Below are positions 1 through 64,000 of a DNA stretch of 64,000 nucleotides, in pieces. Position 1 is the stretch's first letter, and every line of letters begins with the position of its first letter. The translations under genes were made by a program, and so were the position numbers. This DNA is from Pseudomonadota bacterium. GTDB lineage: Bacteria > Pseudomonadota > Gammaproteobacteria > JAADHS01. The DNA lies in the NCBI GenBank assembly GCA_021821045.1, contig JAKACW010000002.1, positions 1-64,000 of the forward strand. The letters are read 5' to 3'. The notes beneath the pieces were generated by a model, which was not told the origin of the DNA, ran no database searches, and saw only the letters and a list, made by a program, of their open reading frames with translations.

Positions 1-27
1 GGTATCGTAGTGTTTGTAGCGGGCCAT
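1..27 (-). CDS. N-terminal fragment of a gene that runs off the window
   Basis: Only nine codons are visible (MARYKHYDT), starting with ATG at 27-25 behind a GAGAGTGAAA stretch that could act as a weak ribosome binding site. A promoter-like sequence lies upstream at 91-119. The start resembles what I recall for some IS1182-type transposases, but nine residues cannot establish that. It is either the gene of a fifth cassette or the first gene beyond the end of the array. Confidence 0.35.
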
Positions 28-90
28 CGTTTCACTCTCGTTTTTGGCTGAGGGGTCGATGTGGCGTTCGACAGTGCCGATTTATCGAGA

Positions 91-119
91 ATTATAGGCC
101 CGAATGAAGTTTTTCTACA
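91..119 (-). promoter_or_regulatory. Sigma-70-like promoter inside cassette 5 or at the array end
   Basis: On the minus strand there is a perfect -10 box TATAAT (91-96) and a weak -35 TGTAGA (114-119), separated by 17 bp. It lies between attC4 and the gene starting at 27. Most integron cassettes lack their own promoter, so this one either drives a cassette gene independently of Pc or marks the end of the array. Confidence 0.5.
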
Positions 120-120
120 G

Positions 121-237
121 CCTCAACGCGGCGTTCAGCGGCGCGTGAAACGGAGGGCGTTTTGTGCGAAAAGCGCGCGAAGCGCGGCGCACAAAAGGCC
201 CGGAGTTTCACGCGTCCGATGCAACGACTTGTTATGT
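121..237 (-). repeat. attC site of cassette 4
   Basis: Read on the minus strand, the site opens with R'' ACATAAC (237-231) and closes with R' GTTGAGG (127-121). Between them are complementary arms that include TTTCACGCG/CGCGTGAAA and a GC-rich centre, so the single strand folds into the usual attC hairpin. It starts a few bases after the stop codon of the cassette 4 gene. The length of about 117 bp matches attC1 and attC2. Recombination would occur between the G and TT of R'. Confidence 0.9.
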
Positions 238-243
238 GGTTCT

Positions 244-918
244 TTACGTTGCTTGTGGATCGTTTGTCTCATAGGAACCTTCGAGCTTCATGAGCTTCAG
301 ACATTTGTCCAATGTAGCCCTATAGCCGGCGGCGCTTGAACCCAGCTCGTTTCGAATAGTTTCGCTAACTTTCTTACCCATCGAGAGCGCTTCCGGCACT
401 CTATTTTCGAGAAATTCGGAAACTTCTCCGACCAAGGCTTCGTCCATTGCATCGAGTAAGCTTCGCACATACAACATTGCGCAAAACGCCTTGAAAGAAT
501 CGGTAACGGTTGTCTGCGCGAAGTTCTCTTCAATCGCCTTCGCCTGTCGTCGAGTCGAGTGTGCTTCGGCTTGACGTGGGTTATAACCCCATTCCTCCAG
601 GAGTGGGTAAAACAGAAAATGGTGGGCGCTGTTCTGTAGCATCGTGGCAGCCTGTTGTGCTCGACGATTCACTGACCCCTTTTTTTGTTTTAGACCGGCG
701 AAACCCTTGAGTTGGTATTTTAGGTGCATCAACTCTTCCGCGGCACCCGCCTCCGAAAAGTTTTGGTATGAGATAGTCGGGTTTCCGTCATGGTCGATCG
801 CCGACCCCATCAACCCCGCCACATCAGCATCCTCTTTCCATATGACTTCTCTTCCGGAAAGTTGCTTGACCTCGGCACAGAGGGTTTTGAGACGATCGGG
901 TAGCTGGATTCTACACAT
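244..918 (-). CDS. Cassette 4 hypothetical protein, 224 aa
   Basis: This is an unrecognised soluble protein. The frame stays open upstream to 1131, but that extension crosses attC3, so I place the start at ATG 918-916, which lies inside the attC recombination core (GTT-ATG-T). In other words, the start codon is created by the cassette's own 5' end. Around residues 45-65 the motif EELMHL sits in a context like the HELxHL helix of zinc peptidases, but with Glu in place of the first His, so it may be a degenerate or coincidental zincin-like site. The rest is predicted helical. There is no signal peptide or membrane segment. It must be expressed from an upstream promoter because only an attC precedes it. 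Function unknown. Confidence 0.72.
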   Translation of the reverse strand: MCRIQLPDRLKTLCAEVKQLSGREVIWKEDADVAGLMGSAIDHDGNPTISYQNFSEAGAAEELMHLKYQLKGFAGLKQKKGSVNRRAQQAATMLQNSAHHFLFYPLLEEWGYNPRQAEAHSTRRQAKAIEENFAQTTVTDSFKAFCAMLYVRSLLDAMDEALVGEVSEFLENRVPEALSMGKKVSETIRNELGSSAAGYRATLDKCLKLMKLEGSYETNDPQAT

Positions 919-985
919 AACGCCTGCGCTCAGCCGCGAGGAGGCGCGCAGCGTCCTCCGAGTCGGTTGCAGCGCATTGTTGGGC
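915..985 (-). repeat. attC site of cassette 3
   Basis: On the minus strand R'' GCCCAAC (985-979) and R' GTTATGT (921-915) flank arms TGCGCTGCAACCGACTCGG and CCGCGGCTGAGCGCAGGCG-like sequence that pair imperfectly. At 71 bp it is shorter than the other three sites, so this cassette may come from a different integron background. It follows the stop of the endonuclease gene by three bases. Confidence 0.88.
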
Positions 986-988
986 GCG

Positions 989-1804
989 CTATTTGGGACC
1001 GCGCAATGCGTACTGCTGCAAATCGTCTGAGGATATACTCGATGCCGGAACAAGTTGGTAGTGCTTTTCTTCGACAACCCGGATGTCGCCGTCCTGAACG
1101 GTGAGTTCAAACATGGCGATCCGTTCTTCACTCATGAACTGCGCCGATACTGCCCGACAAATAAGGTCCGGAAATTTTTCCGCACAGCACATCACGTCCT
1201 GTTGAGTTTGAACAACGCCGTGTTTGTCGCTCCCACCCTTCGCTTGGACCGGAACGACGAACTGCCTGCCGTGCCGGTCGATACCAACGTATATTTCATC
1301 GATCTCAATCTGTCCGACCTTTTGCACAGTCGTCCTGAGGTGGTTCTGCAGTGAAAACGCTGTGATTCCCAAAAATACGTCCACCAGACGGTTGTAGCGC
1401 ACCTTAGCCAACAAGGACTGCTCGTCGCTGAGCGCGTATGCGCCGATGATCTCTGGGGTCGCATCTGGGACTTTTATGGTCAGCAGCTCTTCGCGCGGAA
1501 GGATACGATTCAACCGCACCTGCTTGAATCGATAGCGTGCGCGACCTGCGCCTTCGATAATCCACTCCAAGCCGCCGACTGCGGTGGCTCGGATAGTATC
1601 TGGCAATTCGTTTCGATAACGAAACGAATAGATCACATCGCCGACATTTTTGGGTAACTTGATCCCGAGCGTCCTCGCGATCGCTTCAAACTCATCGCGC
1701 GTGAACTCGAACTCTGTTATGCCCGGTTGGTGATGGTGCTCGAAAACGGTTGCGATGATCGCCTGATACCGATTCGGCTGACGTACGCTCCGCTGCCTAG
1801 GCAT
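989..1804 (-). CDS. Probable type II restriction endonuclease, PD-(D/E)XK type
   Basis: A 271-aa protein encoded last in the vsr-methyltransferase operon. Its ATG (1804-1802) overlaps the end of the methyltransferase gene. Near residues 167-189 it has acidic residues (E167, D169, E170, D176), then a beta-strand-like run ending in Q187-A188-K189-G. This resembles the D-x(n)-(E/Q)xK catalytic core of restriction enzymes, where Gln in place of Glu is known (BglII). The N-terminal third (residues 10-105) could be a winged-helix DNA-reading domain. Position supports the role: an orphan methyltransferase would not need a tightly coupled partner, and attC3 follows directly. The recognition sequence cannot be read from the sequence. 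Family assignment is inference. Confidence 0.68.
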   Translation of the reverse strand: MPRQRSVRQPNRYQAIIATVFEHHHQPGITEFEFTRDEFEAIARTLGIKLPKNVGDVIYSFRYRNELPDTIRATAVGGLEWIIEGAGRARYRFKQVRLNRILPREELLTIKVPDATPEIIGAYALSDEQSLLAKVRYNRLVDVFLGITAFSLQNHLRTTVQKVGQIEIDEIYVGIDRHGRQFVVPVQAKGGSDKHGVVQTQQDVMCCAEKFPDLICRAVSAQFMSEERIAMFELTVQDGDIRVVEEKHYQLVPASSISSDDLQQYALRGPK

Positions 1805-3089
1805 ATGCGCGGTCCCAGAAGTCGCGTTGTTTTGGATCTTTCTTTCTCAGGCGCTGAGCGATGGTGTCACGTGGCACCTGGAAGTATCGAGCGGCGTCGC
1901 CCATATCGAACGTCAGCAGCTCGGGGTCTCCTGGGCATAGAACTGCCCTCGGCTTCGGAGGCTTAACGTCTAGTGCTCGCCCAATCTCGCGCGCAACAGC
2001 GCGCGCCAAGAGCGGCGGGACGCTATTGCCAATTTGCCGGAATCCGTGCCATTTAGTCGAATGGAAGCGGAACCAGTCGGGGTATGAATGCAATCGCGCC
2101 GCTTCGCGCACGGTAATGACGCGGGGAAGAAATGGGTGAATAGGGCGTGGCGACGTGAAAGCGCCACGCGCGCTGTCTGTTCCCGCGCGCAAGGTATTGC
2201 ACAATCCGTTTGGAGGAAGTTTGCGAAAACGGCTGACCGGCTCTGTTTTACCGTGCGCCGTCTCCATAAAACGGCCTTTAGAAATCGGCGTGTGTTCGGT
2301 GCGAAGACTTGATGTAAGAAGATCCTTGTCGAATTTTCGCCGGTAACCAATGTCGTCTGGATCGGGATCAAGGTTGCGCAATCTTCTGGCATAGCTAGAT
2401 TCGGTGACCCATGTGGCGCGAACCGAGTCAGACTGCTCGAGCTCCCGGAAGGAATCTGCGTCCGGGAGGTCTCCGATCGCTTCCCATACAGTGATGCGCT
2501 CGGTCAAGGGATCCGGGTAACGTGGGAGCGCCAAACCGCGCCGCGCGCCCATCAGGAACAGACGGTGGCGATCTTGTGGAACACCAAAATTTGCGGCGTT
2601 GAGCACTTGGTGCGGGAGCACAACGTCGTATCCGGCTCCATCCAACGCTGCGACAAGTTCGTCCAGAAACTCGGAATGCTTCCCAAGCGTTAGTCCTTTG
2701 ACGTTTTCGAAGACAAAATACTTCGGCTTGAGCTCTTTTACGATACGCACATAGTGGAACACCAACTGATTGCGTGGATCGTCGAGGGCGCGTTTCCCGA
2801 TAAGCGAAAACCCTTGGCAAGGCGCACCGCCAAATACGGCGTCGATATCGGTATCGCCTATAGCCGCTCTCCGACGAATGTCCTCGCCAGTTACGTCCAC
2901 GACACTCGCGCAAATTGCTTTCGAATATGGAAAGTTGTACTCATGCGTCGCGCAATGGATCGGATCGATTTCGATGGCAGCCGCGATATCGAAACCAGCC
3001 TGCTCAAAACCCAAGGATAGGCCTCCGGCCCCGGCAAAAAGATCGACGCCAATCGGGCGTCGCTTACTACTTGTCTTCAAGGAAGGCAT
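1797..3089 (-). CDS. DNA (cytosine-5-)-methyltransferase
   Basis: A complete 430-aa C5-cytosine methyltransferase that transfers a methyl group from SAM to cytosine in a specific DNA site. The conserved motifs are in order: motif I DLFAGAGGLSLGF (residues 16-28), motif IV GGAPCQGFS with catalytic C91, motif VI FENV (127-130), motif VIII QDRHRLF (172-178) and motif X GNSVPPLLAR near 370. The target recognition domain lies between VIII and X. The last 40 residues add a small helix-turn-helix-like tail (MGDAARYFQVPRDTIAQRL), not part of the core fold. The gene overlaps vsr by 23 bp upstream and the endonuclease by 8 bp downstream, so the three are translated from one message. It protects host DNA and makes the mismatch that Vsr repairs. 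Confidence 0.95.
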   Translation of the reverse strand: MPSLKTSSKRRPIGVDLFAGAGGLSLGFEQAGFDIAAAIEIDPIHCATHEYNFPYSKAICASVVDVTGEDIRRRAAIGDTDIDAVFGGAPCQGFSLIGKRALDDPRNQLVFHYVRIVKELKPKYFVFENVKGLTLGKHSEFLDELVAALDGAGYDVVLPHQVLNAANFGVPQDRHRLFLMGARRGLALPRYPDPLTERITVWEAIGDLPDADSFRELEQSDSVRATWVTESSYARRLRNLDPDPDDIGYRRKFDKDLLTSSLRTEHTPISKGRFMETAHGKTEPVSRFRKLPPNGLCNTLRAGTDSARGAFTSPRPIHPFLPRVITVREAARLHSYPDWFRFHSTKWHGFRQIGNSVPPLLARAVAREIGRALDVKPPKPRAVLCPGDPELLTFDMGDAARYFQVPRDTIAQRLRKKDPKQRDFWDRAYA

Positions 3090-3477
3090 ATATTTTTTCC
3101 GTCAATGTTTCGAGATCCTTCAACTCACACTGCCAAACGGTCAAAACCCTCCAACCGTCAGCTTCCAATTTGGCAATAATCTCCCGATCCCTTGCCCGGT
3201 TACGTTTAACTTTTGCTCGCCAGAATTTTACGTGGGTTTTCGGCAGTCTGGCATACCGACAAGCCTCGTGGCCATGCCAAAAACACCCGTTAACGAATAG
3301 TACTTTGCGACGCCCCGCGAAGACTAGATCAGGTTTGCCCGGCAACTTCTTGTCGTGCAACCGATAGCGGTACCCCATACCGAAAACCAAATGGCGGACG
3401 GCCAGTTCTGGGATCGTATCCTTCGACCGAACACGGCTCATCAACCAACCACGACGCGCCGGACTCAGTTTATCCAC
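3067..3477 (-). CDS. vsr: Vsr very-short-patch mismatch endonuclease
   Basis: A 136-aa protein that nicks 5' of T in T:G mismatches formed when 5-methylcytosine deaminates, so it counteracts the mutagenic effect of the neighbouring methyltransferase. It has the full family length and the signature MSRVRSKDTIPELAVR near the N-terminus, the catalytic D50 in KPDLVFAGRR, and the FVNGCFWHGH segment (61-70) carrying the active-site histidines. The start is GTG 3477-3475, supported by GAGGTGA a few bases upstream. It is the first gene of cassette 3; only 46 bases separate it from the cassette border. In E. coli vsr overlaps the end of dcm; here the order is reversed, with vsr first. Confidence 0.95.
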   Translation of the reverse strand: MDKLSPARRGWLMSRVRSKDTIPELAVRHLVFGMGYRYRLHDKKLPGKPDLVFAGRRKVLFVNGCFWHGHEACRYARLPKTHVKFWRAKVKRNRARDREIIAKLEADGWRVLTVWQCELKDLETLTEKIYAFLEDK

Positions 3478-3517
3478 AATTCACCTCGGACGCAGATTCG
3501 TCCGGAGTATTGAAAGC

Positions 3518-3634
3518 GCCCAACGCCGTGCTCACCGGACCGTGAGCGGAGCGGGTTTTTGTGCGAAGATGGCGCGCAGCGCCAGCACAAAAACCCGCGT
3601 AGACTCACGGGTCCGGTGCAGCAACTTGTTAGCG
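3518..3634 (-). repeat. attC site of cassette 2
   Basis: On the minus strand R'' CGCTAAC (3634-3628) and R' GTTGGGC (3524-3518) flank long complementary arms (GCACCGGACCCGTGAG pairing with CTCACGGTCCGGTGAGC) and a second inner palindrome rich in CGGGTTTTTG. Most positions are the same as in attC1, so both descend from the same integron's attC pool. Confidence 0.93.
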
Positions 3635-3910
3635 CATGATTTGCCACTTCCCATTTGGATGCTCCGCTGACCTTTCAAAACATGCCCTGAAACGATTGCC
3701 GATTTCTGTTTCCCCAGCTCCCCGCATTGCGACAAAGCCGTGCTTGCGTACTGCTCCGGATTCTCGGAACGATTCTAACCCACTGCACCAAATGGTTGTT
3801 GCGACGTATTGGTGCTTGCAAACTCATCCGCATTCGGGGTCCGGCGCTAATTCGCTGCCAAGGCTACTTTTCTTGGCGGGCCCCTCCGATTCGTTTGCCG
3901 ACACTACCAC
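3629..3910 (-). pseudogene. Cassette 2 small ORF interrupted by one in-frame TGA
   Basis: In the frame opened by GTG 3910-3908 (or GTG 3904-3902) the reading continues for about 94 codons to TAA 3631-3629, at the attC R'' box exactly where cassette genes usually end. It is broken once, by TGA at 3826-3824. The part after the TGA (VCKHQYVATTIWCSG... to ...HPNGKWQIMR) looks like ordinary protein with balanced Trp, Cys and charged residues, as does the 28-residue part before it. A single TGG-to-TGA change would explain the break. Alternatives are a short downstream ORF from ATG 3732-3730, or a non-coding cassette. The function of the intact form is unknown. Confidence 0.5.
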
Positions 3911-3930
3911 CGCTACGCTTTCGTGCTAAG

Positions 3931-4048
3931 CGCTAACGCCGTGCTCAGCGGACCGTGAGCGGAGCGGGTTTTTGCGCAACAATGGCGCGAAGCGACAGGC
4001 GCAAAAAGCCGCGTAGTCTCACGGGTCCGCTGCAGCTACTGGTTAGGT
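3931..4048 (-). repeat. attC site of cassette 1
   Basis: On the minus strand R'' ACCTAAC (4048-4042) and R' GTTAGCG (3937-3931) flank paired arms (GCAGCGGACCCGTGAG with CTCACGGTCCGCTGAGC). The R'' overlaps the stop codon of the cassette 1 gene. It is near-identical to attC2 apart from scattered, often compensating, changes on opposite arms (for example GGACCG/CGGTCC kept on both sides). Confidence 0.93.
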
Positions 4049-4749
4049 TATTCCTTTTTTTCACCTTGAAGCATGGCGCGCAAATCATCTTTCGCTTCCC
4101 GCTTGACGTCTTCGAAAAATGTCCAGCGATGGGCTGCAAGTGACGGATCATCTCCGTTGTCGAGCAGGCTTTGCATTGCGGCTTCCAAGTTAAAAAGGAA
4201 CTCCATAAGTTCCTCAAACTCTCCAATATTCGTTTTCGAGAACAGCGCCCTTCGTTCGTCGTCTTCGACGACTTCCTTGTGTGCGAATACTTTGTGCCGT
4301 ATGTCTCTATATTTTTCTTCGAATATTTTTCTTTTCGCAGCAACTTCTTTACGCAAAGCTCGAAAATCGGCGGCGGTTGGAACGTAAGCTTTGCCCACAT
4401 ACTCGTTCAACTCTGCCTCAGTTCGAAAATTACCTTTCCTTCGTTCAGAAAGCGCCTTGGTAGAAAACATCCCGGGATTCTCTTGAGCGGTTCGGACAAG
4501 CGTGTCGATACCATGCGGCGACTTTTGATCGAATATGCGACCTAAACAGGTGAAAAAGGTGTTTTGCAGCGAGTACAGAGTGATGTTCCAAAATATGCTG
4601 TGCCGATTCAAAACATGATAATTCTCTTTACTTTCGGCGCCGAACGCATGTATTGCTTTGTATGTAAAATACGCTCGAGCAGTCGCAAATGTATCATCTC
4701 TAATCAGAGACAGTTCGCGGATAAAAGTGCTCGTTGCGGCGTTGCACAT
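4048..4749 (-). CDS. Cassette 1 protein, HEPN/AbiU2-like
   Basis: A 233-aa soluble helical protein in the first cassette after attI, the position best expressed in integrons. A long helical N-terminus contains FWNITLYSLQNTFFTCLGRIFD (about residues 53-74). It is followed around residues 147-157 by RDIRHKVFAHKE, which fits the R-x(4-6)-H motif of HEPN domains, and the combination matches what I know of the AbiU2-type HEPN family. HEPN proteins are often RNases in toxin-antitoxin or abortive-infection systems. No antitoxin partner is encoded in the cassette, so it may be a solitary defence protein or an inactive homologue. Start ATG 4749-4747 is 11 bases from the cassette border. Family assignment is inference. 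Confidence 0.75.
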   Translation of the reverse strand: MCNAATSTFIRELSLIRDDTFATARAYFTYKAIHAFGAESKENYHVLNRHSIFWNITLYSLQNTFFTCLGRIFDQKSPHGIDTLVRTAQENPGMFSTKALSERRKGNFRTEAELNEYVGKAYVPTAADFRALRKEVAAKRKIFEEKYRDIRHKVFAHKEVVEDDERRALFSKTNIGEFEELMEFLFNLEAAMQSLLDNGDDPSLAAHRWTFFEDVKREAKDDLRAMLQGEKKE

Positions 4750-4759
4750 GGTGTTTTTA

Positions 4760-4830
4760 ACCTAACAGTCATTTAGACGGGAAAAAGAAATAACATTTTA
4801 GTACTCGTCACTGACTAATCTTTTTAGTAG
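4760..4830 (-). other. attI recombination site (right part approximate)
   Basis: The core GTTAGGT (4766-4760 on the minus strand) is the junction between integron platform and cassette 1; its TTAGGT belongs to the cassette. The adjacent 65 or so bases are AT-rich, unlike the surrounding GC-rich DNA, and contain short inverted pieces such as CTAATCTTTTTAG, as expected for an attI with accessory integrase sites. The outer limit cannot be read exactly. Confidence 0.75.
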
Positions 4831-4897
4831 GTGTAGCTGAAATAAAAAATAGTATAGTAAAATATTGAAAATACATAATAACGAAAAGGACCGTCAC
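4831..4897. promoter_or_regulatory. AT-rich intI leader with overlapping divergent -10 boxes
   Basis: The stretch contains TATAGT on the plus strand (4853-4858) and TATACT on the minus strand (4856-4851), candidate -10 boxes for intI and for the cassette promoter Pc. Neither has a convincing -35 at the right distance. An AAAAGGA ribosome binding site (4884-4890) precedes the intI ATG. I found no LexA box (CTGT-N8-ACAG) here, so SOS control, known for several intI genes, is not supported by sequence. Confidence 0.4.
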
Positions 4898-6406
4898 ATG
4901 GCCAGCGGCGAGAACGATCCACGGAAAAAACTAAGCGCCACAGTCAATTGGAATCAATTCATCTCCCGTCTCAGTCAGCAAGGCATGAAGGAGAAGGAGC
5001 TGCGGTGGCGGGTTATTCGCGCCGAACGGTATCTCGAATCGCTTGGCGACAAGCCTTTTGCCGAACACACGCCCGATGATGTCGTGAAGTACTTCAATCA
5101 GATTGGCCGGCTGCCCAACGTGGAAGATTGGCAGTTTTCCCGCCTCGTCGATTCCGTTCACACGTTGTACAGCGTCGTCGGCGCGTCGTGGTTGACGCAA
5201 ATCGACTGGGCGCATTGGCGTAATTCGGCGCGTTCGTTGTCGGTTAGCCATCCAACGCTGGCGCGAGAGAGCTACCGCGCCGTTCGGGCGGAACAATCCA
5301 CACCTTCGTCTCCGTTGCCGCCGAAAGAAACCGCAAAGCGGTTGCGCGCCGAGGCCGCCGATGCGCTGATCCGCGAGATTCGCCGCCGCAACATGTCGAT
5401 CAGAACGGAGCAAGCCTATGCCGGCTGGTTGGACCGTCTGCTGGGGCACTGCAAATCGAAGTTGCCCCACGACATTTCCACCGAAGACGTTCATTCGTTT
5501 CTGCAATACCTCGCCGTAGACCGCAACGTCTCGGCCAGCACCCAGAACCAGGCGCTTTCGGCCATTGTGTTCTTTTTTCGCGATGTCATGGGCCGACCTC
5601 TTGGTAAATTGGAGGAGTTGTCGCGGGCTAATCGGCCGCAGCATTTGCCGGTGTGTCTCACACAGAACGAAGTCAATCGCTTGCTCGATCATATGCACGG
5701 CCTGTCGGGCTTGATGGGTCGGTTGTTGTACGGCACAGGCATGCGCATGATGGAGTGTGTCCGCCTGCGCGTTAAGGATGTCGATTTCGGATACAAACAG
5801 ATCCTCGTACGCGATGGTAAGGGCGAGAAGGACCGTGTCGTTCCGCTGCCGCAAAGCCTGGTCGAGCCGCTCAAGGCCCATCTTTCAGCGCGCCACCGCC
5901 AGCATGAGGAGGACCTTGCGGCAGGGTATGGCGATGTCTTTCTTCCCAATGCGCTGGAGAAGAAGTTTCCCAATGCCAGCAAAGACTGGGGTTGGCAGTA
6001 TGTTTTCGCCAGTGGCCGATTGGCAGTGGATCCGCGTTCCAAGAAGGTTCGCCGCCATCATGTCTATGAGCAAGGCCTGCAGAAGGCGCTGCAAAAAGCG
6101 CGACTGAGCGCGAAGATCTCCAAGAAGATTTCCCTCCACACCCTCCGCCACAGCTTCGCCACCCATCTGCTCGAAGCCGGCTACGACATCCGCACGGTGC
6201 AGGAGTTGTTGGGTCACGTCGATGTGTCGACGACGATGATTTACACCCATGTGCTGAACCGCGGCGGGCGCGGTGTGCAGAGTCCGTTGGATAAATTGGC
6301 CGGCGATGATTGGCGGGTCGAAGAACCGCGCGCTGTGTATGGCTTACCCGAATTCAGCCACGCTACCGCCATTGCCGTACCACTCACGTCGCACGACAGG
6401 GTTTAA
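4898..6406 (+). CDS. intI: Integron integrase IntI with long N-terminal extension
   Basis: A 502-aa tyrosine recombinase that joins cassette attC sites to attI. The C-terminal two thirds is a classical IntI. It has a SAM-like core-binding domain from about residue 160 ([15 protein letters not shown]) and catalytic Arg in GTGMRMMEC (about 281). The IntI-specific extra segment ([16 protein letters not shown], then [11 protein letters not shown]) separates it from XerC/D. H[11 protein letters not shown] (about 412-424), GH and Tyr about 449 complete the site. The start ATG 4898 has AAAAGGA 7 bases upstream; an earlier in-frame TTG (4865) is less likely. Odd: usual IntI proteins are about 320-340 aa. 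Here roughly 150 extra residues ([14 protein letters not shown]... to ...[10 protein letters not shown]) look like a second, degenerate core-binding domain. Confidence 0.96.
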
Positions 6407-6499
6407 TGACTCAACTTTTTGGAGAATAGGCGAAAAAAGCGCGGAGGGCAAAAAGAAAAATTCCACTGAGGGAATGGGGCGAGATGGGTACGGCAGGAA

Positions 6500-6760
6500 C
6501 TACTTTGCTTTGAGCGGAAAACGCTCGGGATGCGCGATGATCTCGTCGGTCAGATCGACATCCAGATCAGGCCAGTAGTAATGCCCGGGAGAGGGTTCCT
6601 CGACATTCAAGATCTTCCCCACTGACACGTCCTTGAACCACGGGAAGTCTTCATAGGACATAAACAGCTCGTGTCCATCCGCCAATAGCCAGACGCCATG
6701 GTTTGAGATATGGGTGACTTCAACCGGGGAAGTGCTGTTTCCAAGCGCATTTGAACTCAT
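6500..6760 (-). CDS. DUF2442-family protein
   Basis: An 86-aa protein ending in the family-typical stretch GVWLLADGHELFMSYEDFPWFKDVSVGKILNV..., then a C-terminal WPDLDVDLTDEII. DUF2442 proteins are small, fold like NE0471/DUF4160 partners and usually sit next to a DUF4160 gene, in what has been proposed to be a toxin-antitoxin-like module. The ATG (6760-6758) lies inside the end of the DUF4160 gene (41-bp overlap), so the two are co-translated. No biochemical function is established. Confidence 0.8.
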   Translation of the reverse strand: MSSNALGNSTSPVEVTHISNHGVWLLADGHELFMSYEDFPWFKDVSVGKILNVEEPSPGHYYWPDLDVDLTDEIIAHPERFPLKAK

Positions 6761-6959
6761 CGTGATGTGCCTCGATAATTTGCTCGATCTCCTTGAGCTG
6801 GGTTCGCGAAAGACGAAAATTGTTGGCCAGTTCGATGTGCGGCTCCAGCCAGAATTTTGCTTCGCCGTCGCCGCAATAGACGTGAACATGCATTCGTGAC
6901 TCCTCGCGCGAGAAGAAGAAGAAGCGATAGCCTTTTTCTCTGAATACAGTCGGACTCAC
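6720..6959 (-). CDS. DUF4160-family protein
   Basis: A 79-aa protein with the DUF4160 pattern: an N-terminal strand region YRFFFFSREE, then HVHVYCGDGEAKFWLEPHIELANNFRLS and a C-terminal helix ending in HHDEFKCAWKQHF. It starts at GTG 6959-6957, which overlaps the stop codon of the upstream gene (GTGA), and it overlaps the DUF2442 gene downstream. The three genes form one tight operon. DUF4160 is often listed as a putative toxin partner, but the activity is unproven. Confidence 0.82.
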   Translation of the reverse strand: MSPTVFREKGYRFFFFSREESRMHVHVYCGDGEAKFWLEPHIELANNFRLSRTQLKEIEQIIEAHHDEFKCAWKQHFPG

Positions 6960-7156
6960 GTCACTCTTCCGACCCTATGCCGAATTGTGGCAAGCGCTTT
7001 TTCGGCAATCGAATTGAGTCTTCCTGCCTCGGCGTCGGCCTTTATCTGCACGTCCCAGGCTTGGTCATCAAACTCCCAGAACCAGCGACTAAATTCGCGA
7101 AGTTCGTCCCTGGAGAGCTTCTCGACTTCTTGCGCGATCGTTTCGACCTTCGTCAC
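6956..7156 (-). CDS. Small acidic antitoxin-like protein
   Basis: A 66-aa protein (KVETIAQEVEKLSRDELREFSRWFWEFDDQAWDVQIKADAEAGRLNSIAEKAL...) of the type normally found upstream of RelE/ParE toxins. Its pattern is a short helix with the E-KLS-EEL signature, then W-x-F-D-x-x-W-D-x-Q-I-x-D-x-x-A-G-x-L. Here the downstream partner is a DUF4160 gene instead of a RelE gene, which is uncommon. GTG start at 7156. It overlaps the next gene by four bases. Confidence 0.72.
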   Translation of the reverse strand: MTKVETIAQEVEKLSRDELREFSRWFWEFDDQAWDVQIKADAEAGRLNSIAEKALATIRHRVGRVT

Positions 7157-7236
7157 GGCACGATATCCCGGGGGAATTTCGAATGAATTGTATCAAAACC
7201 GGTGCGCGTCCCGCCAATCGGTTGGCAAGTCAACAA

Positions 7237-7266
7237 GGAATCGCGGTAGGAAACCGCTCCCACAAC
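7237..7266. repeat. REP-like palindrome
   Basis: Read on the minus strand, TGTGGGAGCGG is followed by TTTCCTA and CCGCGATTCC. This is the same head and tail as the elements at 22069, 24688, 24729 and 54341. It lies between the antitoxin-like cluster and the methyltransferase-like gene. The TGTGGGAGCGG...CCGCGA layout is that of Pseudomonas REP sequences. Confidence 0.7.
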
Positions 7267-7275
7267 AGCAGGTAC

Positions 7276-8145
7276 CTAAACCGAAAAACCTTGCTTGCGC
7301 AGAATCTCTTTCGCTTCCAATGCCAGCGCGGCCATCTTGAGTTCTTCTTCCCACGAGTAGGGCGTGGCGCGTTGGATCGAGCTGATGTCGATGTTTTGAT
7401 ACGGCTCGTCGGCGAAGATTTTGGTGATGCGCATTTCTTCCGGGCTGCCGGTAAGGTCGGGCCACACTTCGCGGAAGAGGTCTTTCGGCCGGGTGATGTC
7501 CCACTCGGCGATCATGCTGTAGTTGGCGGGTAGGTTGGTAAACGCATCATTGGTGCCGTTCACGCGGGTGCCTTTGTCGTCGGCGTGATCGGTGAAGACG
7601 TAGATGATCAGCTTGGGCTTGTGTTTGACGATCAGCGGCGTTTGGTTGACGCCCGATGGCATCCAGGCGCAGAAGGCCACGTCGAAGTTGAAGTCGACTT
7701 GCTCGAGGGCGAACTCGCGCATTTGGTAAAACGCCGGGTCGTAAAAGTTTTCGATCTGATTGCGCTTCGCCGCCGGGTCGCGGGCGCCGATGACGCTAAC
7801 GCCTTCGCGAGCGAGCAGGGTACCGATGAATCCGTTGCCCGGATTGACGTCGAGCACCACGGAATCCTTCGCGACTTGGCGGGCGCAGTGAGCGAACACC
7901 CGCAGCTCCTCGCGCAGCGGATAAAACGGCGCGACCGTCGGGCCGAACTTAGCCGGGTCGCGATCGGGATTGCTGAACACCAAATAGTGCAGCGGCAAGC
8001 CGGCGATGCGCTCTTCGAACGGCGCGTTGTTATCCCAGGCCGGATGCTTCTTCTCCTGAAACGCGAACAACCGATTCATCATGTCATCCGTGAACGATTC
8101 CATCTCTTTGAGTGGAAGAAAGCGTTCGTCTTCGAATATGGACAT
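7276..8145 (-). CDS. Divergent SAM-methyltransferase-like protein, unknown role
   Basis: A 289-aa soluble protein I do not recognise by name. The middle has a Rossmann-type SAM-binding pattern with an unusual motif I (VVLDVNPGNGFIGTLLAREG, residues 96-115) in which VNPGNG replaces the common DxGxGxG. A following strand FDVAFCAWMPSGVN occupies the place of motif IV, and KPKLIIYVF follows as a later strand. The N-terminal 90 residues (FAHCARQ, PFYPLREE) are helical. ATG 8145-8143. It stands alone between two toxin-antitoxin-like clusters with its own spacing, so no operon partner helps to predict the substrate. Catalysis is unproven. Confidence 0.7.
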   Translation of the reverse strand: MSIFEDERFLPLKEMESFTDDMMNRLFAFQEKKHPAWDNNAPFEERIAGLPLHYLVFSNPDRDPAKFGPTVAPFYPLREELRVFAHCARQVAKDSVVLDVNPGNGFIGTLLAREGVSVIGARDPAAKRNQIENFYDPAFYQMREFALEQVDFNFDVAFCAWMPSGVNQTPLIVKHKPKLIIYVFTDHADDKGTRVNGTNDAFTNLPANYSMIAEWDITRPKDLFREVWPDLTGSPEEMRITKIFADEPYQNIDISSIQRATPYSWEEELKMAALALEAKEILRKQGFSV

Positions 8146-8163
8146 TTGGAAATCTCCCTCGGC

Positions 8164-8463
8164 TTACTTTCGCCCAATCTGCTCGGCCCAGTAGTCGGGT
8201 CTTCTATGTTGGTGCGCGATCGCAATAACAAAAATGTGATCAGTTTCTATTGAATACAGAACCTTGTACGGGAACTTGTGCAACAAGCACTTGCGAACAG
8301 TGCCCCGCTCGACCGCCCATGCTTCGGGATTTTTTGTTATTCGTTCTACCGCAAGCGCCACTTCTTGTCGAAATCGCCTGCCGAGGCCTTCGAACTCGAG
8401 TTCGTAGTACGCTGTCGCGTCGTTCAACTCGAACTGAGCATATTCGGAAAAGAAAACGCGCAC
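8164..8463 (-). CDS. RelE/ParE-family toxin
   Basis: A 99-aa protein with the RelE/ParE layout: an N-terminal strand (RVFFSEYAQFEL), two helices (DATAYYELEFEGLGRRFRQEVALAVERITKNPEAW), then strands VRKCLLHKFPYKVLYSIETDHIFVIAIAHQHRRPDYW. The final H-x-x-R-x-P-x-Y-W is characteristic. Members either cleave mRNA on ribosomes (RelE) or poison gyrase (ParE); the sequence alone does not decide. GTG start three bases after the antitoxin stop. The antitoxin gene comes first, the usual order. Confidence 0.9.
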   Translation of the reverse strand: MRVFFSEYAQFELNDATAYYELEFEGLGRRFRQEVALAVERITKNPEAWAVERGTVRKCLLHKFPYKVLYSIETDHIFVIAIAHQHRRPDYWAEQIGRK

Positions 8464-8466
8464 TGG

Positions 8467-8673
8467 TTAATCTTCGGCGAAGACCTCTTCCATCGGGACA
8501 CCTTTTAGTTTTCCGTCCCGATAAGCCTTAAGGCGCTTTTCGGCTTCTTCGAGCCAAATATCGTCTAATGATTTGTTCGGTTCGTCGAGGCTCTTCAGAA
8601 GTCCCTCGACAACGGTAAGCCTATCTTGGGGTTTCAGTTCTAGCGCCTTCTCCAGAATTTCTTTAACGCCCAT
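8467..8673 (-). CDS. Antitoxin of the RelE/ParE-type pair
   Basis: A 68-aa acidic protein (KEILEKALELKPQDRLTVVEGLLKSLDEPNKSLDDIWLEEAEKRLKAYRDGKLKGVPMEEVF) that matches the 'addiction module component' antitoxin family: a helical N-terminus, then a W-x-x-E-A-x-x-R-x-x-A-Y-x-x-G motif. It neutralises the toxin encoded just downstream and likely represses the operon. ATG 8673-8671. It is separated from hemE by 14 bases but points the same way, so it could be read through from hemE. Confidence 0.9.
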   Translation of the reverse strand: MGVKEILEKALELKPQDRLTVVEGLLKSLDEPNKSLDDIWLEEAEKRLKAYRDGKLKGVPMEEVFAED

Positions 8674-8687
8674 GGCAGTTCCCCTCG

Positions 8688-9755
8688 CTAACTATGCAAC
8701 GGCTCGCTCAACTCATGCACCGCGTCGACCAGCACGGCGACGTTGTCCGGGTCGATGTGCTGGTGAATGCCGTGACCGAGGTTGAACACGTGGCCGGGGC
8801 CTTTGCCGTAGCTGTTGAGGATGGTGCGCACTTCTTCGTAGATGCGCTCCGGCTTGGCGTACAACACCGCCGGGTCCATGTTCCCTTGCAGCGCGACTTT
8901 GGCGCCGACGCGGTTGCGCGCTTCGCCGATGTCGACGGTCCAATCCAAGCCGACGGCGTCGCAATGTGAATCGGCGATGTCTTCGATCCATGCGCCGCCG
9001 CCTTTGGTGAACAGAATCACCGGCACTTTGCGGCCATCCGCTTCGCGTTTAAGGCCGGCGACGATCTCGCGCATGTAGTTCAATGAAAACGCTCGGTAAT
9101 CCCGCGGCGTGAGCGAACCGCCCCAGGTGTCGAAGATCATCACGGCTTGCGCGCCGGCGGCGATCTGCGCGTTGAGATAACTGGTCACGGATTTTGCGAT
9201 GGTGCCGAGCAAGCGGTGCATCAGCTCGGGACTGTCGAACATCAGCCCTTTCACCTTCGCAAACTCTTTGCTGGAGCCGCCTTCGACCATATACGTCGCC
9301 AAGGTCCACGGGCTGCCGGAGAAGCCGATCAGCGGCACGCGGCCGTTGAGTTCGCGGCGGATCAGGCGCACGGCGTCCATGACGTACTTCAACTCTTTCT
9401 CCGGATCGGGCACCGGCAGCGCTCTGATGTCCGCCTCCGAGGAGACGGTTTTCTTGAAGCGCGGGCCCTCGCCTTCGGAAAAGTACAATCCCAGCCCCAT
9501 GGCATCGGGGATGGTGAGAATGTCCGAAAACAAAATCGCCGCGTCCAGCGCGAAGCGCTCCAGCGGCTGCAGCGTTACTTCGCACGCCAGCTCCGGGTTG
9601 GTGCACAGGTTCATGAACGAACCGGCCTTTTCCCGGGTGGCGCGGTATTCGGGCAGATAGCGCCCCGCCTGGCGCATGATCCAAATGGGCGTGCAATCCA
9701 CGGGTTCGCGCAGCAATGCGCGGAGAAAACGGTCGTTCTTGAGTGCTGTTGTCAT
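8688..9755 (-). CDS. hemE: Uroporphyrinogen decarboxylase
   Basis: A 355-aa cytosolic enzyme that removes four carboxyl groups from uroporphyrinogen III to give coproporphyrinogen III in haem synthesis. It has the family length and signatures: [16 protein letters not shown] near residue 23, the catalytic Asp in [13 protein letters not shown] (about 77-89), [13 protein letters not shown] (about 144) and the C-terminal [19 protein letters not shown] 9755-9753, two bases after the gltD stop codon, so hemE is probably the last gene of the gltBD message. The order gltB-gltD-hemE is the same in Pseudomonas (PA5036-PA5034). Confidence 0.98.
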
Positions 9756-9757
9756 GG

Positions 9758-11185
<1,428 letters not shown>

Positions 11186-11191
11186 TCATCG

Positions 11192-14100
11192 CTATGCCGC
11201 GTCTTTGAGCGTTTCCAACAAGGTTTCCAAAGCCGCAGCCTTGGGCTTGACCAGCCAGAAACGACCGACGTAGCGATCGAATTCATCCAGAATGGTTTGT
11301 CCCCAGCGGCTCGCCGTCTCTGCGACAAACTCGTTGATCAAACCTTGGAGGTAATCTTGGTGGCCGCTCATGGCTTCCGGCACGATGCGGTGAATGTCCA
11401 CCAGCTCGTGGTTGTAGCGATCGACGAAGCTGTTGTCCAGGTCGAGCACGTAACTGAAGCCGCCCGTCATGCCAGCGCCGAAGTTAATGCCCGTCTCGCC
11501 CAGCACCACGATTACGCCCGCGGTCATGTATTCGCAGCCATGGTCGCCGATGCCTTCGACAACGGCCAGCGCGCCGGAATTGCGCACGCCGAATCGTTCG
11601 CCGGCCAGACCCGAGGCAAACAACTTGCCGCCCGTCGCGCCGTAAAGACAGGTGTTGCCGATAATGGTGCTTTCTTGGCTGGCGAAGCTGCTCTGAGCCG
11701 GCGGATAAATCACGATTTTGCCGCCCGCCATGCCTTTGCCGACGTAATCGTTGGCGTCGCCTTCGAGCACCAAGTTCAAACCGCCCGCGTTCCATACGCC
11801 GAAACTCTGCCCGGCGGAGCCGCGCAGCTTCAGCGTGATGGGCGCATCTTCCATGCCCTTGTTGCCGTGACGCCGAGCGATCTCGCCCGACAATCGCGCG
11901 CCGATGGAACGATTGACGTTCTTCACTTCGTAGGAGAACGTGCCGCCTTTTTTCTTCTCGATAGCGGTTAAACAATCGCGCACCATCTGTTCGGCCAGCT
12001 CACCCTTGTCGAAGGATTCGTTGTGCGGCGTGATGCAATATTGCGGCGCGTTTTGCGGCACACCGTATTCCGACACGATGGGCGCCAGGTTGAGGCGCTT
12101 TTGCTTGGGCGTCTGGCCCTCGAGCACTTCTAATAGATCGGTACGACCAATCAGCTCGTCGAACTTGCGCACACCGAGGCTCGCCATCAACTCGCGCACT
12201 TCCTGAGCGACGAAGCGGAAGTAATTCTTCACGAACTCCGGCAGGCCCTTGAAGTAAACGCGGCGTAGGGTGTCGTTCTGTGTCGCAACGCCCGTGGCGC
12301 AGTTGTTGAGATGGCAAATGCGCAAATACTTGCAGCCCAGCGCGATCATCGGCCCGGTGCCGAAGCCGAAACTCTCGGCGCCGAGAATGCCGGCTTTGAT
12401 GACGTCGAGACCGGTCTTCAAGCCACCGTCCGTTTGCAGTCGAACTTTCTCGCGCAGATTGTTGGCGCGCAGAATCTGGTGCGTTTCCGTCAAGCCCAAT
12501 TCCCACGGGCTGCCGGCGTACTTCACCGAAGTGAGCGGACTGGCGCCCGTACCGCCGTCGTACCCGGCGATGGTAATCAGATCAGCATAGGCTTTGGCCA
12601 CACCGGCGGCGATGGTGCCGACACCGGGTTCGGATACCAGCTTCACGGACACCAGCGCTCCGGGGTTGACCTGTTTCAAGTCGAAGATCAACTGCGCCAA
12701 GTCCTCGATGGAATAGATGTCGTGGTGCGGCGGCGGCGAGATCAACGCCACGCCCGGTTTGGCGTAACGCAATCGCGCGATCAAATCGTTGACCTTGTCG
12801 CCTGGCAACTGACCGCCCTCGCCCGGCTTGGCGCCTTGAGCGATTTTGATCTGCAGCACTTCGGCATTGACCAAGTATTCGGGCGTCACGCCAAAGCGGC
12901 CGGAGGCGACTTGTTTGATCTTCGACACTTTATTGGTGCGATAGCGCACCGGGTCTTCGCCGCCTTCACCGGAATTGGAGCGACCGCCCAGTTCGTTCAT
13001 GGCGATGGCCAGCGCTTCGTGGGCTTCGGGTGATAGCGCGCCCAGCGACATGGCGGCCGTGTCGAACCGCTTGGTGATGGACTCCACCGGCTCCACTTCA
13101 TTGAGCGGAACGGGCTTCACGTCGCTGCGCAGTTTCAACAGATCGCGAATGGTCGCGACGGGTCGGTCGTTCACCAGTTTCGCAAACACGGTGTAGTCGC
13201 TGTAATCGCCTGACTCGACGGCCTTGCGTAGAGAACCGACCACGTCCGGGTTGTAAGCGTGATATTCGCCGCCGTGAATGTACTTGAGCAAACCGCCCTG
13301 GTTGATCTGCTTGCGCGGCACCCACGCTTGCGCGGCGAGTTCTTTAGCGTCGTTTTCCAAGTCCTCGAAGTTGGCGCCTTCGATGCGGCTGGTGGTATTG
13401 GGAAAGCACAGATCCACCACCTCGCGGGCCAAGCCGATAATTTCGAACAATTGGGCGCCGCGGTAACTCGCAACCGTGGCGATGCCCATTTTCGACATGA
13501 TTTTATACAGGCCCTTGGCGATGCCCTTGCGATAATTGGCCACCAGTTTTTCGCTGGTAAAGCCGGTGATCTCGCCGGTACGGCGCATGTGTTCCATGGC
13601 CTGATAGGCGAGATAGGGATAAACCGCCGTCGCGCCATAACCGATGAGCACCGCAAAGTGATGAGGATCGCGCGCGGTGCCGGTTTCGACCACGATGTTG
13701 GAATCGCAGCGCAGGCCTTCGTTAATCAACCGCTGATGCACGGCGCCGATGGCCAGCGCGGCGTGAATGGGCAGTTTGTCCTTGGCGATGTGCTTATCGC
13801 TCAACACCAAGACGACCTTGCCGCCGCGCACGGCTTTCACTGCGTCATCGCACAGACGGGTGATCGCCTGTTTGAGGTTCATCGACACCGGATAATTGAG
13901 GTCGAGTTCGTGCACCGCGTAAGCCGGGTCCGGGCAATTGCGCAGCTCGCGCATTAAGCGTTCCGACAACACCGGCGAATCGATCAGCAAGCGCTTGGCG
14001 TGCTCGGCGCTTTCTTCGAATAGATTCTTCTCCCGCCCAAGGCAGGTTTCCAGCGACATGACGATGGCTTCGCGCAGCGGATCGATGGGCGGGTTGGTAA

Positions 14101-15709
14101 CCTGCGCGAACTGCTGACGAAAGTAATCGAACACCGAGCGCACGTTGCGCGACAGCACCGCCATCGGCGTGTCATCGCCCATGGAACCGACAGCCTCTTG
14201 GCCCGCTTTACCCAACACGCGAATAATCTGATCGCGCTCTTCGAACGTGATTTGAAACTGCTTTTGATAAACGTTGATGGTGTCATCGCCCATGGGATCG
14301 GACGTGAGCACCTCGCCGTTCAAATCCTCGCACAGATAGCGAACGTTATCCCTGACCCACTGGCGATACGGGTGTCGGCTTTTCAGATCGTTGTCGATAT
14401 CAGCGGGTAACAGCAATTCGCCGAGCGCGGTGTCGGCCGCGATCATCTGCCCGGGCTTGAGGCGTCCCTTGGCGACCACCGACTCGGGGGCATAATCGAA
14501 CACGCCGGTTTCGGAGGCGAGAATGATCACGCAACCGGAATAGACACCGTTGCCTTTGCGCGCCACGTCTTGCCGCGTCACCACATAGCGCGCGGGGCGC
14601 AGGCCATTGCGGTCCATGGCGCAGGCGGCGTAGCGGCCGTCGGTCATGACCAAACCCGCCGGGCCGTCCCACGGCTCCATGTGCATGGAACTGAATTCGT
14701 AGAATGCACGCAGATCGGGGTCCATGGTTTCGATGTTCTGCCACGCCGGCGGAACCAGTAAACGCATGGCGCGGAACAGATCGACGCCGCCGGCCAGCAG
14801 CACCTCGAGCATGTTGTCCAAGGTGCAGGAATCCGAACCCGTCGTGGAGACCAGCGGGCGGATGTCTTCCATGTTGGGAATCAACGGCGAGGAGAACGTA
14901 TAACTGCGCGCCAACGCCCAGTTGCGATTGCCCTGTACGGTGTTGATTTCGCCGTTGTGGGCGAGATAACGGAACGGCTGGGCGAGGCGCCATTCGGGCC
15001 AGGTATTGGTAGAAAACCGCTGATGAAAGACCACGATGCCTGACGATAACCGCTCGTCGTTTAAGTCAGTGTAAAACACCGGCAAGTTGGCCGGCATGAC
15101 CAAGCCTTTGTACGACACCACATGACTGGACAGGCTCGGCACGTAAAACATCGGATCGTTGGCGCCAACCAGCTTTTCGGCGCGGCGGCGCGCGATGAAC
15201 AGGCGGCGTTCGAAGGCGACCTCGTCCATTCCCGCACCGGCGTTGACGAAAACTTGCTCGATGGTCGGGAGCGTCTTGAGCGCTTCTTCGCCGCAAGCTT
15301 TGGAGTCGGTTGGCACTTTGCGCCAGCCGGCGACAGTGAGACCTTGTTCGCGTAACTCTTTTGTAAGACGTTCGCGTGACGCGGCGGCGATGCGCTCGTC
15401 ACGATTGAGGAAAACCATGCCGACCGCGTAGCTCTCGTCGACCTTAATCCCTAAGTCCTGCGCCACGGCGCGGAAAAAAGCGTCGGGCTTTTTCATCAAC
15501 AGCCCGCAACCGTCTCCGGTCTTGCCGTCGGCGGCGACGGCGCCGCGATGGGTCAGACGGGCGAGAGAGTTGATAGCAGTGCGCACCAGCCAGTGACTGT
15601 CGGCGCCATCCATGTGTGCGATGAGCCCAAAGCCGCAGCTGTCCTTTTCAAATGACGGGTGGTACAACCCGGCAGCAGTGAGTTTGTCTACACGGTCCAC
15701 GGAGATCAA
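11192..15709 (-). CDS. gltB: Glutamate synthase large subunit
   Basis: A 1505-aa alpha subunit that converts 2-oxoglutarate and glutamine to two glutamates. The class II amidotransferase domain begins after a short propeptide; the nucleophile is Cys in [14 protein letters not shown] (about residue 25). The central domain is followed by the FMN domain ([28 protein letters not shown]) and the 3Fe-4S loop [15 protein letters not shown], and the C-terminal GXGXG beta-helix carries [11 protein letters not shown]. The start is uncertain: TTG 15709 or GTG 15700, neither with a good ribosome binding site. A sigma-70 promoter lies about 85 bases upstream. It heads gltB-gltD-hemE. Confidence 0.97.
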
Positions 15710-16043
15710 CCAATTCTTAAGTGTTTAAAAACCACGTTCTCGTTATACGCGCGCAAGCGCGGGCCCAATTTGTCAAGGCCAAAAGGGTACCCAGTATACT
15801 CAGACAGCCTTTGGGGGGCAATGTCCGGGCCATCCCGGCCATATGCCCGGGCCGCGCGGCAAACGTCTGAAAGCTGAGGGAATATCTATGCCTCATGGCT
15901 CCGGGGCGGAACGGCGGTTCCCTTCTATGGAACCGGCGAAATTGCGATCGGGGGTGATCAGCGACGCCCAAGATGCTTAAAGGCTATGGCATTATGGGAT
16001 GCCACTCAAATTGAGGCGTTTCACACCAGATTCAGGAAGGCAC
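15710..16043. other. Divergent intergenic region between gltB and the epimerase gene
   Basis: The 334-base space holds the gltB promoter (15793-15821) and a GC palindrome GCGCGCAAGCGCG. AGGAAGG (16034-16040) is the ribosome binding site of the epimerase gene. No gene-like frame was found. The right border also marks where the order shared with Pseudomonas breaks. Confidence 0.6.
15793..15821 (-). promoter_or_regulatory. Sigma-70 promoter for gltBD-hemE
   Basis: On the minus strand a -35 TTGCCC (15821-15816) and a -10 TATACT (15798-15793) are separated by 17 bp. The start of transcription would fall near 15786, leaving a leader of roughly 77 bases before gltB. Confidence 0.6.
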
Positions 16044-16976
16044 ATGACAACTGAACTCAGTTTCTCCGGCAAGCGGGCGCTCGTGACGGGAGCAAGCGGC
16101 TTCATTGGATCGGCGCTGGCCCGCCGCTTAGCCCAGCTGGGCGCACAAGTGCATGGCGTCTCGCGCCAGTCACAACCGGCCGATGAATATGTCACTCGTT
16201 GGTGGCAATGCCCGTTGGAGCAGATTGACTCAGTCCGCGCCATGCTCGCTGACGTGAAGCCGGACCTGATCTTTCACCTCGCGAGCACACCCGTTGGTGC
16301 CCGTGCGCTCGAACTGGTGCTGCCCCTTTTCCACAGCAATCTGCATTCGACCGTGAACCTGCTTACGGCTGCGACAGAGCACGGCTGTGAGCGCATCCTG
16401 CTCACTGGTTCGCTCGAAGAGCCCAACGTGGGCCCGGATTGGCCTGTGCCCAGCTCACCCTACGCCGCCTCGAAGTTTGCGGCCGCGACATATGGACGCA
16501 TGTTTCACGCGCTCTTCAATTCTCCCATAATTAATATGAGGGTCTTTATGGTCTATGGGCCGGGGCAGAAAGATCTGAAAAAGTTGATCCCCTACGTGAC
16601 GCTCGCGTTACTCAAGGGGGAGCATCCGCAGCTGTCGAGCGGGGTGCGCGAAGTTGACTGGATCTATGTGGACGATGTCGTGGAAGGCTATCTTGCGGCC
16701 GCGGTCGCACCGGGCGCGGAAGGCAGCACCGTTGATATCGGCACTGGTCGCCTCCATAGCGTGCGCATCGTGGCGGAGGAACTCTTCAAATTGATTAACC
16801 CGAATCTCAAACCCACGTTCGGTTCAGTTGCGGAACGGCCGATGGAGCAAGTGCGTGCAGCCAATGCGGACGAGAGCTTTCGACGCATTGGCTGGCGCGC
16901 GCAGGTGGATTTACGTGAAGGGTTAAGCCGTACGGTTGATTGGTATCGCGACAAACTGGAACGCGGTCTGGTCTAG
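16044..16976 (+). CDS. NAD-dependent epimerase/dehydratase (extended SDR)
   Basis: A 310-aa extended short-chain dehydrogenase of the nucleotide-sugar type. NAD-binding GASGFIG is at residues 16-22. The catalytic Y140-A-A-S-K144 pair follows a serine-rich SSP, and TGSLEEP (121-127) sits where family members keep the active-site Ser/Thr. It likely modifies a nucleotide-linked sugar; which one is not readable. I start at ATG 16044, three bases after AGGAAGG; an upstream in-frame ATG at 15999 has no binding site. It is the only rightward gene of the islet's left half and convergent with the next gene. Confidence 0.88.
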   Translation: MTTELSFSGKRALVTGASGFIGSALARRLAQLGAQVHGVSRQSQPADEYVTRWWQCPLEQIDSVRAMLADVKPDLIFHLASTPVGARALELVLPLFHSNLHSTVNLLTAATEHGCERILLTGSLEEPNVGPDWPVPSSPYAASKFAAATYGRMFHALFNSPIINMRVFMVYGPGQKDLKKLIPYVTLALLKGEHPQLSSGVREVDWIYVDDVVEGYLAAAVAPGAEGSTVDIGTGRLHSVRIVAEELFKLINPNLKPTFGSVAERPMEQVRAANADESFRRIGWRAQVDLREGLSRTVDWYRDKLERGLV

Positions 16977-16984
16977 CAAATCAA

Positions 16985-17344
16985 TCAGGCCGCCTTATCC
17001 GGCGAAGCAAACAGAAGCACCACGCCCACCACGATCAGGGCGGCGCCCAGCAGCTTCACCATTCGCATGTCTTCCCCAAAGAACATCCAGGAACTGAGGA
17101 AAATCCCAAGCAGGGCCAAACTGGTGACGACAGGATAGGCCACGCTGAGCTCAAACTTGCGCAACGTCAACATGTATAACAGTAATGTCGCCCCCGCAAA
17201 GAGGAATCCGAAGAACAACTGGGGATTGCGCCAAGGGAGCAGTTCCGCAAACCCTGGGGCACCACCCCTTAGCGACGCTGCTTTCAGCAGCACGTTCGAA
17301 CAGATATTGCAGCCGACCGTCAGCGAGAGTAACAACCATCTCAT
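16985..17344 (-). CDS. SMR/EamA-type four-helix membrane protein
   Basis: A 119-aa inner-membrane protein with four hydrophobic helices (WLLLSLTVGCNICSNVLLKAA; QLFFGFLFAGATLLLYML; VAYPVVTSLALLGIFLSSWMFFGE; LLGAALIVVGVVLLF). This is the layout of small multidrug resistance proteins and of the ArnE/ArnF undecaprenyl-phosphate-aminoarabinose flippases; the ...AYPV-x-T/S-L...FGE pattern is typical. In this glycan islet a role in flipping or exporting a lipid-linked sugar is a better guess than drug efflux. ATG 17344 is preferred over GTG 17368 because GAGGG lies upstream of the ATG. Confidence 0.85.
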   Translation of the reverse strand: MRWLLLSLTVGCNICSNVLLKAASLRGGAPGFAELLPWRNPQLFFGFLFAGATLLLYMLTLRKFELSVAYPVVTSLALLGIFLSSWMFFGEDMRMVKLLGAALIVVGVVLLFASPDKAA

Positions 17345-17371
17345 GTCCAGCACACCCTCGATGGTCACGCG

Positions 17372-18067
17372 TCAACCCGTGCGCGCAAAAACTCGCAGTT
17401 CATGCCCGTACCAGTATCGGTTGATTGTTCGACTGTCGAGCGTCGTTAGGTGCAATTCCTTGGCCCATTTCTCGACATCTGCTACGGGTATATTGTGAAT
17501 CCATTGCCGCGCCAGAATCAGATCGTGAAGCTTGTTCGCCCATGATCTCCATAGCGGCACTTCGACCACGTCTTTGTAGAGCAAGATTCCGTTGGGCTTA
17601 AGCCGCGAAACAGCTTCCTGAAATACCGTCTTGCGCGCCGCGAGTGGAACGTGATGCATCACATCGATGATGGAGACTACGTCAAAAGAACCCTCCGGCA
17701 TCGGATCCTGTACGCTGAGACATCTGAATTCGAGCGTCGCCTCGCCGCGTTTATCCGCGAGGAGGCGCGCCATTTGCTGCGCTACGGCGATCGCGGGCCG
17801 AGAACTGTCGAAGCCGAGGCCAGACGAAATTCGACCCTCCGCAGCGAGCAACCCCAGAAACAACCCCCCGCCACAGCCGATATCCAGGATCGTGGCGCCG
17901 CGGGGTACCGCGGACACCAGATCTTCAAAGGGACAAATGAAAGGTCGATATCGCTGCAACGTGCGCAAAAGCAGTGGACCGCCACGGAATAGGTCGCCGG
18001 CAATAACGGAGAGGCGGGCCGCGGGCGTCTCAGCAGCTTCGACGCCGGATTCCGATGCGTTACTCAT
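17372..18067 (-). CDS. Class I SAM-dependent methyltransferase
   Basis: A 231-aa soluble methyltransferase of the Methyltransf_11/25 type. Motif I ILDIGCGGGLFLGLL is at residues 60-74, an acidic loop at the end of strand 2 follows (LGFDSSRP), and the FDVVSIIDVMHHV segment (about 131-143) is motif IV/post-II. It also has KPNGILLYKDV. The C-terminal half (WANKLHDLILARQWIHNIPV) probably binds the substrate, which I cannot name. It follows the sulfotransferase by 16 bases and precedes the SMR protein, so these three are likely one transcript. Confidence 0.9.
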   Translation of the reverse strand: MSNASESGVEAAETPAARLSVIAGDLFRGGPLLLRTLQRYRPFICPFEDLVSAVPRGATILDIGCGGGLFLGLLAAEGRISSGLGFDSSRPAIAVAQQMARLLADKRGEATLEFRCLSVQDPMPEGSFDVVSIIDVMHHVPLAARKTVFQEAVSRLKPNGILLYKDVVEVPLWRSWANKLHDLILARQWIHNIPVADVEKWAKELHLTTLDSRTINRYWYGHELRVFARTG

Positions 18068-18083
18068 AGAAGACTCTCCAACA

Positions 18084-18974
18084 TCACTTATACCCGAAAC
18101 CCTGCAGAATATCGGCGAAGCATTCGTCCAGATACTGCACAGTCGAACTCTGGAGCTTGCGCTTGTGTTCGCCCGGCGTAACCTGACGGCGATGTTTGGT
18201 CACGTCCTCGTCTTTCTTGCTTCGACTTTTCTTCGCTTCCGCCACTAAGCTGTCTCTTAGTTCGGCACTGATTTGCCACCCGCAGTAATTCAATATGGCA
18301 TCCAGCCAAGGTTCGAAATCCGCGATCATGTCTTCGTACTTCATCACGCATACTCCGGGATGGGACCGCTTAAGATCGAGATACTGCTGCATCCGCCATT
18401 TGGCGTTGGCACTCACATCCATCACGTAATCATCCAAAGACTGATTGCTTATCCGCTCCCTAAATGCCAAAAACTCATCGGCCTTGTCTTTTGCCTGCGG
18501 TACCGCGTGGCTCTTACTGTATGAGTGATAACCGGAAACCAGCGCATCCCGCGGATCTCGAATCATGAGTACGGTACGATATGCCTCAATATTTGGAATG
18601 CCTTCAACCAAGCCGCCAAAAACGGAGTAAAGATAACCGTGGGGACGAAAAATATGCAGATACTGCTTCACGTCCTCTGCAGACAACGTAAAAAGGTAGG
18701 GAAACTCCTTGACCCATGCATAGTCGCTCATGCGCACCGGCACAAGGTCGTTTTCTTGGCCGCAGCGGATCATGATGCGTTTGGTGTACTGCGTCGCCGC
18801 TTTGTTCATTGAGAAATGAAGCACGCTCGGTCGAGACGAGACAGCGGGTGATTGTCCCTTTAGCAGGGCACGCTCAACTCGAAACTGGCGATTCGTATAC
18901 CAGTCACGCAGCAAGGGGGCTTTTTTCAACTTACGCGAAACATCCGATGACAGACGTCGCAGTAACGAATTCAT
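18084..18974 (-). CDS. Sulfotransferase-family protein
   Basis: A 296-aa protein with PAPS-dependent sulfotransferase motifs: a phosphate-binding loop FSMNKAATQYTKRI (residues 54-67), the 3'-phosphate motif RDPRDALVSGYHS (139-151), and a C-terminal RRQVTPGEHKRKL in the position of the R-x-G-x-x-G-D-W-K segment. It would transfer sulfate from PAPS to a hydroxyl of a sugar or lipid. ATG 18974; the preceding TTG codon is unlikely. It heads a three-gene minus-strand run with the methyltransferase and SMR gene. No PAPS synthesis genes are nearby. The K/R-rich C-terminus could tether it to the membrane surface. Confidence 0.85.
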   Translation of the reverse strand: MNSLLRRLSSDVSRKLKKAPLLRDWYTNRQFRVERALLKGQSPAVSSRPSVLHFSMNKAATQYTKRIMIRCGQENDLVPVRMSDYAWVKEFPYLFTLSAEDVKQYLHIFRPHGYLYSVFGGLVEGIPNIEAYRTVLMIRDPRDALVSGYHSYSKSHAVPQAKDKADEFLAFRERISNQSLDDYVMDVSANAKWRMQQYLDLKRSHPGVCVMKYEDMIADFEPWLDAILNYCGWQISAELRDSLVAEAKKSRSKKDEDVTKHRRQVTPGEHKRKLQSSTVQYLDECFADILQGFGYK

Positions 18975-19394
18975 CAATTATTCTCCCTGAGCACACCCGC
19001 TGTGGAAAAGTGGGGGTGCAGCCTATCGCGGCCGAACCGTTTGAACCCGTCGCTCGTGGGGTCGCCACACCAAATAGGGAACATGCGGCAACCACAAACA
19101 CCCGTCCGTGGACAGCAGTTCCCCGTGAACGGGCGACCCGAACCTCGATAATATCGGTAAATGGGCGGTCGTAGTTGAGCAACGTGTCGGCTTAACATAT
19201 GTCGCCGGTGAGCATTTTGCCCGGACGCATCCAATCAATCAACGATTGCCGCTCCCTGCAAGGCTTTACTCGGCGGGAACCCGGCACCGCCCGTTAGTCG
19301 GGCCGACCAATATTGTCGGCGACAATTTTCAAGTCGTTGACCCACTGTGCAAGGCTGTCTACTCTTGCTAAACCGATTTTTCGCTCTTGCAAGG
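18975..19394. other. Divergent spacer in the glycan islet with one palindrome
   Basis: A 420-base gap between the divergent sulfotransferase and PIG-L genes. The only structured element I see is ATTGTCG-G-CGACAAT (19312-19326), a 7-1-7 palindrome of operator size, 68 bases before the PIG-L start. No frame in it looks like protein. Confidence 0.5.
19312..19326. promoter_or_regulatory. 7-1-7 palindrome, candidate operator
   Basis: ATTGTCGGCGACAAT is a perfect 7-base inverted repeat about a single central base, in the spacer upstream of the PIG-L gene. Its symmetry and length suit a dimeric repressor. No regulator gene is adjacent. Confidence 0.35.
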
Positions 19395-20255
19395 ATGACA
19401 GAGGTGAACCGTCCCGCCGTCCCAATCGAAGATCTGCTGGATCATTCCGCCATCGTGGCCGCGCATCCCGATGACGAAGTCCTTTGGTTCAGCTCCATCC
19501 TGATGCGCGTTGACCAAGTGATTTTGGTGTACCACGATGTTCCCTCAAAGCCGGCGCTTACCCAGGGCCGCAATACTGCTGTGGCCGGATTGCCGTACAA
19601 ACAATTGCATACCCTGCGCCTGGTGGAATCCGAGGTATTTGAAGGCGCGAGCTGGCCGCAACCTGAAATACGTGACTACGGCGTCGCGGTACGCCACACG
19701 CGCAATGCCATGAAGGGTTTCGCCGCGAAACGTTATGAAGCCAATCACCGACTGCTCGTCGACAAGCTGAGAAGCCTTCTTGTGGGTTCCAAGAACGTGT
19801 TCACTCACAATCCCTGGGGGGAGTATGGAAACGAAGAACATGTGCAGGTTTTTCGGGCTGTCGCCTCCCTACAGGATGAAATTGGATTCCGGCTGTGGTT
19901 CTCAAACTACGCCAGCAACAAAAGCAGCGGCCTGATGGCTCAATACGTCACGCAGCTGAGTTCAGACGTCGTCACATTGCCTACCGACCCCGCGCTGGGG
20001 CGCTCACTCACCGCCCTTTATCAGGAAGCGGGATGCTGGACCTGGTTCGACGACTACGAGTGGCCGGCCGAAGAGACGCTCATTGCATGGGCGGGCGCGA
20101 CGGCAACTCCGCGACCCCATGGCCACGTGCTCGACATGCACCTCATCCCGGTGCAGTGGCCGCCGCTCCCCAGACCTTCCAAACCCACGACTGTCCGCCA
20201 ACGGCTTCGCGACGTCAAACGCAGCATTAAGCGCCTGCTTGGGAGAGACGTTTGA
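19395..20255 (+). CDS. PIG-L/LmbE-family deacetylase
   Basis: A 286-aa protein of the PIG-L superfamily of zinc-dependent N-deacetylases that act on GlcNAc-type sugars. The signature AHPDDE is at residues 23-28 (metal ligands H24, D27) and the third metal-site region is HNPWGEYGNEEHVQV (about 136-150). Strand DQVILVYHD follows the first motif. The C-terminus is basic (RLRDVKRSIKRLLGRDV), perhaps for membrane contact. ATG 19395; an earlier GTG at 19347 keeps the frame open. It fits the neighbouring sulfotransferase and methyltransferase as another sugar-modifying enzyme. The substrate is unknown. Confidence 0.85.
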   Translation: MTEVNRPAVPIEDLLDHSAIVAAHPDDEVLWFSSILMRVDQVILVYHDVPSKPALTQGRNTAVAGLPYKQLHTLRLVESEVFEGASWPQPEIRDYGVAVRHTRNAMKGFAAKRYEANHRLLVDKLRSLLVGSKNVFTHNPWGEYGNEEHVQVFRAVASLQDEIGFRLWFSNYASNKSSGLMAQYVTQLSSDVVTLPTDPALGRSLTALYQEAGCWTWFDDYEWPAEETLIAWAGATATPRPHGHVLDMHLIPVQWPPLPRPSKPTTVRQRLRDVKRSIKRLLGRDV

Positions 20256-20319
20256 GTAGCCTGCGTATCGCCCGGCGCGAGGTGACTCCACATAAGAAGC
20301 CGAGCGACTGCAAGGGGGG

Positions 20320-22023
20320 TTACTTCGGAACCGCGCGGATGTCCTTGTGAATGTCGCGCAGCCGCTTCGGCAGCGGTGAGACTTTGCCGAAACTTTTAGG
20401 CAGCTCGGCGGCGGCGGCTTGGGCAGCGGCAACGGAATCGAATACCCCGTAGACCAGCGCATAGAGCACCTTGCCGTTGCGCACCAAGCGGTAGATAGCA
20501 AACACGCGCGGATCCTCGACTTTGGCCAGCATGTTCCGAAAAACCTTATCGCTATTCAACGCCATGATCTGCAACGTGTATTTCTTTTCATCCTGGGTCA
20601 GAAGCCAGGTTTCGTCCCGCGGGCCGACAGGGACGGGCGACGGTTCGGCCGGCGCGGCGGGGCCGGGTTCCGCTGTCGGCGGGGGCAGTGTGGATGTCCC
20701 GGCTTCAGGCGCTTTGGGCGCCTCTGGCGCGACAGGTTCGGGGGTTGGCGCGGCCTGCTTCGGCGGTTCAGGCAGCGGAATCGGTGGTGCGATGGGCGCG
20801 ATCACGGCGCCTGCGGACGGGGGAGGCGGCACTGCGACCGGCGGAGCAGTGGGCTGCGCCGGTTCCTCGGGTTCGGGCGGCGCGACTTCGACCCCTTCCT
20901 CGATGGGCGGCGTCGGGGGTACTTCCAGCTCTTCCGACGGCTCGGCCTCTGTCGTCTGATCCTCCAGCGCCAGTCGATCGAAGACGTCGGTCACCGCCTC
21001 CGGCGGACCCGGCTGGGTAACGGGGGCATATTCTTCTTCGAGAGCGTGCAGGGACGGCGCCTCCTCGACCACCGGCGGCGGCGCTTCGGGCACCACGGGC
21101 CTCTCCGCTGTGGACAGCCAATCCGGGAGCGGCAAGCTGCCAAACTGGTTGGCCACCACCAGCGCAAACGCCAAAAGCAGGAGTAGTGGAACAAGGTAAC
21201 GCGAGCGGGGAACGACGATATCGCGCTGGTGCTCGGGCGCGGCGAGCGGAGCGGTTTCGGGTTTCTCCGCATCGGTGACCAGCACGCGATGACGCCCTTT
21301 GCCGATGGCGCTGCGGGCCAATGAAAACGTCATGCCGAAATTTCCCTTGGCCTCTTTGTAGATGCGCTTCATCTCGCCGCTGCTCAAGGTGTCAGTGGGC
21401 ATGCCGTTCTTGCGCAGGAAGTTGCGTAGATAGTTCTCCGTTTCTTCCAGCGATAGGGACGTGAGTTCAAAGGCGTGCATGCCGCGGGCGCGCAGGTTCT
21501 CAACTTCCGGATGGGAAGCAAACGGCGCGTCGCCGGTCAGAACGAGGCTGACGCCGTCGCCGGCGCGGTGCAAACCCTCCTGCAGTTGATCAAGGAATGC
21601 GAGCGCGTCGGCGGATGCTTTGTGCGCATCATCGACGATCAGCACCACCCGCTGATTGCGCTTTTGCACCGCCTGAAACTCTTCCACCAGAACTTGGATT
21701 TGTTCGGTGCGGGCGGCGCCTTCAAGGGGGCGAATGGAAAAACGAGCTTCCAACGCGTGAAGTAGATCATTGACGCCGGCAAGCGTCTCGCCGGCCATGT
21801 AGCAGGTCCGCCAAGCGTCGCCACCCTTCTGGATGAATTGCCGTAGGATGACCGTCTTGCCGCTGCCAATGCCGCCGGTAATGAGCAACGTTTCGTTGCT
21901 ATAGGGAGCTAGGTGCAACAAGAAATTCAGGCATTGCAACCGCTGCGGCTCGCCGTAGAAAAAGATCTTGCGGGAGTCGTCGTCGGGATGATTGTTGGGC
22001 TCTGCGGAGCGGTCTGCTTCCAT
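20320..22023 (-). CDS. DamX-like AAA ATPase with SPOR domain
   Basis: A 567-aa membrane protein. The cytoplasmic N-terminal AAA/ExeA-type ATPase has Walker A GGIGSGKT (residues 50-57) and Walker B VVLIVDDAH (about 125-133). A single membrane helix YLVPLLLLLAFALVVANQ lies near 281. Then comes a very Pro/Glu/Ala-rich periplasmic linker of about 170 residues and a C-terminal SPOR domain (YTLQIMALNSDKVFR... to ...FGKVSPLP) that binds denuded septal peptidoglycan. E. coli damX sits downstream of aroKB, and P. aeruginosa PA5037 holds this same place. It probably helps cell division or links envelope cues to the ATPase. Unlike E. coli, no dam gene follows. Confidence 0.9.
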   Translation of the reverse strand: MEADRSAEPNNHPDDDSRKIFFYGEPQRLQCLNFLLHLAPYSNETLLITGGIGSGKTVILRQFIQKGGDAWRTCYMAGETLAGVNDLLHALEARFSIRPLEGAARTEQIQVLVEEFQAVQKRNQRVVLIVDDAHKASADALAFLDQLQEGLHRAGDGVSLVLTGDAPFASHPEVENLRARGMHAFELTSLSLEETENYLRNFLRKNGMPTDTLSSGEMKRIYKEAKGNFGMTFSLARSAIGKGRHRVLVTDAEKPETAPLAAPEHQRDIVVPRSRYLVPLLLLLAFALVVANQFGSLPLPDWLSTAERPVVPEAPPPVVEEAPSLHALEEEYAPVTQPGPPEAVTDVFDRLALEDQTTEAEPSEELEVPPTPPIEEGVEVAPPEPEEPAQPTAPPVAVPPPPSAGAVIAPIAPPIPLPEPPKQAAPTPEPVAPEAPKAPEAGTSTLPPPTAEPGPAAPAEPSPVPVGPRDETWLLTQDEKKYTLQIMALNSDKVFRNMLAKVEDPRVFAIYRLVRNGKVLYALVYGVFDSVAAAQAAAAELPKSFGKVSPLPKRLRDIHKDIRAVPK

Positions 22024-22068
22024 GCTGCTGATTCCTTAGGAACCTTTGCCTGATTCACCAAACTCGCG

Positions 22069-22092
22069 GTGGGAGCGGGCCATTCCGCGATC
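22069..22092. repeat. REP-like palindrome
   Basis: GTGGGAGCGGGCCATTCCGCGAT carries the same head (GGGAGCGG) and tail (TTCCGCGA) as the element pair at 24688-24752. It lies in the 75-base gap between the WGR gene and the damX-like gene. Confidence 0.75.
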
Positions 22093-22098
22093 TTGCCG

Positions 22099-22353
22099 TC
22101 ACCCGCCGGGGCGCATTCCTTCCATGAACACGACACGGTAACCGCGCTCCATTTGCGCATCGCGCGCGGCTTCGATGGCAGCCAGCGCCTTCTCTTGGCT
22201 ATCGAAGAACTCCTTTTTCATCCGCCCCGAAGAACCTTGGTTGCCCCATTCGCGAATCACCGTCCAGCCGCCAAGGAGATCGGGCTGTAGCACCAGTTGA
22301 TAGTAACGCGGCGGTTTGTCATCCACAGCCGGAATCTGCATGTATATTCGCAT
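22099..22353 (-). CDS. WGR-domain protein
   Basis: An 84-aa protein that is essentially one WGR domain: YYQLVLQPDLLGGWTVIREWGNQGSSGRMKKEFFDSQEKALAAIEAARDAQMERGYRV, with the W-G-R-like WGNQG core. WGR domains occur in DNA repair and nucleic-acid proteins (for example PARPs, MolR), but free-standing bacterial copies have no assigned job. ATG 22353; 15 bases after the dGTPase gene, so likely co-transcribed with aroKB-dgt. Confidence 0.88.
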   Translation of the reverse strand: MRIYMQIPAVDDKPPRYYQLVLQPDLLGGWTVIREWGNQGSSGRMKKEFFDSQEKALAAIEAARDAQMERGYRVVFMEGMRPGG

Positions 22354-22367
22354 GGCATCAAAAATGT

Positions 22368-23561
22368 TTAGGTCAGATGAGCGGGGTTGTAAACCCGTTC
22401 ATACTCCCGGATCGCATACCGATCGGTCATTCCGGCGATATAGTCCGCCACCGCGCGCGCCCGCCCGGACTCGCCGGCGCGGGCCTCCTTGCGCCGCATC
22501 TTTTCCTGGGTTTCCGGCGGCAGCAGGCGGGGATCGTCGAAAAACGCCACGAACAGCGCCGCCAGAATCCGCCCCGCCTTCGCCGTCATCCGCCGCACGC
22601 GGTAGTGTTGATAGAGATTGAGGCGCAGAAAAGATTTCAAGGCATGGTGCTTGTGCTGCATGCCTTCGCTGAATCCGACCAGGCGGTCGCCGAGGGCCCG
22701 CACCGCATCGACGCTATCCGGTGTCTTTTCTTCGAGCCGCTGATGGGTCGACTCGATCAAATCGGTGACCTGCTGGTTGATCATGCGGCGCACGACTTCA
22801 TGAATGCTGCGCCGCTCGCTGAGCTGGGGATAGGCTTCCTTAACGAGTTCATACTGGCTGGAGAACAAATCGACTTCGCACAGTTGCTCGATGCTGATGA
22901 GTCCCGCCCGCAGCCCATCGTCCACGTCGTGGTTGTTGTAGGCAATTTCATCGGCGACATTGGCCAGTTGGGCCTCCAACGTCGGCTGGCCGTGCTTCAA
23001 AAATCGCTCGCCCAATTCGCCCAGCGCGGCGGCCCGTTCCCGTGAGCAATGCTTTAGGATGCCCTCGCGGGTTTCGAATGTCAGGTTCAATCCGGCGAAC
23101 TCGGCGTAGCGTTCTTCCAATTCGTCCACGACTCGCAGGGATTGAAAGTTATGCTCGAACCCGCCGTAGTTTTTCATGCAATCGTTGAGCGCGTCTTGAC
23201 CGGCGTGGCCGAACGGCGTGTGGCCCAAGTCGTGAGCGAGGGTGATGGCCTCAGTGAGATCTTCGTTCAGCCCCAGCACGCGGGCAATCGAACGGGCGAT
23301 TTGCGCGACCTCGATGGAGTGGGTCAGACGGGTGCGGAACATGTCGCCTTCGTGATTGACGAAGACCTGGGTCTTGTACTCCAGCCGCCGAAACGCTGCA
23401 GAGTGAACAATGCGGTCGCGGTCGCGCTGGTACTCGCCGCGGTAGCCGGGATGGGACTCGGAGAAGCGTCGGCCGCGGGAGGCGGATTCGCGCGTCGCGA
23501 AGGGCGCGAGGCGCTCGCTCTCCCGGTTGGGGGTATACCAATAGTGGGTCGAACTTGTCAT
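22368..23561 (-). CDS. dgt: dGTP triphosphohydrolase-like HD protein
   Basis: A 397-aa HD-domain enzyme of the dGTPase-like family that hydrolyses dNTPs to deoxynucleoside and triphosphate. The metal site is built by [19 protein letters not shown] (first His) and [16 protein letters not shown] (HD pair and following His). [17 protein letters not shown] gives the nucleotide-site region, and a C-terminal antiviral-HD-like extension ends in [12 protein letters not shown]. The length is typical of the shorter, non-E. coli class. It starts 4 bases after aroB, inside the aroK-aroB-dgt-WGR-damX run. Confidence 0.93.
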
Positions 23562-23565
23562 AGAA

Positions 23566-24660
23566 TTACCCGCGGCAGGATTCGATGACTTCCCGCAGCG
23601 TCGCTTGATCGTAATCTGCCGTAATCACGGCGTGGCCGATGCCTTTTAACAATACTAGACGCAACGCGCCGTCTTGCACCTTTTTATCCACCTGCATCAG
23701 GGATAAGAACTGCTCGACGTCCATGGCACTCGGCGCGACCAGGGGAAGCTTGGCCGCGTGCAACAGGCTGCCCAGCCGCTCCACGCTTTGTTCGTCGAGC
23801 CAGCCCAGATGTTGGGACATGCGCGCCGCCATCATCATGCCCGCGCCCACCGCCTCGCCATGCAGCCAAACGCCGTAACCCATGCCGGTTTCGATGGCGT
23901 GGCCGAAGGTGTGGCCGAGATTGAGGGTGGCGCGTATGCCGGTTTCCCGTTCATCGCTGGCGACCACTTCGGCCTTGTTGCGGCAGGAGCGCTCGATAGC
24001 ATAGGCGAGGGCCTGCGGATCCCGCTTCATAAGCAATGAAACGTTTTTCTCGAGCCAAACGAAAAACTCCGGGTCGCAGATCAAGCCGTACTTAATGATC
24101 TCCGCGATGCCGGCGCTGAGTTCGCGATCATGCAGCGTCGCCAAAGTCGAGGTATCGGCGATGACGCACTGCGGCTGATAGAACGCGCCGATCATGTTCT
24201 TGCCCAGCGGATGGTTGACCCCGGTTTTGCCGCCGACGGACGAATCCACCTGGGACAGCAACGTGGTGGGCACTTGGATGAATGGCACGCCCCGTTGATA
24301 ACAGGCGGCGGCAAAGCCGGTGATGTCGCCGATCACGCCACCTCCCAGCGCCACGAGCGTAGCCCGCCGATCGAAGCGCTTCTGCAGCAGGGCATCGAAG
24401 ATCCGGTTCATGACATCGAGGGTTTTGTACTTCTCGCCGTCGGGAAGGATCACTTCCTGGATACTGAAGCGGGACAGGGAAGCGCGACAGGCGTTGAGGT
24501 AGAGGGGCGCCACCACATCGTTGGTCACGATCATGACTTGCTTGCCGGCGATGTGGGGCGCGAAGTATTGCTCGTCGAACAACAACCCTTGCCCGATGTA
24601 AATCGGGTAGCTGCGATCGCCGAGGTCGACGTTAAGGGTGTATTTCAGTGTCGATGTCAT
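23566..24660 (-). CDS. aroB: 3-dehydroquinate synthase
   Basis: A 364-aa NAD- and Zn-dependent enzyme that cyclises DAHP to 3-dehydroquinate in the shikimate pathway. The NAD loop [19 protein letters not shown] lies near residue 102. The metal and substrate region [14 protein letters not shown] is near 145. The zinc histidines are in [12 protein letters not shown] and WLHGEAV. I start at ATG 24660; a TTG two codons upstream is less likely. aroK precedes it across a REP pair. Confidence 0.97.
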
Positions 24661-24687
24661 CCGCAATTATCCGGCCGAGTCTCTGTC

Positions 24688-24752
24688 ATCGCGGAATAAT
24701 CCGCTCCCACAACAATTTCGAGCGCCCCTGTGGGAGCGGATCATTCCGCGAT
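24688..24752. repeat. Inverted pair of REP-like elements (BIME-type)
   Basis: Two 24-bp copies face each other: ATCGCGGAATAATCCGCTCC with its CACA tail (24688-24711) and its reverse complement copy TGTGGGAGCGGATCATTCCG with its CGAT tail (24729-24752), 17 bp apart. The pair lies between aroK and aroB and could fold in the mRNA into one long stem. This is the arrangement of bacterial interspersed mosaic elements. Confidence 0.85.
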
Positions 24753-24768
24753 TCCAAACCGTTCGTGT

Positions 24769-25326
24769 TCAACTATTCCTGCCGCGCGCTGCCTTCTTGC
24801 CCATCAACTCGACGATGACCTTTACCGTCTCGCGAACGGTCTTGGCACCGGTGTCGACCACCCAGGTCGCCACGTCACGGTAAAGCGGATCCCGCTGCGC
24901 CATCAACTCCGCCAGCCTCGCCCGCGGGTCCTCGGTTTGCAGCAATGGTCGGTTGCGATCCTTGGCAGTGCGCGCGAACAGAGTGTCGAGCGACGCGTAA
25001 AGGTATACCACCGCGCCCCGCTCGCGCAAACAACGGCGATTCTCCTCGCGCAGCACGGCGCCGCCGCCAGTGGCCAAGACAATTCCAGAGCGGCGGGTTA
25101 GGTCGTCAATCGCCGCCGATTCGCGGCGCCGAAAGCCTTCCTCGCCCTCGACATCGAAAATCAGCGGAATGGTCGCGCCGGTCCGGACTTCGATCTCATG
25201 GTCGCTATCGATAAACTCGTAGCCCAGCTCGCGAGCCAATTGGCGCCCTATTGTCGTCTTGCCCGCCCCCATGGGGCCGACAAGAAACACGCTTGAGGTA
25301 GTGGATTCTTCGCTGGTCACACCCAC
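24769..25326 (-). CDS. aroK: Shikimate kinase
   Basis: A 185-aa enzyme that phosphorylates shikimate at O3 using ATP. P-loop [12 protein letters not shown] (about residues 17-28), the shikimate-binding D-S-D (FIDSDHEIE) and GGGAVL (about 87-92), and RNRPLL in the lid region are all present. The start is GTG 25326 or the next in-frame GTG 25320; no ATG is available. It opens the aroK-aroB-dgt-WGR-damX-like run after the pilQ terminator. Confidence 0.96.
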
Positions 25327-25358
25327 AGTTTACCGGGCCCTGGCCAGGCGTGACAAAA

Positions 25359-25386
25359 AAAAGCGGCTTCCCGAGGGAAGCCGCTT
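25359..25386 (-). terminator. Rho-independent terminator after pilQ
   Basis: On the minus strand AAGCGGCTTCCC-TCG-GGAAGCCGCTT is followed by a run of eight T residues (through 25354). It lies 22 bases past the pilQ stop and separates the pil operon from aroK. Confidence 0.92.
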
Positions 25387-25407
25387 TGGTTGGATCTCGA
25401 CGGAGAC

Positions 25408-27492
25408 TTAACGGGCGCTCAAGGATTCCTTCAGGATCTTCGGTGTTATGAAGACCAAAAGCTCTTCCTTGTCGTCGGTTTTTACGTCGCTGCGGAACAG
25501 TCGTCCCAGTACAGGTAGATCGCCCAAGAACGGTACTTTGGTCGTGCCGTTGCTGCGGCTTTGTTCGAAGATACCGCCCAAGACCACCGTGTCACCGTTG
25601 TTCACCAGGACTTGAGTGTTGATCTCTCGGGTATCGATGCTGGGCTGTCCCAGCAACTCTTCGCCGACACTGTCCTTGTTGATGACCAGATCCATGATGA
25701 CCCGGTCATCGGGCGTTATCTGGGGCTTGACCTTCAGACTGAGCACCGCCTTCTTGAACGACACCGACGTCGCGCCGCTCGAAGACGCTTCCTGATAGGG
25801 AATTTCCACGCCCTGCTCGATGGTCGCTTCACGTTGATTGGCCGTGACGACGCGGGGATTGGAAATCACTTCGCCGTTGCCTTCGGACTGCATGGCCGCC
25901 AGTTCCAGCGACACAAGGAAATCCGAGCCAAGTATGCCGACACCGACTTGGCCTGCCGGCGAGACGATCGGCAAGTTCACGTTCAACGTGTCGCTGATCG
26001 GGCGTTCTTCTCCCTGCGTGTAGGTCGCGAAGTCGTTCAAGCTGCCGGTGACCATCGACACACCGCCGTCGTTGCGGTCATGCCACGCGCCGGCGCCGAA
26101 ACGCACGCCAAGGTCCTTGGAAAATCCGCTGTTGGCAATGACGATTCTAGACTCGATGAGCACCTGCTTGATCGCAACGTCCAAGCTGGAAATCAAGGCG
26201 CGAATTTCGCCCAGTTTACGGTCGGTTTCCAGCACCAGCAGGGTGTTGGTGCGCTCGTCGACGGTCACGCTGCCGCGCTCGGTCAACAAACTGGACTCCT
26301 GCGCTTTTAGAAGAGCCGATATATCAGACGCCTTGGCGTAGTTAATCTGGATCAGTTCCGTGCGCAAGGGTTCGAGCTCCTGGATCTGCTTTGCGGCCTC
26401 CAGCTCTTGCTTCTCGCGGGCGGCGATTTCTTCCGCCGGTGCAACCAAGATGACGTTGCCCATTTGGCGCATGTCCAAGCCCTTGGTCTTGAGCACGATA
26501 TCCAAGGCTTGATCCCAGGGAACGTTCTTCAACCGAAGAGTGACGTTGCCGCCAACGGTGTCGCTGGCCACCAGGTTCAAGCCCGTGAAATCGGCGATCA
26601 ATTGCAACACGGCCCGAACTTCGATGTTTTGGAAATTGAGCGAGAGCTTCTCGCCGGTATAGCCGAATTTCTCTTTCTCGGCTTTCTTCTGTTCTTCCTT
26701 GGTGATGGGTTTGACTTCCAGCGTAAAGACGTTTTCGCTCTGATAAGCCAGATGCTCCATGCCACCGGTGGTGTTTACTTCCATCCGCACGTTGTTGCCA
26801 CGCGCGCTGGTATCGATCAGATTAACCGGCGTTGCAAAGTCGAGCACATCCAGTCGCTGGGCCAGACCTTCCGGCAATTTGGTGTCGACAAAGTTGATGA
26901 CAAGTTTGGAGCCTTCCTGAGCGACATCGACCAGGCCGGAGCTGTCGGACATGGTCACGATCACGCGGCCTTCGCCTTTTTTGCCGCGACGGAAATCGAC
27001 GTTGGTAATGGCGTGATCTTTCGATGTCACAACCGGGGCCTCGGCGGTGGCGACGGTCGGGCTCTCGAGCGTGATAATAACGTCATTGCCCTCGACTCGC
27101 GTCTGGTAGGGCACCAGTTTGACCAGGTTCAGCACAACGCGGGTTCGACCCTTGGATTCGACCGCGCTGACGCTGGCGGCGGCGCCCACACCGATGGTTT
27201 GAGTCTTGCGCTGCAGCTGGTTGGCGACACCTTGGAAATCGAGCGCGATACGCGCGGGATTGTCTATGGTGAAGCTCAACGGATCGGGCGCCGAGTCGGA
27301 CAGCGTCAGCTTGACCTGCACCCGATTGCCGGGCAGGCTGGCGAAACCGATGTCGGTAAGCGCGTTACTCTGCGCGACCGCGGGAACGCTAGCGCCCATC
27401 AGCCAGGCACACATCAACACCATGGCAATACCGAGACGTTCTCGTACCGTCCGTCCCTGTATCGTCGTTAACTTTTGACTGTTCAATTTCAT
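25408..27492 (-). CDS. pilQ: Type IV pilus secretin
   Basis: A 694-aa outer-membrane secretin through which the pilus fibre passes. Order: signal peptide (cleaved after VPAVA, about 40), a first AMIN domain (FASLPGNRVQVKL...), a second AMIN-like domain (ITNVDFRRGKKGEGRV...), then STN/N0 (LNFQNIEVRAVLQLIADFTGLN). An N1/NolW domain (LIQINYAKASDISALLKAQ) and the secretin core follow, ending in VPFLGDLPVLGRLFRS and ELLVFITPKIL. AMIN domains bind peptidoglycan. It is last of pilMNOPQ and followed by a strong terminator. Confidence 0.97.
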   Translation of the reverse strand: MKLNSQKLTTIQGRTVRERLGIAMVLMCAWLMGASVPAVAQSNALTDIGFASLPGNRVQVKLTLSDSAPDPLSFTIDNPARIALDFQGVANQLQRKTQTIGVGAAASVSAVESKGRTRVVLNLVKLVPYQTRVEGNDVIITLESPTVATAEAPVVTSKDHAITNVDFRRGKKGEGRVIVTMSDSSGLVDVAQEGSKLVINFVDTKLPEGLAQRLDVLDFATPVNLIDTSARGNNVRMEVNTTGGMEHLAYQSENVFTLEVKPITKEEQKKAEKEKFGYTGEKLSLNFQNIEVRAVLQLIADFTGLNLVASDTVGGNVTLRLKNVPWDQALDIVLKTKGLDMRQMGNVILVAPAEEIAAREKQELEAAKQIQELEPLRTELIQINYAKASDISALLKAQESSLLTERGSVTVDERTNTLLVLETDRKLGEIRALISSLDVAIKQVLIESRIVIANSGFSKDLGVRFGAGAWHDRNDGGVSMVTGSLNDFATYTQGEERPISDTLNVNLPIVSPAGQVGVGILGSDFLVSLELAAMQSEGNGEVISNPRVVTANQREATIEQGVEIPYQEASSSGATSVSFKKAVLSLKVKPQITPDDRVIMDLVINKDSVGEELLGQPSIDTREINTQVLVNNGDTVVLGGIFEQSRSNGTTKVPFLGDLPVLGRLFRSDVKTDDKEELLVFITPKILKESLSAR

Positions 27493-27511
27493 ACGGCCCC
27501 CTCTTGTGGGA

Positions 27512-28075
27512 TCATTCTTGCAAAGCTAGCGAAGCCTGGCGTTCCTGCCAGCCTCCCAGCCCGTCTGGCACCAATTCCAAAACTTCTAATTTTTGTTCTC
27601 CCAGCTTCAAAATCTTGCCGTGATTTTGGCCGAGATAATTGCCTTCCTTGACGCGATAGACCATCCCATCGGGCGCTTGCACAATTGCCCACTGGCCATC
27701 CTCCCGCGCGAGTGTTCCTACCATGCGCAGGCTATCCAAAGGAAACTTTTCCAGCAGCTCCTTGCGGCGATTGAAGTCCGGCTGGGGGCCGGAAGCTGTC
27801 CTATTGCTGCGGTTCGACTCGGCGGTTTCATCGCGCCATGGCACAAAGGGGGCGCGCATGGTCACGGCCGAATAGACGAACGTCTCAAAAGGCTTAAACT
27901 GTGGCAGGGGATCGATACGTCCCTTTTGGGCCGCTCGCGTTTCCTCGACGAATTGCTCGAGGTCTTTGACGTCCGCGTTGGAACAGGCGGTTAACCCAAA
28001 CACCCACAACACCGCCGCTAGCCGGGTAAACCCCGCGACGGACTTGTTTGGCCACTTCCAATTGTCGAAAATCAT
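27512..28075 (-). CDS. pilP: Type IV pilus alignment lipoprotein
   Basis: A 187-aa lipoprotein with the lipobox FGLTAC-S (Cys about residue 28), followed by an unstructured linker and the C-terminal beta-domain (LRMVGTLAREDGQWAIVQAPDGMVYRVKEGNYLGQNHGKI) that docks to PilQ. I start at ATG 28075 with AAAGG nine bases upstream; the frame is open further upstream but that part runs into the end of pilO. It connects the inner-membrane PilMNO complex with the secretin. Confidence 0.95.
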   Translation of the reverse strand: MIFDNWKWPNKSVAGFTRLAAVLWVFGLTACSNADVKDLEQFVEETRAAQKGRIDPLPQFKPFETFVYSAVTMRAPFVPWRDETAESNRSNRTASGPQPDFNRRKELLEKFPLDSLRMVGTLAREDGQWAIVQAPDGMVYRVKEGNYLGQNHGKILKLGEQKLEVLELVPDGLGGWQERQASLALQE

Positions 28076-28112
28076 ATCACACAGCCTTTGCGATCTTAGT
28101 CGGTAGAAGCAC

Positions 28113-28709
28113 TTAGCCTTCACCATCTTCCAAATAGCGGTAGGTCTTCGCGATTGCATCCATGATCAGCTCATCACTGCCGGTGGGGCCGGGCTTAATC
28201 GAGATCTCTTGCATGGTCACGATGCGCGGCAACGCGGCAACGTCGCTCACGAATTTGCCGAACTCGTGATATCGGCCTACGACACGAATCTGAATCGGCA
28301 ATTCGGCGTAAAACTCGGCCTTTGCTTCGGCCTGGGGCTTGAACAGCTGGAACTCGAGGCCCGAGGCCAAGCCCGTTTGGGATACGTCCACCAGCAGGTC
28401 CGCCACTTCCGTCTTGCTCGGCAGCTGGCGCAGCATCGCGCCGAAGGAGCGTTCCATTTCCGCCATCTGTTCTTTATATAAGGCCAAGTTAACCGCTTTG
28501 TTCTGTTTTACCTTGAAATCGTCCTTGAGCTGGACTTCCTTTTCCTCAAGCGCGGCAAGCTCAAGCAATTGGCCCTCTGTATCGAGGAAATAACCTGCGA
28601 CGAGCACGCCGACGGACACGATGACGATCGCCGCGATCTTGACCGCAAGGGGCCAACTCCCGGGATCGCTTGTGTCGAGCTCATTAAGATTGATTTTCGA
28701 CAGATCCAT
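28113..28709 (-). CDS. pilO: Type IV pilus alignment protein PilO
   Basis: A 198-aa inner-membrane protein: a short cytoplasmic N-terminus, one membrane helix (IAAIVIVSVGVLVAGYFLD, about 26-44), a coiled-coil segment (ELAALEEKEVQLKDDFKVKQNKAVNL) and a ferredoxin-like periplasmic domain (AELPIQIRVVGRYHEFGKFVSDVAALPRIV). It pairs with PilN. Its ATG shares bases with the pilN stop (TAATG), which implies translational coupling. It begins MDLSKINLNELD, the usual PilO start. Confidence 0.95.
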   Translation of the reverse strand: MDLSKINLNELDTSDPGSWPLAVKIAAIVIVSVGVLVAGYFLDTEGQLLELAALEEKEVQLKDDFKVKQNKAVNLALYKEQMAEMERSFGAMLRQLPSKTEVADLLVDVSQTGLASGLEFQLFKPQAEAKAEFYAELPIQIRVVGRYHEFGKFVSDVAALPRIVTMQEISIKPGPTGSDELIMDAIAKTYRYLEDGEG

Positions 28710-29289
28710 TAGCCTTGCTCTCCTTCAGGCTTCGTGGGATTGACCAGGCTGATATTCAACGTGAACCGACTGGTACGGTCCGCCACGGTTTGGGCCTCGC
28801 CCCCCGTGCTGGCTTCGATGACACTAAGTTGCGGGTTGGCAAACCAGCCCGAGGCATCGAGATTGCGCATGTACGCCGAGATGCGGGCGTTGGACTGGGC
28901 CTGACCCTGCAGCGTGAGCCCGCTGCCGTTCTGCTTGATACTGGTCAGATAAACCCCATCGGGCAATGTACGGACCAACTCGTCGAACACGTGCACGACC
29001 TGCGGCCGACCAAGCTGCAGCTCCTGGATCACATTCATGCGGGCAAGCAGGCGTTGCTTTTCTTTTTCGAGCGCGTCGATTTCCTTAATCTGCCGCTCAA
29101 CCCGCTCAATTTGCTGCTGCATGTAGGTATTGCGAGCCTCTTGGTAACTCATCTGCGAGGCGATGTTCATATGGACGCCAAGCACGATGGCGGCGGCCAC
29201 GCCGGCGGCGGCGCCCAGCGAGGTTAAAAACTGCTGCTTACGCTGTTTCTTGAGGTTTTCGCGCCAAGGCAATAAGTTTATGGAGGTCA

Positions 29290-29290
<1 letters not shown>
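28709..29290 (-). CDS. pilN: Type IV pilus assembly protein PilN
   Basis: A 193-aa bitopic membrane protein. It opens with the PilM-binding peptide MTSINLLPWR, has one membrane helix (SLGAAAGVAAAIVLGVHM, about 24-41), a coiled coil (QQQIERVERQIKEIDALEKEKQRLLARM) and a periplasmic domain (LPDGVYLTSIKQNGSGLTLQG). The ATG (29290) shares bases with the pilM stop (TAATG). The start is fixed by the conserved INLLPWR; the frame is open ten codons further upstream inside pilM. Confidence 0.96.
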
Positions 29291-30398
<1,108 letters not shown>

Positions 30399-30426
30399 AA
30401 ATTATTATTCTCCCATCCACAAACCA

Positions 30427-30440
30427 CTGTTTAGAAACAG
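30427..30440. promoter_or_regulatory. Palindrome CTGTTT-AG-AAACAG between pilM and ponA
   Basis: A perfect 6-2-6 inverted repeat in the 192-base divergent region. It resembles a LexA half-site pair but has N6 instead of N8 between CTGT and ACAG, so LexA binding is unlikely. It may be an operator shared by both directions. Confidence 0.4.
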
Positions 30441-30546
30441 CAATATCCTAGCTTAGTCTCCCTTTTATCGGTCACTCCAAAACAAATGTTAAGAGCAAAG
30501 ACGTGATCGGCGTCCTGATTCTAAATTATGCCCCTCGGCGATTGAT

Positions 30547-33051
30547 ATGAGCATCTACCGCAGACTTTTTCGAGCCTTTCTCTGGATATCCGCGTTTTTG
30601 GCTGTGGTCGGCGCGGTCGCGGGCATTGGTATCTACGCGTATGTCGTGCCAGAGCTGCCCTCCACTGAGAGCCTCAAGGATGTCCGCTTTCAAGTTCCTC
30701 TGCGGGTTTTTACCGATGACGGTCGGCTCATGGCGGAGTTTGGCGAAATGAAGCGCGCGCCGATTCGCTATGAAGACGTCCCACCGTTAATGATCAAGGC
30801 CATCATCTCCGCCGAGGATGACCGGTTCTTCGATCACCCCGGGGTCGATTATCAGGGCTTGGTGCGCGCGTCCGTCATGTTGCTGCTCACCGGCGAGAAA
30901 AGTCAGGGTGGCAGCACCATCACGATGCAGGTCGCACGCAATTTTTTCCTTACGCGGGAAAAAACCTATCTGCGCAAACTGACCGAAATTCTGCTCGCCC
31001 TAAAAATCGAACATGAGCTGACCAAAGAAGAAATTCTTGCGCTTTACCTGAACAAGATTTACTTCGGCAACCGGGCCTACGGCATTGTTTCGGCGGCGCA
31101 AGTCTATTACGGCATACCTCTCGATCAGCTCACCGTCGCCCAAATGGCCATGCTCGCGGGACTCCCGAAGGCGCCTTCGCGGGACAATCCGGTTGCCGAT
31201 CCAGAGAAGGCGATGCATCGTCGCAATTACGTGCTGGGGCGAATGCACTCGCTGGCGTTCATAGACGATCAGACTTACGAAATGGCCCGAGCCGCTCCGG
31301 TAACGGCCAAGCTCTACACCCAGCCGATCGAGGTCGAGGCGTCCTATGTTGCGGAGATGGTGCGCCAAGAAATGGTCAATCGCTACGGCGACGATGCCTA
31401 CACTTCCGGATTTAACGTCTACACAACCCTCGAGAGCGACAAACAGCAATCGGCGGTCGGCGCTCTGCGCCGAGCGCTGCTGGAGTACGACCAGCGGCAC
31501 GGTTATCGCGGACCGATCGATCATGTCGACGTGGCGCCCGACAGCACAGTCGAACAGTGGGACGAGTTGCTGCGTCGCCACCCGAAAGTCGGCCCGTTGC
31601 AGCCGGCCTTGGTGACGGCCGCCGATGAAACGAGTCTATCGGTATACGTTGGCGAAGGCGCCAGCGCGGTCGTACCTTTCGAAGGCCTTCAGTGGGCCCG
31701 CCCCTACGTCAGCGAGAATCAAGTCGGACCGGCCGTTAAGCGCGCCGACCAAGTCGCCCAGATCGGCGACATCGTAATGTGCGAGCTCGACGCAAACCAA
31801 ACGGCTCGCCTGTCACAGATCCCGCAAGTCGCGGGGGCGCTTGTGGCGCTCAACCCCAATGACGGTGCAATCAGGGCGCTGGTCGGCGGTTTCGACTACT
31901 ATCAGAGCAAGTACAACCGCATAACCCAAGCCCTGCGGCAACCGGGCTCCAGTTTCAAGCCCTTCGTTTATTCCGCGGCGCTTGAAAAAGGCTACACACC
32001 AGCCAGCATTATTAATGACGCGCCGGTGGTCTTTGAGGATCCCGCATTGGAATCCTCCTGGCGCCCGGAAAATTACAGCGGCCGTTTTTTCGGTCCGACG
32101 CGGCTGCGCGAAGCGTTGGTTAACTCGCGCAATCTCGTTTCGATCCGGTTACTGCAGTCCATCGGAATCATCCACGCAGTGAATTACGCTGGCAAATTTG
32201 GTTTCAATATAGAGAAGCTGCCGCGCAACTTATCACTGGCTTTGGGCAGCGGCGCGGTAACGCCCCTCGAACTGGCGCGCGCTCACGCCGTATTCGCCAA
32301 CGGCGGCTACCTTGTTTCGCCATATTTCATTCGCCGCATCGAAGACGCGTTGGGGACCGAGCTATTTAAGGCCAACCCCGAAATCGTGTGCCCCAAGTGC
32401 GAGGAAGAGCAGGCCCGCGCCCAGGCGCAAATCGATGCCGAACCGATCGAACCCGAAGAGACGCCCGACGATCCGGCGACGGCCGCAGCCGCGCCCGCGA
32501 CGGCGATCGACCCTGGGCAACCGGCGCCGCAACCGCTTGCCAAACGAGTCATTTCGGAGCAAAACGCCTATCTGATCAACTCCATGATGCGCGACGTCAC
32601 GCGCCGCGGCACAGGCCGGCGTGTCGCCCAATTGGGCCGCACCGACCTCGCGGGCAAGACGGGTACGACGAACGATCAACACGATGCGTGGTTTGTCGGG
32701 TTCAATACCGAATTGTTGGCCGTATCGTGGCTGGGTTTTGATGAGCCGCTGCCGCTGGGCGCCGGGGAAACGGGGAGCCGGGCAGCGCTGCCGATCTGGC
32801 TCTACTTCATGGCCAACGCACTCAAGGACGAACCGGAGCACCTGCTCGATCGGCCTACCGGTTTGGTTACCGTGCGCATCGACCCCGAAACGGGCGAGCT
32901 GGCCCGTACCGGGCAGGAGGATGCCATATTCGAGACCTTTCCGGCCGACAACGCGCCGACAACGTCGACTCGGTCGCCTGACGATCAGCGCCCCCCCGGC
33001 GATAGCCGCAGCCCAACGACAAGTCGCCCGCCCGAGGCGCAGCTCTTTTAA
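30547..33051 (+). CDS. ponA: Penicillin-binding protein 1A
   Basis: An 834-aa class A PBP that polymerises and crosslinks peptidoglycan. N-terminal membrane anchor (FLWISAFLAVVGAVAGIGIYAY), then the GT51 transglycosylase with EDDRFFDHPGVD (about 81-92) and GGSTITMQVARNFFL. An OB-like insert follows, then the transpeptidase with SSFK (in RQPGSSFKPF, about 467-476), S-R-N (in VNSRNLVS) and K-T-G-T (in AGKTGTTND). The tail after the transpeptidase (TSTRSPDDQRPPGDS...) is Ser/Thr/Pro/Arg rich and not conserved. ATG 30547. Divergent from pilM, as in P. aeruginosa (PA5045/PA5044). Confidence 0.97.
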   Translation: MSIYRRLFRAFLWISAFLAVVGAVAGIGIYAYVVPELPSTESLKDVRFQVPLRVFTDDGRLMAEFGEMKRAPIRYEDVPPLMIKAIISAEDDRFFDHPGVDYQGLVRASVMLLLTGEKSQGGSTITMQVARNFFLTREKTYLRKLTEILLALKIEHELTKEEILALYLNKIYFGNRAYGIVSAAQVYYGIPLDQLTVAQMAMLAGLPKAPSRDNPVADPEKAMHRRNYVLGRMHSLAFIDDQTYEMARAAPVTAKLYTQPIEVEASYVAEMVRQEMVNRYGDDAYTSGFNVYTTLESDKQQSAVGALRRALLEYDQRHGYRGPIDHVDVAPDSTVEQWDELLRRHPKVGPLQPALVTAADETSLSVYVGEGASAVVPFEGLQWARPYVSENQVGPAVKRADQVAQIGDIVMCELDANQTARLSQIPQVAGALVALNPNDGAIRALVGGFDYYQSKYNRITQALRQPGSSFKPFVYSAALEKGYTPASIINDAPVVFEDPALESSWRPENYSGRFFGPTRLREALVNSRNLVSIRLLQSIGIIHAVNYAGKFGFNIEKLPRNLSLALGSGAVTPLELARAHAVFANGGYLVSPYFIRRIEDALGTELFKANPEIVCPKCEEEQARAQAQIDAEPIEPEETPDDPATAAAAPATAIDPGQPAPQPLAKRVISEQNAYLINSMMRDVTRRGTGRRVAQLGRTDLAGKTGTTNDQHDAWFVGFNTELLAVSWLGFDEPLPLGAGETGSRAALPIWLYFMANALKDEPEHLLDRPTGLVTVRIDPETGELARTGQEDAIFETFPADNAPTTSTRSPDDQRPPGDSRSPTTSRPPEAQLF

Positions 33052-33053
33052 AC

Positions 33054-33704
33054 ATGAAAAAGAAAACGTCGTCTGACTCTCGCAAGACCGCAACGCATGG
33101 CGCCAATGCCGCGCGAGAAATGGCGGAACGTCGCCGTATCGCCTCTGAGGCCGCGCGCCTAATCGGGCAGGGAGACGAAAAAACCTACCAGACCGCAAAG
33201 CTCAAGGCCGCTCAGCGGTTGGGCGTCGTCGACCATCGCGTGCTGCCCAGCAACGAAGATATTGAAGCGGCGCTGCTCGATTACCAGGCGCTGTTCGGCG
33301 GCGCCAACCAGCACAACGTCTTGCGTGAATTGCGCGAAACGGCTTTGTCGGCCATGCAACTGTTCGCGGACTTTTCCCCGCGTCTTGTCGGAGCGATTCT
33401 CGCCGGCACGGCGGACCGCTCCTCGGACGTTCATCTACATGTGTTCGCTGAAACGCCGGAAGAGGTGAATTGGCTTCTGCTCGACAAGAAAATCCCGTTT
33501 AAGATCGCCGATAAACGCTACTACATCAGTCCCAAGCAAAGCGCGATATTTCCGGTCTTTTCATTCGTGGCCGGAGAGACTCAGATCAATGCGACGGTGT
33601 TCCCCACCAATGGCATCCGGCAGACGGTCCGCGTGACAGCCGACGGTCAGCCCATCGAACGGGCGAATACGGCGCAGGTCGAAGAACTCCTGAGACTAAT
33701 GTAG
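33054..33704 (+). CDS. Conserved hypothetical, nucleotidyltransferase-like
   Basis: A 216-aa soluble protein beginning two bases after ponA. The central stretch LVGAILAGTADRSSDVHLHVFAET (about 122-145) resembles the G-S/T-x(n)-S-D-x-D-L-x-V signature of small nucleotidyltransferases, but the second Asp is replaced by His (S-D-V-H-L-H-V), so activity is doubtful. N-terminus is basic and helical (SEAARLIGQGDEKTYQTAKLKAAQRLG); the C-terminus is a beta-rich region (RYYISPKQSAIFPVFSFVAGETQINATVFPTNGIRQT). The close spacing suggests co-transcription with ponA. I do not recognise a named family. Confidence 0.78.
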   Translation: MKKKTSSDSRKTATHGANAAREMAERRRIASEAARLIGQGDEKTYQTAKLKAAQRLGVVDHRVLPSNEDIEAALLDYQALFGGANQHNVLRELRETALSAMQLFADFSPRLVGAILAGTADRSSDVHLHVFAETPEEVNWLLLDKKIPFKIADKRYYISPKQSAIFPVFSFVAGETQINATVFPTNGIRQTVRVTADGQPIERANTAQVEELLRLM

Positions 33705-33708
33705 CCCC

Positions 33709-35007
33709 TTATTTGCGCTGTTCGATGGGAATATAGTTCCGCGGCGCGGCCCCATCGTAGATTTGGCGCGGACGGGCGATGCGCTGATCCGGATCCGCGA
33801 TCATTTCCATCCATTGCGCAACCCACCCGACGGTGCGTGCAATCGCGAACATCACGGTAAACATGTTCGTGGGTATCCCGATCGCGCGATAGATGATGCC
33901 GCTGTAGAAATCGACGTTGGGGTATAGGCTTCGCGACTGAAAATACTCGTCGTTGAGCGCGACCTCTTCGAGTCTCAGGGCCAATTCGAACAGGGGATCG
34001 TTTTTGTCGCCGATCTTAGCCAGAACTTCGTGGCACATCTGGCGAATGATCTTGGCCCGCGGATCGTATTTCTTGTAGATGCGATGTCCAAATCCCATCA
34101 GGCGGAACGGATCGTTCTTGTCTTTGGCCTTGTCGATGTATTTGCCGATGTTCTTAACATCGCCGATTTCTTCCAGCATGGTGAGCACGGCTTCATTGGC
34201 GCCGCCGTGAGCCGGACCCCAGAGCGCCGTAATGCCGGATGACACGCAGGCGAACGGGTTGGCCGACGAACTGCCCGACAAGCGCACGGTCGAGGTGCTG
34301 GCATTTTGCTCGTGATCGGCATGAAGAATGAAAATCAAATCCATCGCGCGCTCGGCAATGGGATCGACAGCGTACTCTTCGGCCGGCACGGCAAACATCA
34401 TGTTCAACAGGTTGCCGACATAGCTCAGCGTGTTCTTGGGATAAACGAACGGCTCGCCGACCGTGTGCTTGTAACTCGCCGCGGCGATGGTGGGCATTTT
34501 CGCGATCATGCGCAGCGCCGCCAGCTCGCGATGCCCGGCGTCATGAATGTCCAATGAATCGTGGTAGAAAGCGGAGAGGGATCCGAATACGCCCACCATG
34601 ACGGCCATGGGGTGGGCGTCATGATAGAACCCATTATAAAAACTCTTCAGACTCTCATTGATCAGAGTATGGCGGCGAATCAGGCTGGTGAATTTGTCCA
34701 GCTGATCCTTGGTTGGCAGCTCTCCCCACAGGAGCAGGTGGGCAACCTCGAGGAAAGTGCTCTTCTCGGCGAGCTGCTCGATCGGATAGCCGCGATACAT
34801 CAGGACGCCGTTGTCGCCGTCGATGTAGGTAATGCTGCTGCGGCAGCTGGCGGTCGACAGAAAGCCCGGATCGAATGTGAACAAACCCATTTCTTTGTAG
34901 AGGGTCGTAATGTCCACCACCGGCGGACCGACGGTGCCGCGGCGAATGGGCAGTTCGATCGTCTTGCCCGATGAGTTGTCCGTAATGGTGACGGTGTCTT
35001 TACTCAT
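33709..35007 (-). CDS. gltA: Citrate synthase
   Basis: A 432-aa TCA-cycle enzyme condensing acetyl-CoA with oxaloacetate; its length and the N-terminal beta domain match the hexameric NADH-sensitive proteobacterial type. Catalytic residues are visible: His in [14 protein letters not shown] (about 267), His in [15 protein letters not shown] (about 308) and Asp in [13 protein letters not shown] (about 366). The motif [15 protein letters not shown] is also present. ATG 35007. It ends four bases from the convergent gene at 33704, with no clear terminator between them. Confidence 0.97.
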
Positions 35008-35071
35008 GGTTACTGGCCCTCGCTAAGCAAATGTCGAATCCGTGGCAGCAGCTTCCCGCGAAGCACGATGC

Positions 35072-36319
35072 CTACAGCTTTGGGTACCACGACGGGTAGG
35101 GCGCGCGCGCGACCCCGGAGTCAACCGCCGCTTTGGCCACCGCCGCCGATACCGTATCCCTCAAACGGGGATCCAACGGTTTGGGAATAATATAGTCGCG
35201 CCCGAATTCCAGCTTGGCGACGCCATAAGCATCGAGCACGCTGCGGGGAACTGGTTCCATCGCCAAACTACTCAATGCCTTTACCGCCGCAATGTGCATC
35301 GCTTGGTTGATGGACTTCGCGCGAACATCCAAGGCGCCGCGAAAAATATAGGGAAACCCAAGGACATTGTTCACTTGATTGGGGAAATCGCTGCGCCCCG
35401 TCGCCATGACCAGATCCGTGCGCGCCGCATGCGCATCCGCGGGCGTAATCTCGGGGTCGGGATTGGACAGGGCAAACACTACGGGCTTGGCCGCCATGGT
35501 GCGTAGCATGTCCTGCGTCACCAAATCCGGGCCGGAAACACCGATGAACACATCGGCATCCCGCATGGCGTCCGCCAATGTGCGGGCGGAGGTGTTGATG
35601 GCGAATTCCGCCTTAAATGCGTTGAGGTCGGTCCGGCCGGTGTGTATGACGCCCTTGCGGTCGCACAAGAAGATGTTCTCTTTCTTCACCCCCAACGCTA
35701 CCAGCAACCGCAATGACGCGATGCCCGCCGCGCCGGCACCGACGCAAACGAGCTTAGCATCCGCAAGCCGTTTGCCTTGGACCTTTAAGGCGTTTTGCAG
35801 CGCCGCGCTGATGATAATGGCCGTGCCGTGCTGGTCGTCATGAAAAACCGGGATGTCCAGCCGCGCGGCCAAGGCCTTCTCGATGGCAAAACAGTGCGGC
35901 GCCGCCACGTCCTCGATATTGATCCCGCCAAATGTCGGCGCAATGGCGGCGCACACCTCGACGAACGCCTCGGGCGTCGGCGCGTTCACTTCGATATCGA
36001 ATACGTCGATGTCGGCGAACTTCTTAAACAGCACGCCCTTGCCTTCCATGACGGGCTTGCCAGCCAACGCCCCAACGTTGCCCAAGCCGAGCACGGCCGT
36101 GCCATCGGTTATCACAGCAACAAGATTGCCCTTGCTGGTGTATTTGTAGGCGGCTTCCGGATCCTCGGCGATGGCGCGAACCGGAGCCGCGACACCGGGC
36201 GTATAGGCAAGGGATAAATCCTTCTGGGTATCGCACGGCTTGGTAATGTTGATGCCGATTTTGCCCGGGGGTTTCGCCGCATGGTATTCAAGGGCGCGTT
36301 GCTTAAGATCATCGGACAT
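35072..36319 (-). CDS. maeB: Malic enzyme (short form)
   Basis: A 415-aa NAD(P)-dependent decarboxylating malate dehydrogenase giving pyruvate and CO2. Signatures: [14 protein letters not shown] (about 33-46), [14 protein letters not shown], the metal/substrate site [18 protein letters not shown] and the nucleotide fold [16 protein letters not shown] (about 184). The phosphotransacetylase-like C-terminal half of E. coli MaeB is absent, so this is the single-domain form also seen at PA5046. I start at ATG 36319; the open frame extends upstream into the protease gene. The cofactor preference is not certain. Confidence 0.93.
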
Positions 36320-36341
36320 ACGTTCTTCCAGAAAGTTGTTG

Positions 36342-37817
36342 TCAGTGGAGTAGCTTGATGGTCTGACCGGGCTTTGGTTCGCCGTCCGGATATAGCCGGT
36401 TGAGCAAGCGGATGTGATCGATGCCAAGCGAGTCTTTCGATGCTTTGTACAGTTCGCCCAGGCTTTTGCCGTCGGGCACCGTTACGGGCTTCAATTGTAA
36501 CGGCTTTAGGAACTTCTCGTCTGCTTCCGACCAAGGGCGAATGCTCTGCAGGGTCTGAGTGATCAGTTTGTGATTCTTGGTCCAATGCTGTTCATCGTCG
36601 GCGATCGCCGCGAACACCACGGCGTTTTCCCCTACATAAAGAGCGCTTATAACCGCGGAGCGTTCGCCGAAGATCGTATTCAATCGTGCCTCGCCCACCA
36701 GCGCCTCTCGTCCCGAAAAAGTCGCAGACTTGAATCCATCCAGGTTATCGAGTTCAAAGTAACTTTTCATAAACGCCGCCAGGGGTTGATCCAGGTCCGC
36801 TTCCGTGCTGAATGCAGCCATGAACACCTTTTCGTCCGACGGGTAAAGAACAACGCCGTCCGCGAGGCCGCGCGTCGACCATGCCTTGGGAATCGCCAAC
36901 GTTATCCCCATGTTTTTATGATAGAGTTTGCCGTCTCGTTCGATACCGTAATCAACGCGATCCCCGATGATCAATTCGTCGAGCGCCGCCACGAAACTGT
37001 CGGGCACGATGTAATAGACGGGGTCTGTCCGAAATGCGACCGCCGACGCGACGAGTTGGCCAATCCGCGCGTCAGTTGCGGGATCGAACGCTACGATCCC
37101 ATGGTATACGGAGGGAGTCTTGGACTCCGCGTGGGCGATGCGTCGCGCGCCTTCTTCGTGCCGTTTGAGCGCCTTTAGTAGTTCAAGCATCTCCTCAGGA
37201 TCGTAACCCGCACGGGCCACCACCTCGGCGCTAAAACCGATCGCGTCGATTTCCAGCTCCCGGCCATAACCATGACTGAAGGTTGCGATCAGCGGCAACA
37301 TCGCTTCGCGCAGCGCTTGATCATTGATTACGGCAAAGGCGAACGGCCCGGCGATCATCGAGTCGGCGCTCTCGGCCACCGGTCGCGTGTGACGGGAGGC
37401 GTCATGGTGAACAAGGTGAGCCAATTCGTGCGCAATGATAGACGCCGATTCGGCCTCGCTGTTGAGGTACGCCAACAGGCCTCGCGTCACGTAAATATGC
37501 CCAGGGGGGTGGGAAAAGGCATTGAACAGCGGCGAATCCAAGACCGTAACCCGAACCACAAGATCATTCATGTTGTTGCGCACCGCCAGTTGTTCGCCCA
37601 ACCGCTGCGCCATTCCCTGGAGGAATTCATTGTCGTAACGCCCGTAGTGCTGAACGATGATGTCATGAATATCGTCGTAGAGGGCGGCATCCTTCTCGTG
37701 GGTGGCCAGCGAAATTTCCGTAACATTGCGCGGCGTGCTCACGGCACACGCGCCAACCATCGACAGCGTCAACAACACGGCCACCCGCGCGAAGGTTGCT
37801 TCGCTCAATGCTCTCAA
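36342..37817 (-). CDS. M48-family metalloprotease lipoprotein with LysM-like C-terminus
   Basis: A 491-aa probable periplasmic lipoprotein: signal with lipobox SMVGAC (Cys about 24), then a zinc peptidase with [14 protein letters not shown] (about 131-144), the HExxH motif of M48 proteases. A following Glu lies in [17 protein letters not shown]. The C-terminal 60 residues ([46 protein letters not shown]) resemble a LysM-type fold. Similar YggG/LoiP- and BepA-like proteins act in envelope protein quality control. Start TTG 37817 overlaps the nuclease stop; GTG 37784 is an alternative. Position corresponds to PA5047. Confidence 0.87.
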
Positions 37818-38608
37818 AATGGCTCGATCTCCAATGCCGCCGGATGCCGGATTTGCATGCGCGGCCCTCGCCTGGACGAGTAAATCCAGCCTCTCGCACG
37901 CACCACCTTGCCGGTTAGGTTATCAAGAGGAACGGCTGCGAAATAGTGAATGTCCGTCTTGAGGATTCTCAGTGCGAGATCGCCGTCGTAGTTGATCCAC
38001 ACAGAATCCCGGCTCGCGCCCACCGCGCGCACCACGCCGGTCACGATCGCAAACCCATCATTGCCCTTGGCCAATGACTTGACCGGCTGCGGCTGGTAAC
38101 TCTTGAGCGCCCACAGGCCGGCATTTTTGTCACGCGCGCGCTGCTCGGCATCATCATAGCATGTAAGAAATTTTTGATTGGGCGGCACAACCAGCGTCAT
38201 CGCGAGACCGGCGGTCAGCAGCCGCGCATTGAGACTCTCGCTGTTTTCGACGAACACGTGCGCCAAGAGACGACCATACTTGTCGTGTCGCTCCTCGTCG
38301 AATACCAAGCCGACCGTTGTATTCTTGGGCAGCCATTGCTGGAGCCGTTGCGCCGCCTCGTTTCCAAAGGGCTGTCCCGCTTTCTTTTTGTGCGCCACCT
38401 CGGGGGCATTGATGCCAAGAAACCTGACCCGGCGCTTGTCGGTCAACTCAATGGTATCGCCGTCATAGACAAAATTGACCTGGGCCGTTTCGTCGTACTG
38501 TTTGACCCCGCACTGCGCCGGATCGGCACGGGCAGACAGCAGGAAAAGAAATGAGACGACAAAACAGAAAAGGGCGACCGCTTGCGTCGCCCTTCTCGTC
38601 ACAATCAC
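37814..38608 (-). CDS. Secreted thermonuclease-like (SNase) protein
   Basis: A 264-aa protein of the staphylococcal nuclease family, likely exported: basic N-terminus and hydrophobic stretch (VALFCFVVSFLFLLSARA). Nuclease motifs: VYDGDTIEL, RVRFLGINAPE, FGNEAAQRLQQWL and DKYGRLLAHVFV with the active-site Arg, then an extra beta-domain (VVRAVGASRDSVWINYDGDLALRI). No ATG is available; GTG 38608 or 38602 are the only reasonable starts downstream of rpmE. A terminator-shaped hairpin (38570-38594) lies in the first codons. PA5048 is the equivalent neighbour. Confidence 0.85.
   Translation of the reverse strand: MIVTRRATQAVALFCFVVSFLFLLSARADPAQCGVKQYDETAQVNFVYDGDTIELTDKRRVRFLGINAPEVAHKKKAGQPFGNEAAQRLQQWLPKNTTVGLVFDEERHDKYGRLLAHVFVENSESLNARLLTAGLAMTLVVPPNQKFLTCYDDAEQRARDKNAGLWALKSYQPQPVKSLAKGNDGFAIVTGVVRAVGASRDSVWINYDGDLALRILKTDIHYFAAVPLDNLTGKVVRARGWIYSSRRGPRMQIRHPAALEIEPF
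38570..38594 (-). terminator. Terminator-like hairpin after rpmE, inside the nuclease start
   Basis: On the minus strand AAGGGCGAC-GCAAGCG-GTCGCCCTT forms a 9-bp perfect stem followed by TTCTGTTTTG. It is 37 bases past the rpmE stop and falls within the first codons of the nuclease reading frame, so it could end rpmE transcription or attenuate read-through into the nuclease. Confidence 0.65.
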
Positions 38609-38631
38609 TGCGTTGAACAGTGAGGGATGGA

Positions 38632-38838
38632 TTATTTCGTGAGGCCGTACTTTTGGCGGAACTTGTCCACCCGGCCCGCCGTATCGACAATCTTCTGCTT
38701 GCCGGTGTAAAACGGATGACACTGGGAGCACACGTCCAAATGCAAATCCTTACCGACCGTCGAACGGGTCTTGAATGTGGTGCCGCAGCTACAGGTAACG
38801 GAAATCTCTTTGTAGGCGGGATGAATCTCGGGCTTCAT
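38632..38838 (-). CDS. rpmE: 50S ribosomal protein L31, zinc (C+) form
   Basis: A 68-aa protein of the large ribosomal subunit. It keeps the zinc-binding cysteines C16, C18 (VTCSCGTTF), C37 and C40 (DVCSQC), so it is the zinc-containing paralogue that stores zinc and is replaced by a C- form under starvation. HPFYTGKQK and [11 protein letters not shown] are family signatures. ATG 38838 with TGAGG upstream. Promoter at 38883-38911. Confidence 0.97.
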
Positions 38839-38882
38839 AGTTAAAACCTCAGGAACAGGTACGAACGTAAAACGAGCGCCGT

Positions 38883-38911
38883 ATACTACAGAAAGTCCGC
38901 CCGACAGGCAA
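38883..38911 (-). promoter_or_regulatory. Sigma-70 promoter for rpmE
   Basis: On the minus strand -35 TTGCCT (38911-38906) and -10 TAGTAT (38888-38883) are separated by 17 bp, about 45 bases before the rpmE start. Confidence 0.55.
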
Positions 38912-39059
38912 GGCAGGAAAAACTTGTATATTTATCAATTTGTTAACGGCGCCAAAGGGTGGCCATATCAAGCCGTTTTGGGCGCAGCACGACCATTCAC
39001 TGTGCCCCCTCGTGGCCCGCAAGCGAAGAACTGTCCTCCCGCCGCGGTGAGCGGCGACG

Positions 39060-39095
39060 CGGACGGACCGACATAATCGGTCAAATACCCGTCCG
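39060..39095. repeat. Nested inverted repeat upstream of glgP
   Basis: Outer arms CGGACGG (39060-39066) and CCGTCCG (39089-39095) enclose inner arms ACCGA (39067-39071) and TCGGT (39077-39081). The structure can form a hairpin with one asymmetric bulge, or act as a two-part operator. It is about 60 bases before the glgP start. Confidence 0.5.
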
Positions 39096-39152
39096 TTAAC
39101 TTATTGTTTTTTAGTACGATACAGGATCATCGTTTCAGGGAGAAACACGCTG

Positions 39153-41681
39153 ATGGCCAAGGATAAAGTGCTGCGTTCGTTCAAGTTCGACTACCAGGGA
39201 CCGGACTCAGAATCCATAAAGCGCTCTTTGGCAAATCGTCTCGAGTACATCATCGGCAAGGATCTTTACACCGCCACGACTCGCGATTGGTTCAACTGCA
39301 GCGCATTAGTCACGCGCGACCGCCTGGTGGAACGCTGGATGGAGACCATGCGAACCTACTACCGGCAAAACGCCAAGCGCGTGTACTACCTGTCGCTCGA
39401 GTTTCTCATCGGTCGCACGCTGACCAACAGTCTGCTGAATATGGCCGTGCATGACGGGTTCCGCGAGGCGCTTGTTGAAATCGGTCTGGACATCAACACG
39501 ATTTGCGAGCAAGAGCCGGATGCGGCGCTGGGCAACGGCGGTTTAGGTCGCTTGGCAGCGTGTTTCTTGGACTCCATGGCGACACTGGGCATCCCCGGAT
39601 ACGGCTACGGCATCCGCTACGAGTACGGCATGTTCAACCAACGGATCGAGAACGGCCACCAGGTCGAGCATCCCGAGAACTGGCTGCGCTACGGCAATCC
39701 GTGGGAGTTTCCCCGCCCGGAAGTGCTGTATCCGGTGAAGTTTTTCGGCCGCGTTGTCGACTACCGCGACGAAAACAGCGAACGACGTTGTCATTGGATC
39801 GACACCGAGCAAGTCATGGCCATGGCCTATGACACACCCATTCCGGGCTTCGGCACCAATACGGTGAACAACATGCGCCTGTGGGCGGCCAAGGCCACTC
39901 GCGACTTTGATTTGCAATATTTCAACGAAGGCAACTACATCAAAGCGGTGGAGGACAAGACACTCTCCGAGGACATTTCAAAGGTACTCTACCCCGACGA
40001 CACCACGATGATGGGGCGCGAGCTTCGCCTCAAACAGCAATATTTGTTCGTTAGCGCGACACTACAGGACATTCTGTACCGCTACCTCAAGCACAACGAG
40101 ACGTTTGATGAATTGCCGAACAAAGTGGCAATCCAATTGAACGACACCCATCCGGTGCTTGCGATACCAGAACTCATGCGCATCCTGGTGGATATTCACA
40201 AACTGGGTTGGGATCGCGCTTGGGAACTGACCTCGGCGACCTTCGCCTACACCAACCATACGCTGCTTCCTGAGGCGCTGGAAACCTGGCCGATCGCGCT
40301 GTTTGAGCGCATACTGCCGCGCCATCTTCAAATCATCTATGAGATCAATCACCGCTTCCTCAACACGGTCATGCATCGCTTTCCGGGCGAGGTCGACCGA
40401 TTGAGCCGGATGTCGCTCATCGACGAAAGCGGCGAGCGCCGCGTGCGCATGGCCCACTTAGCGGTGGTGGGCAGCCACAAAGTCAACGGCGTAGCCAAGC
40501 TTCACACCGAGTTGATGAAGTCGACGATCTTCAGCGACTTTCACCAGCTCTATCCGGACAAGATCATCAACAAGACCAACGGCGTTACCCCTCGACGCTG
40601 GCTGAATCACTGCAATCCCCGCTTGGCGCAGTTGATCAATACGTCGATCGGCAAAGAGTGGCCCGTGCAACTCGATCAACTCAAACGGCTCGCACCGCTC
40701 GCCGAGGACGCGGCCTTCCGCGACGAGTTTCGCGCCGTCAAGCGCTCCAACAAGTGTTTCTTGGCCAACTTGATCAAAAGGGAACTCGGTGTCGAAATCA
40801 ACCCAGATTCAATGTTCGACGTCCACGTCAAACGAATTCATGAATACAAGCGGCAACTGCTAAACGTTTTGCACGTTGTTACGCTGTATAACCGAATTCG
40901 GAGCAATCCGGAAATGCAGGCTGTGCCGCGCACGGTTATTTTCGCCGGCAAAGCGGCGCCCGCGTATAAAATGGCAAAGTTGATTATTAAACTTATCAAC
41001 AACGTGGCGGATGTGATCAACTTCGATCCGATGGTGGCGGATCGGCTGAAAGTTGTGTTTCTGCCCAACTACAACGTATCTCTGGCCGAGCGAATCATTC
41101 CGGCGGCGGAACTTTCACAGCAGATCTCCACCGCGGGTACGGAGGCCTCCGGCACCGGCAACATGAAGTTCGCGCTCAATGGCGCGCTCACGATCGGCAC
41201 ACTCGATGGCGCCAACGTGGAGATGCGGGACGAGGTTGGCGACGACAACATATTCATCTTCGGCCTGACCACCGACGAGGTTCGCGACCTTCAGTCCCGC
41301 GGCTACAATCCATGGGACTACTACAACGGCAACCCCGAATTGCGCCAAGTGCTCGACATGATCCGCTCGGGCTATTTTTCGCCCTATTCGCCCGACTTGT
41401 TTCACCCGATCTTCGACGCGCTGACGGTGGGCGGGGATCGTTATCTCCTGTTGGCCGACTACGCCCACTATGTCGAGCGCCAAGAGAACGTTGCGCAGCT
41501 TTACCTAGATCAGGCGACGTGGTCGAAGAAGGCGATATTGAATGTCGCAAACATGGGAAAGTTTTCCAGCGACCGCACCATACGCGAATACGCCGCGGAA
41601 GTTTGGAAAGCCGAGCCCGTTAAAGTTGAGTTCAATAGCGCTCGCAAATCAACCAAGAAAGGCGAGTCGAGCGAGCCCTAG
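39153..41681 (+). CDS. glgP: Glycogen/alpha-glucan phosphorylase
   Basis: An 842-aa PLP enzyme that releases glucose-1-phosphate from glycogen or maltodextrin. Typical length and motifs: YYLSLEFLIGRTLTNSLLN (about 77-95), DAALGNGGLGRLAACFLDS, KVAIQLNDTHP and, near residue 670, EASGTGNMKFALNGALTIGTLDGANVEM carrying the PLP-binding Lys. No other glycogen genes are adjacent, so it stands alone with its own promoter region. GGGAG precedes ATG 39153. It ends near a short GC hairpin shared with convergent rho. Confidence 0.97.
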   Translation: MAKDKVLRSFKFDYQGPDSESIKRSLANRLEYIIGKDLYTATTRDWFNCSALVTRDRLVERWMETMRTYYRQNAKRVYYLSLEFLIGRTLTNSLLNMAVHDGFREALVEIGLDINTICEQEPDAALGNGGLGRLAACFLDSMATLGIPGYGYGIRYEYGMFNQRIENGHQVEHPENWLRYGNPWEFPRPEVLYPVKFFGRVVDYRDENSERRCHWIDTEQVMAMAYDTPIPGFGTNTVNNMRLWAAKATRDFDLQYFNEGNYIKAVEDKTLSEDISKVLYPDDTTMMGRELRLKQQYLFVSATLQDILYRYLKHNETFDELPNKVAIQLNDTHPVLAIPELMRILVDIHKLGWDRAWELTSATFAYTNHTLLPEALETWPIALFERILPRHLQIIYEINHRFLNTVMHRFPGEVDRLSRMSLIDESGERRVRMAHLAVVGSHKVNGVAKLHTELMKSTIFSDFHQLYPDKIINKTNGVTPRRWLNHCNPRLAQLINTSIGKEWPVQLDQLKRLAPLAEDAAFRDEFRAVKRSNKCFLANLIKRELGVEINPDSMFDVHVKRIHEYKRQLLNVLHVVTLYNRIRSNPEMQAVPRTVIFAGKAAPAYKMAKLIIKLINNVADVINFDPMVADRLKVVFLPNYNVSLAERIIPAAELSQQISTAGTEASGTGNMKFALNGALTIGTLDGANVEMRDEVGDDNIFIFGLTTDEVRDLQSRGYNPWDYYNGNPELRQVLDMIRSGYFSPYSPDLFHPIFDALTVGGDRYLLLADYAHYVERQENVAQLYLDQATWSKKAILNVANMGKFSSDRTIREYAAEVWKAEPVKVEFNSARKSTKKGESSEP

Positions 41682-41700
41682 GCGTCCGCGGTCAGGGCTG

Positions 41701-41717
41701 CCGGGCGCAAAGCCCGG
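41701..41717. terminator. Short GC hairpin between convergent glgP and rho
   Basis: CCGGGC-GCAAA-GCCCGG forms a 6-bp stem in the 45-base gap between the two stop codons. It has no T run on either strand, so it is a weak terminator at best. Confidence 0.35.
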
Positions 41718-41726
41718 TCGGCCGCC

Positions 41727-42983
41727 TTATCGCTTCATGGAGTCGAAGAACTCGTGGTTGGTCTTGGTGGCCTTAAGTTTATCCAACAAGAAATCCATGG
41801 CCGCAATTTCGTCCATGGGGTGAAGCAGCTTGCGTAGAATCCACATCTTTTGCAGTTCGTCAGGCTTGGTCAGCAACTCCTCGCGGCGGGTGCCGGAGCG
41901 GTTGATATTGATGGACGGGTAGATGCGCTTCTCGGCGATTTTCCGATCCAAGTGCAATTCCATATTGCCCGTGCCTTTGAATTCTTCGTAAATCACGTCG
42001 TCCATGCGCGAGCCGGTATCGATCAATGCGGTGGCAATAATGGTCAAGCTGCCCCCTTCCTCGACATTGCGCGCGGCGCCGAAAAAACGCTTCGGACGCT
42101 GCAACGCGTTGGCATCCACACCACCGGTCAGCACCTTGCCCGAAGAGGGGATCACGGTATTGTAGGCGCGCGCGAGGCGGGTGATCGAATCGAGCAAAAT
42201 TACAACATCAGTTTTGTGCTCGACCAAGCGTTTGGCTTTCTCGATAACCATCTCGGCCACCTGTACGTGGCGGCTGGCCGGCTCATCGAACGTACTTGAA
42301 ATGACTTCGCCCTTGACCGAACGCGCCATCTCCGTGACTTCTTCCGGCCGCTCGTCGATGAGCAGCACGATCAAGTAACACTCCGGGTGCTTGCTGGCAA
42401 TGGATTGCGCGATGTTTTGGAGCATCATCGTCTTACCCGCCTTGGGCGGTGAAACCAACATGCCGCGCTGGCCTTTGCCGATGGGCGCCACCAAGTCGAT
42501 GATGCGGGCGGTGATGTCTTCAGTGCTGCCGTTACCCACCTCCATGGTCAGCCGCTTGTTGGCAAATAACGGCGTAAGATTCTCGAACAATACTTTGTTC
42601 TTGGCCGCTTCCGGCGGTTCCATGTTGATCTTGTTGACCTTGAGCAGGGCGAAATAGCGCTCGCCTTCTTTGGGAGGCCGAATCTTGCCCTCTACCGTGT
42701 CGCCGGTGCGCAAATTGAAACGTCTTATCTGACTCGGCGACACATAGATGTCATCCGGGCCAGCCAAATAGGAGCTGTCGGCGGAACGCAGGAATCCGAA
42801 CCCATCCTGCAGAATTTCCAAAACCCCGTCGCCGTAGATATCCTCCCCTTTCTTGGCATGCGCTTTCAGTATGGAGAATACGACGTCCTGCTTGCGCATG
42901 CGCCCCACGCCTTCCACGCCAAGCGATTCGGCAAGTTCGATTACTTCAGACGCGGGCTTTTTCTTAAGCTCGGTAAGATTCAT
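41727..42983 (-). CDS. rho: Transcription termination factor Rho
   Basis: A 418-aa hexameric RNA helicase. N-terminal helix domain ([22 protein letters not shown]), then a cold-shock-like RNA-binding domain ([23 protein letters not shown], about 61-83). The RecA-like motor carries Walker [11 protein letters not shown] (about 178-187), Walker [14 protein letters not shown] and the R/Q-loops. Complete and typical. ATG 42983. The trxA-rho order is the E. coli and Pseudomonas one. Confidence 0.98.
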
Positions 42984-43287
42984 AGGTACGGTTTCCAGAT
43001 GTTGTAATGACTGATTTGATGACTCACGGGTGAATAAAAGCCGGGATGGATTGGCCGGGGCATCTGCCCCTCACTATCGGCCGATTCTGCAGCGGGTAAC
43101 TCTCAGGAACCACTTGCTGACTCAATCTATGGCTGTATCAAACCTCTCTGCCAAGGGTTCAAGAACCAAGCGCTGCGCGCCGGTAAATTTTTTACTTTGC
43201 TTGTTAATCGCGGAACAACAGTGCGCCGGCCCCCAATGTCTCGCGCACCGCTTGGCGCCACTGAGGCGCCGGCAACCTTACCAACGA
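42984..43287. other. trxA-rho intergenic region, probable rho leader
   Basis: 304 bases. On the minus strand a GGCGCC-TCAGT-GGCGCC hairpin follows trxA without a T run. A weak promoter TTGGCA-N17-CATAGA lies near 43140, and a GGCCGATAGTGAGGGGCAGA-type stem follows further on. A long leader is known for rho in E. coli, where Rho autoregulates; that is a plausible use here but not shown. No protein-like frame. Confidence 0.4.
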
Positions 43288-43614
43288 TCAAATATTGCTG
43301 TCCAGAAACGCCGTCAACTGCGACTTGGAAACAGCTCCCACTTTAGTCGCTTCGACGTTGCCATCCTTGAAAAGCATCAACGTTGGAATGCCCCGTATCC
43401 CGTACTTCGGCGGAGTCGCGGGATTCTCATCGATATTAAGTTTCGTGATTTTTACGCGACCGGAATATTCGTCGGCGATTTCATCCAGGATCGGCGCGAT
43501 CATTTTGCACGGGCCACACCACTCCGCCCAAAAATCCACCAACACCGGACCCTCCGCCTTGAGAACTTCATCCTCAAAGGTCTGATCTCCGACGTAGACA
43601 ATATTTCCGCTCAC
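43288..43614 (-). CDS. trxA: Thioredoxin 1
   Basis: A 108-aa dithiol oxidoreductase with the active site [10 protein letters not shown] (Cys about 31 and 34) and the cis-Pro loop [11 protein letters not shown]. The start is GTG 43614 with GGAGG nine bases upstream, which gives the standard length; a GTG five codons earlier overlaps that binding site. It reduces ribonucleotide reductase, PAPS reductase and other proteins. Divergent from rhlB and upstream of rho, as in E. coli. Confidence 0.97.
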
Positions 43615-43955
43615 GAATTTTGCCTCCACACAATGCTAAAAATTAGTCGGACTTCGCATCTCGTCCGCGCGACAACCCCTTTGTCGCAGAATACTCTACT
43701 CGCATTTTCCGGCGCGCCGACTTGGATGTAACATTGCGCTGCTGTCGATAACAGTCGATGGAATGATTATGAATCATTTCAATCACTTTGCCCGGGAAAA
43801 ACGGACGCCGCCAACTGACGGCTCGATCTGTCGTACCGTATAAACGGTTGAATAATATGGTGATCTATGATGTTGTGGTAATCTTTGTACATAGATAGCT
43901 TAATCTGAGACACTTTTCAAGTACTTTATTCCATAATTTTAAATACGGCGGACTA
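43615..43955. other. Divergent trxA/rhlB regulatory region
   Basis: 341 bases, AT-rich toward rhlB. Two inverted repeats stand out: GCGACAA-CCCCT-TTGTCGC (43669-43687) in the trxA leader and AATGATT-ATG-AATCATT (43762-43778) between the genes. The second recalls, but does not match, a Fur box. No gene-like frame and no rhlB ribosome binding site of good quality (GGCGGACTA before ATG). Confidence 0.45.
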
Positions 43956-45215
43956 ATGGCTACGGCCCACCTCACCACTACAAATTTCTCGACGTTCAAT
44001 TTACCGGAACCCTTGATAAAAGGCATCACCAAGGCGGGCTTTTCGTTCTGCACCCCGATTCAAGCGGCCACGCTGCCGATCAGTCTGCAGGGACAAGACG
44101 TCGCGGGACAAGCGCAAACGGGAACCGGCAAGACCGCCGCGTTTCTTGTCGCCACGTTCAACCATTTGTTGAATCGCCCGCCCAGCAAGTCGCGAAAAAC
44201 GCACGAACCGCGCGCGCTTATTGTGGCACCCACGCGCGAGCTTGCAATCCAAATTTTCAAAGAAGCGGAAGTTCTCGGCGAATTCTTGCCCTTTCGCCTT
44301 GGTCTCGCCTACGGCGGGTCGAGCATGCACCAGCAGCGCGAACTGTTCACTCACGGCGTCGACATCCTTATTGCAACGCCGGGGCGACTCATCGATTGTT
44401 TTCGCCAAAACTGGACCAACTTTAACGCAGTCGAGGTCATGGTGCTCGATGAGGCCGATCGGATGTTCGATTTGGGTTTCATCAAACAAATACGCTTCGT
44501 GCTGCGGCGCCTTCCCCCGGCGACGCAGCGGCTCAACCTGCTATTTTCCGCGACGCTGTCCTATCGTGTGATGGAGCTTGCCTACGAGCATATGAACCAT
44601 CCGCAACGGGTCTCCACGTCGGAGGAGCGGACTGACAAGCCGCGAATAACCGAACAGGCCTATTATGTTGCCAACAACGAGAAGCTGCCCCTGCTGCTGG
44701 GCATTATTCGCGACGCCGCGCCCCAACGGGCCATTATCTTCGTCAACACCAAGCGGGTCGGCGAGGAGCTGGGGCATCAGCTGTCCGCGAACAATCTGCG
44801 CGCCGGCGTGCTTTCGGGAGACGTGCCGCAACAGAAGAGAATGAGTCTGTTAAATCAGTTCAAGAACGGCGAAATCGACTTCCTCGTGGCAACCGATGTC
44901 GCCGCCCGCGGGTTGCACATCCCCGAGGTATCCCACGTCTTTAACTATGACTTGCCTCAGGATTCGGAAGAGTACGTTCACCGCATCGGGCGCACCGCCC
45001 GCATCGGGGCGGAGGGTGTCGCAATTAGTTTTGTTTGCGAGGAATACGCCTACCATTTGCCCGACATCGAGCAATACATCGGACACAAGATTCCGCCGTT
45101 CACGGTCACCGAGAGCTTACTCGCGGCGCCCGTACCAACCGAGCGCAAAAGATCTCCGCGAAGGGGCGGACAGCGGCCACGACGACCGTCCGGCCAACGC
45201 TTTTCAAAAGGATAG
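43956..45215 (+). CDS. rhlB: DEAD-box RNA helicase RhlB
   Basis: A 419-aa ATP-dependent RNA helicase of the RNA degradosome type. Q-motif GFSFCTPIQAATLP (about 28-41), Walker A AQTGTGKT, DEAD (VLDEADRMFDLGF, about 167), SAT, and HRIGRTAR in the second domain. The C-terminal tail is basic (RKRSPRRGGQRPRRPSGQRFSKG) and likely binds RNA. Assignment to RhlB over other DEAD paralogues rests on both the sequence and the divergent trxA-rho neighbour, the E. coli arrangement. Confidence 0.94.
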   Translation: MATAHLTTTNFSTFNLPEPLIKGITKAGFSFCTPIQAATLPISLQGQDVAGQAQTGTGKTAAFLVATFNHLLNRPPSKSRKTHEPRALIVAPTRELAIQIFKEAEVLGEFLPFRLGLAYGGSSMHQQRELFTHGVDILIATPGRLIDCFRQNWTNFNAVEVMVLDEADRMFDLGFIKQIRFVLRRLPPATQRLNLLFSATLSYRVMELAYEHMNHPQRVSTSEERTDKPRITEQAYYVANNEKLPLLLGIIRDAAPQRAIIFVNTKRVGEELGHQLSANNLRAGVLSGDVPQQKRMSLLNQFKNGEIDFLVATDVAARGLHIPEVSHVFNYDLPQDSEEYVHRIGRTARIGAEGVAISFVCEEYAYHLPDIEQYIGHKIPPFTVTESLLAAPVPTERKRSPRRGGQRPRRPSGQRFSKG

Positions 45216-45218
45216 ACC

Positions 45219-45878
45219 GTGCCACGAACATTGGATCAATTGTCGCCGCGCGCCGGTCTTGTTGAAGTGGCCCGCATATTTTATGAGCGCGGATGGATGG
45301 CCGGAACGGCGGGAAATTTAAGCGTGCGGGCCCCGAACCAGAACACCCCGGCGCTTTGGATCACCGCGAGCGGCTTACCCAAGGGTCACCTTGACGAAGG
45401 CGACTTCATCTTGGCGTCGGTTGAAACCGGCACTGTCATCGAGCAAGCCAAGCCCGGGCAAAAGCCGTCAGCCGAGACATCCATTCATCGGGCGGTTTAC
45501 GCGCGCGTTCCCGAGGCCAAGGCATGCCTGCATGTTCACTCCGTCGATGGCGTGCTGGCCATTCGCCGCCATGCTCCGACGGCGCATCGGCTGCGACTGC
45601 CCGCCCTCGAGATGCTCAAAGGTTTCGACATCTGGGACGAACGGCCCGAAGTCGAGCTACCCATTTTCGAAAACTTGGCCAATGTTCCCGAGATTGCCGC
45701 GCAGCTCGACCGCTATCTGGCTGAGGGCACGGCGCGGGTGCCGGCCGCGATGATTCGCGACCACGGCGTGACCGTTTGGGGGCGCGGCCTGCAAGAAGCC
45801 TTCAATCGTCTTGAAATAATGGAATACCTTTTTGGCTTCCTCGCCCGCGCGACCCCCGCGGAGGTGGGCGCCAAGTGA
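45219..45878 (+). CDS. mtnB: Methylthioribulose-1-phosphate dehydratase
   Basis: A 219-aa class II aldolase-fold enzyme of the methionine salvage pathway. Motifs: GTAGNLSVR (substrate loop, about 29-37), ITASGLPKGHL, SAETSIHRAVY (Glu), and zinc histidines in ACLHVHSVDGV (about 106-111) and RDHGVTVWG. GTG start three bases after the rhlB stop, with the AAAGGA binding site inside the end of rhlB. None of the other mtn genes is in the window. A related L-fuculose-phosphate-aldolase-like role cannot be fully excluded. Confidence 0.9.
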   Translation: MPRTLDQLSPRAGLVEVARIFYERGWMAGTAGNLSVRAPNQNTPALWITASGLPKGHLDEGDFILASVETGTVIEQAKPGQKPSAETSIHRAVYARVPEAKACLHVHSVDGVLAIRRHAPTAHRLRLPALEMLKGFDIWDERPEVELPIFENLANVPEIAAQLDRYLAEGTARVPAAMIRDHGVTVWGRGLQEAFNRLEIMEYLFGFLARATPAEVGAK

Positions 45879-45926
45879 ACCGCTGACGACCCAACCGGGT
45901 CTTAAGTGGACAGCAGGGAAATCTCC

Positions 45927-46742
45927 ATGGAACACGAACTCATCATCCGGCTTGGCGTATTCGCGACGGCATTCGCGGCATTCGCGACGTGGGAACGCAA
46001 GGCGCCGCGGCGGATACGGACTCGACCGATCGCCGAGCGCTGGATCGCCAACCTAGGCATCGTCGCCATCGACACCGTTGTGCTGCGAATATTGTTTCCG
46101 CTGGCGGCGGTCGGTATGGCATTGGTTGCCGAGGAGCGTCAATGGGGTCTGCTCAATAACATCGACTTGCCGGTGTGGCTGGCCATCGTCCTTGGCGTCG
46201 TGGCATTGGACTTCGTCATTTATCTTCAACACGTGCTGTTTCACGCCGTACCCACTTTGTGGCGCCTGCACATGGTACATCATGCCGACCTGGACTATGA
46301 CCTGACGACGGGCATTCGCTTTCATCCGGTTGAGATTTTGCTGTCCATGCTCATCAAGTACGCGGCCGTGGTTTCCCTCGGCCCCCCGGCGGTGGCCGTC
46401 CTGATCTTTGAAGTGGTGCTGAATGCCTCGGCCATGTTCAACCATGGCAACATCCGGCTGCCCGAAAAATGGGATAGGCGAATACGCCGGCTGATTGTCA
46501 CGCCGGACATGCATCGCGTGCACCACTCCGTTATAAAACGCGAAACCAACAGCAACTACGGCTTCAACCTTTCTATTTGGGACCGCCTGTTTGGAACCTA
46601 CCGGGAAGCCCCGGAGGCTGGCCATGAGAACATGACCATCGGTCTGACACAGTTCCGGGATCCGACACGTTTGACCCTGGGCGGAATCCTGCTGCTGCCG
46701 TTTCGCGGGAACGTCGGCAGATACCCCATTAATCGAGATTAA
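45927..46742 (+). CDS. Sterol desaturase/fatty-acid hydroxylase superfamily membrane protein
   Basis: A 271-aa integral membrane di-iron oxygenase-like protein. The histidine clusters are in QHVLFHAVPTLWRLHMVHHADLDYD (H-x4-H ... H-x2-HH), FHPVE, and MHRVHHSV near residue 197, the set that binds two irons. Hydrophobic helices flank them (VWLAIVLGVVALDFVIYL; AAVVSLGPPAVAVLIF). The substrate is probably a lipid; which cannot be told. I prefer ATG 45927 to GTG 45906. 46 bases after mtnB. Confidence 0.9.
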   Translation: MEHELIIRLGVFATAFAAFATWERKAPRRIRTRPIAERWIANLGIVAIDTVVLRILFPLAAVGMALVAEERQWGLLNNIDLPVWLAIVLGVVALDFVIYLQHVLFHAVPTLWRLHMVHHADLDYDLTTGIRFHPVEILLSMLIKYAAVVSLGPPAVAVLIFEVVLNASAMFNHGNIRLPEKWDRRIRRLIVTPDMHRVHHSVIKRETNSNYGFNLSIWDRLFGTYREAPEAGHENMTIGLTQFRDPTRLTLGGILLLPFRGNVGRYPINRD

Positions 46743-47049
46743 TTCGTTGTTTTCCCTACTATTGCTCCTTGGTTGAGCATATTTTGTACTGCCAGCTTCC
46801 GACATGGTCGGTCCTCGTTCGGTGCTGTCGTTCGAGCACGTCACTTGACACCCTTACGAGACGCGTGGCATAAAGACCCGCGATAGCCGGTGAGCGCTGT
46901 CCCACAAGAATGCATCCCTAGGTTGGTTAAACCACCCCCGATGGAATGTCGGACAAAGGGTTTTTGACACTTTTTGGAGGGTTGCGGGGGAGGTTGGACG
47001 GCAAACACCCTATCCTTTTATAAGGCTTATAAAAAGAGGAGAGTCTCTG
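46743..47049. other. Spacer upstream of the cytochrome c gene
   Basis: 307 bases without a gene-like frame. The right end has a promoter-like TTGGAC (46994-46999), N17, TTTATA (47017-47022), whose -10 is embedded in the palindrome TTTTATAA-GGC-TTATAAAA (47016-47034). AGAGGAGAG then serves as ribosome binding site. Nothing recognisable in the left 200 bases. Confidence 0.5.
47016..47034 (+). promoter_or_regulatory. Palindrome over the cytochrome c promoter -10
   Basis: TTTTATAAGGCTTATAAAA is a perfect 8-3-8 inverted repeat that covers the likely -10 box and ends just before the ribosome binding site of the cytochrome gene. It does not match the FNR/Anr consensus TTGAT-N4-ATCAA. A bound regulator here would block transcription, or the RNA copy could hide the start. 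Confidence 0.45.
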
Positions 47050-47379
47050 ATGAAAGCACGTTGGTTGAGTGTGCCCGTTGCTGCGGCAATGATGGTGGGT
47101 GTTGCTGGTACTGCCAGCGCCGATCTGGAACTGGCCAAGAAGAGCGGTTGCTTGGCATGCCACGCTGTGGACAAGAAGGTTGTTGGTCCAGCTTGGCAAG
47201 ATGTTAGCGCTAAGTACAAAGGCGACGCCGCTGCTCGCGACGCGTTGATTTCCAAAGTTAAAGCCGGTGGCAAAGGCAACTGGACGGACGTAACCGGTGG
47301 CGTTCCGATGCCTCCCTACTCGCCGCGCGTTGCTGACGCCGACATCGAAAAGCTGGTTGATTTCGTACTCGGTCTGTAA
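47050..47379 (+). CDS. Class I cytochrome c (c-551/c-552 type)
   Basis: A 109-aa periplasmic electron carrier. Signal peptide MKARWLSVPVAAAMMVGVAGTASA (cleaved after about 24), then the haem site CLACH (about 34-38) close to the N-terminus and the axial Met in GGVPMPPYSP (about 86). This spacing is that of Pseudomonas c-551-like donors to nitrite reductase or oxidases. AGAGGAG binding site precedes ATG 47050. Monocistronic: its own promoter-like region and a strong terminator after it. Confidence 0.94.
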   Translation: MKARWLSVPVAAAMMVGVAGTASADLELAKKSGCLACHAVDKKVVGPAWQDVSAKYKGDAAARDALISKVKAGGKGNWTDVTGGVPMPPYSPRVADADIEKLVDFVLGL

Positions 47380-47425
47380 CGGCTAAGAGCACATAACAAC
47401 TCCAATAAGAGCCGTAGATTCAATT

Positions 47426-47455
47426 AAAAAGCCAGCTCATGCTGGCTTTTTTTTT
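47426..47455. terminator. Bidirectional Rho-independent terminator
   Basis: AAAAAGCCAGC-TCAT-GCTGGCTTTTTTTTT: 11-bp stem including A/T pairs with T runs on both strands. It ends the cytochrome c message on the plus strand and the rubredoxin message on the minus strand. Confidence 0.95.
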
Positions 47456-47471
47456 GGAATTGATCCGCGGA

Positions 47472-47657
47472 TCAAAACACCATCATTTCGAAGTCGTCTT
47501 TGGTTGCGCCACAATCTGGACATTGCCACGTTTCCGGTACATTTTCCCATAGGGTGCCTGGAAGGATTCCGTCCTCGGGGCATCCCAACTCTTCATCGTA
47601 AATGAATCCGCACACCACACAGACGTAGCGCTTGTAGGGTCCGCCAGCCGTCGTCAT
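47472..47657 (-). CDS. rubA: Rubredoxin
   Basis: A 61-aa small iron protein with Fe(Cys)4 ligands in [12 protein letters not shown] and [13 protein letters not shown], the two C-x2-C pairs of rubredoxins. It carries electrons, for example to alkane hydroxylases or peroxide-scavenging proteins; the partner is not encoded nearby. TGAGGAGTG gives a strong ribosome binding site before ATG 47657. Divergent from thiD. Confidence 0.96.
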
Positions 47658-47752
47658 TTTTCACTCCTCAGAACCTTCCCGCGCACCCGACCATTTTACG
47701 GTGCTAAACTAATAATTAAGTGATTGCTCACGCGGATGGAACATCGCCCACC

Positions 47753-48556
47753 ATGCAGCAAGAAAATCAAATTCCAGTCGTGATGGCGTTCGCCGGCAAC
47801 GATCCAACCGGTGGCGCGGGAATTCAGGCCGACATCGAAACCCTGGCCAGCATGGGCTGCCACGCCGCGCCCGTCGTCACCGCCGTTACCGTTCAGGACA
47901 CCCAGCACGTCAAAGAATACCACGCGGTCGACTCGTCTTTGCTCATTGCGCAGGCGCGCGCCGTGCTGGAAGATATGCCCGTCGCCGGCTTTAAGATCGG
48001 CATGCTGGGCAGCGTGCAAAACGTCGAAGCCATCCACACCATCTTGCGCGATTACCCGCAAGTACCTGTGGTCCTCGATCCCGTGTTGGCATCCGGCGCA
48101 GGCGACCCGCTGAGCGACGATGCGCTGCGCGACGCCATGACGACCTTGCTGTTTCCATTGACCACCGTTCTCACGCCAAATTCACTGGAAGCGCGCTTGC
48201 TGGCCCCCGAAGCGGACACCCTTGATGCCTGCGGCCAAGAGTTGCTGGATTTGGGCTGCGAATTCGTGCTGATCACCGGCGCGCACGAAGCGACTGCCGA
48301 GGTGCAGAACCGCCTTTATGGCAACCGAAGACTGCTGGAAACGTTCACGTGGCCCCGGCTCGCCAACAGTTACCACGGCTCGGGCTGCACCCTCGCGTCG
48401 GCGATCGCAGGCCTGCTCTCCCAAAGCCGCGAACCTTTCACGGCGATCTATGAAGCCCAGGAGTACACCTGGGAGACGCTGCAAGCGGGATATCGAATCG
48501 GTATGGGCCAACATCTGCCGAGCCGCCTCTACTGGGTCAACCAGGACACGCAATAA
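47753..48556 (+). CDS. thiD: Hydroxymethylpyrimidine (phosphate) kinase
   Basis: A 267-aa ribokinase-fold enzyme that phosphorylates HMP and HMP-P for thiamine synthesis. Motifs: FAGNDPTGGAGIQADIE (about 14-30), AVTVQDTQHV, KIGMLGS, VLDPVLASGAGDPL, LTPNSLEA and the anion hole YHGSGCTLASAIA (about 205-217). I start at ATG 47753; an in-frame GTG at 47720 is an alternative, and neither has a strong binding site. First of thiD-thiE-hemL, the Pseudomonas order. Confidence 0.93.
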   Translation: MQQENQIPVVMAFAGNDPTGGAGIQADIETLASMGCHAAPVVTAVTVQDTQHVKEYHAVDSSLLIAQARAVLEDMPVAGFKIGMLGSVQNVEAIHTILRDYPQVPVVLDPVLASGAGDPLSDDALRDAMTTLLFPLTTVLTPNSLEARLLAPEADTLDACGQELLDLGCEFVLITGAHEATAEVQNRLYGNRRLLETFTWPRLANSYHGSGCTLASAIAGLLSQSREPFTAIYEAQEYTWETLQAGYRIGMGQHLPSRLYWVNQDTQ

Positions 48557-48588
48557 ATAGCAGAACGGTCTTGAGCTCCTCCTTTACG

Positions 48589-49221
48589 ATGCGCGGCTTG
48601 TACGCCATTACCGATCCCGATTTGCTGGGCGGCGCTGCGCTGTTCACCGGCGTGGAGTGCGCCCTGCGGGGAGGCGCCGCTTTGATACAATATCGCGACA
48701 AATCGGCTGGCGCCGCGGAGCGAAAGCAGCGCGCCGTGGAACTCAAAGCGCTGTGCGACCGGTTCGGCGTGCCGCTGATCATCAACGATGATGTTACCCT
48801 GGCCCGCGCGATGGGCGCAGGCGTTCATCTTGGACGCGACGACGGCGCAGTAAGCGAGGCGCGACGCATCCTCGGCCCGTCCGCGCTCATTGGGGTGTCT
48901 TGTTACAATGAGATCGCGCGGGCGGAAGCGGCGGCGGCGCAGGGCGCATCATATGTCGCGTTCGGCCGGTTTTTCCCGTCCCGAACCAAGCCCGGCGAAA
49001 TTTATGCGGACCTCGCGTTGCTGGCGGAGTCCAAGCGTCGCCTCGGGATTGCCGTTGCGGCCATCGGCGGCATCACCGTCGACAACGCCGCGGCACTGAT
49101 CGAGGCAGGTGCGGATATGGTCGCCGTGATCGGTGGCGTATTCGCAGCAAACAACATCGAAGCGGCGGCGAGCCGCTTCGCAGATTTATTCGAACAAGAA
49201 ATGACGAACCACGAGGAATAG
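48589..49221 (+). CDS. thiE: Thiamine-phosphate synthase
   Basis: A 210-aa TIM-barrel enzyme joining HMP-PP and thiazole phosphate. Motifs: LIQYRDKS (about 31-38), [41 protein letters not shown] and [13 protein letters not shown] 48589 gives the usual length ([13 protein letters not shown]); an in-frame TTG six codons upstream is possible. 32 bases after thiD and followed directly by hemL. Confidence 0.96.
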
Positions 49222-49225
49222 AAAA

Positions 49226-50506
49226 ATGACGCGATCCCACGAACTTTTCACGGCCGCGCAGCGCCACATTCCAGGCGGTGTAAATTCCCCCGTGCGCGCG
49301 TTTCGCGGCGTGGGCGGCGAGCCGCTGTTTTTTAAGAAAGGCAGTGGCGCATATTTGATCGACGAAGACGACAAGCGTTACATCGACTATGTCGCGTCAT
49401 GGGGTCCGATGCTGCTGGGTCATGCGCATCCGCAGGTGACGAAAGCGGTTGTCGAGGCGGCCCAGAACAGTCTCGGCTTCGGCGCCCCGACTCGCATCGA
49501 GATCGAAATGGCGGACTTGGTATGCAAACTCGTGCCGTCCATGGAAATGGTGCGCATGGTGAGCTCCGGAACCGAGGCCACCATGAGTGCCATTCGTCTC
49601 GCGCGCGGTTTCACGGGGCGGGACAAGATTGTCAAGTTCGAGGGCTGCTACCACGGCCACTCGGATTCGTTACTGGTCAAAGCGGGTTCCGGCGCACTGA
49701 CTCTGGGTGTGCCGACGTCGCCCGGCGTGCCGGTGGCATTGGCTGAGCACACGATTACACTCAACTACAACGACATTGACCAAGTCAAGGAAACGTTCGG
49801 CCACATCGGCGGACAAGTCGCCTGCGTCATTGTCGAGCCCGTCGCCGGCAACATGAATTGCATTCCGCCGGTGCCGGGATTCCTGGAGGGTTTGCGCGAA
49901 CTGTGCACGGAGTACGGTGCGGTACTCCTTTTCGACGAAGTGATGACCGGATTTCGCGTCGCCTTAGGCGGAGCCCAACAGTACTACGGCGTGACACCGG
50001 ACATGACCACCCTGGGTAAAGTCATCGGCGGCGGACTGCCCGTTGGCGCGTTTGGCGGCAAACGGGAAATCATGGAAATGATCGCGCCGCTGGGGCCGGT
50101 GTATCAAGCCGGAACGCTGTCGGGCAATCCGGTGGCGATGGCGGCGGGACTGGCGACCCTGAAGGGCGCGATGGCGCCCGGCTTCTACGACAAGCTGGCA
50201 CAAAAGACGCGGACGCTGGCTGAAGGCTTAGTCGGCCGCGCTAAAGCCAACAACGTGGCCATGACCTGCAACGTGGTCGGCGGCATGTTCGGCATTTTCT
50301 TTTCGCGGGAACAATCCATCAGCCGCTACAGCCAAGTGGTCACCTGCGACGTGGATCGGTTCAAATTGTTCTTCCACGGCATGTTGGAGCAGGGGGTTTA
50401 TCTTGCACCATCGGCGTTCGAAGCCGGGTTCGTTTCCGGCGCTCACACCGACGTCGATATCGACGCAACGCTGAAGGCGGCGGACAAAGTTTTGGCGACT
50501 CTCTAA
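49226..50506 (+). CDS. hemL: Glutamate-1-semialdehyde 2,1-aminomutase
   Basis: A 426-aa PLP enzyme that makes 5-aminolevulinate in the C5 haem pathway. Class III aminotransferase motifs: [17 protein letters not shown] near residue 14, [15 protein letters not shown] (about 122), [22 protein letters not shown], and the PLP-lysine in [18 protein letters not shown] (Lys about 267). GAGGAATAG provides the binding site inside the end of thiE. With hemE it is the second haem gene in the window, in a separate operon. Confidence 0.98.
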
Positions 50507-50557
50507 CATTTGTCGCGGCGAAGTGTTCGGCGACGTGACATCAGCCGGTTCCAGTGC

Positions 50558-53500
50558 ATGAACGCACGTTGGTCTCGACGACGAGGGTGGTGTTTGGCGG
50601 CCTTGATCTTAAGCTCGGCCGCCGTCGGCGAGCCCGTGCGGGTCATTGCCGTCGAACCGCAGGTTACGCCAATCGGTCATACCGCCCAGGTGACCCTGAC
50701 ACTCAATCAGGCTGCCGACATTGACAGTGTCAGCCTTGCGCCCGGAGGCGCCGATCTGCGTGAAACACACGAGTTCGAGACAGCGATAACGCGGGCCGCA
50801 ACGGGCAGCCAGTCGACGTTTGTCTTGCACGAGGACGGCAGCGCGTCAACCATTGTTCCCGAGACAGGGGGCCTGCAAGTCGACGCATTGCTGCCCGCCG
50901 CCACCCTAGACCCCAACGCGCTCGTCGCATTCGATGGTCGGACCGCGGTTGCCGTGAACGCAAAGGGCGAACTCGTTATCGGCGACCTCGCGACCAAGCG
51001 TTGGATGCGATCAAATCTGTCATGGGATTCGACCGAAACGCTGCAAGATCTGGCGGTCGACAACGGCTTTTGCATTGTTGCGACGACGCATTCGCTGCTT
51101 GGATTGAACATCAGCGGGGCAGCGGAAGATGCCGTGGAGCGCATCGCGTTCGATGAACCCCTTCAGTCCATCGCGATGTCCTTTCCGCTTGTCGTCGTGG
51201 GGTTTGAGCGCCACATCGTCGTTTACCTCGTGGGTGACGACAAATCGCTTGTTCGCCAAGGCAGCGTCGACGCCACGCACAAGATCGCGGACGTCGGCGT
51301 GTCGAATCAAATTGCCGCGGCGGCGCTGGGCGAGGGCGGAATCATGCTCGTCGATGTTGGCGATCCGCAGCAGCCGCTATGGCTGAGTCGTTACGGAAAT
51401 ATTGGCGACGTTCAAAGCATCCAACTGACCGACAACAAGCTGATGGCCATTGAACGCTCGGGCCGACACTTGGTTTTCGACATTTCCAACGCGACCGCGC
51501 CCGTCGTCACCCACGCCATCCGCGGTCGTGAGCAGGCGCTTGGAGTCGGACTCAACGAAGATGCGGCGTGGCTCGTCGACAAGCAGAAACTCGCGCTCTG
51601 GGACATACGCTACAGCGAACCGCGCCTAAGCAATGCCGATCTGGACGCGGGCCAGGGCGTCAACTATGGCGGCCAGCGCAGAGCGTTTTTCGATGCCTCA
51701 ACGAAACGTTTGTTTGTCGCCGATTGGTTTTCCGGCATGCACATCTACGATGTCTCCGAACCGAAGCGACCGCGCTTGTTGTCAACGTTTCACACGCCTG
51801 GCTCTTCCAAGGGCGTGACGGTTCGCGACAATCTCGCCTATGTCGCCGACGACGACCATGGCTTGCAGATCGTCGATGTCGCGGATCCGACCGCGCCGAA
51901 ACTTGCTGCCGCCTTAGCGTTAACCGGCTTGGCCTATACGCCGGTCCTCGACGGCGACCGGCTGTTCATGGCCAGTCATCACGGTGGGTTTCAGATCATC
52001 GACATCGCCAATCCGTTCGATCCAAAGTTGATCGGTAGTTATGATACGCCCGGCAAAGCCTGGTCCTTGGCGTTGGCGCAGAATGTTCTCATCGTTGCTG
52101 ATTCGGAGGGCGGCTTGATTGGCTTCAACATTGCTAACCCGGAGCACCCCGAGCCGGTGTGGGAGTTCAATCCAGGCGGCCATGCCGAGGACGTGGTGGT
52201 CGATGGGACGCTGGCGTTCGTGGCGTTTTTCGATGGCAGTGTGTACAGCGTTGATGTTTCCGATCCCATGCAGCCCAAAGTGCTCGGACAAGGGAGAACG
52301 CCGGGCAACGCCCGCGGGCTGGCAAAGCGCGGCAATGTTCTCTACGTCGCAAACTGGCTCGCCGGCGTGGTTGCGATGGATGTCAGCGATGCCGAGGACC
52401 TGCGACTCGGCGATCGGCTGGACACCGACGGCGCAACATGGGGCGTTTCCCTCGGTGGCGATGGCGAACTGTTTGCGCTGGATTGGTGGGGCGGCTTAGT
52501 CGTGCTGGGCGAGCGCGACGATAGCGGTCTTTTCGTCATTGGGCGATACAACCAATTCGGCGCCGTGAACGATCTCGCCGTGATGGACAACTACCTGATA
52601 ACCGCCGAGGGCGATTTCGGCGTTCAGATCTACGACATCAACAACCCACTCAATCCGACGTGGGCCGCGGGACTGGAGTTGGGGCACGCCGCCAAACATC
52701 TTGCCATCGCGGATAGACGGGCGTTCATTGCCACTGACGGAAATCGAATCGAGGAGGTTGACCTCAGCTCGCCGTTCAATCCGCTCGGCATTGGATTGAT
52801 CAAAACCGACGAAGAGGTATCGCGCATCAAAGCCGATGGCAACGCCGTCGCCTATCTCGCCAGCGGCCAAACACTTTGCGCTTTCGACGCACGCGCGGCG
52901 GATCCGCCCCGTTGCCACCGCTTCGACGGCGGCGTTGCGGACTTCGACGTGTCGCGCGGAACCGTTATCGCGGCCACCGCTAACCGCGTGTGGCGCTGGA
53001 CGCTGGACGGCTATCCCGATCAAATCGACGCGACATTCGCGGTCGACGGTCCGACCCGGTTTGTTCGCGCGCATCCACAGGGAATACGCGTGATAAACCA
53101 GGACTACCGCATCGGTCGCTACGATGACACCACCAAATCCTATGAGCCGGGTGACATGCCGCACGAGGTCGGGCAAGCACACGACGTGGCGTTGGATGGC
53201 GATCGGGTGGCGTTCGCGACGGAGGAGGGGGTGCGCATAGTTGAGATCACACCTGACGGCGGCGCAGCAAGCACACGCTACGACGCCGCGCGATCAATCA
53301 CGGGCCTGGCCACTCACAATGGCGTCATTTATGGGGCATCAGCTCGATCCATTTTCGCCGTCGACCCCCTGGACGCCGTGACATGGTCCAAACTCGTGGA
53401 CGATCAAGTCCTAGTGGACGTTCCGCCGGACTTGCCGGAGGGCAGCTACCATGTCGTCGCCCGGATCGGCGGCAATGCCGTCGTGTTCGCAAACACGGTG

Positions 53501-53623
53501 CGCCGCCAACTGAAGGGCTTCGCAAAACCCGATATTACCCTTGAAGAACTCAATAAATTCCGCGAGCAACAGCGCGAAAGCGACGACACAACAACGCCGA
53601 ACGCAGCACCGCGCCCCGATTGA
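50558..53623 (+). CDS. Large secreted LVIVD-repeat beta-propeller protein
   Basis: A 1021-aa protein with a signal peptide (WCLAALILSSAAVG, cleaved near residue 23-25). An N-terminal Ig-like stretch (RVIAVEPQVTPIGHTAQVTLTL) is followed by many LVIVD-type repeats of about 42 residues, each ending in a phrase such as GLQIVDVADPTAPKL, GFQIIDIANPFDPKL, SVYSVDVSDPMQPKV or GVQIYDINNPLNPTW. At least eight copies are visible, and the repeats continue in weaker form to about residue 900. The C-terminus has another beta-sandwich (DVPPDLPEGSYHVVARIGGNAVVFAN). No catalytic motif. Probably a surface or periplasmic binding protein. An earlier TTG start (50510) is less likely than ATG 50558. Function unknown. 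Confidence 0.85.
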   Translation: MNARWSRRRGWCLAALILSSAAVGEPVRVIAVEPQVTPIGHTAQVTLTLNQAADIDSVSLAPGGADLRETHEFETAITRAATGSQSTFVLHEDGSASTIVPETGGLQVDALLPAATLDPNALVAFDGRTAVAVNAKGELVIGDLATKRWMRSNLSWDSTETLQDLAVDNGFCIVATTHSLLGLNISGAAEDAVERIAFDEPLQSIAMSFPLVVVGFERHIVVYLVGDDKSLVRQGSVDATHKIADVGVSNQIAAAALGEGGIMLVDVGDPQQPLWLSRYGNIGDVQSIQLTDNKLMAIERSGRHLVFDISNATAPVVTHAIRGREQALGVGLNEDAAWLVDKQKLALWDIRYSEPRLSNADLDAGQGVNYGGQRRAFFDASTKRLFVADWFSGMHIYDVSEPKRPRLLSTFHTPGSSKGVTVRDNLAYVADDDHGLQIVDVADPTAPKLAAALALTGLAYTPVLDGDRLFMASHHGGFQIIDIANPFDPKLIGSYDTPGKAWSLALAQNVLIVADSEGGLIGFNIANPEHPEPVWEFNPGGHAEDVVVDGTLAFVAFFDGSVYSVDVSDPMQPKVLGQGRTPGNARGLAKRGNVLYVANWLAGVVAMDVSDAEDLRLGDRLDTDGATWGVSLGGDGELFALDWWGGLVVLGERDDSGLFVIGRYNQFGAVNDLAVMDNYLITAEGDFGVQIYDINNPLNPTWAAGLELGHAAKHLAIADRRAFIATDGNRIEEVDLSSPFNPLGIGLIKTDEEVSRIKADGNAVAYLASGQTLCAFDARAADPPRCHRFDGGVADFDVSRGTVIAATANRVWRWTLDGYPDQIDATFAVDGPTRFVRAHPQGIRVINQDYRIGRYDDTTKSYEPGDMPHEVGQAHDVALDGDRVAFATEEGVRIVEITPDGGAASTRYDAARSITGLATHNGVIYGASARSIFAVDPLDAVTWSKLVDDQVLVDVPPDLPEGSYHVVARIGGNAVVFANTVRRQLKGFAKPDITLEELNKFREQQRESDDTTTPNAAPRPD

Positions 53624-53676
53624 GGCCGCGCTATACTAACTTGTGAAACCGAACCGTCTTGCCAAAGGGGATATCC

Positions 53677-54270
53677 ATGCCCGTTGAAGTCAAAAGCAGC
53701 AAAGAGCTTAAACCCGGCGATCTTTACGAAGATTCGCTCAAGCATCCGTGCCTGTGCGTCAATCGCAACGGAACGGAAGTCTCGGGCATTTCGATGGTCG
53801 ACGGCTCGTATCCGCGCTGCGACGATCTGAACCATACGACGCTGCGCCGTTTGACTGTCGAGGAAGCGTGGCATTGGCGCATTCATGGACCGCGTGACCG
53901 TGAGTTGTCGCCGCACCAGCAGTGGTGGGAGAAGAAGCCGGCCTACCTGGTCAATCCCGCGCACTACCTCGAAAATCTGTATTTCTTCGCGCTGTACCAA
54001 GTCGAGTGGAACGAAGAAGCGTTGCAGCGCCTAGGTTCGCCCATTCGCCATGAGTGGCGCGAAATCGAATCCTTTATCGAGGACAAAGGTTCCACGGGCA
54101 AGGCCGTTATTTCCTTTCGCGTTTTCGGCAGCGAACGCTCCGGCCGGGTCAAGGTGGAAGCGCACAAGACACCCAAGGACTGGTTGTTCGACGATCTCAC
54201 ATTGGAGGTCGATGGCGAAAAAGAGCCGCTGGCATTGATTCAAAACGGCATGGATGTGACGACCCGCTGA
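53677..54270 (+). CDS. Conserved hypothetical protein, possible Coa1-like domain
   Basis: A 197-aa soluble protein. The N-terminal half (KPGDLYEDSLKHPCLCVNRNGTEVSGISMVDGSYPRCDDLNHTTLRRLT) contains three Cys and reads like a small beta-barrel. The C-terminal half (GKAVISFRVFGSERSGRVKVEAHKTPKDWLFDDLTLEVDG) has the two-strand, G-x-G-x-V-x-V-x-A-x-K-x-x-x-x-W pattern of the Coa1/Tim21 fold, which I infer with low confidence. ATG 53677 after AAAGGGGAT. Stands alone behind the LVIVD gene. Real function unknown. Confidence 0.75.
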   Translation: MPVEVKSSKELKPGDLYEDSLKHPCLCVNRNGTEVSGISMVDGSYPRCDDLNHTTLRRLTVEEAWHWRIHGPRDRELSPHQQWWEKKPAYLVNPAHYLENLYFFALYQVEWNEEALQRLGSPIRHEWREIESFIEDKGSTGKAVISFRVFGSERSGRVKVEAHKTPKDWLFDDLTLEVDGEKEPLALIQNGMDVTTR

Positions 54271-54285
54271 CACGGGCTTAATTGC

Positions 54286-54390
54286 AGAAGCGGATTTATC
54301 CGCGATAGCAATGGCTGATGTGAACGAATCGGAGTGAAAAATCGCGGTTAAAGCCGCTCCTACGAGAGCCGTAGGAGCGGCAAAATCGAT
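54286..54390. repeat. Cluster of three REP-like elements before the end of fbp
   Basis: GAAGCGGATTTATCCGCGAT (about 54287-54306), ATCGCGGTTAAAGCCGCTCC with TAC (54341-54363) and GTAGGAGCGGCAAAATCGAT (54371-54390) share the GGAGCGG/CCGCGAT units seen elsewhere. The last two face each other and overlap the fbp stop codon, so their hairpin may also end fbp transcription. Confidence 0.75.
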
Positions 54391-55397
54391 TAGCTCTCTT
54401 TGTGATACTGAATGACACGATCCACTTCATTCTTTGAGCCAAGAATGACCGGAACACGCTGGTGCAGATTGTCGGGTTGAATGTCCAGGATACGCTCGCG
54501 ACCCGTGGATGAAACACCGCCCGCCTGTTCGACGATGAACGACATCGGGTTCGCTTCATACATCAGGCGCAGACGTCCGGGTTTGGATGGATCCTTGGTG
54601 TCGCGCGGATACAGGAAAATCCCGCCGCGGGTCAGAATGCGATGCACTTCGGCGACCATGGAGGCCACCCAGCGCATGTTGAAATCTTGCTTGCGGGGTC
54701 CCGTCTTGCCGGCCAAACACTCATTGATATAGCGCGTCACCGGCGGCTCCCAGAACCGTGAATTCGACGCGTTGATCGCGAACTCCTTGGTGTCCGCCGG
54801 AATCTTCATTTTCGGATGGGTGAGGACGAATTCGCCGACGCTCTGATCCAGCGTAAATCCGTCCACGCCGTTGCCGGTGGTGATCACCAGCATGGTCGAC
54901 GGCCCGTAGAGGGCGTAGCCGGCACAAACTTGCTGCGTACCGGGTTGCAGGAAGTCCTTCGCGGTCGGTTCTTTCACACCTTCCGGACAGCGCAGAATAG
55001 AGAAGATCGTGCCGACGGAGATATTCACATCGATATTGGACGAACCATCGAGAGGATCGAACACCAGCAAGTATTTGCCGCGCGGGTACTTGGCGGGAAT
55101 GGGGTAGATTTCTTCCATTTCCTCGGACGCAAGCGCCGCAAGGTGCCCGGTCCATTCGTTGCAGCCGATAACGACATCATTGGAAATGACGTCCAACTTT
55201 TTCTGGGCTTCGCCTTGAACGTTGTCCGAACCGGCACCGCCCAAGACGCCCGCCAGAGCGCCTTTGTTGACCGCGGCTGAAATCACTTTGCACGCTGTCG
55301 CCACATCGTTGAGCAGCGCGGTGAACTCGCCGCTGACCGCCGAGTAGCGGCGTTGTTCTTCGAGAATAAACTGTGTAAGAGAAACGCTGTTGTACAT
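54390..55397 (-). CDS. fbp: Class 1 fructose-1,6-bisphosphatase
   Basis: A 335-aa gluconeogenic phosphatase. The metal and substrate motif [24 protein letters not shown] (about 113-136) and the C-terminal [20 protein letters not shown] (about 275-294) with the active-site Tyr/Glu are present. Full length, ATG 55397. It stands alone and is divergent from rlmI. Together with glgP, pgl and glk it points to active sugar storage and turnover. Confidence 0.97.
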
Positions 55398-55575
55398 CGT
55401 CTTTTCCTTGTAGTGTGAATGCTTGCCACCACAATGCGGGTCGCGGCGGCGAAGGAGCGAAGGACTGGGAATCGTCTCAGTGCGATCCGGCAGTGCTGGC
55501 CCGAAAAAGGCGGTATTATGCTGTTTTTTCGGAAAAAAATAAAGTCAAAACCTTTCTTTCAAGGATAGTTTAAAC

Positions 55576-56793
55576 ATGGGCAATTCGCGCCAGCATCCTC
55601 CCTATGCGCCCCTCAGGCTCAAAAAAAACGAGGAACGCCGCATCAAGGGCGGGCATACCTGGGTGTTTAGCAACGAAGTGGACACCCAAGCCACGCCGCT
55701 CACGGGGTTCGCGCCCGGCCAACCGGTGGTCATCGAGGACGCCCGCGGGCTGGCGTTGGGGGCGGGCTATGTCAACCCGCACACCCTGATCTCCGCCAGA
55801 ATCGTCACCCGCAACCCTCACGCCGCCATTGATCGGGCATTCTTCACCTCCCGGCTCAAGGAAGCGCTTGCGGTGCGGAAGCGAATGTTCGGCGAACCTT
55901 ACTACCGCTGGGTTTATGGCGACAGCGACGGATTGCCCGGTCTGGTGGTCGACCGCTTTGGCCCCCTCGTGGTGGTTCAGATCAGCACCGCGGGAATGGA
56001 AATCGTCCTGGACGATATCGTCAGCGCCATCGACACCCTCGTCGACCCCTCCGTGATCGTGCTGCGCAACGACGGCGGTGCGCGCGACTTGGAGCAGTTG
56101 CCCAAGTATTCCCGTGTCTGTAAAGGGGATGCGCCGGATCATTTGATCGTTTTTGAAAACGGCGCGCGCTACGCTGCGCCCTTGCTCGAAGGCCAAAAGA
56201 CCGGCTGGTTTTTCGATCACCGCATGAACCGCGCGGCCTTGCGCCGCTACGTCAAGAATCAATCGGTGCTCGATGTGTTCAGCTACGTCGGGGGCTGGGG
56301 CATTCAGGCGGCGCTGGCTGGCGCCGAGTCCGTGACCTGCCTGGATGTTTCCGAAAAGGCATTGGGGTTTGCCGCCGAGAACGCCCGTCACAACGACGTC
56401 TCCGCAAATTTCTCGACCCTGGCAGGCGATGCCTTCGAACTGCTAAAGAGCCTGCGCGACGAACGCCGGCGCTTCGATGTGATCATTCTCGACCCGCCGG
56501 CCTTTATACAGAAAAAGAAAGACTTGAAGAACGGCGAGACCGCCTATCGACGTTTGAATCAAGCCGCGATGCAGATTCTGTCGAAGGACGGCATTCTGGT
56601 ATCCGCGTCATGTTCCTCCTACCTCAGCGGCGATGCGCTGCAGGACATCATTCGTCAGGCCTCGCGTCACATCGATCGCCAGGTACAAATTCTGGAAACC
56701 GGCCACCAAGGGCCCGATCACCCGGTGCATCCGTCGATTCCGGAAACCCGCTATCTCAAAGCATTCTTTTGCCGCGTGGCGCCGACGTTTTAG
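55576..56793 (+). CDS. rlmI: 23S rRNA m5C1962 methyltransferase
   Basis: A 405-aa SAM enzyme. PUA domain at the N-terminus (PLRLKKNEERRIKGGHTWVFSNEVD), a central domain (WVYGDSDGLPGLVVDRFG), then a class I methyltransferase with FSYVGGWGIQAALAGA (about 234), IILDPPAF (about 305) and SCSSYL carrying catalytic Cys (about 341-343). It methylates C1962 of 23S rRNA. AAGGATAG binding site before ATG 55576. Alternatives within the RlmI/RlmK family are less fitting because the order PUA then MTase and the length match RlmI. Confidence 0.93.
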   Translation: MGNSRQHPPYAPLRLKKNEERRIKGGHTWVFSNEVDTQATPLTGFAPGQPVVIEDARGLALGAGYVNPHTLISARIVTRNPHAAIDRAFFTSRLKEALAVRKRMFGEPYYRWVYGDSDGLPGLVVDRFGPLVVVQISTAGMEIVLDDIVSAIDTLVDPSVIVLRNDGGARDLEQLPKYSRVCKGDAPDHLIVFENGARYAAPLLEGQKTGWFFDHRMNRAALRRYVKNQSVLDVFSYVGGWGIQAALAGAESVTCLDVSEKALGFAAENARHNDVSANFSTLAGDAFELLKSLRDERRRFDVIILDPPAFIQKKKDLKNGETAYRRLNQAAMQILSKDGILVSASCSSYLSGDALQDIIRQASRHIDRQVQILETGHQGPDHPVHPSIPETRYLKAFFCRVAPTF

Positions 56794-56842
56794 TCGATAT
56801 GGATTTTGATCCGTCCGGCACTCAACGCGTACAATTCAACTC

Positions 56843-57643
56843 ATGATTAACTACCCCGCCATTGATCCGGTCGCAATCGCCCTCGGTCCTGTGAAAATCC
56901 ACTGGTACGGAATCATGTACCTCGTGGGGTTCGTCGGCGCCTGGTGGGCCGGCACGTATCGCTCCAAAAAACCCGAATTCGCACCGTGGACGCCGGAGCG
57001 CATGAGCGACGTGTTGTTTTACGGCGCCATGGGGGTCATTGTCGGCGGCCGACTTGGCTACATTCTGTTTTACGATTTGGAAAACGTGCTTAATGAGCCT
57101 CTGCGGATAATCCGGATCTGGGAAGGCGGCATGTCCTTTCACGGCGGATTGCTCGGCGTCATCGCGGCGATGTGGCTGTTTGGACGCAAAGTCCGGCAAC
57201 CATTTTTTCAGGTGACGGATTTCATCGCACCATTGGTACCCATCGGTTTGTTCGCCGGCCGCATCGGCAACTTTATCAACGGCGAATTGTGGGGAAAGCA
57301 GTCGGACGTGCCGTGGGCGATGGTGTTCCCCAGCGGTGGCGAGGTGGCTCGTCATCCCAGCCAACTTTATCAAGCCGCGCTGGAAGGCATCGCGCTGTTC
57401 GTCATCTTATGGTTCTTCTCGCGCAAGCCCAAACCCACCATGGCGGTGTCGGGCATGTTTCTGCTGTGCTACGGCGTGTTTCGGTTCGTGGTGGAGTTTG
57501 TTCGCGTTCCCGATCAACATTTGGGCTATCTCGCGCTAGAATGGGTCACGATGGGCCAGATACTTTCGCTTCCCATGATTCTTTTCGGTGCGTTTCTCTT
57601 GGCTTGGGCCTACAAGGGCAAAACGAAAACATCCGTCGCTTAA
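56843..57643 (+). CDS. lgt: Prolipoprotein diacylglyceryl transferase
   Basis: A 266-aa seven-helix inner-membrane enzyme, the first step of lipoprotein maturation. Signature: [15 protein letters not shown], the catalytic His in [10 protein letters not shown] (about 103) and [17 protein letters not shown] (about 135-151) with the essential Arg. ATG 56843. First of lgt-thyA-folA. It serves the lipoproteins PilP and the M48 protease encoded here, among others. Confidence 0.98.
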
Positions 57644-57654
57644 CAGGGGAACCC

Positions 57655-58449
57655 ATGCAGCAGTACCTCGACCTCCTGCGTCACGTTCGCAACCACGGCG
57701 TTGAAAAAAGCGATCGCACGGGAACCGGAACCCTGAGCGTGTTCGGTTACCAGATGCGCTTTAATCTCGCGCAAGGCTTTCCGGCGGTAACCACGAAAAA
57801 ACTCCACTTTCGGTCCATTGTTCATGAATTGCTGTGGTTCTTGCGGGGCGACACCAACGTTGGCTATCTGCGCGACAATGGCGTGACGATTTGGGACGAA
57901 TGGGCCGACGAAAACGGCAACCTCGGGCCCGTTTATGGCAAACAGTGGCGCAGCTGGGCCAGGCAAGACGGTTCCACGATCGACCAAATCAGCCAAGTTA
58001 TCGAGACCATCAAGCGCGATCCCGATTCGCGGCGCATGATCGTGAGCGCCTGGAATGTCGGCGAGCTGGATCAAATGGCTCTGGCGCCGTGCCATGCGTT
58101 TTTTCAGTTCTATGTCGCGCAAGGCAAGCTGTCGTGCCAGTTATATCAACGCAGCGCGGATATCTTCCTCGGGGTGCCATTCAACATCGCGTCGTACGCC
58201 TTGCTCACCCTCATGATCGCGCAAGTGACGGGACTGAAGGCGGGAGACTTTATTCATACGCTTGGCGACGCGCACCTTTACTTGAATCATCTTGAGCAAG
58301 CGGACGCCCAGCTGGCACGCCAGCCGCTGCACCCGCCACAAATGAAACTGAACCCGCAAGTAACCTCGATTCTTGATTTTACCTACGACGACTTTCAGCT
58401 CGTCGACTACGAGTGCCATCCGGCAATCAAAGCGCCGGTGGCGGTGTAA
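57655..58449 (+). CDS. thyA: Thymidylate synthase
   Basis: A 264-aa enzyme methylating dUMP with 5,10-methylene-THF, exactly the E. coli length. Nucleophile Cys in [13 protein letters not shown] (about 146), folate/dUMP contacts [34 protein letters not shown] (about 165-184) and [10 protein letters not shown] start at ATG 57655 with AGGGG upstream; the same frame remains open upstream inside lgt but that is not coding. dihydrofolate produced here is recycled by the neighbouring folA. Confidence 0.98.
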
Positions 58450-58462
58450 GCGAGGCCCGACC

Positions 58463-58960
58463 ATGATCTCCATCATCGCCGCCATGGACGAAAATCGGAC
58501 GATCGGCATCGAAAACCGCCTACCTTGGCGCCTGCCGGCGGATTTGCAGTATTTCAGGAAGGTCACGCTCAACAAGCCGGTATTGATGGGGCGTAAGACG
58601 TGGGATTCGATCGGACGACCGTTGCCGGGCCGACGCAACATGGTCGTCACGCGGGATTCCAGCTTTCATGCCCAGGGTTGCGAAGTGTTTCATTCAGTCA
58701 ATGATGCGCTGGCGGCCGCCCGCGGCGCCGAGGAGATCATGGTGATTGGCGGCGCATCGTTTTACGCCCAAATGCTCCCGCGGGCACAGCGGCTCTACAT
58801 CACGCTGCTGCGCGGCGAACACTTTCATGGCGACGCCCATTTTCCCGCGTGGAGCTCGGAAGAATGGCAGCAAATCTGGCGGGAAGACCACCAGCGGGAC
58901 GAAAAAAATCCCCATGACTACAGTTTTATTGTTTATGAAAGACAAAAGGCGCGCGGCTAA
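58463..58960 (+). CDS. folA: Dihydrofolate reductase
   Basis: A 165-aa NADPH enzyme recycling dihydrofolate to THF. Motifs: IAAMDENRTIGIENRLPWRLPADLQYF (catalytic Asp in LPADL, about 27), VLMGRKTWDSIGRPLPGRRN and VIGGASFYAQMLP. ATG 58463, 13 bases after thyA. Its end overlaps a hairpin used by the convergent zapG gene. Confidence 0.97.
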   Translation: MISIIAAMDENRTIGIENRLPWRLPADLQYFRKVTLNKPVLMGRKTWDSIGRPLPGRRNMVVTRDSSFHAQGCEVFHSVNDALAAARGAEEIMVIGGASFYAQMLPRAQRLYITLLRGEHFHGDAHFPAWSSEEWQQIWREDHQRDEKNPHDYSFIVYERQKARG

Positions 58961-58973
58961 CCGCCGTGCGCCC
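58947..58973 (-). terminator. Terminator for zapG overlapping the folA end
   Basis: On the minus strand GGCGCACGGCGG-TTAG-CCGCGCGCC folds with one mismatch/bulge and is followed by TTTTG. It lies about 27 bases past the zapG stop. On the plus strand a T run is missing. Confidence 0.55.
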
Positions 58974-58999
58974 TTCATCAAGTTGGGAATAGGAAAAAA

Positions 59000-59434
59000 T
59001 TAGTGAAAAGTACGCGCGTCCCCGGCGGGCGCGTCAGCGCGCTTTTTTGCGCTAAGCGCCTCCTCCTCAGAGGCGGATTCAGTCGATGACTTTGCAGCAC
59101 CATTGCCACCCGATGCAAGGCGCGGCGCCTCGTCGAGATCCAGCATAACCTGCCCCGAACACAGTTGCTGCGAACCGGAGGCAAGGTGCCGATAGACGGC
59201 CTTGTAGCTTTCCGTCATATGTTGAATAAGCTCGGCGGTCGTTTGAAAGTGGGAGTTAACGTCTTCGCGATATCGCCCGAATTCCTCTTTCATGGACGAA
59301 AGTTCGCCCTCAAGGGATCGGGCCTTGCTCTTGGCCAGCTCGGAGTCGTCGGTCCGACTGCGCCCGAGAACCAACCCATACACAAAACCGCCAACAGTTA
59401 GTGCCACCACAATGATCCACATCCAAAGTTCCAT
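59000..59434 (-). CDS. zapG: ZapG/YhcB family (DUF1043) membrane protein
   Basis: A 144-aa protein with an N-terminal membrane helix (WMWIIVVALTVGGFVYGLVLG), a coiled-coil (LAKSKARSLEGELSSMKEEFGRYREDVNSHFQTTAELIQHMTESYKAVYRHLASGSQQLC) and a disordered, acidic tail (STESASEEEALSAKKR). This is the DUF1043/YhcB layout; E. coli YhcB (ZapG) links cell division with envelope synthesis. GGGAGG precedes ATG 59434. Convergent with folA. Confidence 0.92.
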   Translation of the reverse strand: MELWMWIIVVALTVGGFVYGLVLGRSRTDDSELAKSKARSLEGELSSMKEEFGRYREDVNSHFQTTAELIQHMTESYKAVYRHLASGSQQLCSGQVMLDLDEAPRLASGGNGAAKSSTESASEEEALSAKKRADAPAGDARTFH

Positions 59435-59784
59435 GCTGCCTCCCTCAAGTAAATGCGTTTTTAATCAACTGCCTGAGATCTGTCTTTTTGGCCTTGTGCA
59501 GCTAGCGCCGCCGGCCGCTTTTTTAAAGATGGGATCCGCCGTGCCTACCCTCAGTCAACGAGCAGCCACGAATCCGCGCGACCTAGTGTAGCGAAAAATT
59601 ATGGTCTCGTCTCGTAATTCCCTGAGCGATTACATTGGTTATTGGCGAGATCCGCCGCATGCTCCTCACCATGACTAGGTGTTTAGATTGTCGGTGCTAA
59701 TACAAATCGATCGGCCACCGATCTATTAAGCACCACAAACCGCAAAAATGTGACACCACTCACCCACTTGGAAGCTCACTGACT
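59435..59784. other. Divergent zapG/HDOD spacer
   Basis: 350 bases. I see a GC-rich palindromic stretch GCCGCCGGCCGC near 59507-59518 and AT-rich DNA around 59590-59750. There is no promoter that I would call with confidence, no RNA gene and no protein-like frame. Confidence 0.45.
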
Positions 59785-61509
59785 GTGTCCGAGAAGACGC
59801 TCGACGATCAAGACGATATTCTCGCCCTGCTAACGCAGCGGGCGGAGAAACAGGGCGATTTGCCGATCTTCAACGCCAGTCTCAACAAAGTGCGCCGCAT
59901 CAGTTCCGATCCTGAGTCCCACGCCATGGAGCTGGCGCAGACAATCATGAAGGATGCCAACCTGAGCGTGAAGCTGCTGCGGATCGCGAACTCGCCCTAC
60001 TACAACCGAGGGCTGGGAAAAATATCGTCCATCGCGCGCTCGGTCGTGCTCTTGGGGTTCGACACGATCAAGAACCTGTGCTTGACGCTAAAGTTGCTCG
60101 ACAGCTTTCAAGACGATCATGCAGCAGTCGGCATGCAGCAAATGGTGGCGAGGGCTTACTTGACTGCCGGATTCGTCCGCGACATTTCGTTGAAATGTCG
60201 CGTCAAAGAAATTGAAGAGGCCTACATCTGCGGCCTGTGTCATAACTTGGGCGACATCGCCGTCGCCTATTTCTTGCCGGAAAAGTTCAATGAAATCGTG
60301 GCGCTGCAACGCTCCGGCAAGATACCGTGGTCGCAAGCGCAAGAGAAGGTGCTGGGAACATCCACCGCGAAACTCGGCCAGCACCTCGCCACAACCTGGA
60401 ACTTCCCGACTCGGGTCGTGGGCAACATGCGCCCCTACGACCCGGAGTTGGAAGGTGCCGTTCGCAATCGCGATCAGTTGACTCACGCCATGGTCAGTTT
60501 GAGCAGTGCGGCGGTCGGAAGTCTTTATACCCCCTACGCTGAAGACGGCAAACCGCTGCGCGCTTTGTTCCAAGCGTTGTCCGAAGCAACAGGGATTCGC
60601 GTCGACGCCTTGGAAAGCAGTCTGAATGACTCCTTCCAAATGTCCTGCGAGCTGGCCAAGGAGTATGGCCTCAACCAACGGGTGCTCCAACCGTCGGTGG
60701 CGGAAACGGGCGACCCCTTCCGCGATAAGTTTGCCCGCGAATTCGCCTTCGTGGCATCCGCCCAGCTCAAACCCGGCGCGCCGCCGGCTGCAACACCAGA
60801 AGCGGCTTCGTCGAAGAGAGCAGGCGATCAGGGCACCACGACACTCGTTACCAGCGCTGCGGATCCGAAAGACAAAACGTTAAACACCGTGCTCGGAACA
60901 GAGAAAGTGCAGCCGCGGCCGAGCGCCGGTGCCGATACCACCGCTCAATCATCCGCCCCAACGGGCGTCGCGCCGCCAAAGTCGGCACCGGTGACAAAAG
61001 GTGATCCGATGATGCAGCTGTCGATCATTCAAGAGATCACCACCTTGGTTACCGAATCGGCGCCGCTGAATAAGTTGTTCGTCAAAATCCTCGAGGGCAT
61101 TCATCGTGGAGTCGGATTCGAGCGCACCGCCCTCACCTTGATCTCGCCGGACCGCTCGAACTACATCGGCCGCCTAGCGCTCGGGGAAAACACCGAACCG
61201 CTCAAGCTGCAGTTGTCCGGCGTGATGCGCGAGCGCGTGGACATATTCGCCCGCGTCATGCTCGAGGGCACCGACCTATTCATCGAGGACACCTCGGAGG
61301 GAAGCTGGACCGATGCCATCAAGAAGAACTTCGTGCAGGAATCGGGCGCCTCGAGCTTTATCATCGCCGGCATTCGCGCCGGGCACAAACCCATTGGCAT
61401 GTTCTACGCGGACAATGCGGCGACGAACTATCCTATAACGCCCGACATGCGCCGCGGCTTTCTCCAGTTCGTCGCCCAAGCCCGCTTAGCGATACAGGTG
61501 CGTGGTTAG
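59785..61509 (+). CDS. HDOD-GAF signalling protein
   Basis: A 574-aa cytoplasmic protein. The N-terminal HDOD domain (LPIFNASLNKVRRISSDPESHAMELAQTIMKDANLSVKLLRIANSPYYNRG..., about 26-220) includes VLLGFDTIKNLCLTL and the degenerate HD site CHNLGDIAVAYFLP. After a flexible Ala/Thr/Pro linker (about 325-410) comes a C-terminal GAF-like domain (MMQLSIIQEITTLVTESAPLNKLFVKILEGIHRGVGFERTALTLIS...). HDOD proteins act in second-messenger, chemotaxis and stress signalling, usually without HD phosphohydrolase activity. GTG start 59785 (GGAAG upstream). The ligand of the GAF domain is unknown. Confidence 0.9.
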   Translation: MSEKTLDDQDDILALLTQRAEKQGDLPIFNASLNKVRRISSDPESHAMELAQTIMKDANLSVKLLRIANSPYYNRGLGKISSIARSVVLLGFDTIKNLCLTLKLLDSFQDDHAAVGMQQMVARAYLTAGFVRDISLKCRVKEIEEAYICGLCHNLGDIAVAYFLPEKFNEIVALQRSGKIPWSQAQEKVLGTSTAKLGQHLATTWNFPTRVVGNMRPYDPELEGAVRNRDQLTHAMVSLSSAAVGSLYTPYAEDGKPLRALFQALSEATGIRVDALESSLNDSFQMSCELAKEYGLNQRVLQPSVAETGDPFRDKFAREFAFVASAQLKPGAPPAATPEAASSKRAGDQGTTTLVTSAADPKDKTLNTVLGTEKVQPRPSAGADTTAQSSAPTGVAPPKSAPVTKGDPMMQLSIIQEITTLVTESAPLNKLFVKILEGIHRGVGFERTALTLISPDRSNYIGRLALGENTEPLKLQLSGVMRERVDIFARVMLEGTDLFIEDTSEGSWTDAIKKNFVQESGASSFIIAGIRAGHKPIGMFYADNAATNYPITPDMRRGFLQFVAQARLAIQVRG

Positions 61510-61577
61510 CCCTTGACGCTGAACGCCGGGCGACCCATCCTATCGCGAACCCCGCGCGATCATTTCACGGAGGCGTA

Positions 61578-62318
61578 ATGGAAAGACGTCATGTCTTCAG
61601 CTCCACAGCCGGCCTAGCAGAGGCCGTATGTGCCCATATCGCTCAAGATAGTGCGCAAGCCAAGGGACGCGGGCAGCGGTACACGCTCGCGCTGGCCGGC
61701 GGCGCGACGCCGCGCCTGCTGCATGAAGCCATGGTCAGCTCACAGTGGATGAAAACATTCTGCTGGGATGCAATGGAGTTTTTCTTCGGCGACGAGCGCA
61801 TGGTTCCGCCCGATCACCGCAACAGTAACTATCGAATGGCCTACGAAACCCTCTTCTCGCACGCCCCGATCGCACCCGAACATATTCACAGGATAAAAGG
61901 CGAACTCTCACCGGCCATGGATGCCGCGATTGACTATGAAAAACAGCTTAGAAGACTACTCACTCCGCTCGAAGACGGCTTTCCGCAGTTCGATTTGGTT
62001 TTGCTCGGTTTAGGTGCGGACGGACATGTCGCATCGCTGTTTCCCGACACCGATATACTGAACGAGCGGGAGAAATGGGTCGCGGCAACGTATGTTCAGC
62101 GACTCGAGGCATGGCGAGTGAGCCTGACGTTTCCAGTCCTCAATCGCGCTCGCAAGATTTTCGTGCTGGTGACCGGCGAGAGCAAATCAGATATTGTCGC
62201 AGCAGTGTTCAATGAAGCATCATCTGCGGATCTTCCCGTGAAACGGCTCGCGCCGCGTGGCGAGTTGCACTGGTTCATCGAGAGCAAGGCGGCAAGACAC
62301 GTCGCTGCGACAGCGTAG
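61578..62318 (+). CDS. pgl: 6-phosphogluconolactonase
   Basis: A 246-aa DevB/SOL-type lactonase of the pentose phosphate and Entner-Doudoroff pathways. Motifs: LALAGGATPRLLHEAM (about 36-51), EFFFGDERMVPPDHRNSNYRM and LVLLGLGADGHVASLFPDT (about 137-155). ATG 61578 preceded by GGAGGCGTA. 12 bases before glk, so the two are one operon for glucose entry. A zwf gene is not in the window. Confidence 0.95.
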   Translation: MERRHVFSSTAGLAEAVCAHIAQDSAQAKGRGQRYTLALAGGATPRLLHEAMVSSQWMKTFCWDAMEFFFGDERMVPPDHRNSNYRMAYETLFSHAPIAPEHIHRIKGELSPAMDAAIDYEKQLRRLLTPLEDGFPQFDLVLLGLGADGHVASLFPDTDILNEREKWVAATYVQRLEAWRVSLTFPVLNRARKIFVLVTGESKSDIVAAVFNEASSADLPVKRLAPRGELHWFIESKAARHVAATA

Positions 62319-62330
62319 AGGGATGTAACG

Positions 62331-63350
62331 ATGGCGACAGTACTCGCAGCGGATTTAGGTGGAACAAAAACCCTGGTTCGGTTGGTTCGAACCGCTTCCG
62401 ATGGCCCCGTCCAGGAAACGTTATTCGAACGCCGCTACGAGAGCGGCGACTTCCCATCGATGGACGCCGTGCTGTCGGCTTTTTTCGAGGCCGCGAGCGA
62501 GCGCGGATTGACGGCCGCGCCGAACAGTGCGTGTCTTGCGGTTGCCGGCCCGGTAACAGACCACGGGGCGCATCAAACCGCGAAGGTGACGAATCTTCCG
62601 TGGCAACTGGCAAGCGACAAACTGCAGCGCGATTTCGGCATAGCGCGAGTGCGCCTGGTCAATGACTTCGTCGCGGTCGGATATGGGGTTGCGGCATGGT
62701 CGCGCCGCGATGACGTCGTTGTCTACACAGGGGAAGAGAACGCCGAACGCGTCGCACCGCGCGTTGTTTTGGGCGCGGGCACCGGTCTGGGTGTCTGTCA
62801 GATATTTTATGGCGATAGGGCGTCGCCTTTAGTGTGCGCTTCCGAAGGCGGCCACATGGACTTCGCGGCACAGAACGATCAGCAGTACCGCTTTCGACGC
62901 TTCTTGAGTGAACGCTACGGCCACGTCTCTTATGACCGGGTTGTCTGCGGTTCGGGTATTCGGGATGCATTCTTGTTCTTTGCCAAAGAGGCCGGCAAAG
63001 AACAGGATGAGGCGGTCCAGCGCATCGTCGCCTCGGACAATCCCGCGGCAGCAATTAGCGCGGCATATTCCGAGAATGCACTTTGTCAGGCGGCAATTGG
63101 GTTGTTTTTCGAGATCTATGGTGCGATGGCCGGGAACCTCGCGCTGCTTGCGCTGCCTTTCGGCGGCGTGTTCTTGGCGGGAGGCATCGCACCAAAGCTA
63201 CGCGAACAGCTCCAGTCCTCGCGCTTCGTGCCTTGTTATCTAGACAAGGGCCGGCTCAGCTACATCGTGGAGCGCATACCGGTTTTTCTGATACAGGATA
63301 CCAGCACCGGGTTGGCCGGCGCCGCCTACATCGCGGCGCGGGGCGCCTAA
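62331..63350 (+). CDS. glk: Glucokinase
   Basis: A 339-aa proteobacterial-type glucokinase that uses ATP to make glucose-6-phosphate. ATP loop LAADLGGTKTLVRLVR (about 4-19), catalytic Asp in VRLVNDFVAVGYG (about 102-114), VVLGAGTGLGVCQIF and the sugar-binding SEGGHMDF (about 170). No zinc-binding CXCGXXGC motif, which sets it apart from the ROK family. It overlaps the convergent gene by four bases at its end. Confidence 0.95.
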   Translation: MATVLAADLGGTKTLVRLVRTASDGPVQETLFERRYESGDFPSMDAVLSAFFEAASERGLTAAPNSACLAVAGPVTDHGAHQTAKVTNLPWQLASDKLQRDFGIARVRLVNDFVAVGYGVAAWSRRDDVVVYTGEENAERVAPRVVLGAGTGLGVCQIFYGDRASPLVCASEGGHMDFAAQNDQQYRFRRFLSERYGHVSYDRVVCGSGIRDAFLFFAKEAGKEQDEAVQRIVASDNPAAAISAAYSENALCQAAIGLFFEIYGAMAGNLALLALPFGGVFLAGGIAPKLREQLQSSRFVPCYLDKGRLSYIVERIPVFLIQDTSTGLAGAAYIAARGA

Positions 63351-64000
63351 CGCGGTAACGCGGCGGCGGGTTGCACGTTGACCGGCGTTTCCATGTGAAC
63401 GCTGATTTGATTGAACGGGATGCTCCAGCTGAAATGGTTGCATGCATCGACCGCAAGCTTGTTGAGCAACCGCCGAATGCCAAAGTAATTGGGCGCAGCG
63501 TCGCCGGTAAACGCACCGATGATGGCGATATTTAGACTGGAGGCGGCGGCCTCGTTGAATTCGACGGTCAGCTCTTTCAGATCAGCGGCAAAAGGATGTT
63601 GCTGCAGCTTTTCACGCACATAACCCTCCAACTCGTCTCGAATGCGAGTGGTGATATCGGATTGATAGCGGTAGTCCAGGCCGAGTTCAACCAAGATTCC
63701 GAAGCCTTCTTTGGAAAGATTTCGGGGGTTTTTGCCTAGAAACGTTTCCACGGGATAAGTTTGAATCGAACCGGCAACGGCCAGATCGACATATTCCGGC
63801 GTTTGAGCCAACACCCGCCCGAACGTTTTGTCATCGAGCAGAACGAAATCGTTTTCCCGTGTGGGAAACCAGGCTTCGTTGTCCGCCATCGGGCGTGAGA
63901 TCAGCGTAGCCAGTTCGTCCAGAGACAAACGCAGACGTCCGCCACGCAGCAGGGGGTTAACCAGCGTGGTGTAAACGCTCAGGTTTGCCACGCGCCATGG
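63347..64000 (-). CDS. C-terminal part of a probable MscS-type channel, truncated by the window edge
   Basis: About 217 residues, open to the right edge. The visible part has no membrane helix. It fits the cytoplasmic vestibule of a mechanosensitive channel: an N-terminal beta region (RLRLSLDELATLISRP..., LAVAGSIQTYPVETFLGKNPRN), then the alpha/beta domain (FGILVELGLDYRYQSDITTRIRDELEGYVREKLQQHPF... AASSLNIAIIGAF ... IRRLLNKLAVDACNHFSWSIPFNQISVHM) ending in the I-P-F-x-Q signature of MscS proteins. The first GTG in frame (63991) is probably internal. The assignment rests on this C-terminal pattern only. Confidence 0.6.
   Translation of the reverse strand, partial: PWRVANLSVYTTLVNPLLRGGRLRLSLDELATLISRPMADNEAWFPTRENDFVLLDDKTFGRVLAQTPEYVDLAVAGSIQTYPVETFLGKNPRNLSKEGFGILVELGLDYRYQSDITTRIRDELEGYVREKLQQHPFAADLKELTVEFNEAAASSLNIAIIGAFTGDAAPNYFGIRRLLNKLAVDACNHFSWSIPFNQISVHMETPVNVQPAAALPR

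Follow-up and report, generated by a model that had tools for sequence, protein, structure and literature searches.

The integron integrase gene (intI) at positions 4898-6406 of the window, the whole 64,000-nucleotide stretch of DNA that was analysed, encodes an IntI preceded by an N-terminal extension that is predicted to be a second core-binding (CB, SAM-like) domain, and on comparison with sampled genomes this extension marks a whole overlooked IntI lineage. The feature that is new here is a set of direct repeats, by sequence statistics phased at 25-26 bp, in the attI regions of the carrier clade. The proposal is that, within the attI complex, the second CB domain would provide one more contact by binding these repeats beside the L box, a reading to which a probability of about 0.5 is assigned. 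Two open questions are touched by this pairing, namely how integrases tell attI from attC, and why accessory repeats are encountered at only some attI sites.

Table 1. Features of the integron in the window and the basis of each assignment
Feature	Positions	Strand	Basis or remark
intI, integron integrase with predicted tandem core-binding domains	4898-6406	+	502 aa; TIGR02249, PF00589, PF13495, 2a3v
Shine-Dalgarno sequence AAAAGGA	4884-4890	+	sequence; before ATG 4898
Predicted N-terminal second core-binding (SAM-like) domain, residues ~17-113	4946-5236	+	model helices; PF13495 on 8/13 relatives; hhalign and HMM
Linker, residues 114-141	5237-5320	+	low model confidence; opens with a motif kept in relatives as HATxARD
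Canonical IntI core-binding domain, residues ~142-236	5321-5605	+	PF13495 E 7.5e-28; model
Catalytic domain with IntI-specific insert, residues 250-467	5645-6298	+	PF00589 E 7e-41; invariant residues
C-terminal tail, residues 468-502	6299-6403	+	missing from aligned relatives; low model confidence
attI R box, first-cassette junction	4760-4766	-	GTTAGGT on minus strand (ACCTAAC forward); YTAACAGT context also in clade members
attI L-box-like TTTAGACG, first phased unit	4772-4779		sequence, clade comparison
attI direct repeat copy TTTTAGTACTCGTCACTGA	4796-4814		sequence; clade-level statistics
attI direct repeat copy, 26 bp on, 74% identical	4822-4840		sequence
First cassette gene, HEPN AbiU2-like	4048-4749	-	PF18734 E 6e-18
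attC site 1, 118 nt	3931-4048	-	fold; 88% identical to attC 2
attC site 2, 117 nt	3518-3634	-	fold
Cassette gene, Vsr mismatch endonuclease	3067-3477	-	PF03852
Cassette gene, C5-cytosine DNA methyltransferase	1797-3089	-	PF00145
Further attC site	124-234	-	75% identical to attC 2

An integron integrase with a predicted second core-binding domain

The NCBIfam model of integron integrases, TIGR02249, scored 439 bits against residues 157-467 of the 502-residue product (cut-off 265), and Pfam placed PF13495 at residues 155-236 and PF00589 at residues 254-453. The closest solved chain was that of VchIntIA/IntI4 (2a3v, E 2e-81). All catalytic residues were intact (R283, K308/K311, H414, R417, H440, and Y449), and the IntI-specific insert in the catalytic domain (residues ~343-368) was aligned and conserved with IntI relatives. 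Judged by sequence, the open reading frame is a bona fide integron integrase gene, adjoined by attI-like DNA and a cassette array. The original prediction had placed every IntI hallmark in the C-terminal 340 residues; the hallmarks were all recovered, but the IntI part is shorter, at about 311 residues (157-467). It had also given the protein 502 residues with about 150 extra ones at the N-terminus, as was found. A 35-residue tail past the usual IntI end was private to the window's protein among the aligned relatives.

A translation start near residue 150 was rejected on the basis of the Shine-Dalgarno sequence, purifying selection, and conservation. The in-frame codons in that area (TTG at 140 and 149, ATG at 166) each lack a Shine-Dalgarno sequence, and the ATG at residue 166 lies already within the core-binding domain. 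Such a start, which the original prediction had named as an observation that would undo it, is contradicted by the ribosome-binding sequence at ATG 4898 and by the lack of a good internal start. The alignment of relatives to the window's IntI begins at residue 16-18.

GC content by codon position in the extension (0.58/0.42/0.70) matches that of the core (0.63/0.38/0.72). In five pairs of relatives, Ka/Ks was 0.07-0.27 over the extension, 0.06-0.11 over the core, and 0.14-0.55 over the linker, the extension exceeding the core in four of the five pairs. These sequence comparisons indicate that the extension is translated and that, in relatives, it is subject to purifying selection. Because homologous extensions are found in about 30 diverse IntI, the codon-position GC matches, and Ka/Ks is low, the extension is taken to be more than a chance open frame.

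Profile comparisons relate the extension to the CB domain of IntI itself. Using hhalign, 13 extensions matched the IntI CB profile at 94% probability (E 8e-8), and the same 13 extensions gave about 1% or less against catalytic segments in two control comparisons. An HMM of the extension scored a median of 19 bits on the CB domains of short IntI and 16 bits on those of its own clade, compared with about 0 bits for reversed sequences and 1-8 bits for three other host tyrosine recombinases; the reverse profile search, CB against extension, gave a best E of 5.5e-8. Moreover, PF13495 matched 8 of 13 clade-member extensions (best E 9.4e-8), and the Pfam search with the window's own extension alone gave no PF13495 match. 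In a comparison of the extension profile with PDB chains, the four best matches were CB domains of IntI4 and lambda integrase, all below significance. The fourth helix opens with a Q-x-[LV]-[ND]-A-L motif that, together with conserved R71 and consensus Q82, parallels TQNQALNAL of the CB domain. The extension has a near-neutral net charge, with a mean pI of 8.1 versus 8.8 for the CB domain.

In an AlphaFold2 model of the full-length protein, the helices of the extension lie at residues 18-27, 32-48, 59-70, and 77-94, and those of the canonical CB domain at 142-163, 168-184, 195-208, and 213-230. The last three helices start at 32, 59, and 77 in the former and at 168, 195, and 213 in the latter, with equal spacing (27 and 18) and pLDDT of ~81-91; linker residues 114-127 fall below 50. 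Only two other rows of the underlying alignment spanned the extension, a point against the support that this confident model may lend to the CB fold, as is the low confidence at which the isolated extension yielded the same helices. A fold search with this isolated low-confidence model was uninformative. A lambda-type arm-binding domain was rejected as an identity for the extension, which is modelled as all-helical and has no arm-binding Pfam match. Taken at the level of sequence profiles and predicted structure, the extension is homologous to the IntI core-binding domain and the architecture reads CB-linker-CB-catalytic. The original prediction of a second SAM-like core-binding domain is thereby borne out, with agreement among the curated family match, the reciprocal profiles, the arrangement of helices, and the nearest chains of known structure; structure prediction, which it had suggested, gave a model in which the order and spacing of the CB helices recur.

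Judged by its sequence, the locus is an integron whose integrase gene is intact. Its cassette array lies on the minus strand upstream of intI, in the order AbiU2-like HEPN gene, attC, a stretch with no recognised gene, attC, Vsr, and methyltransferase; the attC sites at 3931-4048 and 3518-3634 were located by a folding search. The cassette genes between 1797 and 4749 seem suited to defence against phages or to the modification of DNA, and an unassigned 271-aa open reading frame (989-1804) that directly adjoins the methyltransferase gene could encode a restriction enzyme. Downstream of intI, the minus strand carries small genes for DUF2442 and DUF4160 proteins (6500-6959) and a ParE-like toxin gene (8164-8463) with a small open reading frame beside it. 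Elsewhere in the same genome, attC-like copies are located at C8:93277, C52:18291, and C62:3073, the second of these lying some 2 kb past a further tyrosine recombinase gene (15543-16319).

Distribution of the extension and phased repeats in attI

Among 369 genomes sampled from the host's class, at least 29 carry the extension in an open frame of 440 aa or more, and a scan of 398 genomes of the host's phylum added two more such carriers from other classes. In these two genome sets the extension HMM recovered extensions together with weaker hits, and those of the weaker hits that could be matched to a gene fell on IntI genes. A 454-aa long-form relative on a plasmid of Ca. Thiodictyon syntrophicum is annotated in RefSeq as integron integrase. 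The extension itself is unmarked in current annotation, and the standard IntI profile spans the C-terminal part only. In IMG/VR, a search with an extension-specific pattern gave no relatives of the extension, and a full-alignment search gave one loose relative, L114.

In an IntI tree built from 313 shared columns, all 29 carriers included formed one clade (SH-aLRT 98), of which the sole other row (L058) is apparently short because it is cut by a contig end; every complete sampled member of the clade has the extension. The extension is not peculiar to one protein, and in this respect the original prediction does not hold. The survey of IntI that it had called for revealed a clade-wide trait in the present sample, and another clade of IntI, about 120 aa longer, had been noted in 2008. 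Seven IntI with other N-terminal extensions formed a separate set in the tree (SH-aLRT 95). The type C extension of this second extended clade matched the CB profile at E 7e-8 and the type B extension alone matched it weakly (30% probability), which suggests that these two further extension types, of a separate clade, may also be CB-like. They are carried by the IntI of L044, L046-L050, L011, and L114, with L011 outside the tree.

Frame-shifted or decayed long-form intI copies are present in relatives (L179, L182, L188, and L192). The short open reading frames of these four loci were rejected as standalone extension proteins, being IntI with core remnants, and so was that of L205, which is cut by its contig. 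The short extension frame of L186 goes no further than the beginning of the CB domain, and those of L185, L203, and L206 had no core match at E 1e-3 within the stretches searched.

The carrier clade's attI regions tend, on sequence comparison, to have direct repeats phased at 25-26 bp, and short-form attI regions do not. In many clade members the phased repeats start at the L box, beside which repeat units 25-26 bp apart read, for example, TTAGACAGAATC (L165, L166) and GACTTATGTGAC (L175). The repeat sequence varies by lineage (L165 versus L175/L177) and the spacing is kept. The repeats were first spotted by eye and tested statistically afterwards, with three scoring variants applied overall; start codons, and hence the upstream stretches, were picked by a simple Shine-Dalgarno score. 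In the first test, covering periods of 21-30, 12 of 25 long loci were significant at 0.05 versus 10 of 105 short loci (Fisher p 4e-5). In an anchored test of 11 long and 13 short loci, the long set had its peak at a lag of 26, the only place where the null maximum was passed. With period 25/26 singled out, 35 long loci differed from 79 short loci at p 5e-10, and five control period pairs gave no significant difference between the same loci. The difference was retained both in the discovery loci alone (p 1e-6) and in hold-out loci gathered after the first two repeat tests (6 long versus 41 short, p 0.0016). The shuffles preserve base composition and not dinucleotides, and the short-form loci are the stronger control.

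The window's own attI repeat is marginal when taken alone (p 0.058), roughly half of the carrier-clade members have no significant attI repeat, and the attI regions of the second extended clade are without phased repeats. Because the carriers are one clade, the link between extension and repeats is an association and not an independent replication. The original suggestion that the extension could alter attI recognition thus gains support that is correlative, from the phased attI repeats in the carrier clade.

Proposed function and competing explanations

By analogy with other IntI, recombination of attC with attI or with a second attC would be catalysed by the C-terminal part. The added CB domain at the N-terminus would grip the direct repeats beside the L box, its DNA binding, its target, and its effect on recombination all being presumed, and repeat binding may help to assemble or orient the synapse, as an arm-binding domain or attI1 DR1/DR2 would. 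A more far-reaching version, in which the lineage's second CB domain binds the phased attI repeats as an independently evolved counterpart of lambda-type arm binding that controls cassette insertion at attI, is put forward tentatively, as somewhat the less probable of the two. Several observations count against an attI-repeat model. With a single clade, the association may be a historical coincidence; the near-neutral charge of the extension makes DNA binding not obvious; the window's repeat is weak, about half of the clade has no significant repeat, and the second extended clade has none; and the repeats could serve as operators in the control of intI.

Some of these points fit with a DNA-binding second CB domain whose site of action is the folded attC hairpin in single-stranded form, or the geometry of the synapse at large, with the attI repeats unrelated and serving, for example, as operators for intI or cassette expression. 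IntI recognises attC by structure, which favours this explanation, as do the restriction of significant repeats to about half of the clade and the second extended clade without them. The specificity of the period, its beginning at the L box in many members, its absence from short-form attI regions, and a spacing that is kept despite lineage-differing repeat sequences are not expected from it, however, and it is considered unlikely. Less likely again is a duplicate that has degenerated and no longer touches DNA, its role being structural or in protein-protein contact (at the dimer interface, in stability, or in regulation). The CB-like residues R71 and Q82 and the fourth-helix motif, as well as retention of the domain throughout the carrier clade, argue against such a role, to which the near-neutral charge and the higher Ka/Ks of the extension than of the core in four of five pairs would be suited. 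An artefact, that is a wrong start codon, a chance fusion, or a pseudogene extension, is very improbable: a comparable longer clade was treated in a section on pseudogenes by Nemergut et al. (2008; PMC2426708) and several copies in relatives are frame-shifted, but the Shine-Dalgarno sequence at ATG 4898 without a good internal start, purifying selection, conservation across many families, and the RefSeq-annotated Ca. Thiodictyon relative all oppose it. An additional contact of the second CB domain with the attI repeats remains the preferred reading. The clade pairs a natural integrase carrying an extra domain with repeat-bearing attI regions, and taking away the domain or a repeat would show what accessory binding contributes to directing cassette insertion.

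Comparison with known integrases and attachment sites

A literature search, with subscription journals largely outside its range, gave no paper that names an IntI extension a CB domain or ties it to attI repeats. Nemergut et al. (2008) described a group in clade 15 (Deltaproteobacteria) whose IntI are on average ~120 aa longer, attributed this to a single gene fusion, and suggested that they may be functional (PMC2426708). The present clade resembles that group in its group-wide greater length, no domain having been identified there, and differs in stemming from the host's class and other classes of its phylum.

The window's protein shares with VchIntIA/IntI4 and IntI1 the CB and catalytic domains, the IntI-specific insert, the catalytic residues, and an adjoining attI/attC array, whereas the extra N-terminal CB domain and linker are predicted in the present clade. 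Integron integrases were classed among the simple CB-CAT recombinases by Smyshlyaev et al. (2021), who reported two sequential CB domains in RitA and their absence from all other tyrosine recombinases (PMC8138268). RitA thus offers a likeness in domain order within a simple tyrosine recombinase; unlike RitA, which belongs to recombinase-in-trio elements, the window's gene adjoins a cassette array and scores as IntI. The tandem-CB architecture, which that recent classification had for RitA only, can now be proposed for a group of IntI.

The arm-binding integrases, such as those of lambda and Tn916, likewise have an N-terminal extra domain, and in both cases this domain could bind accessory sites flanking the core. 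The arm-binding domain consists of three beta-strands and a helix (PMC8138268), whereas the present extension is modelled as all-helical and CB-like. With respect to the attachment site, V. cholerae attIA is without phased repeats (PMC8191803), in contrast to the tendency in the present clade. The direct repeats of attI1 give the integrase accessory places to bind, which favours recombination of attI1 with attC; such repeats are missing from most attI sites (PMC8191803, PMC8946536). In their position next to the L and R boxes of attI, the repeats of the present clade are comparable to attI1 DR1/DR2 of class 1 integrons, where IntI1 acts without an extra domain.
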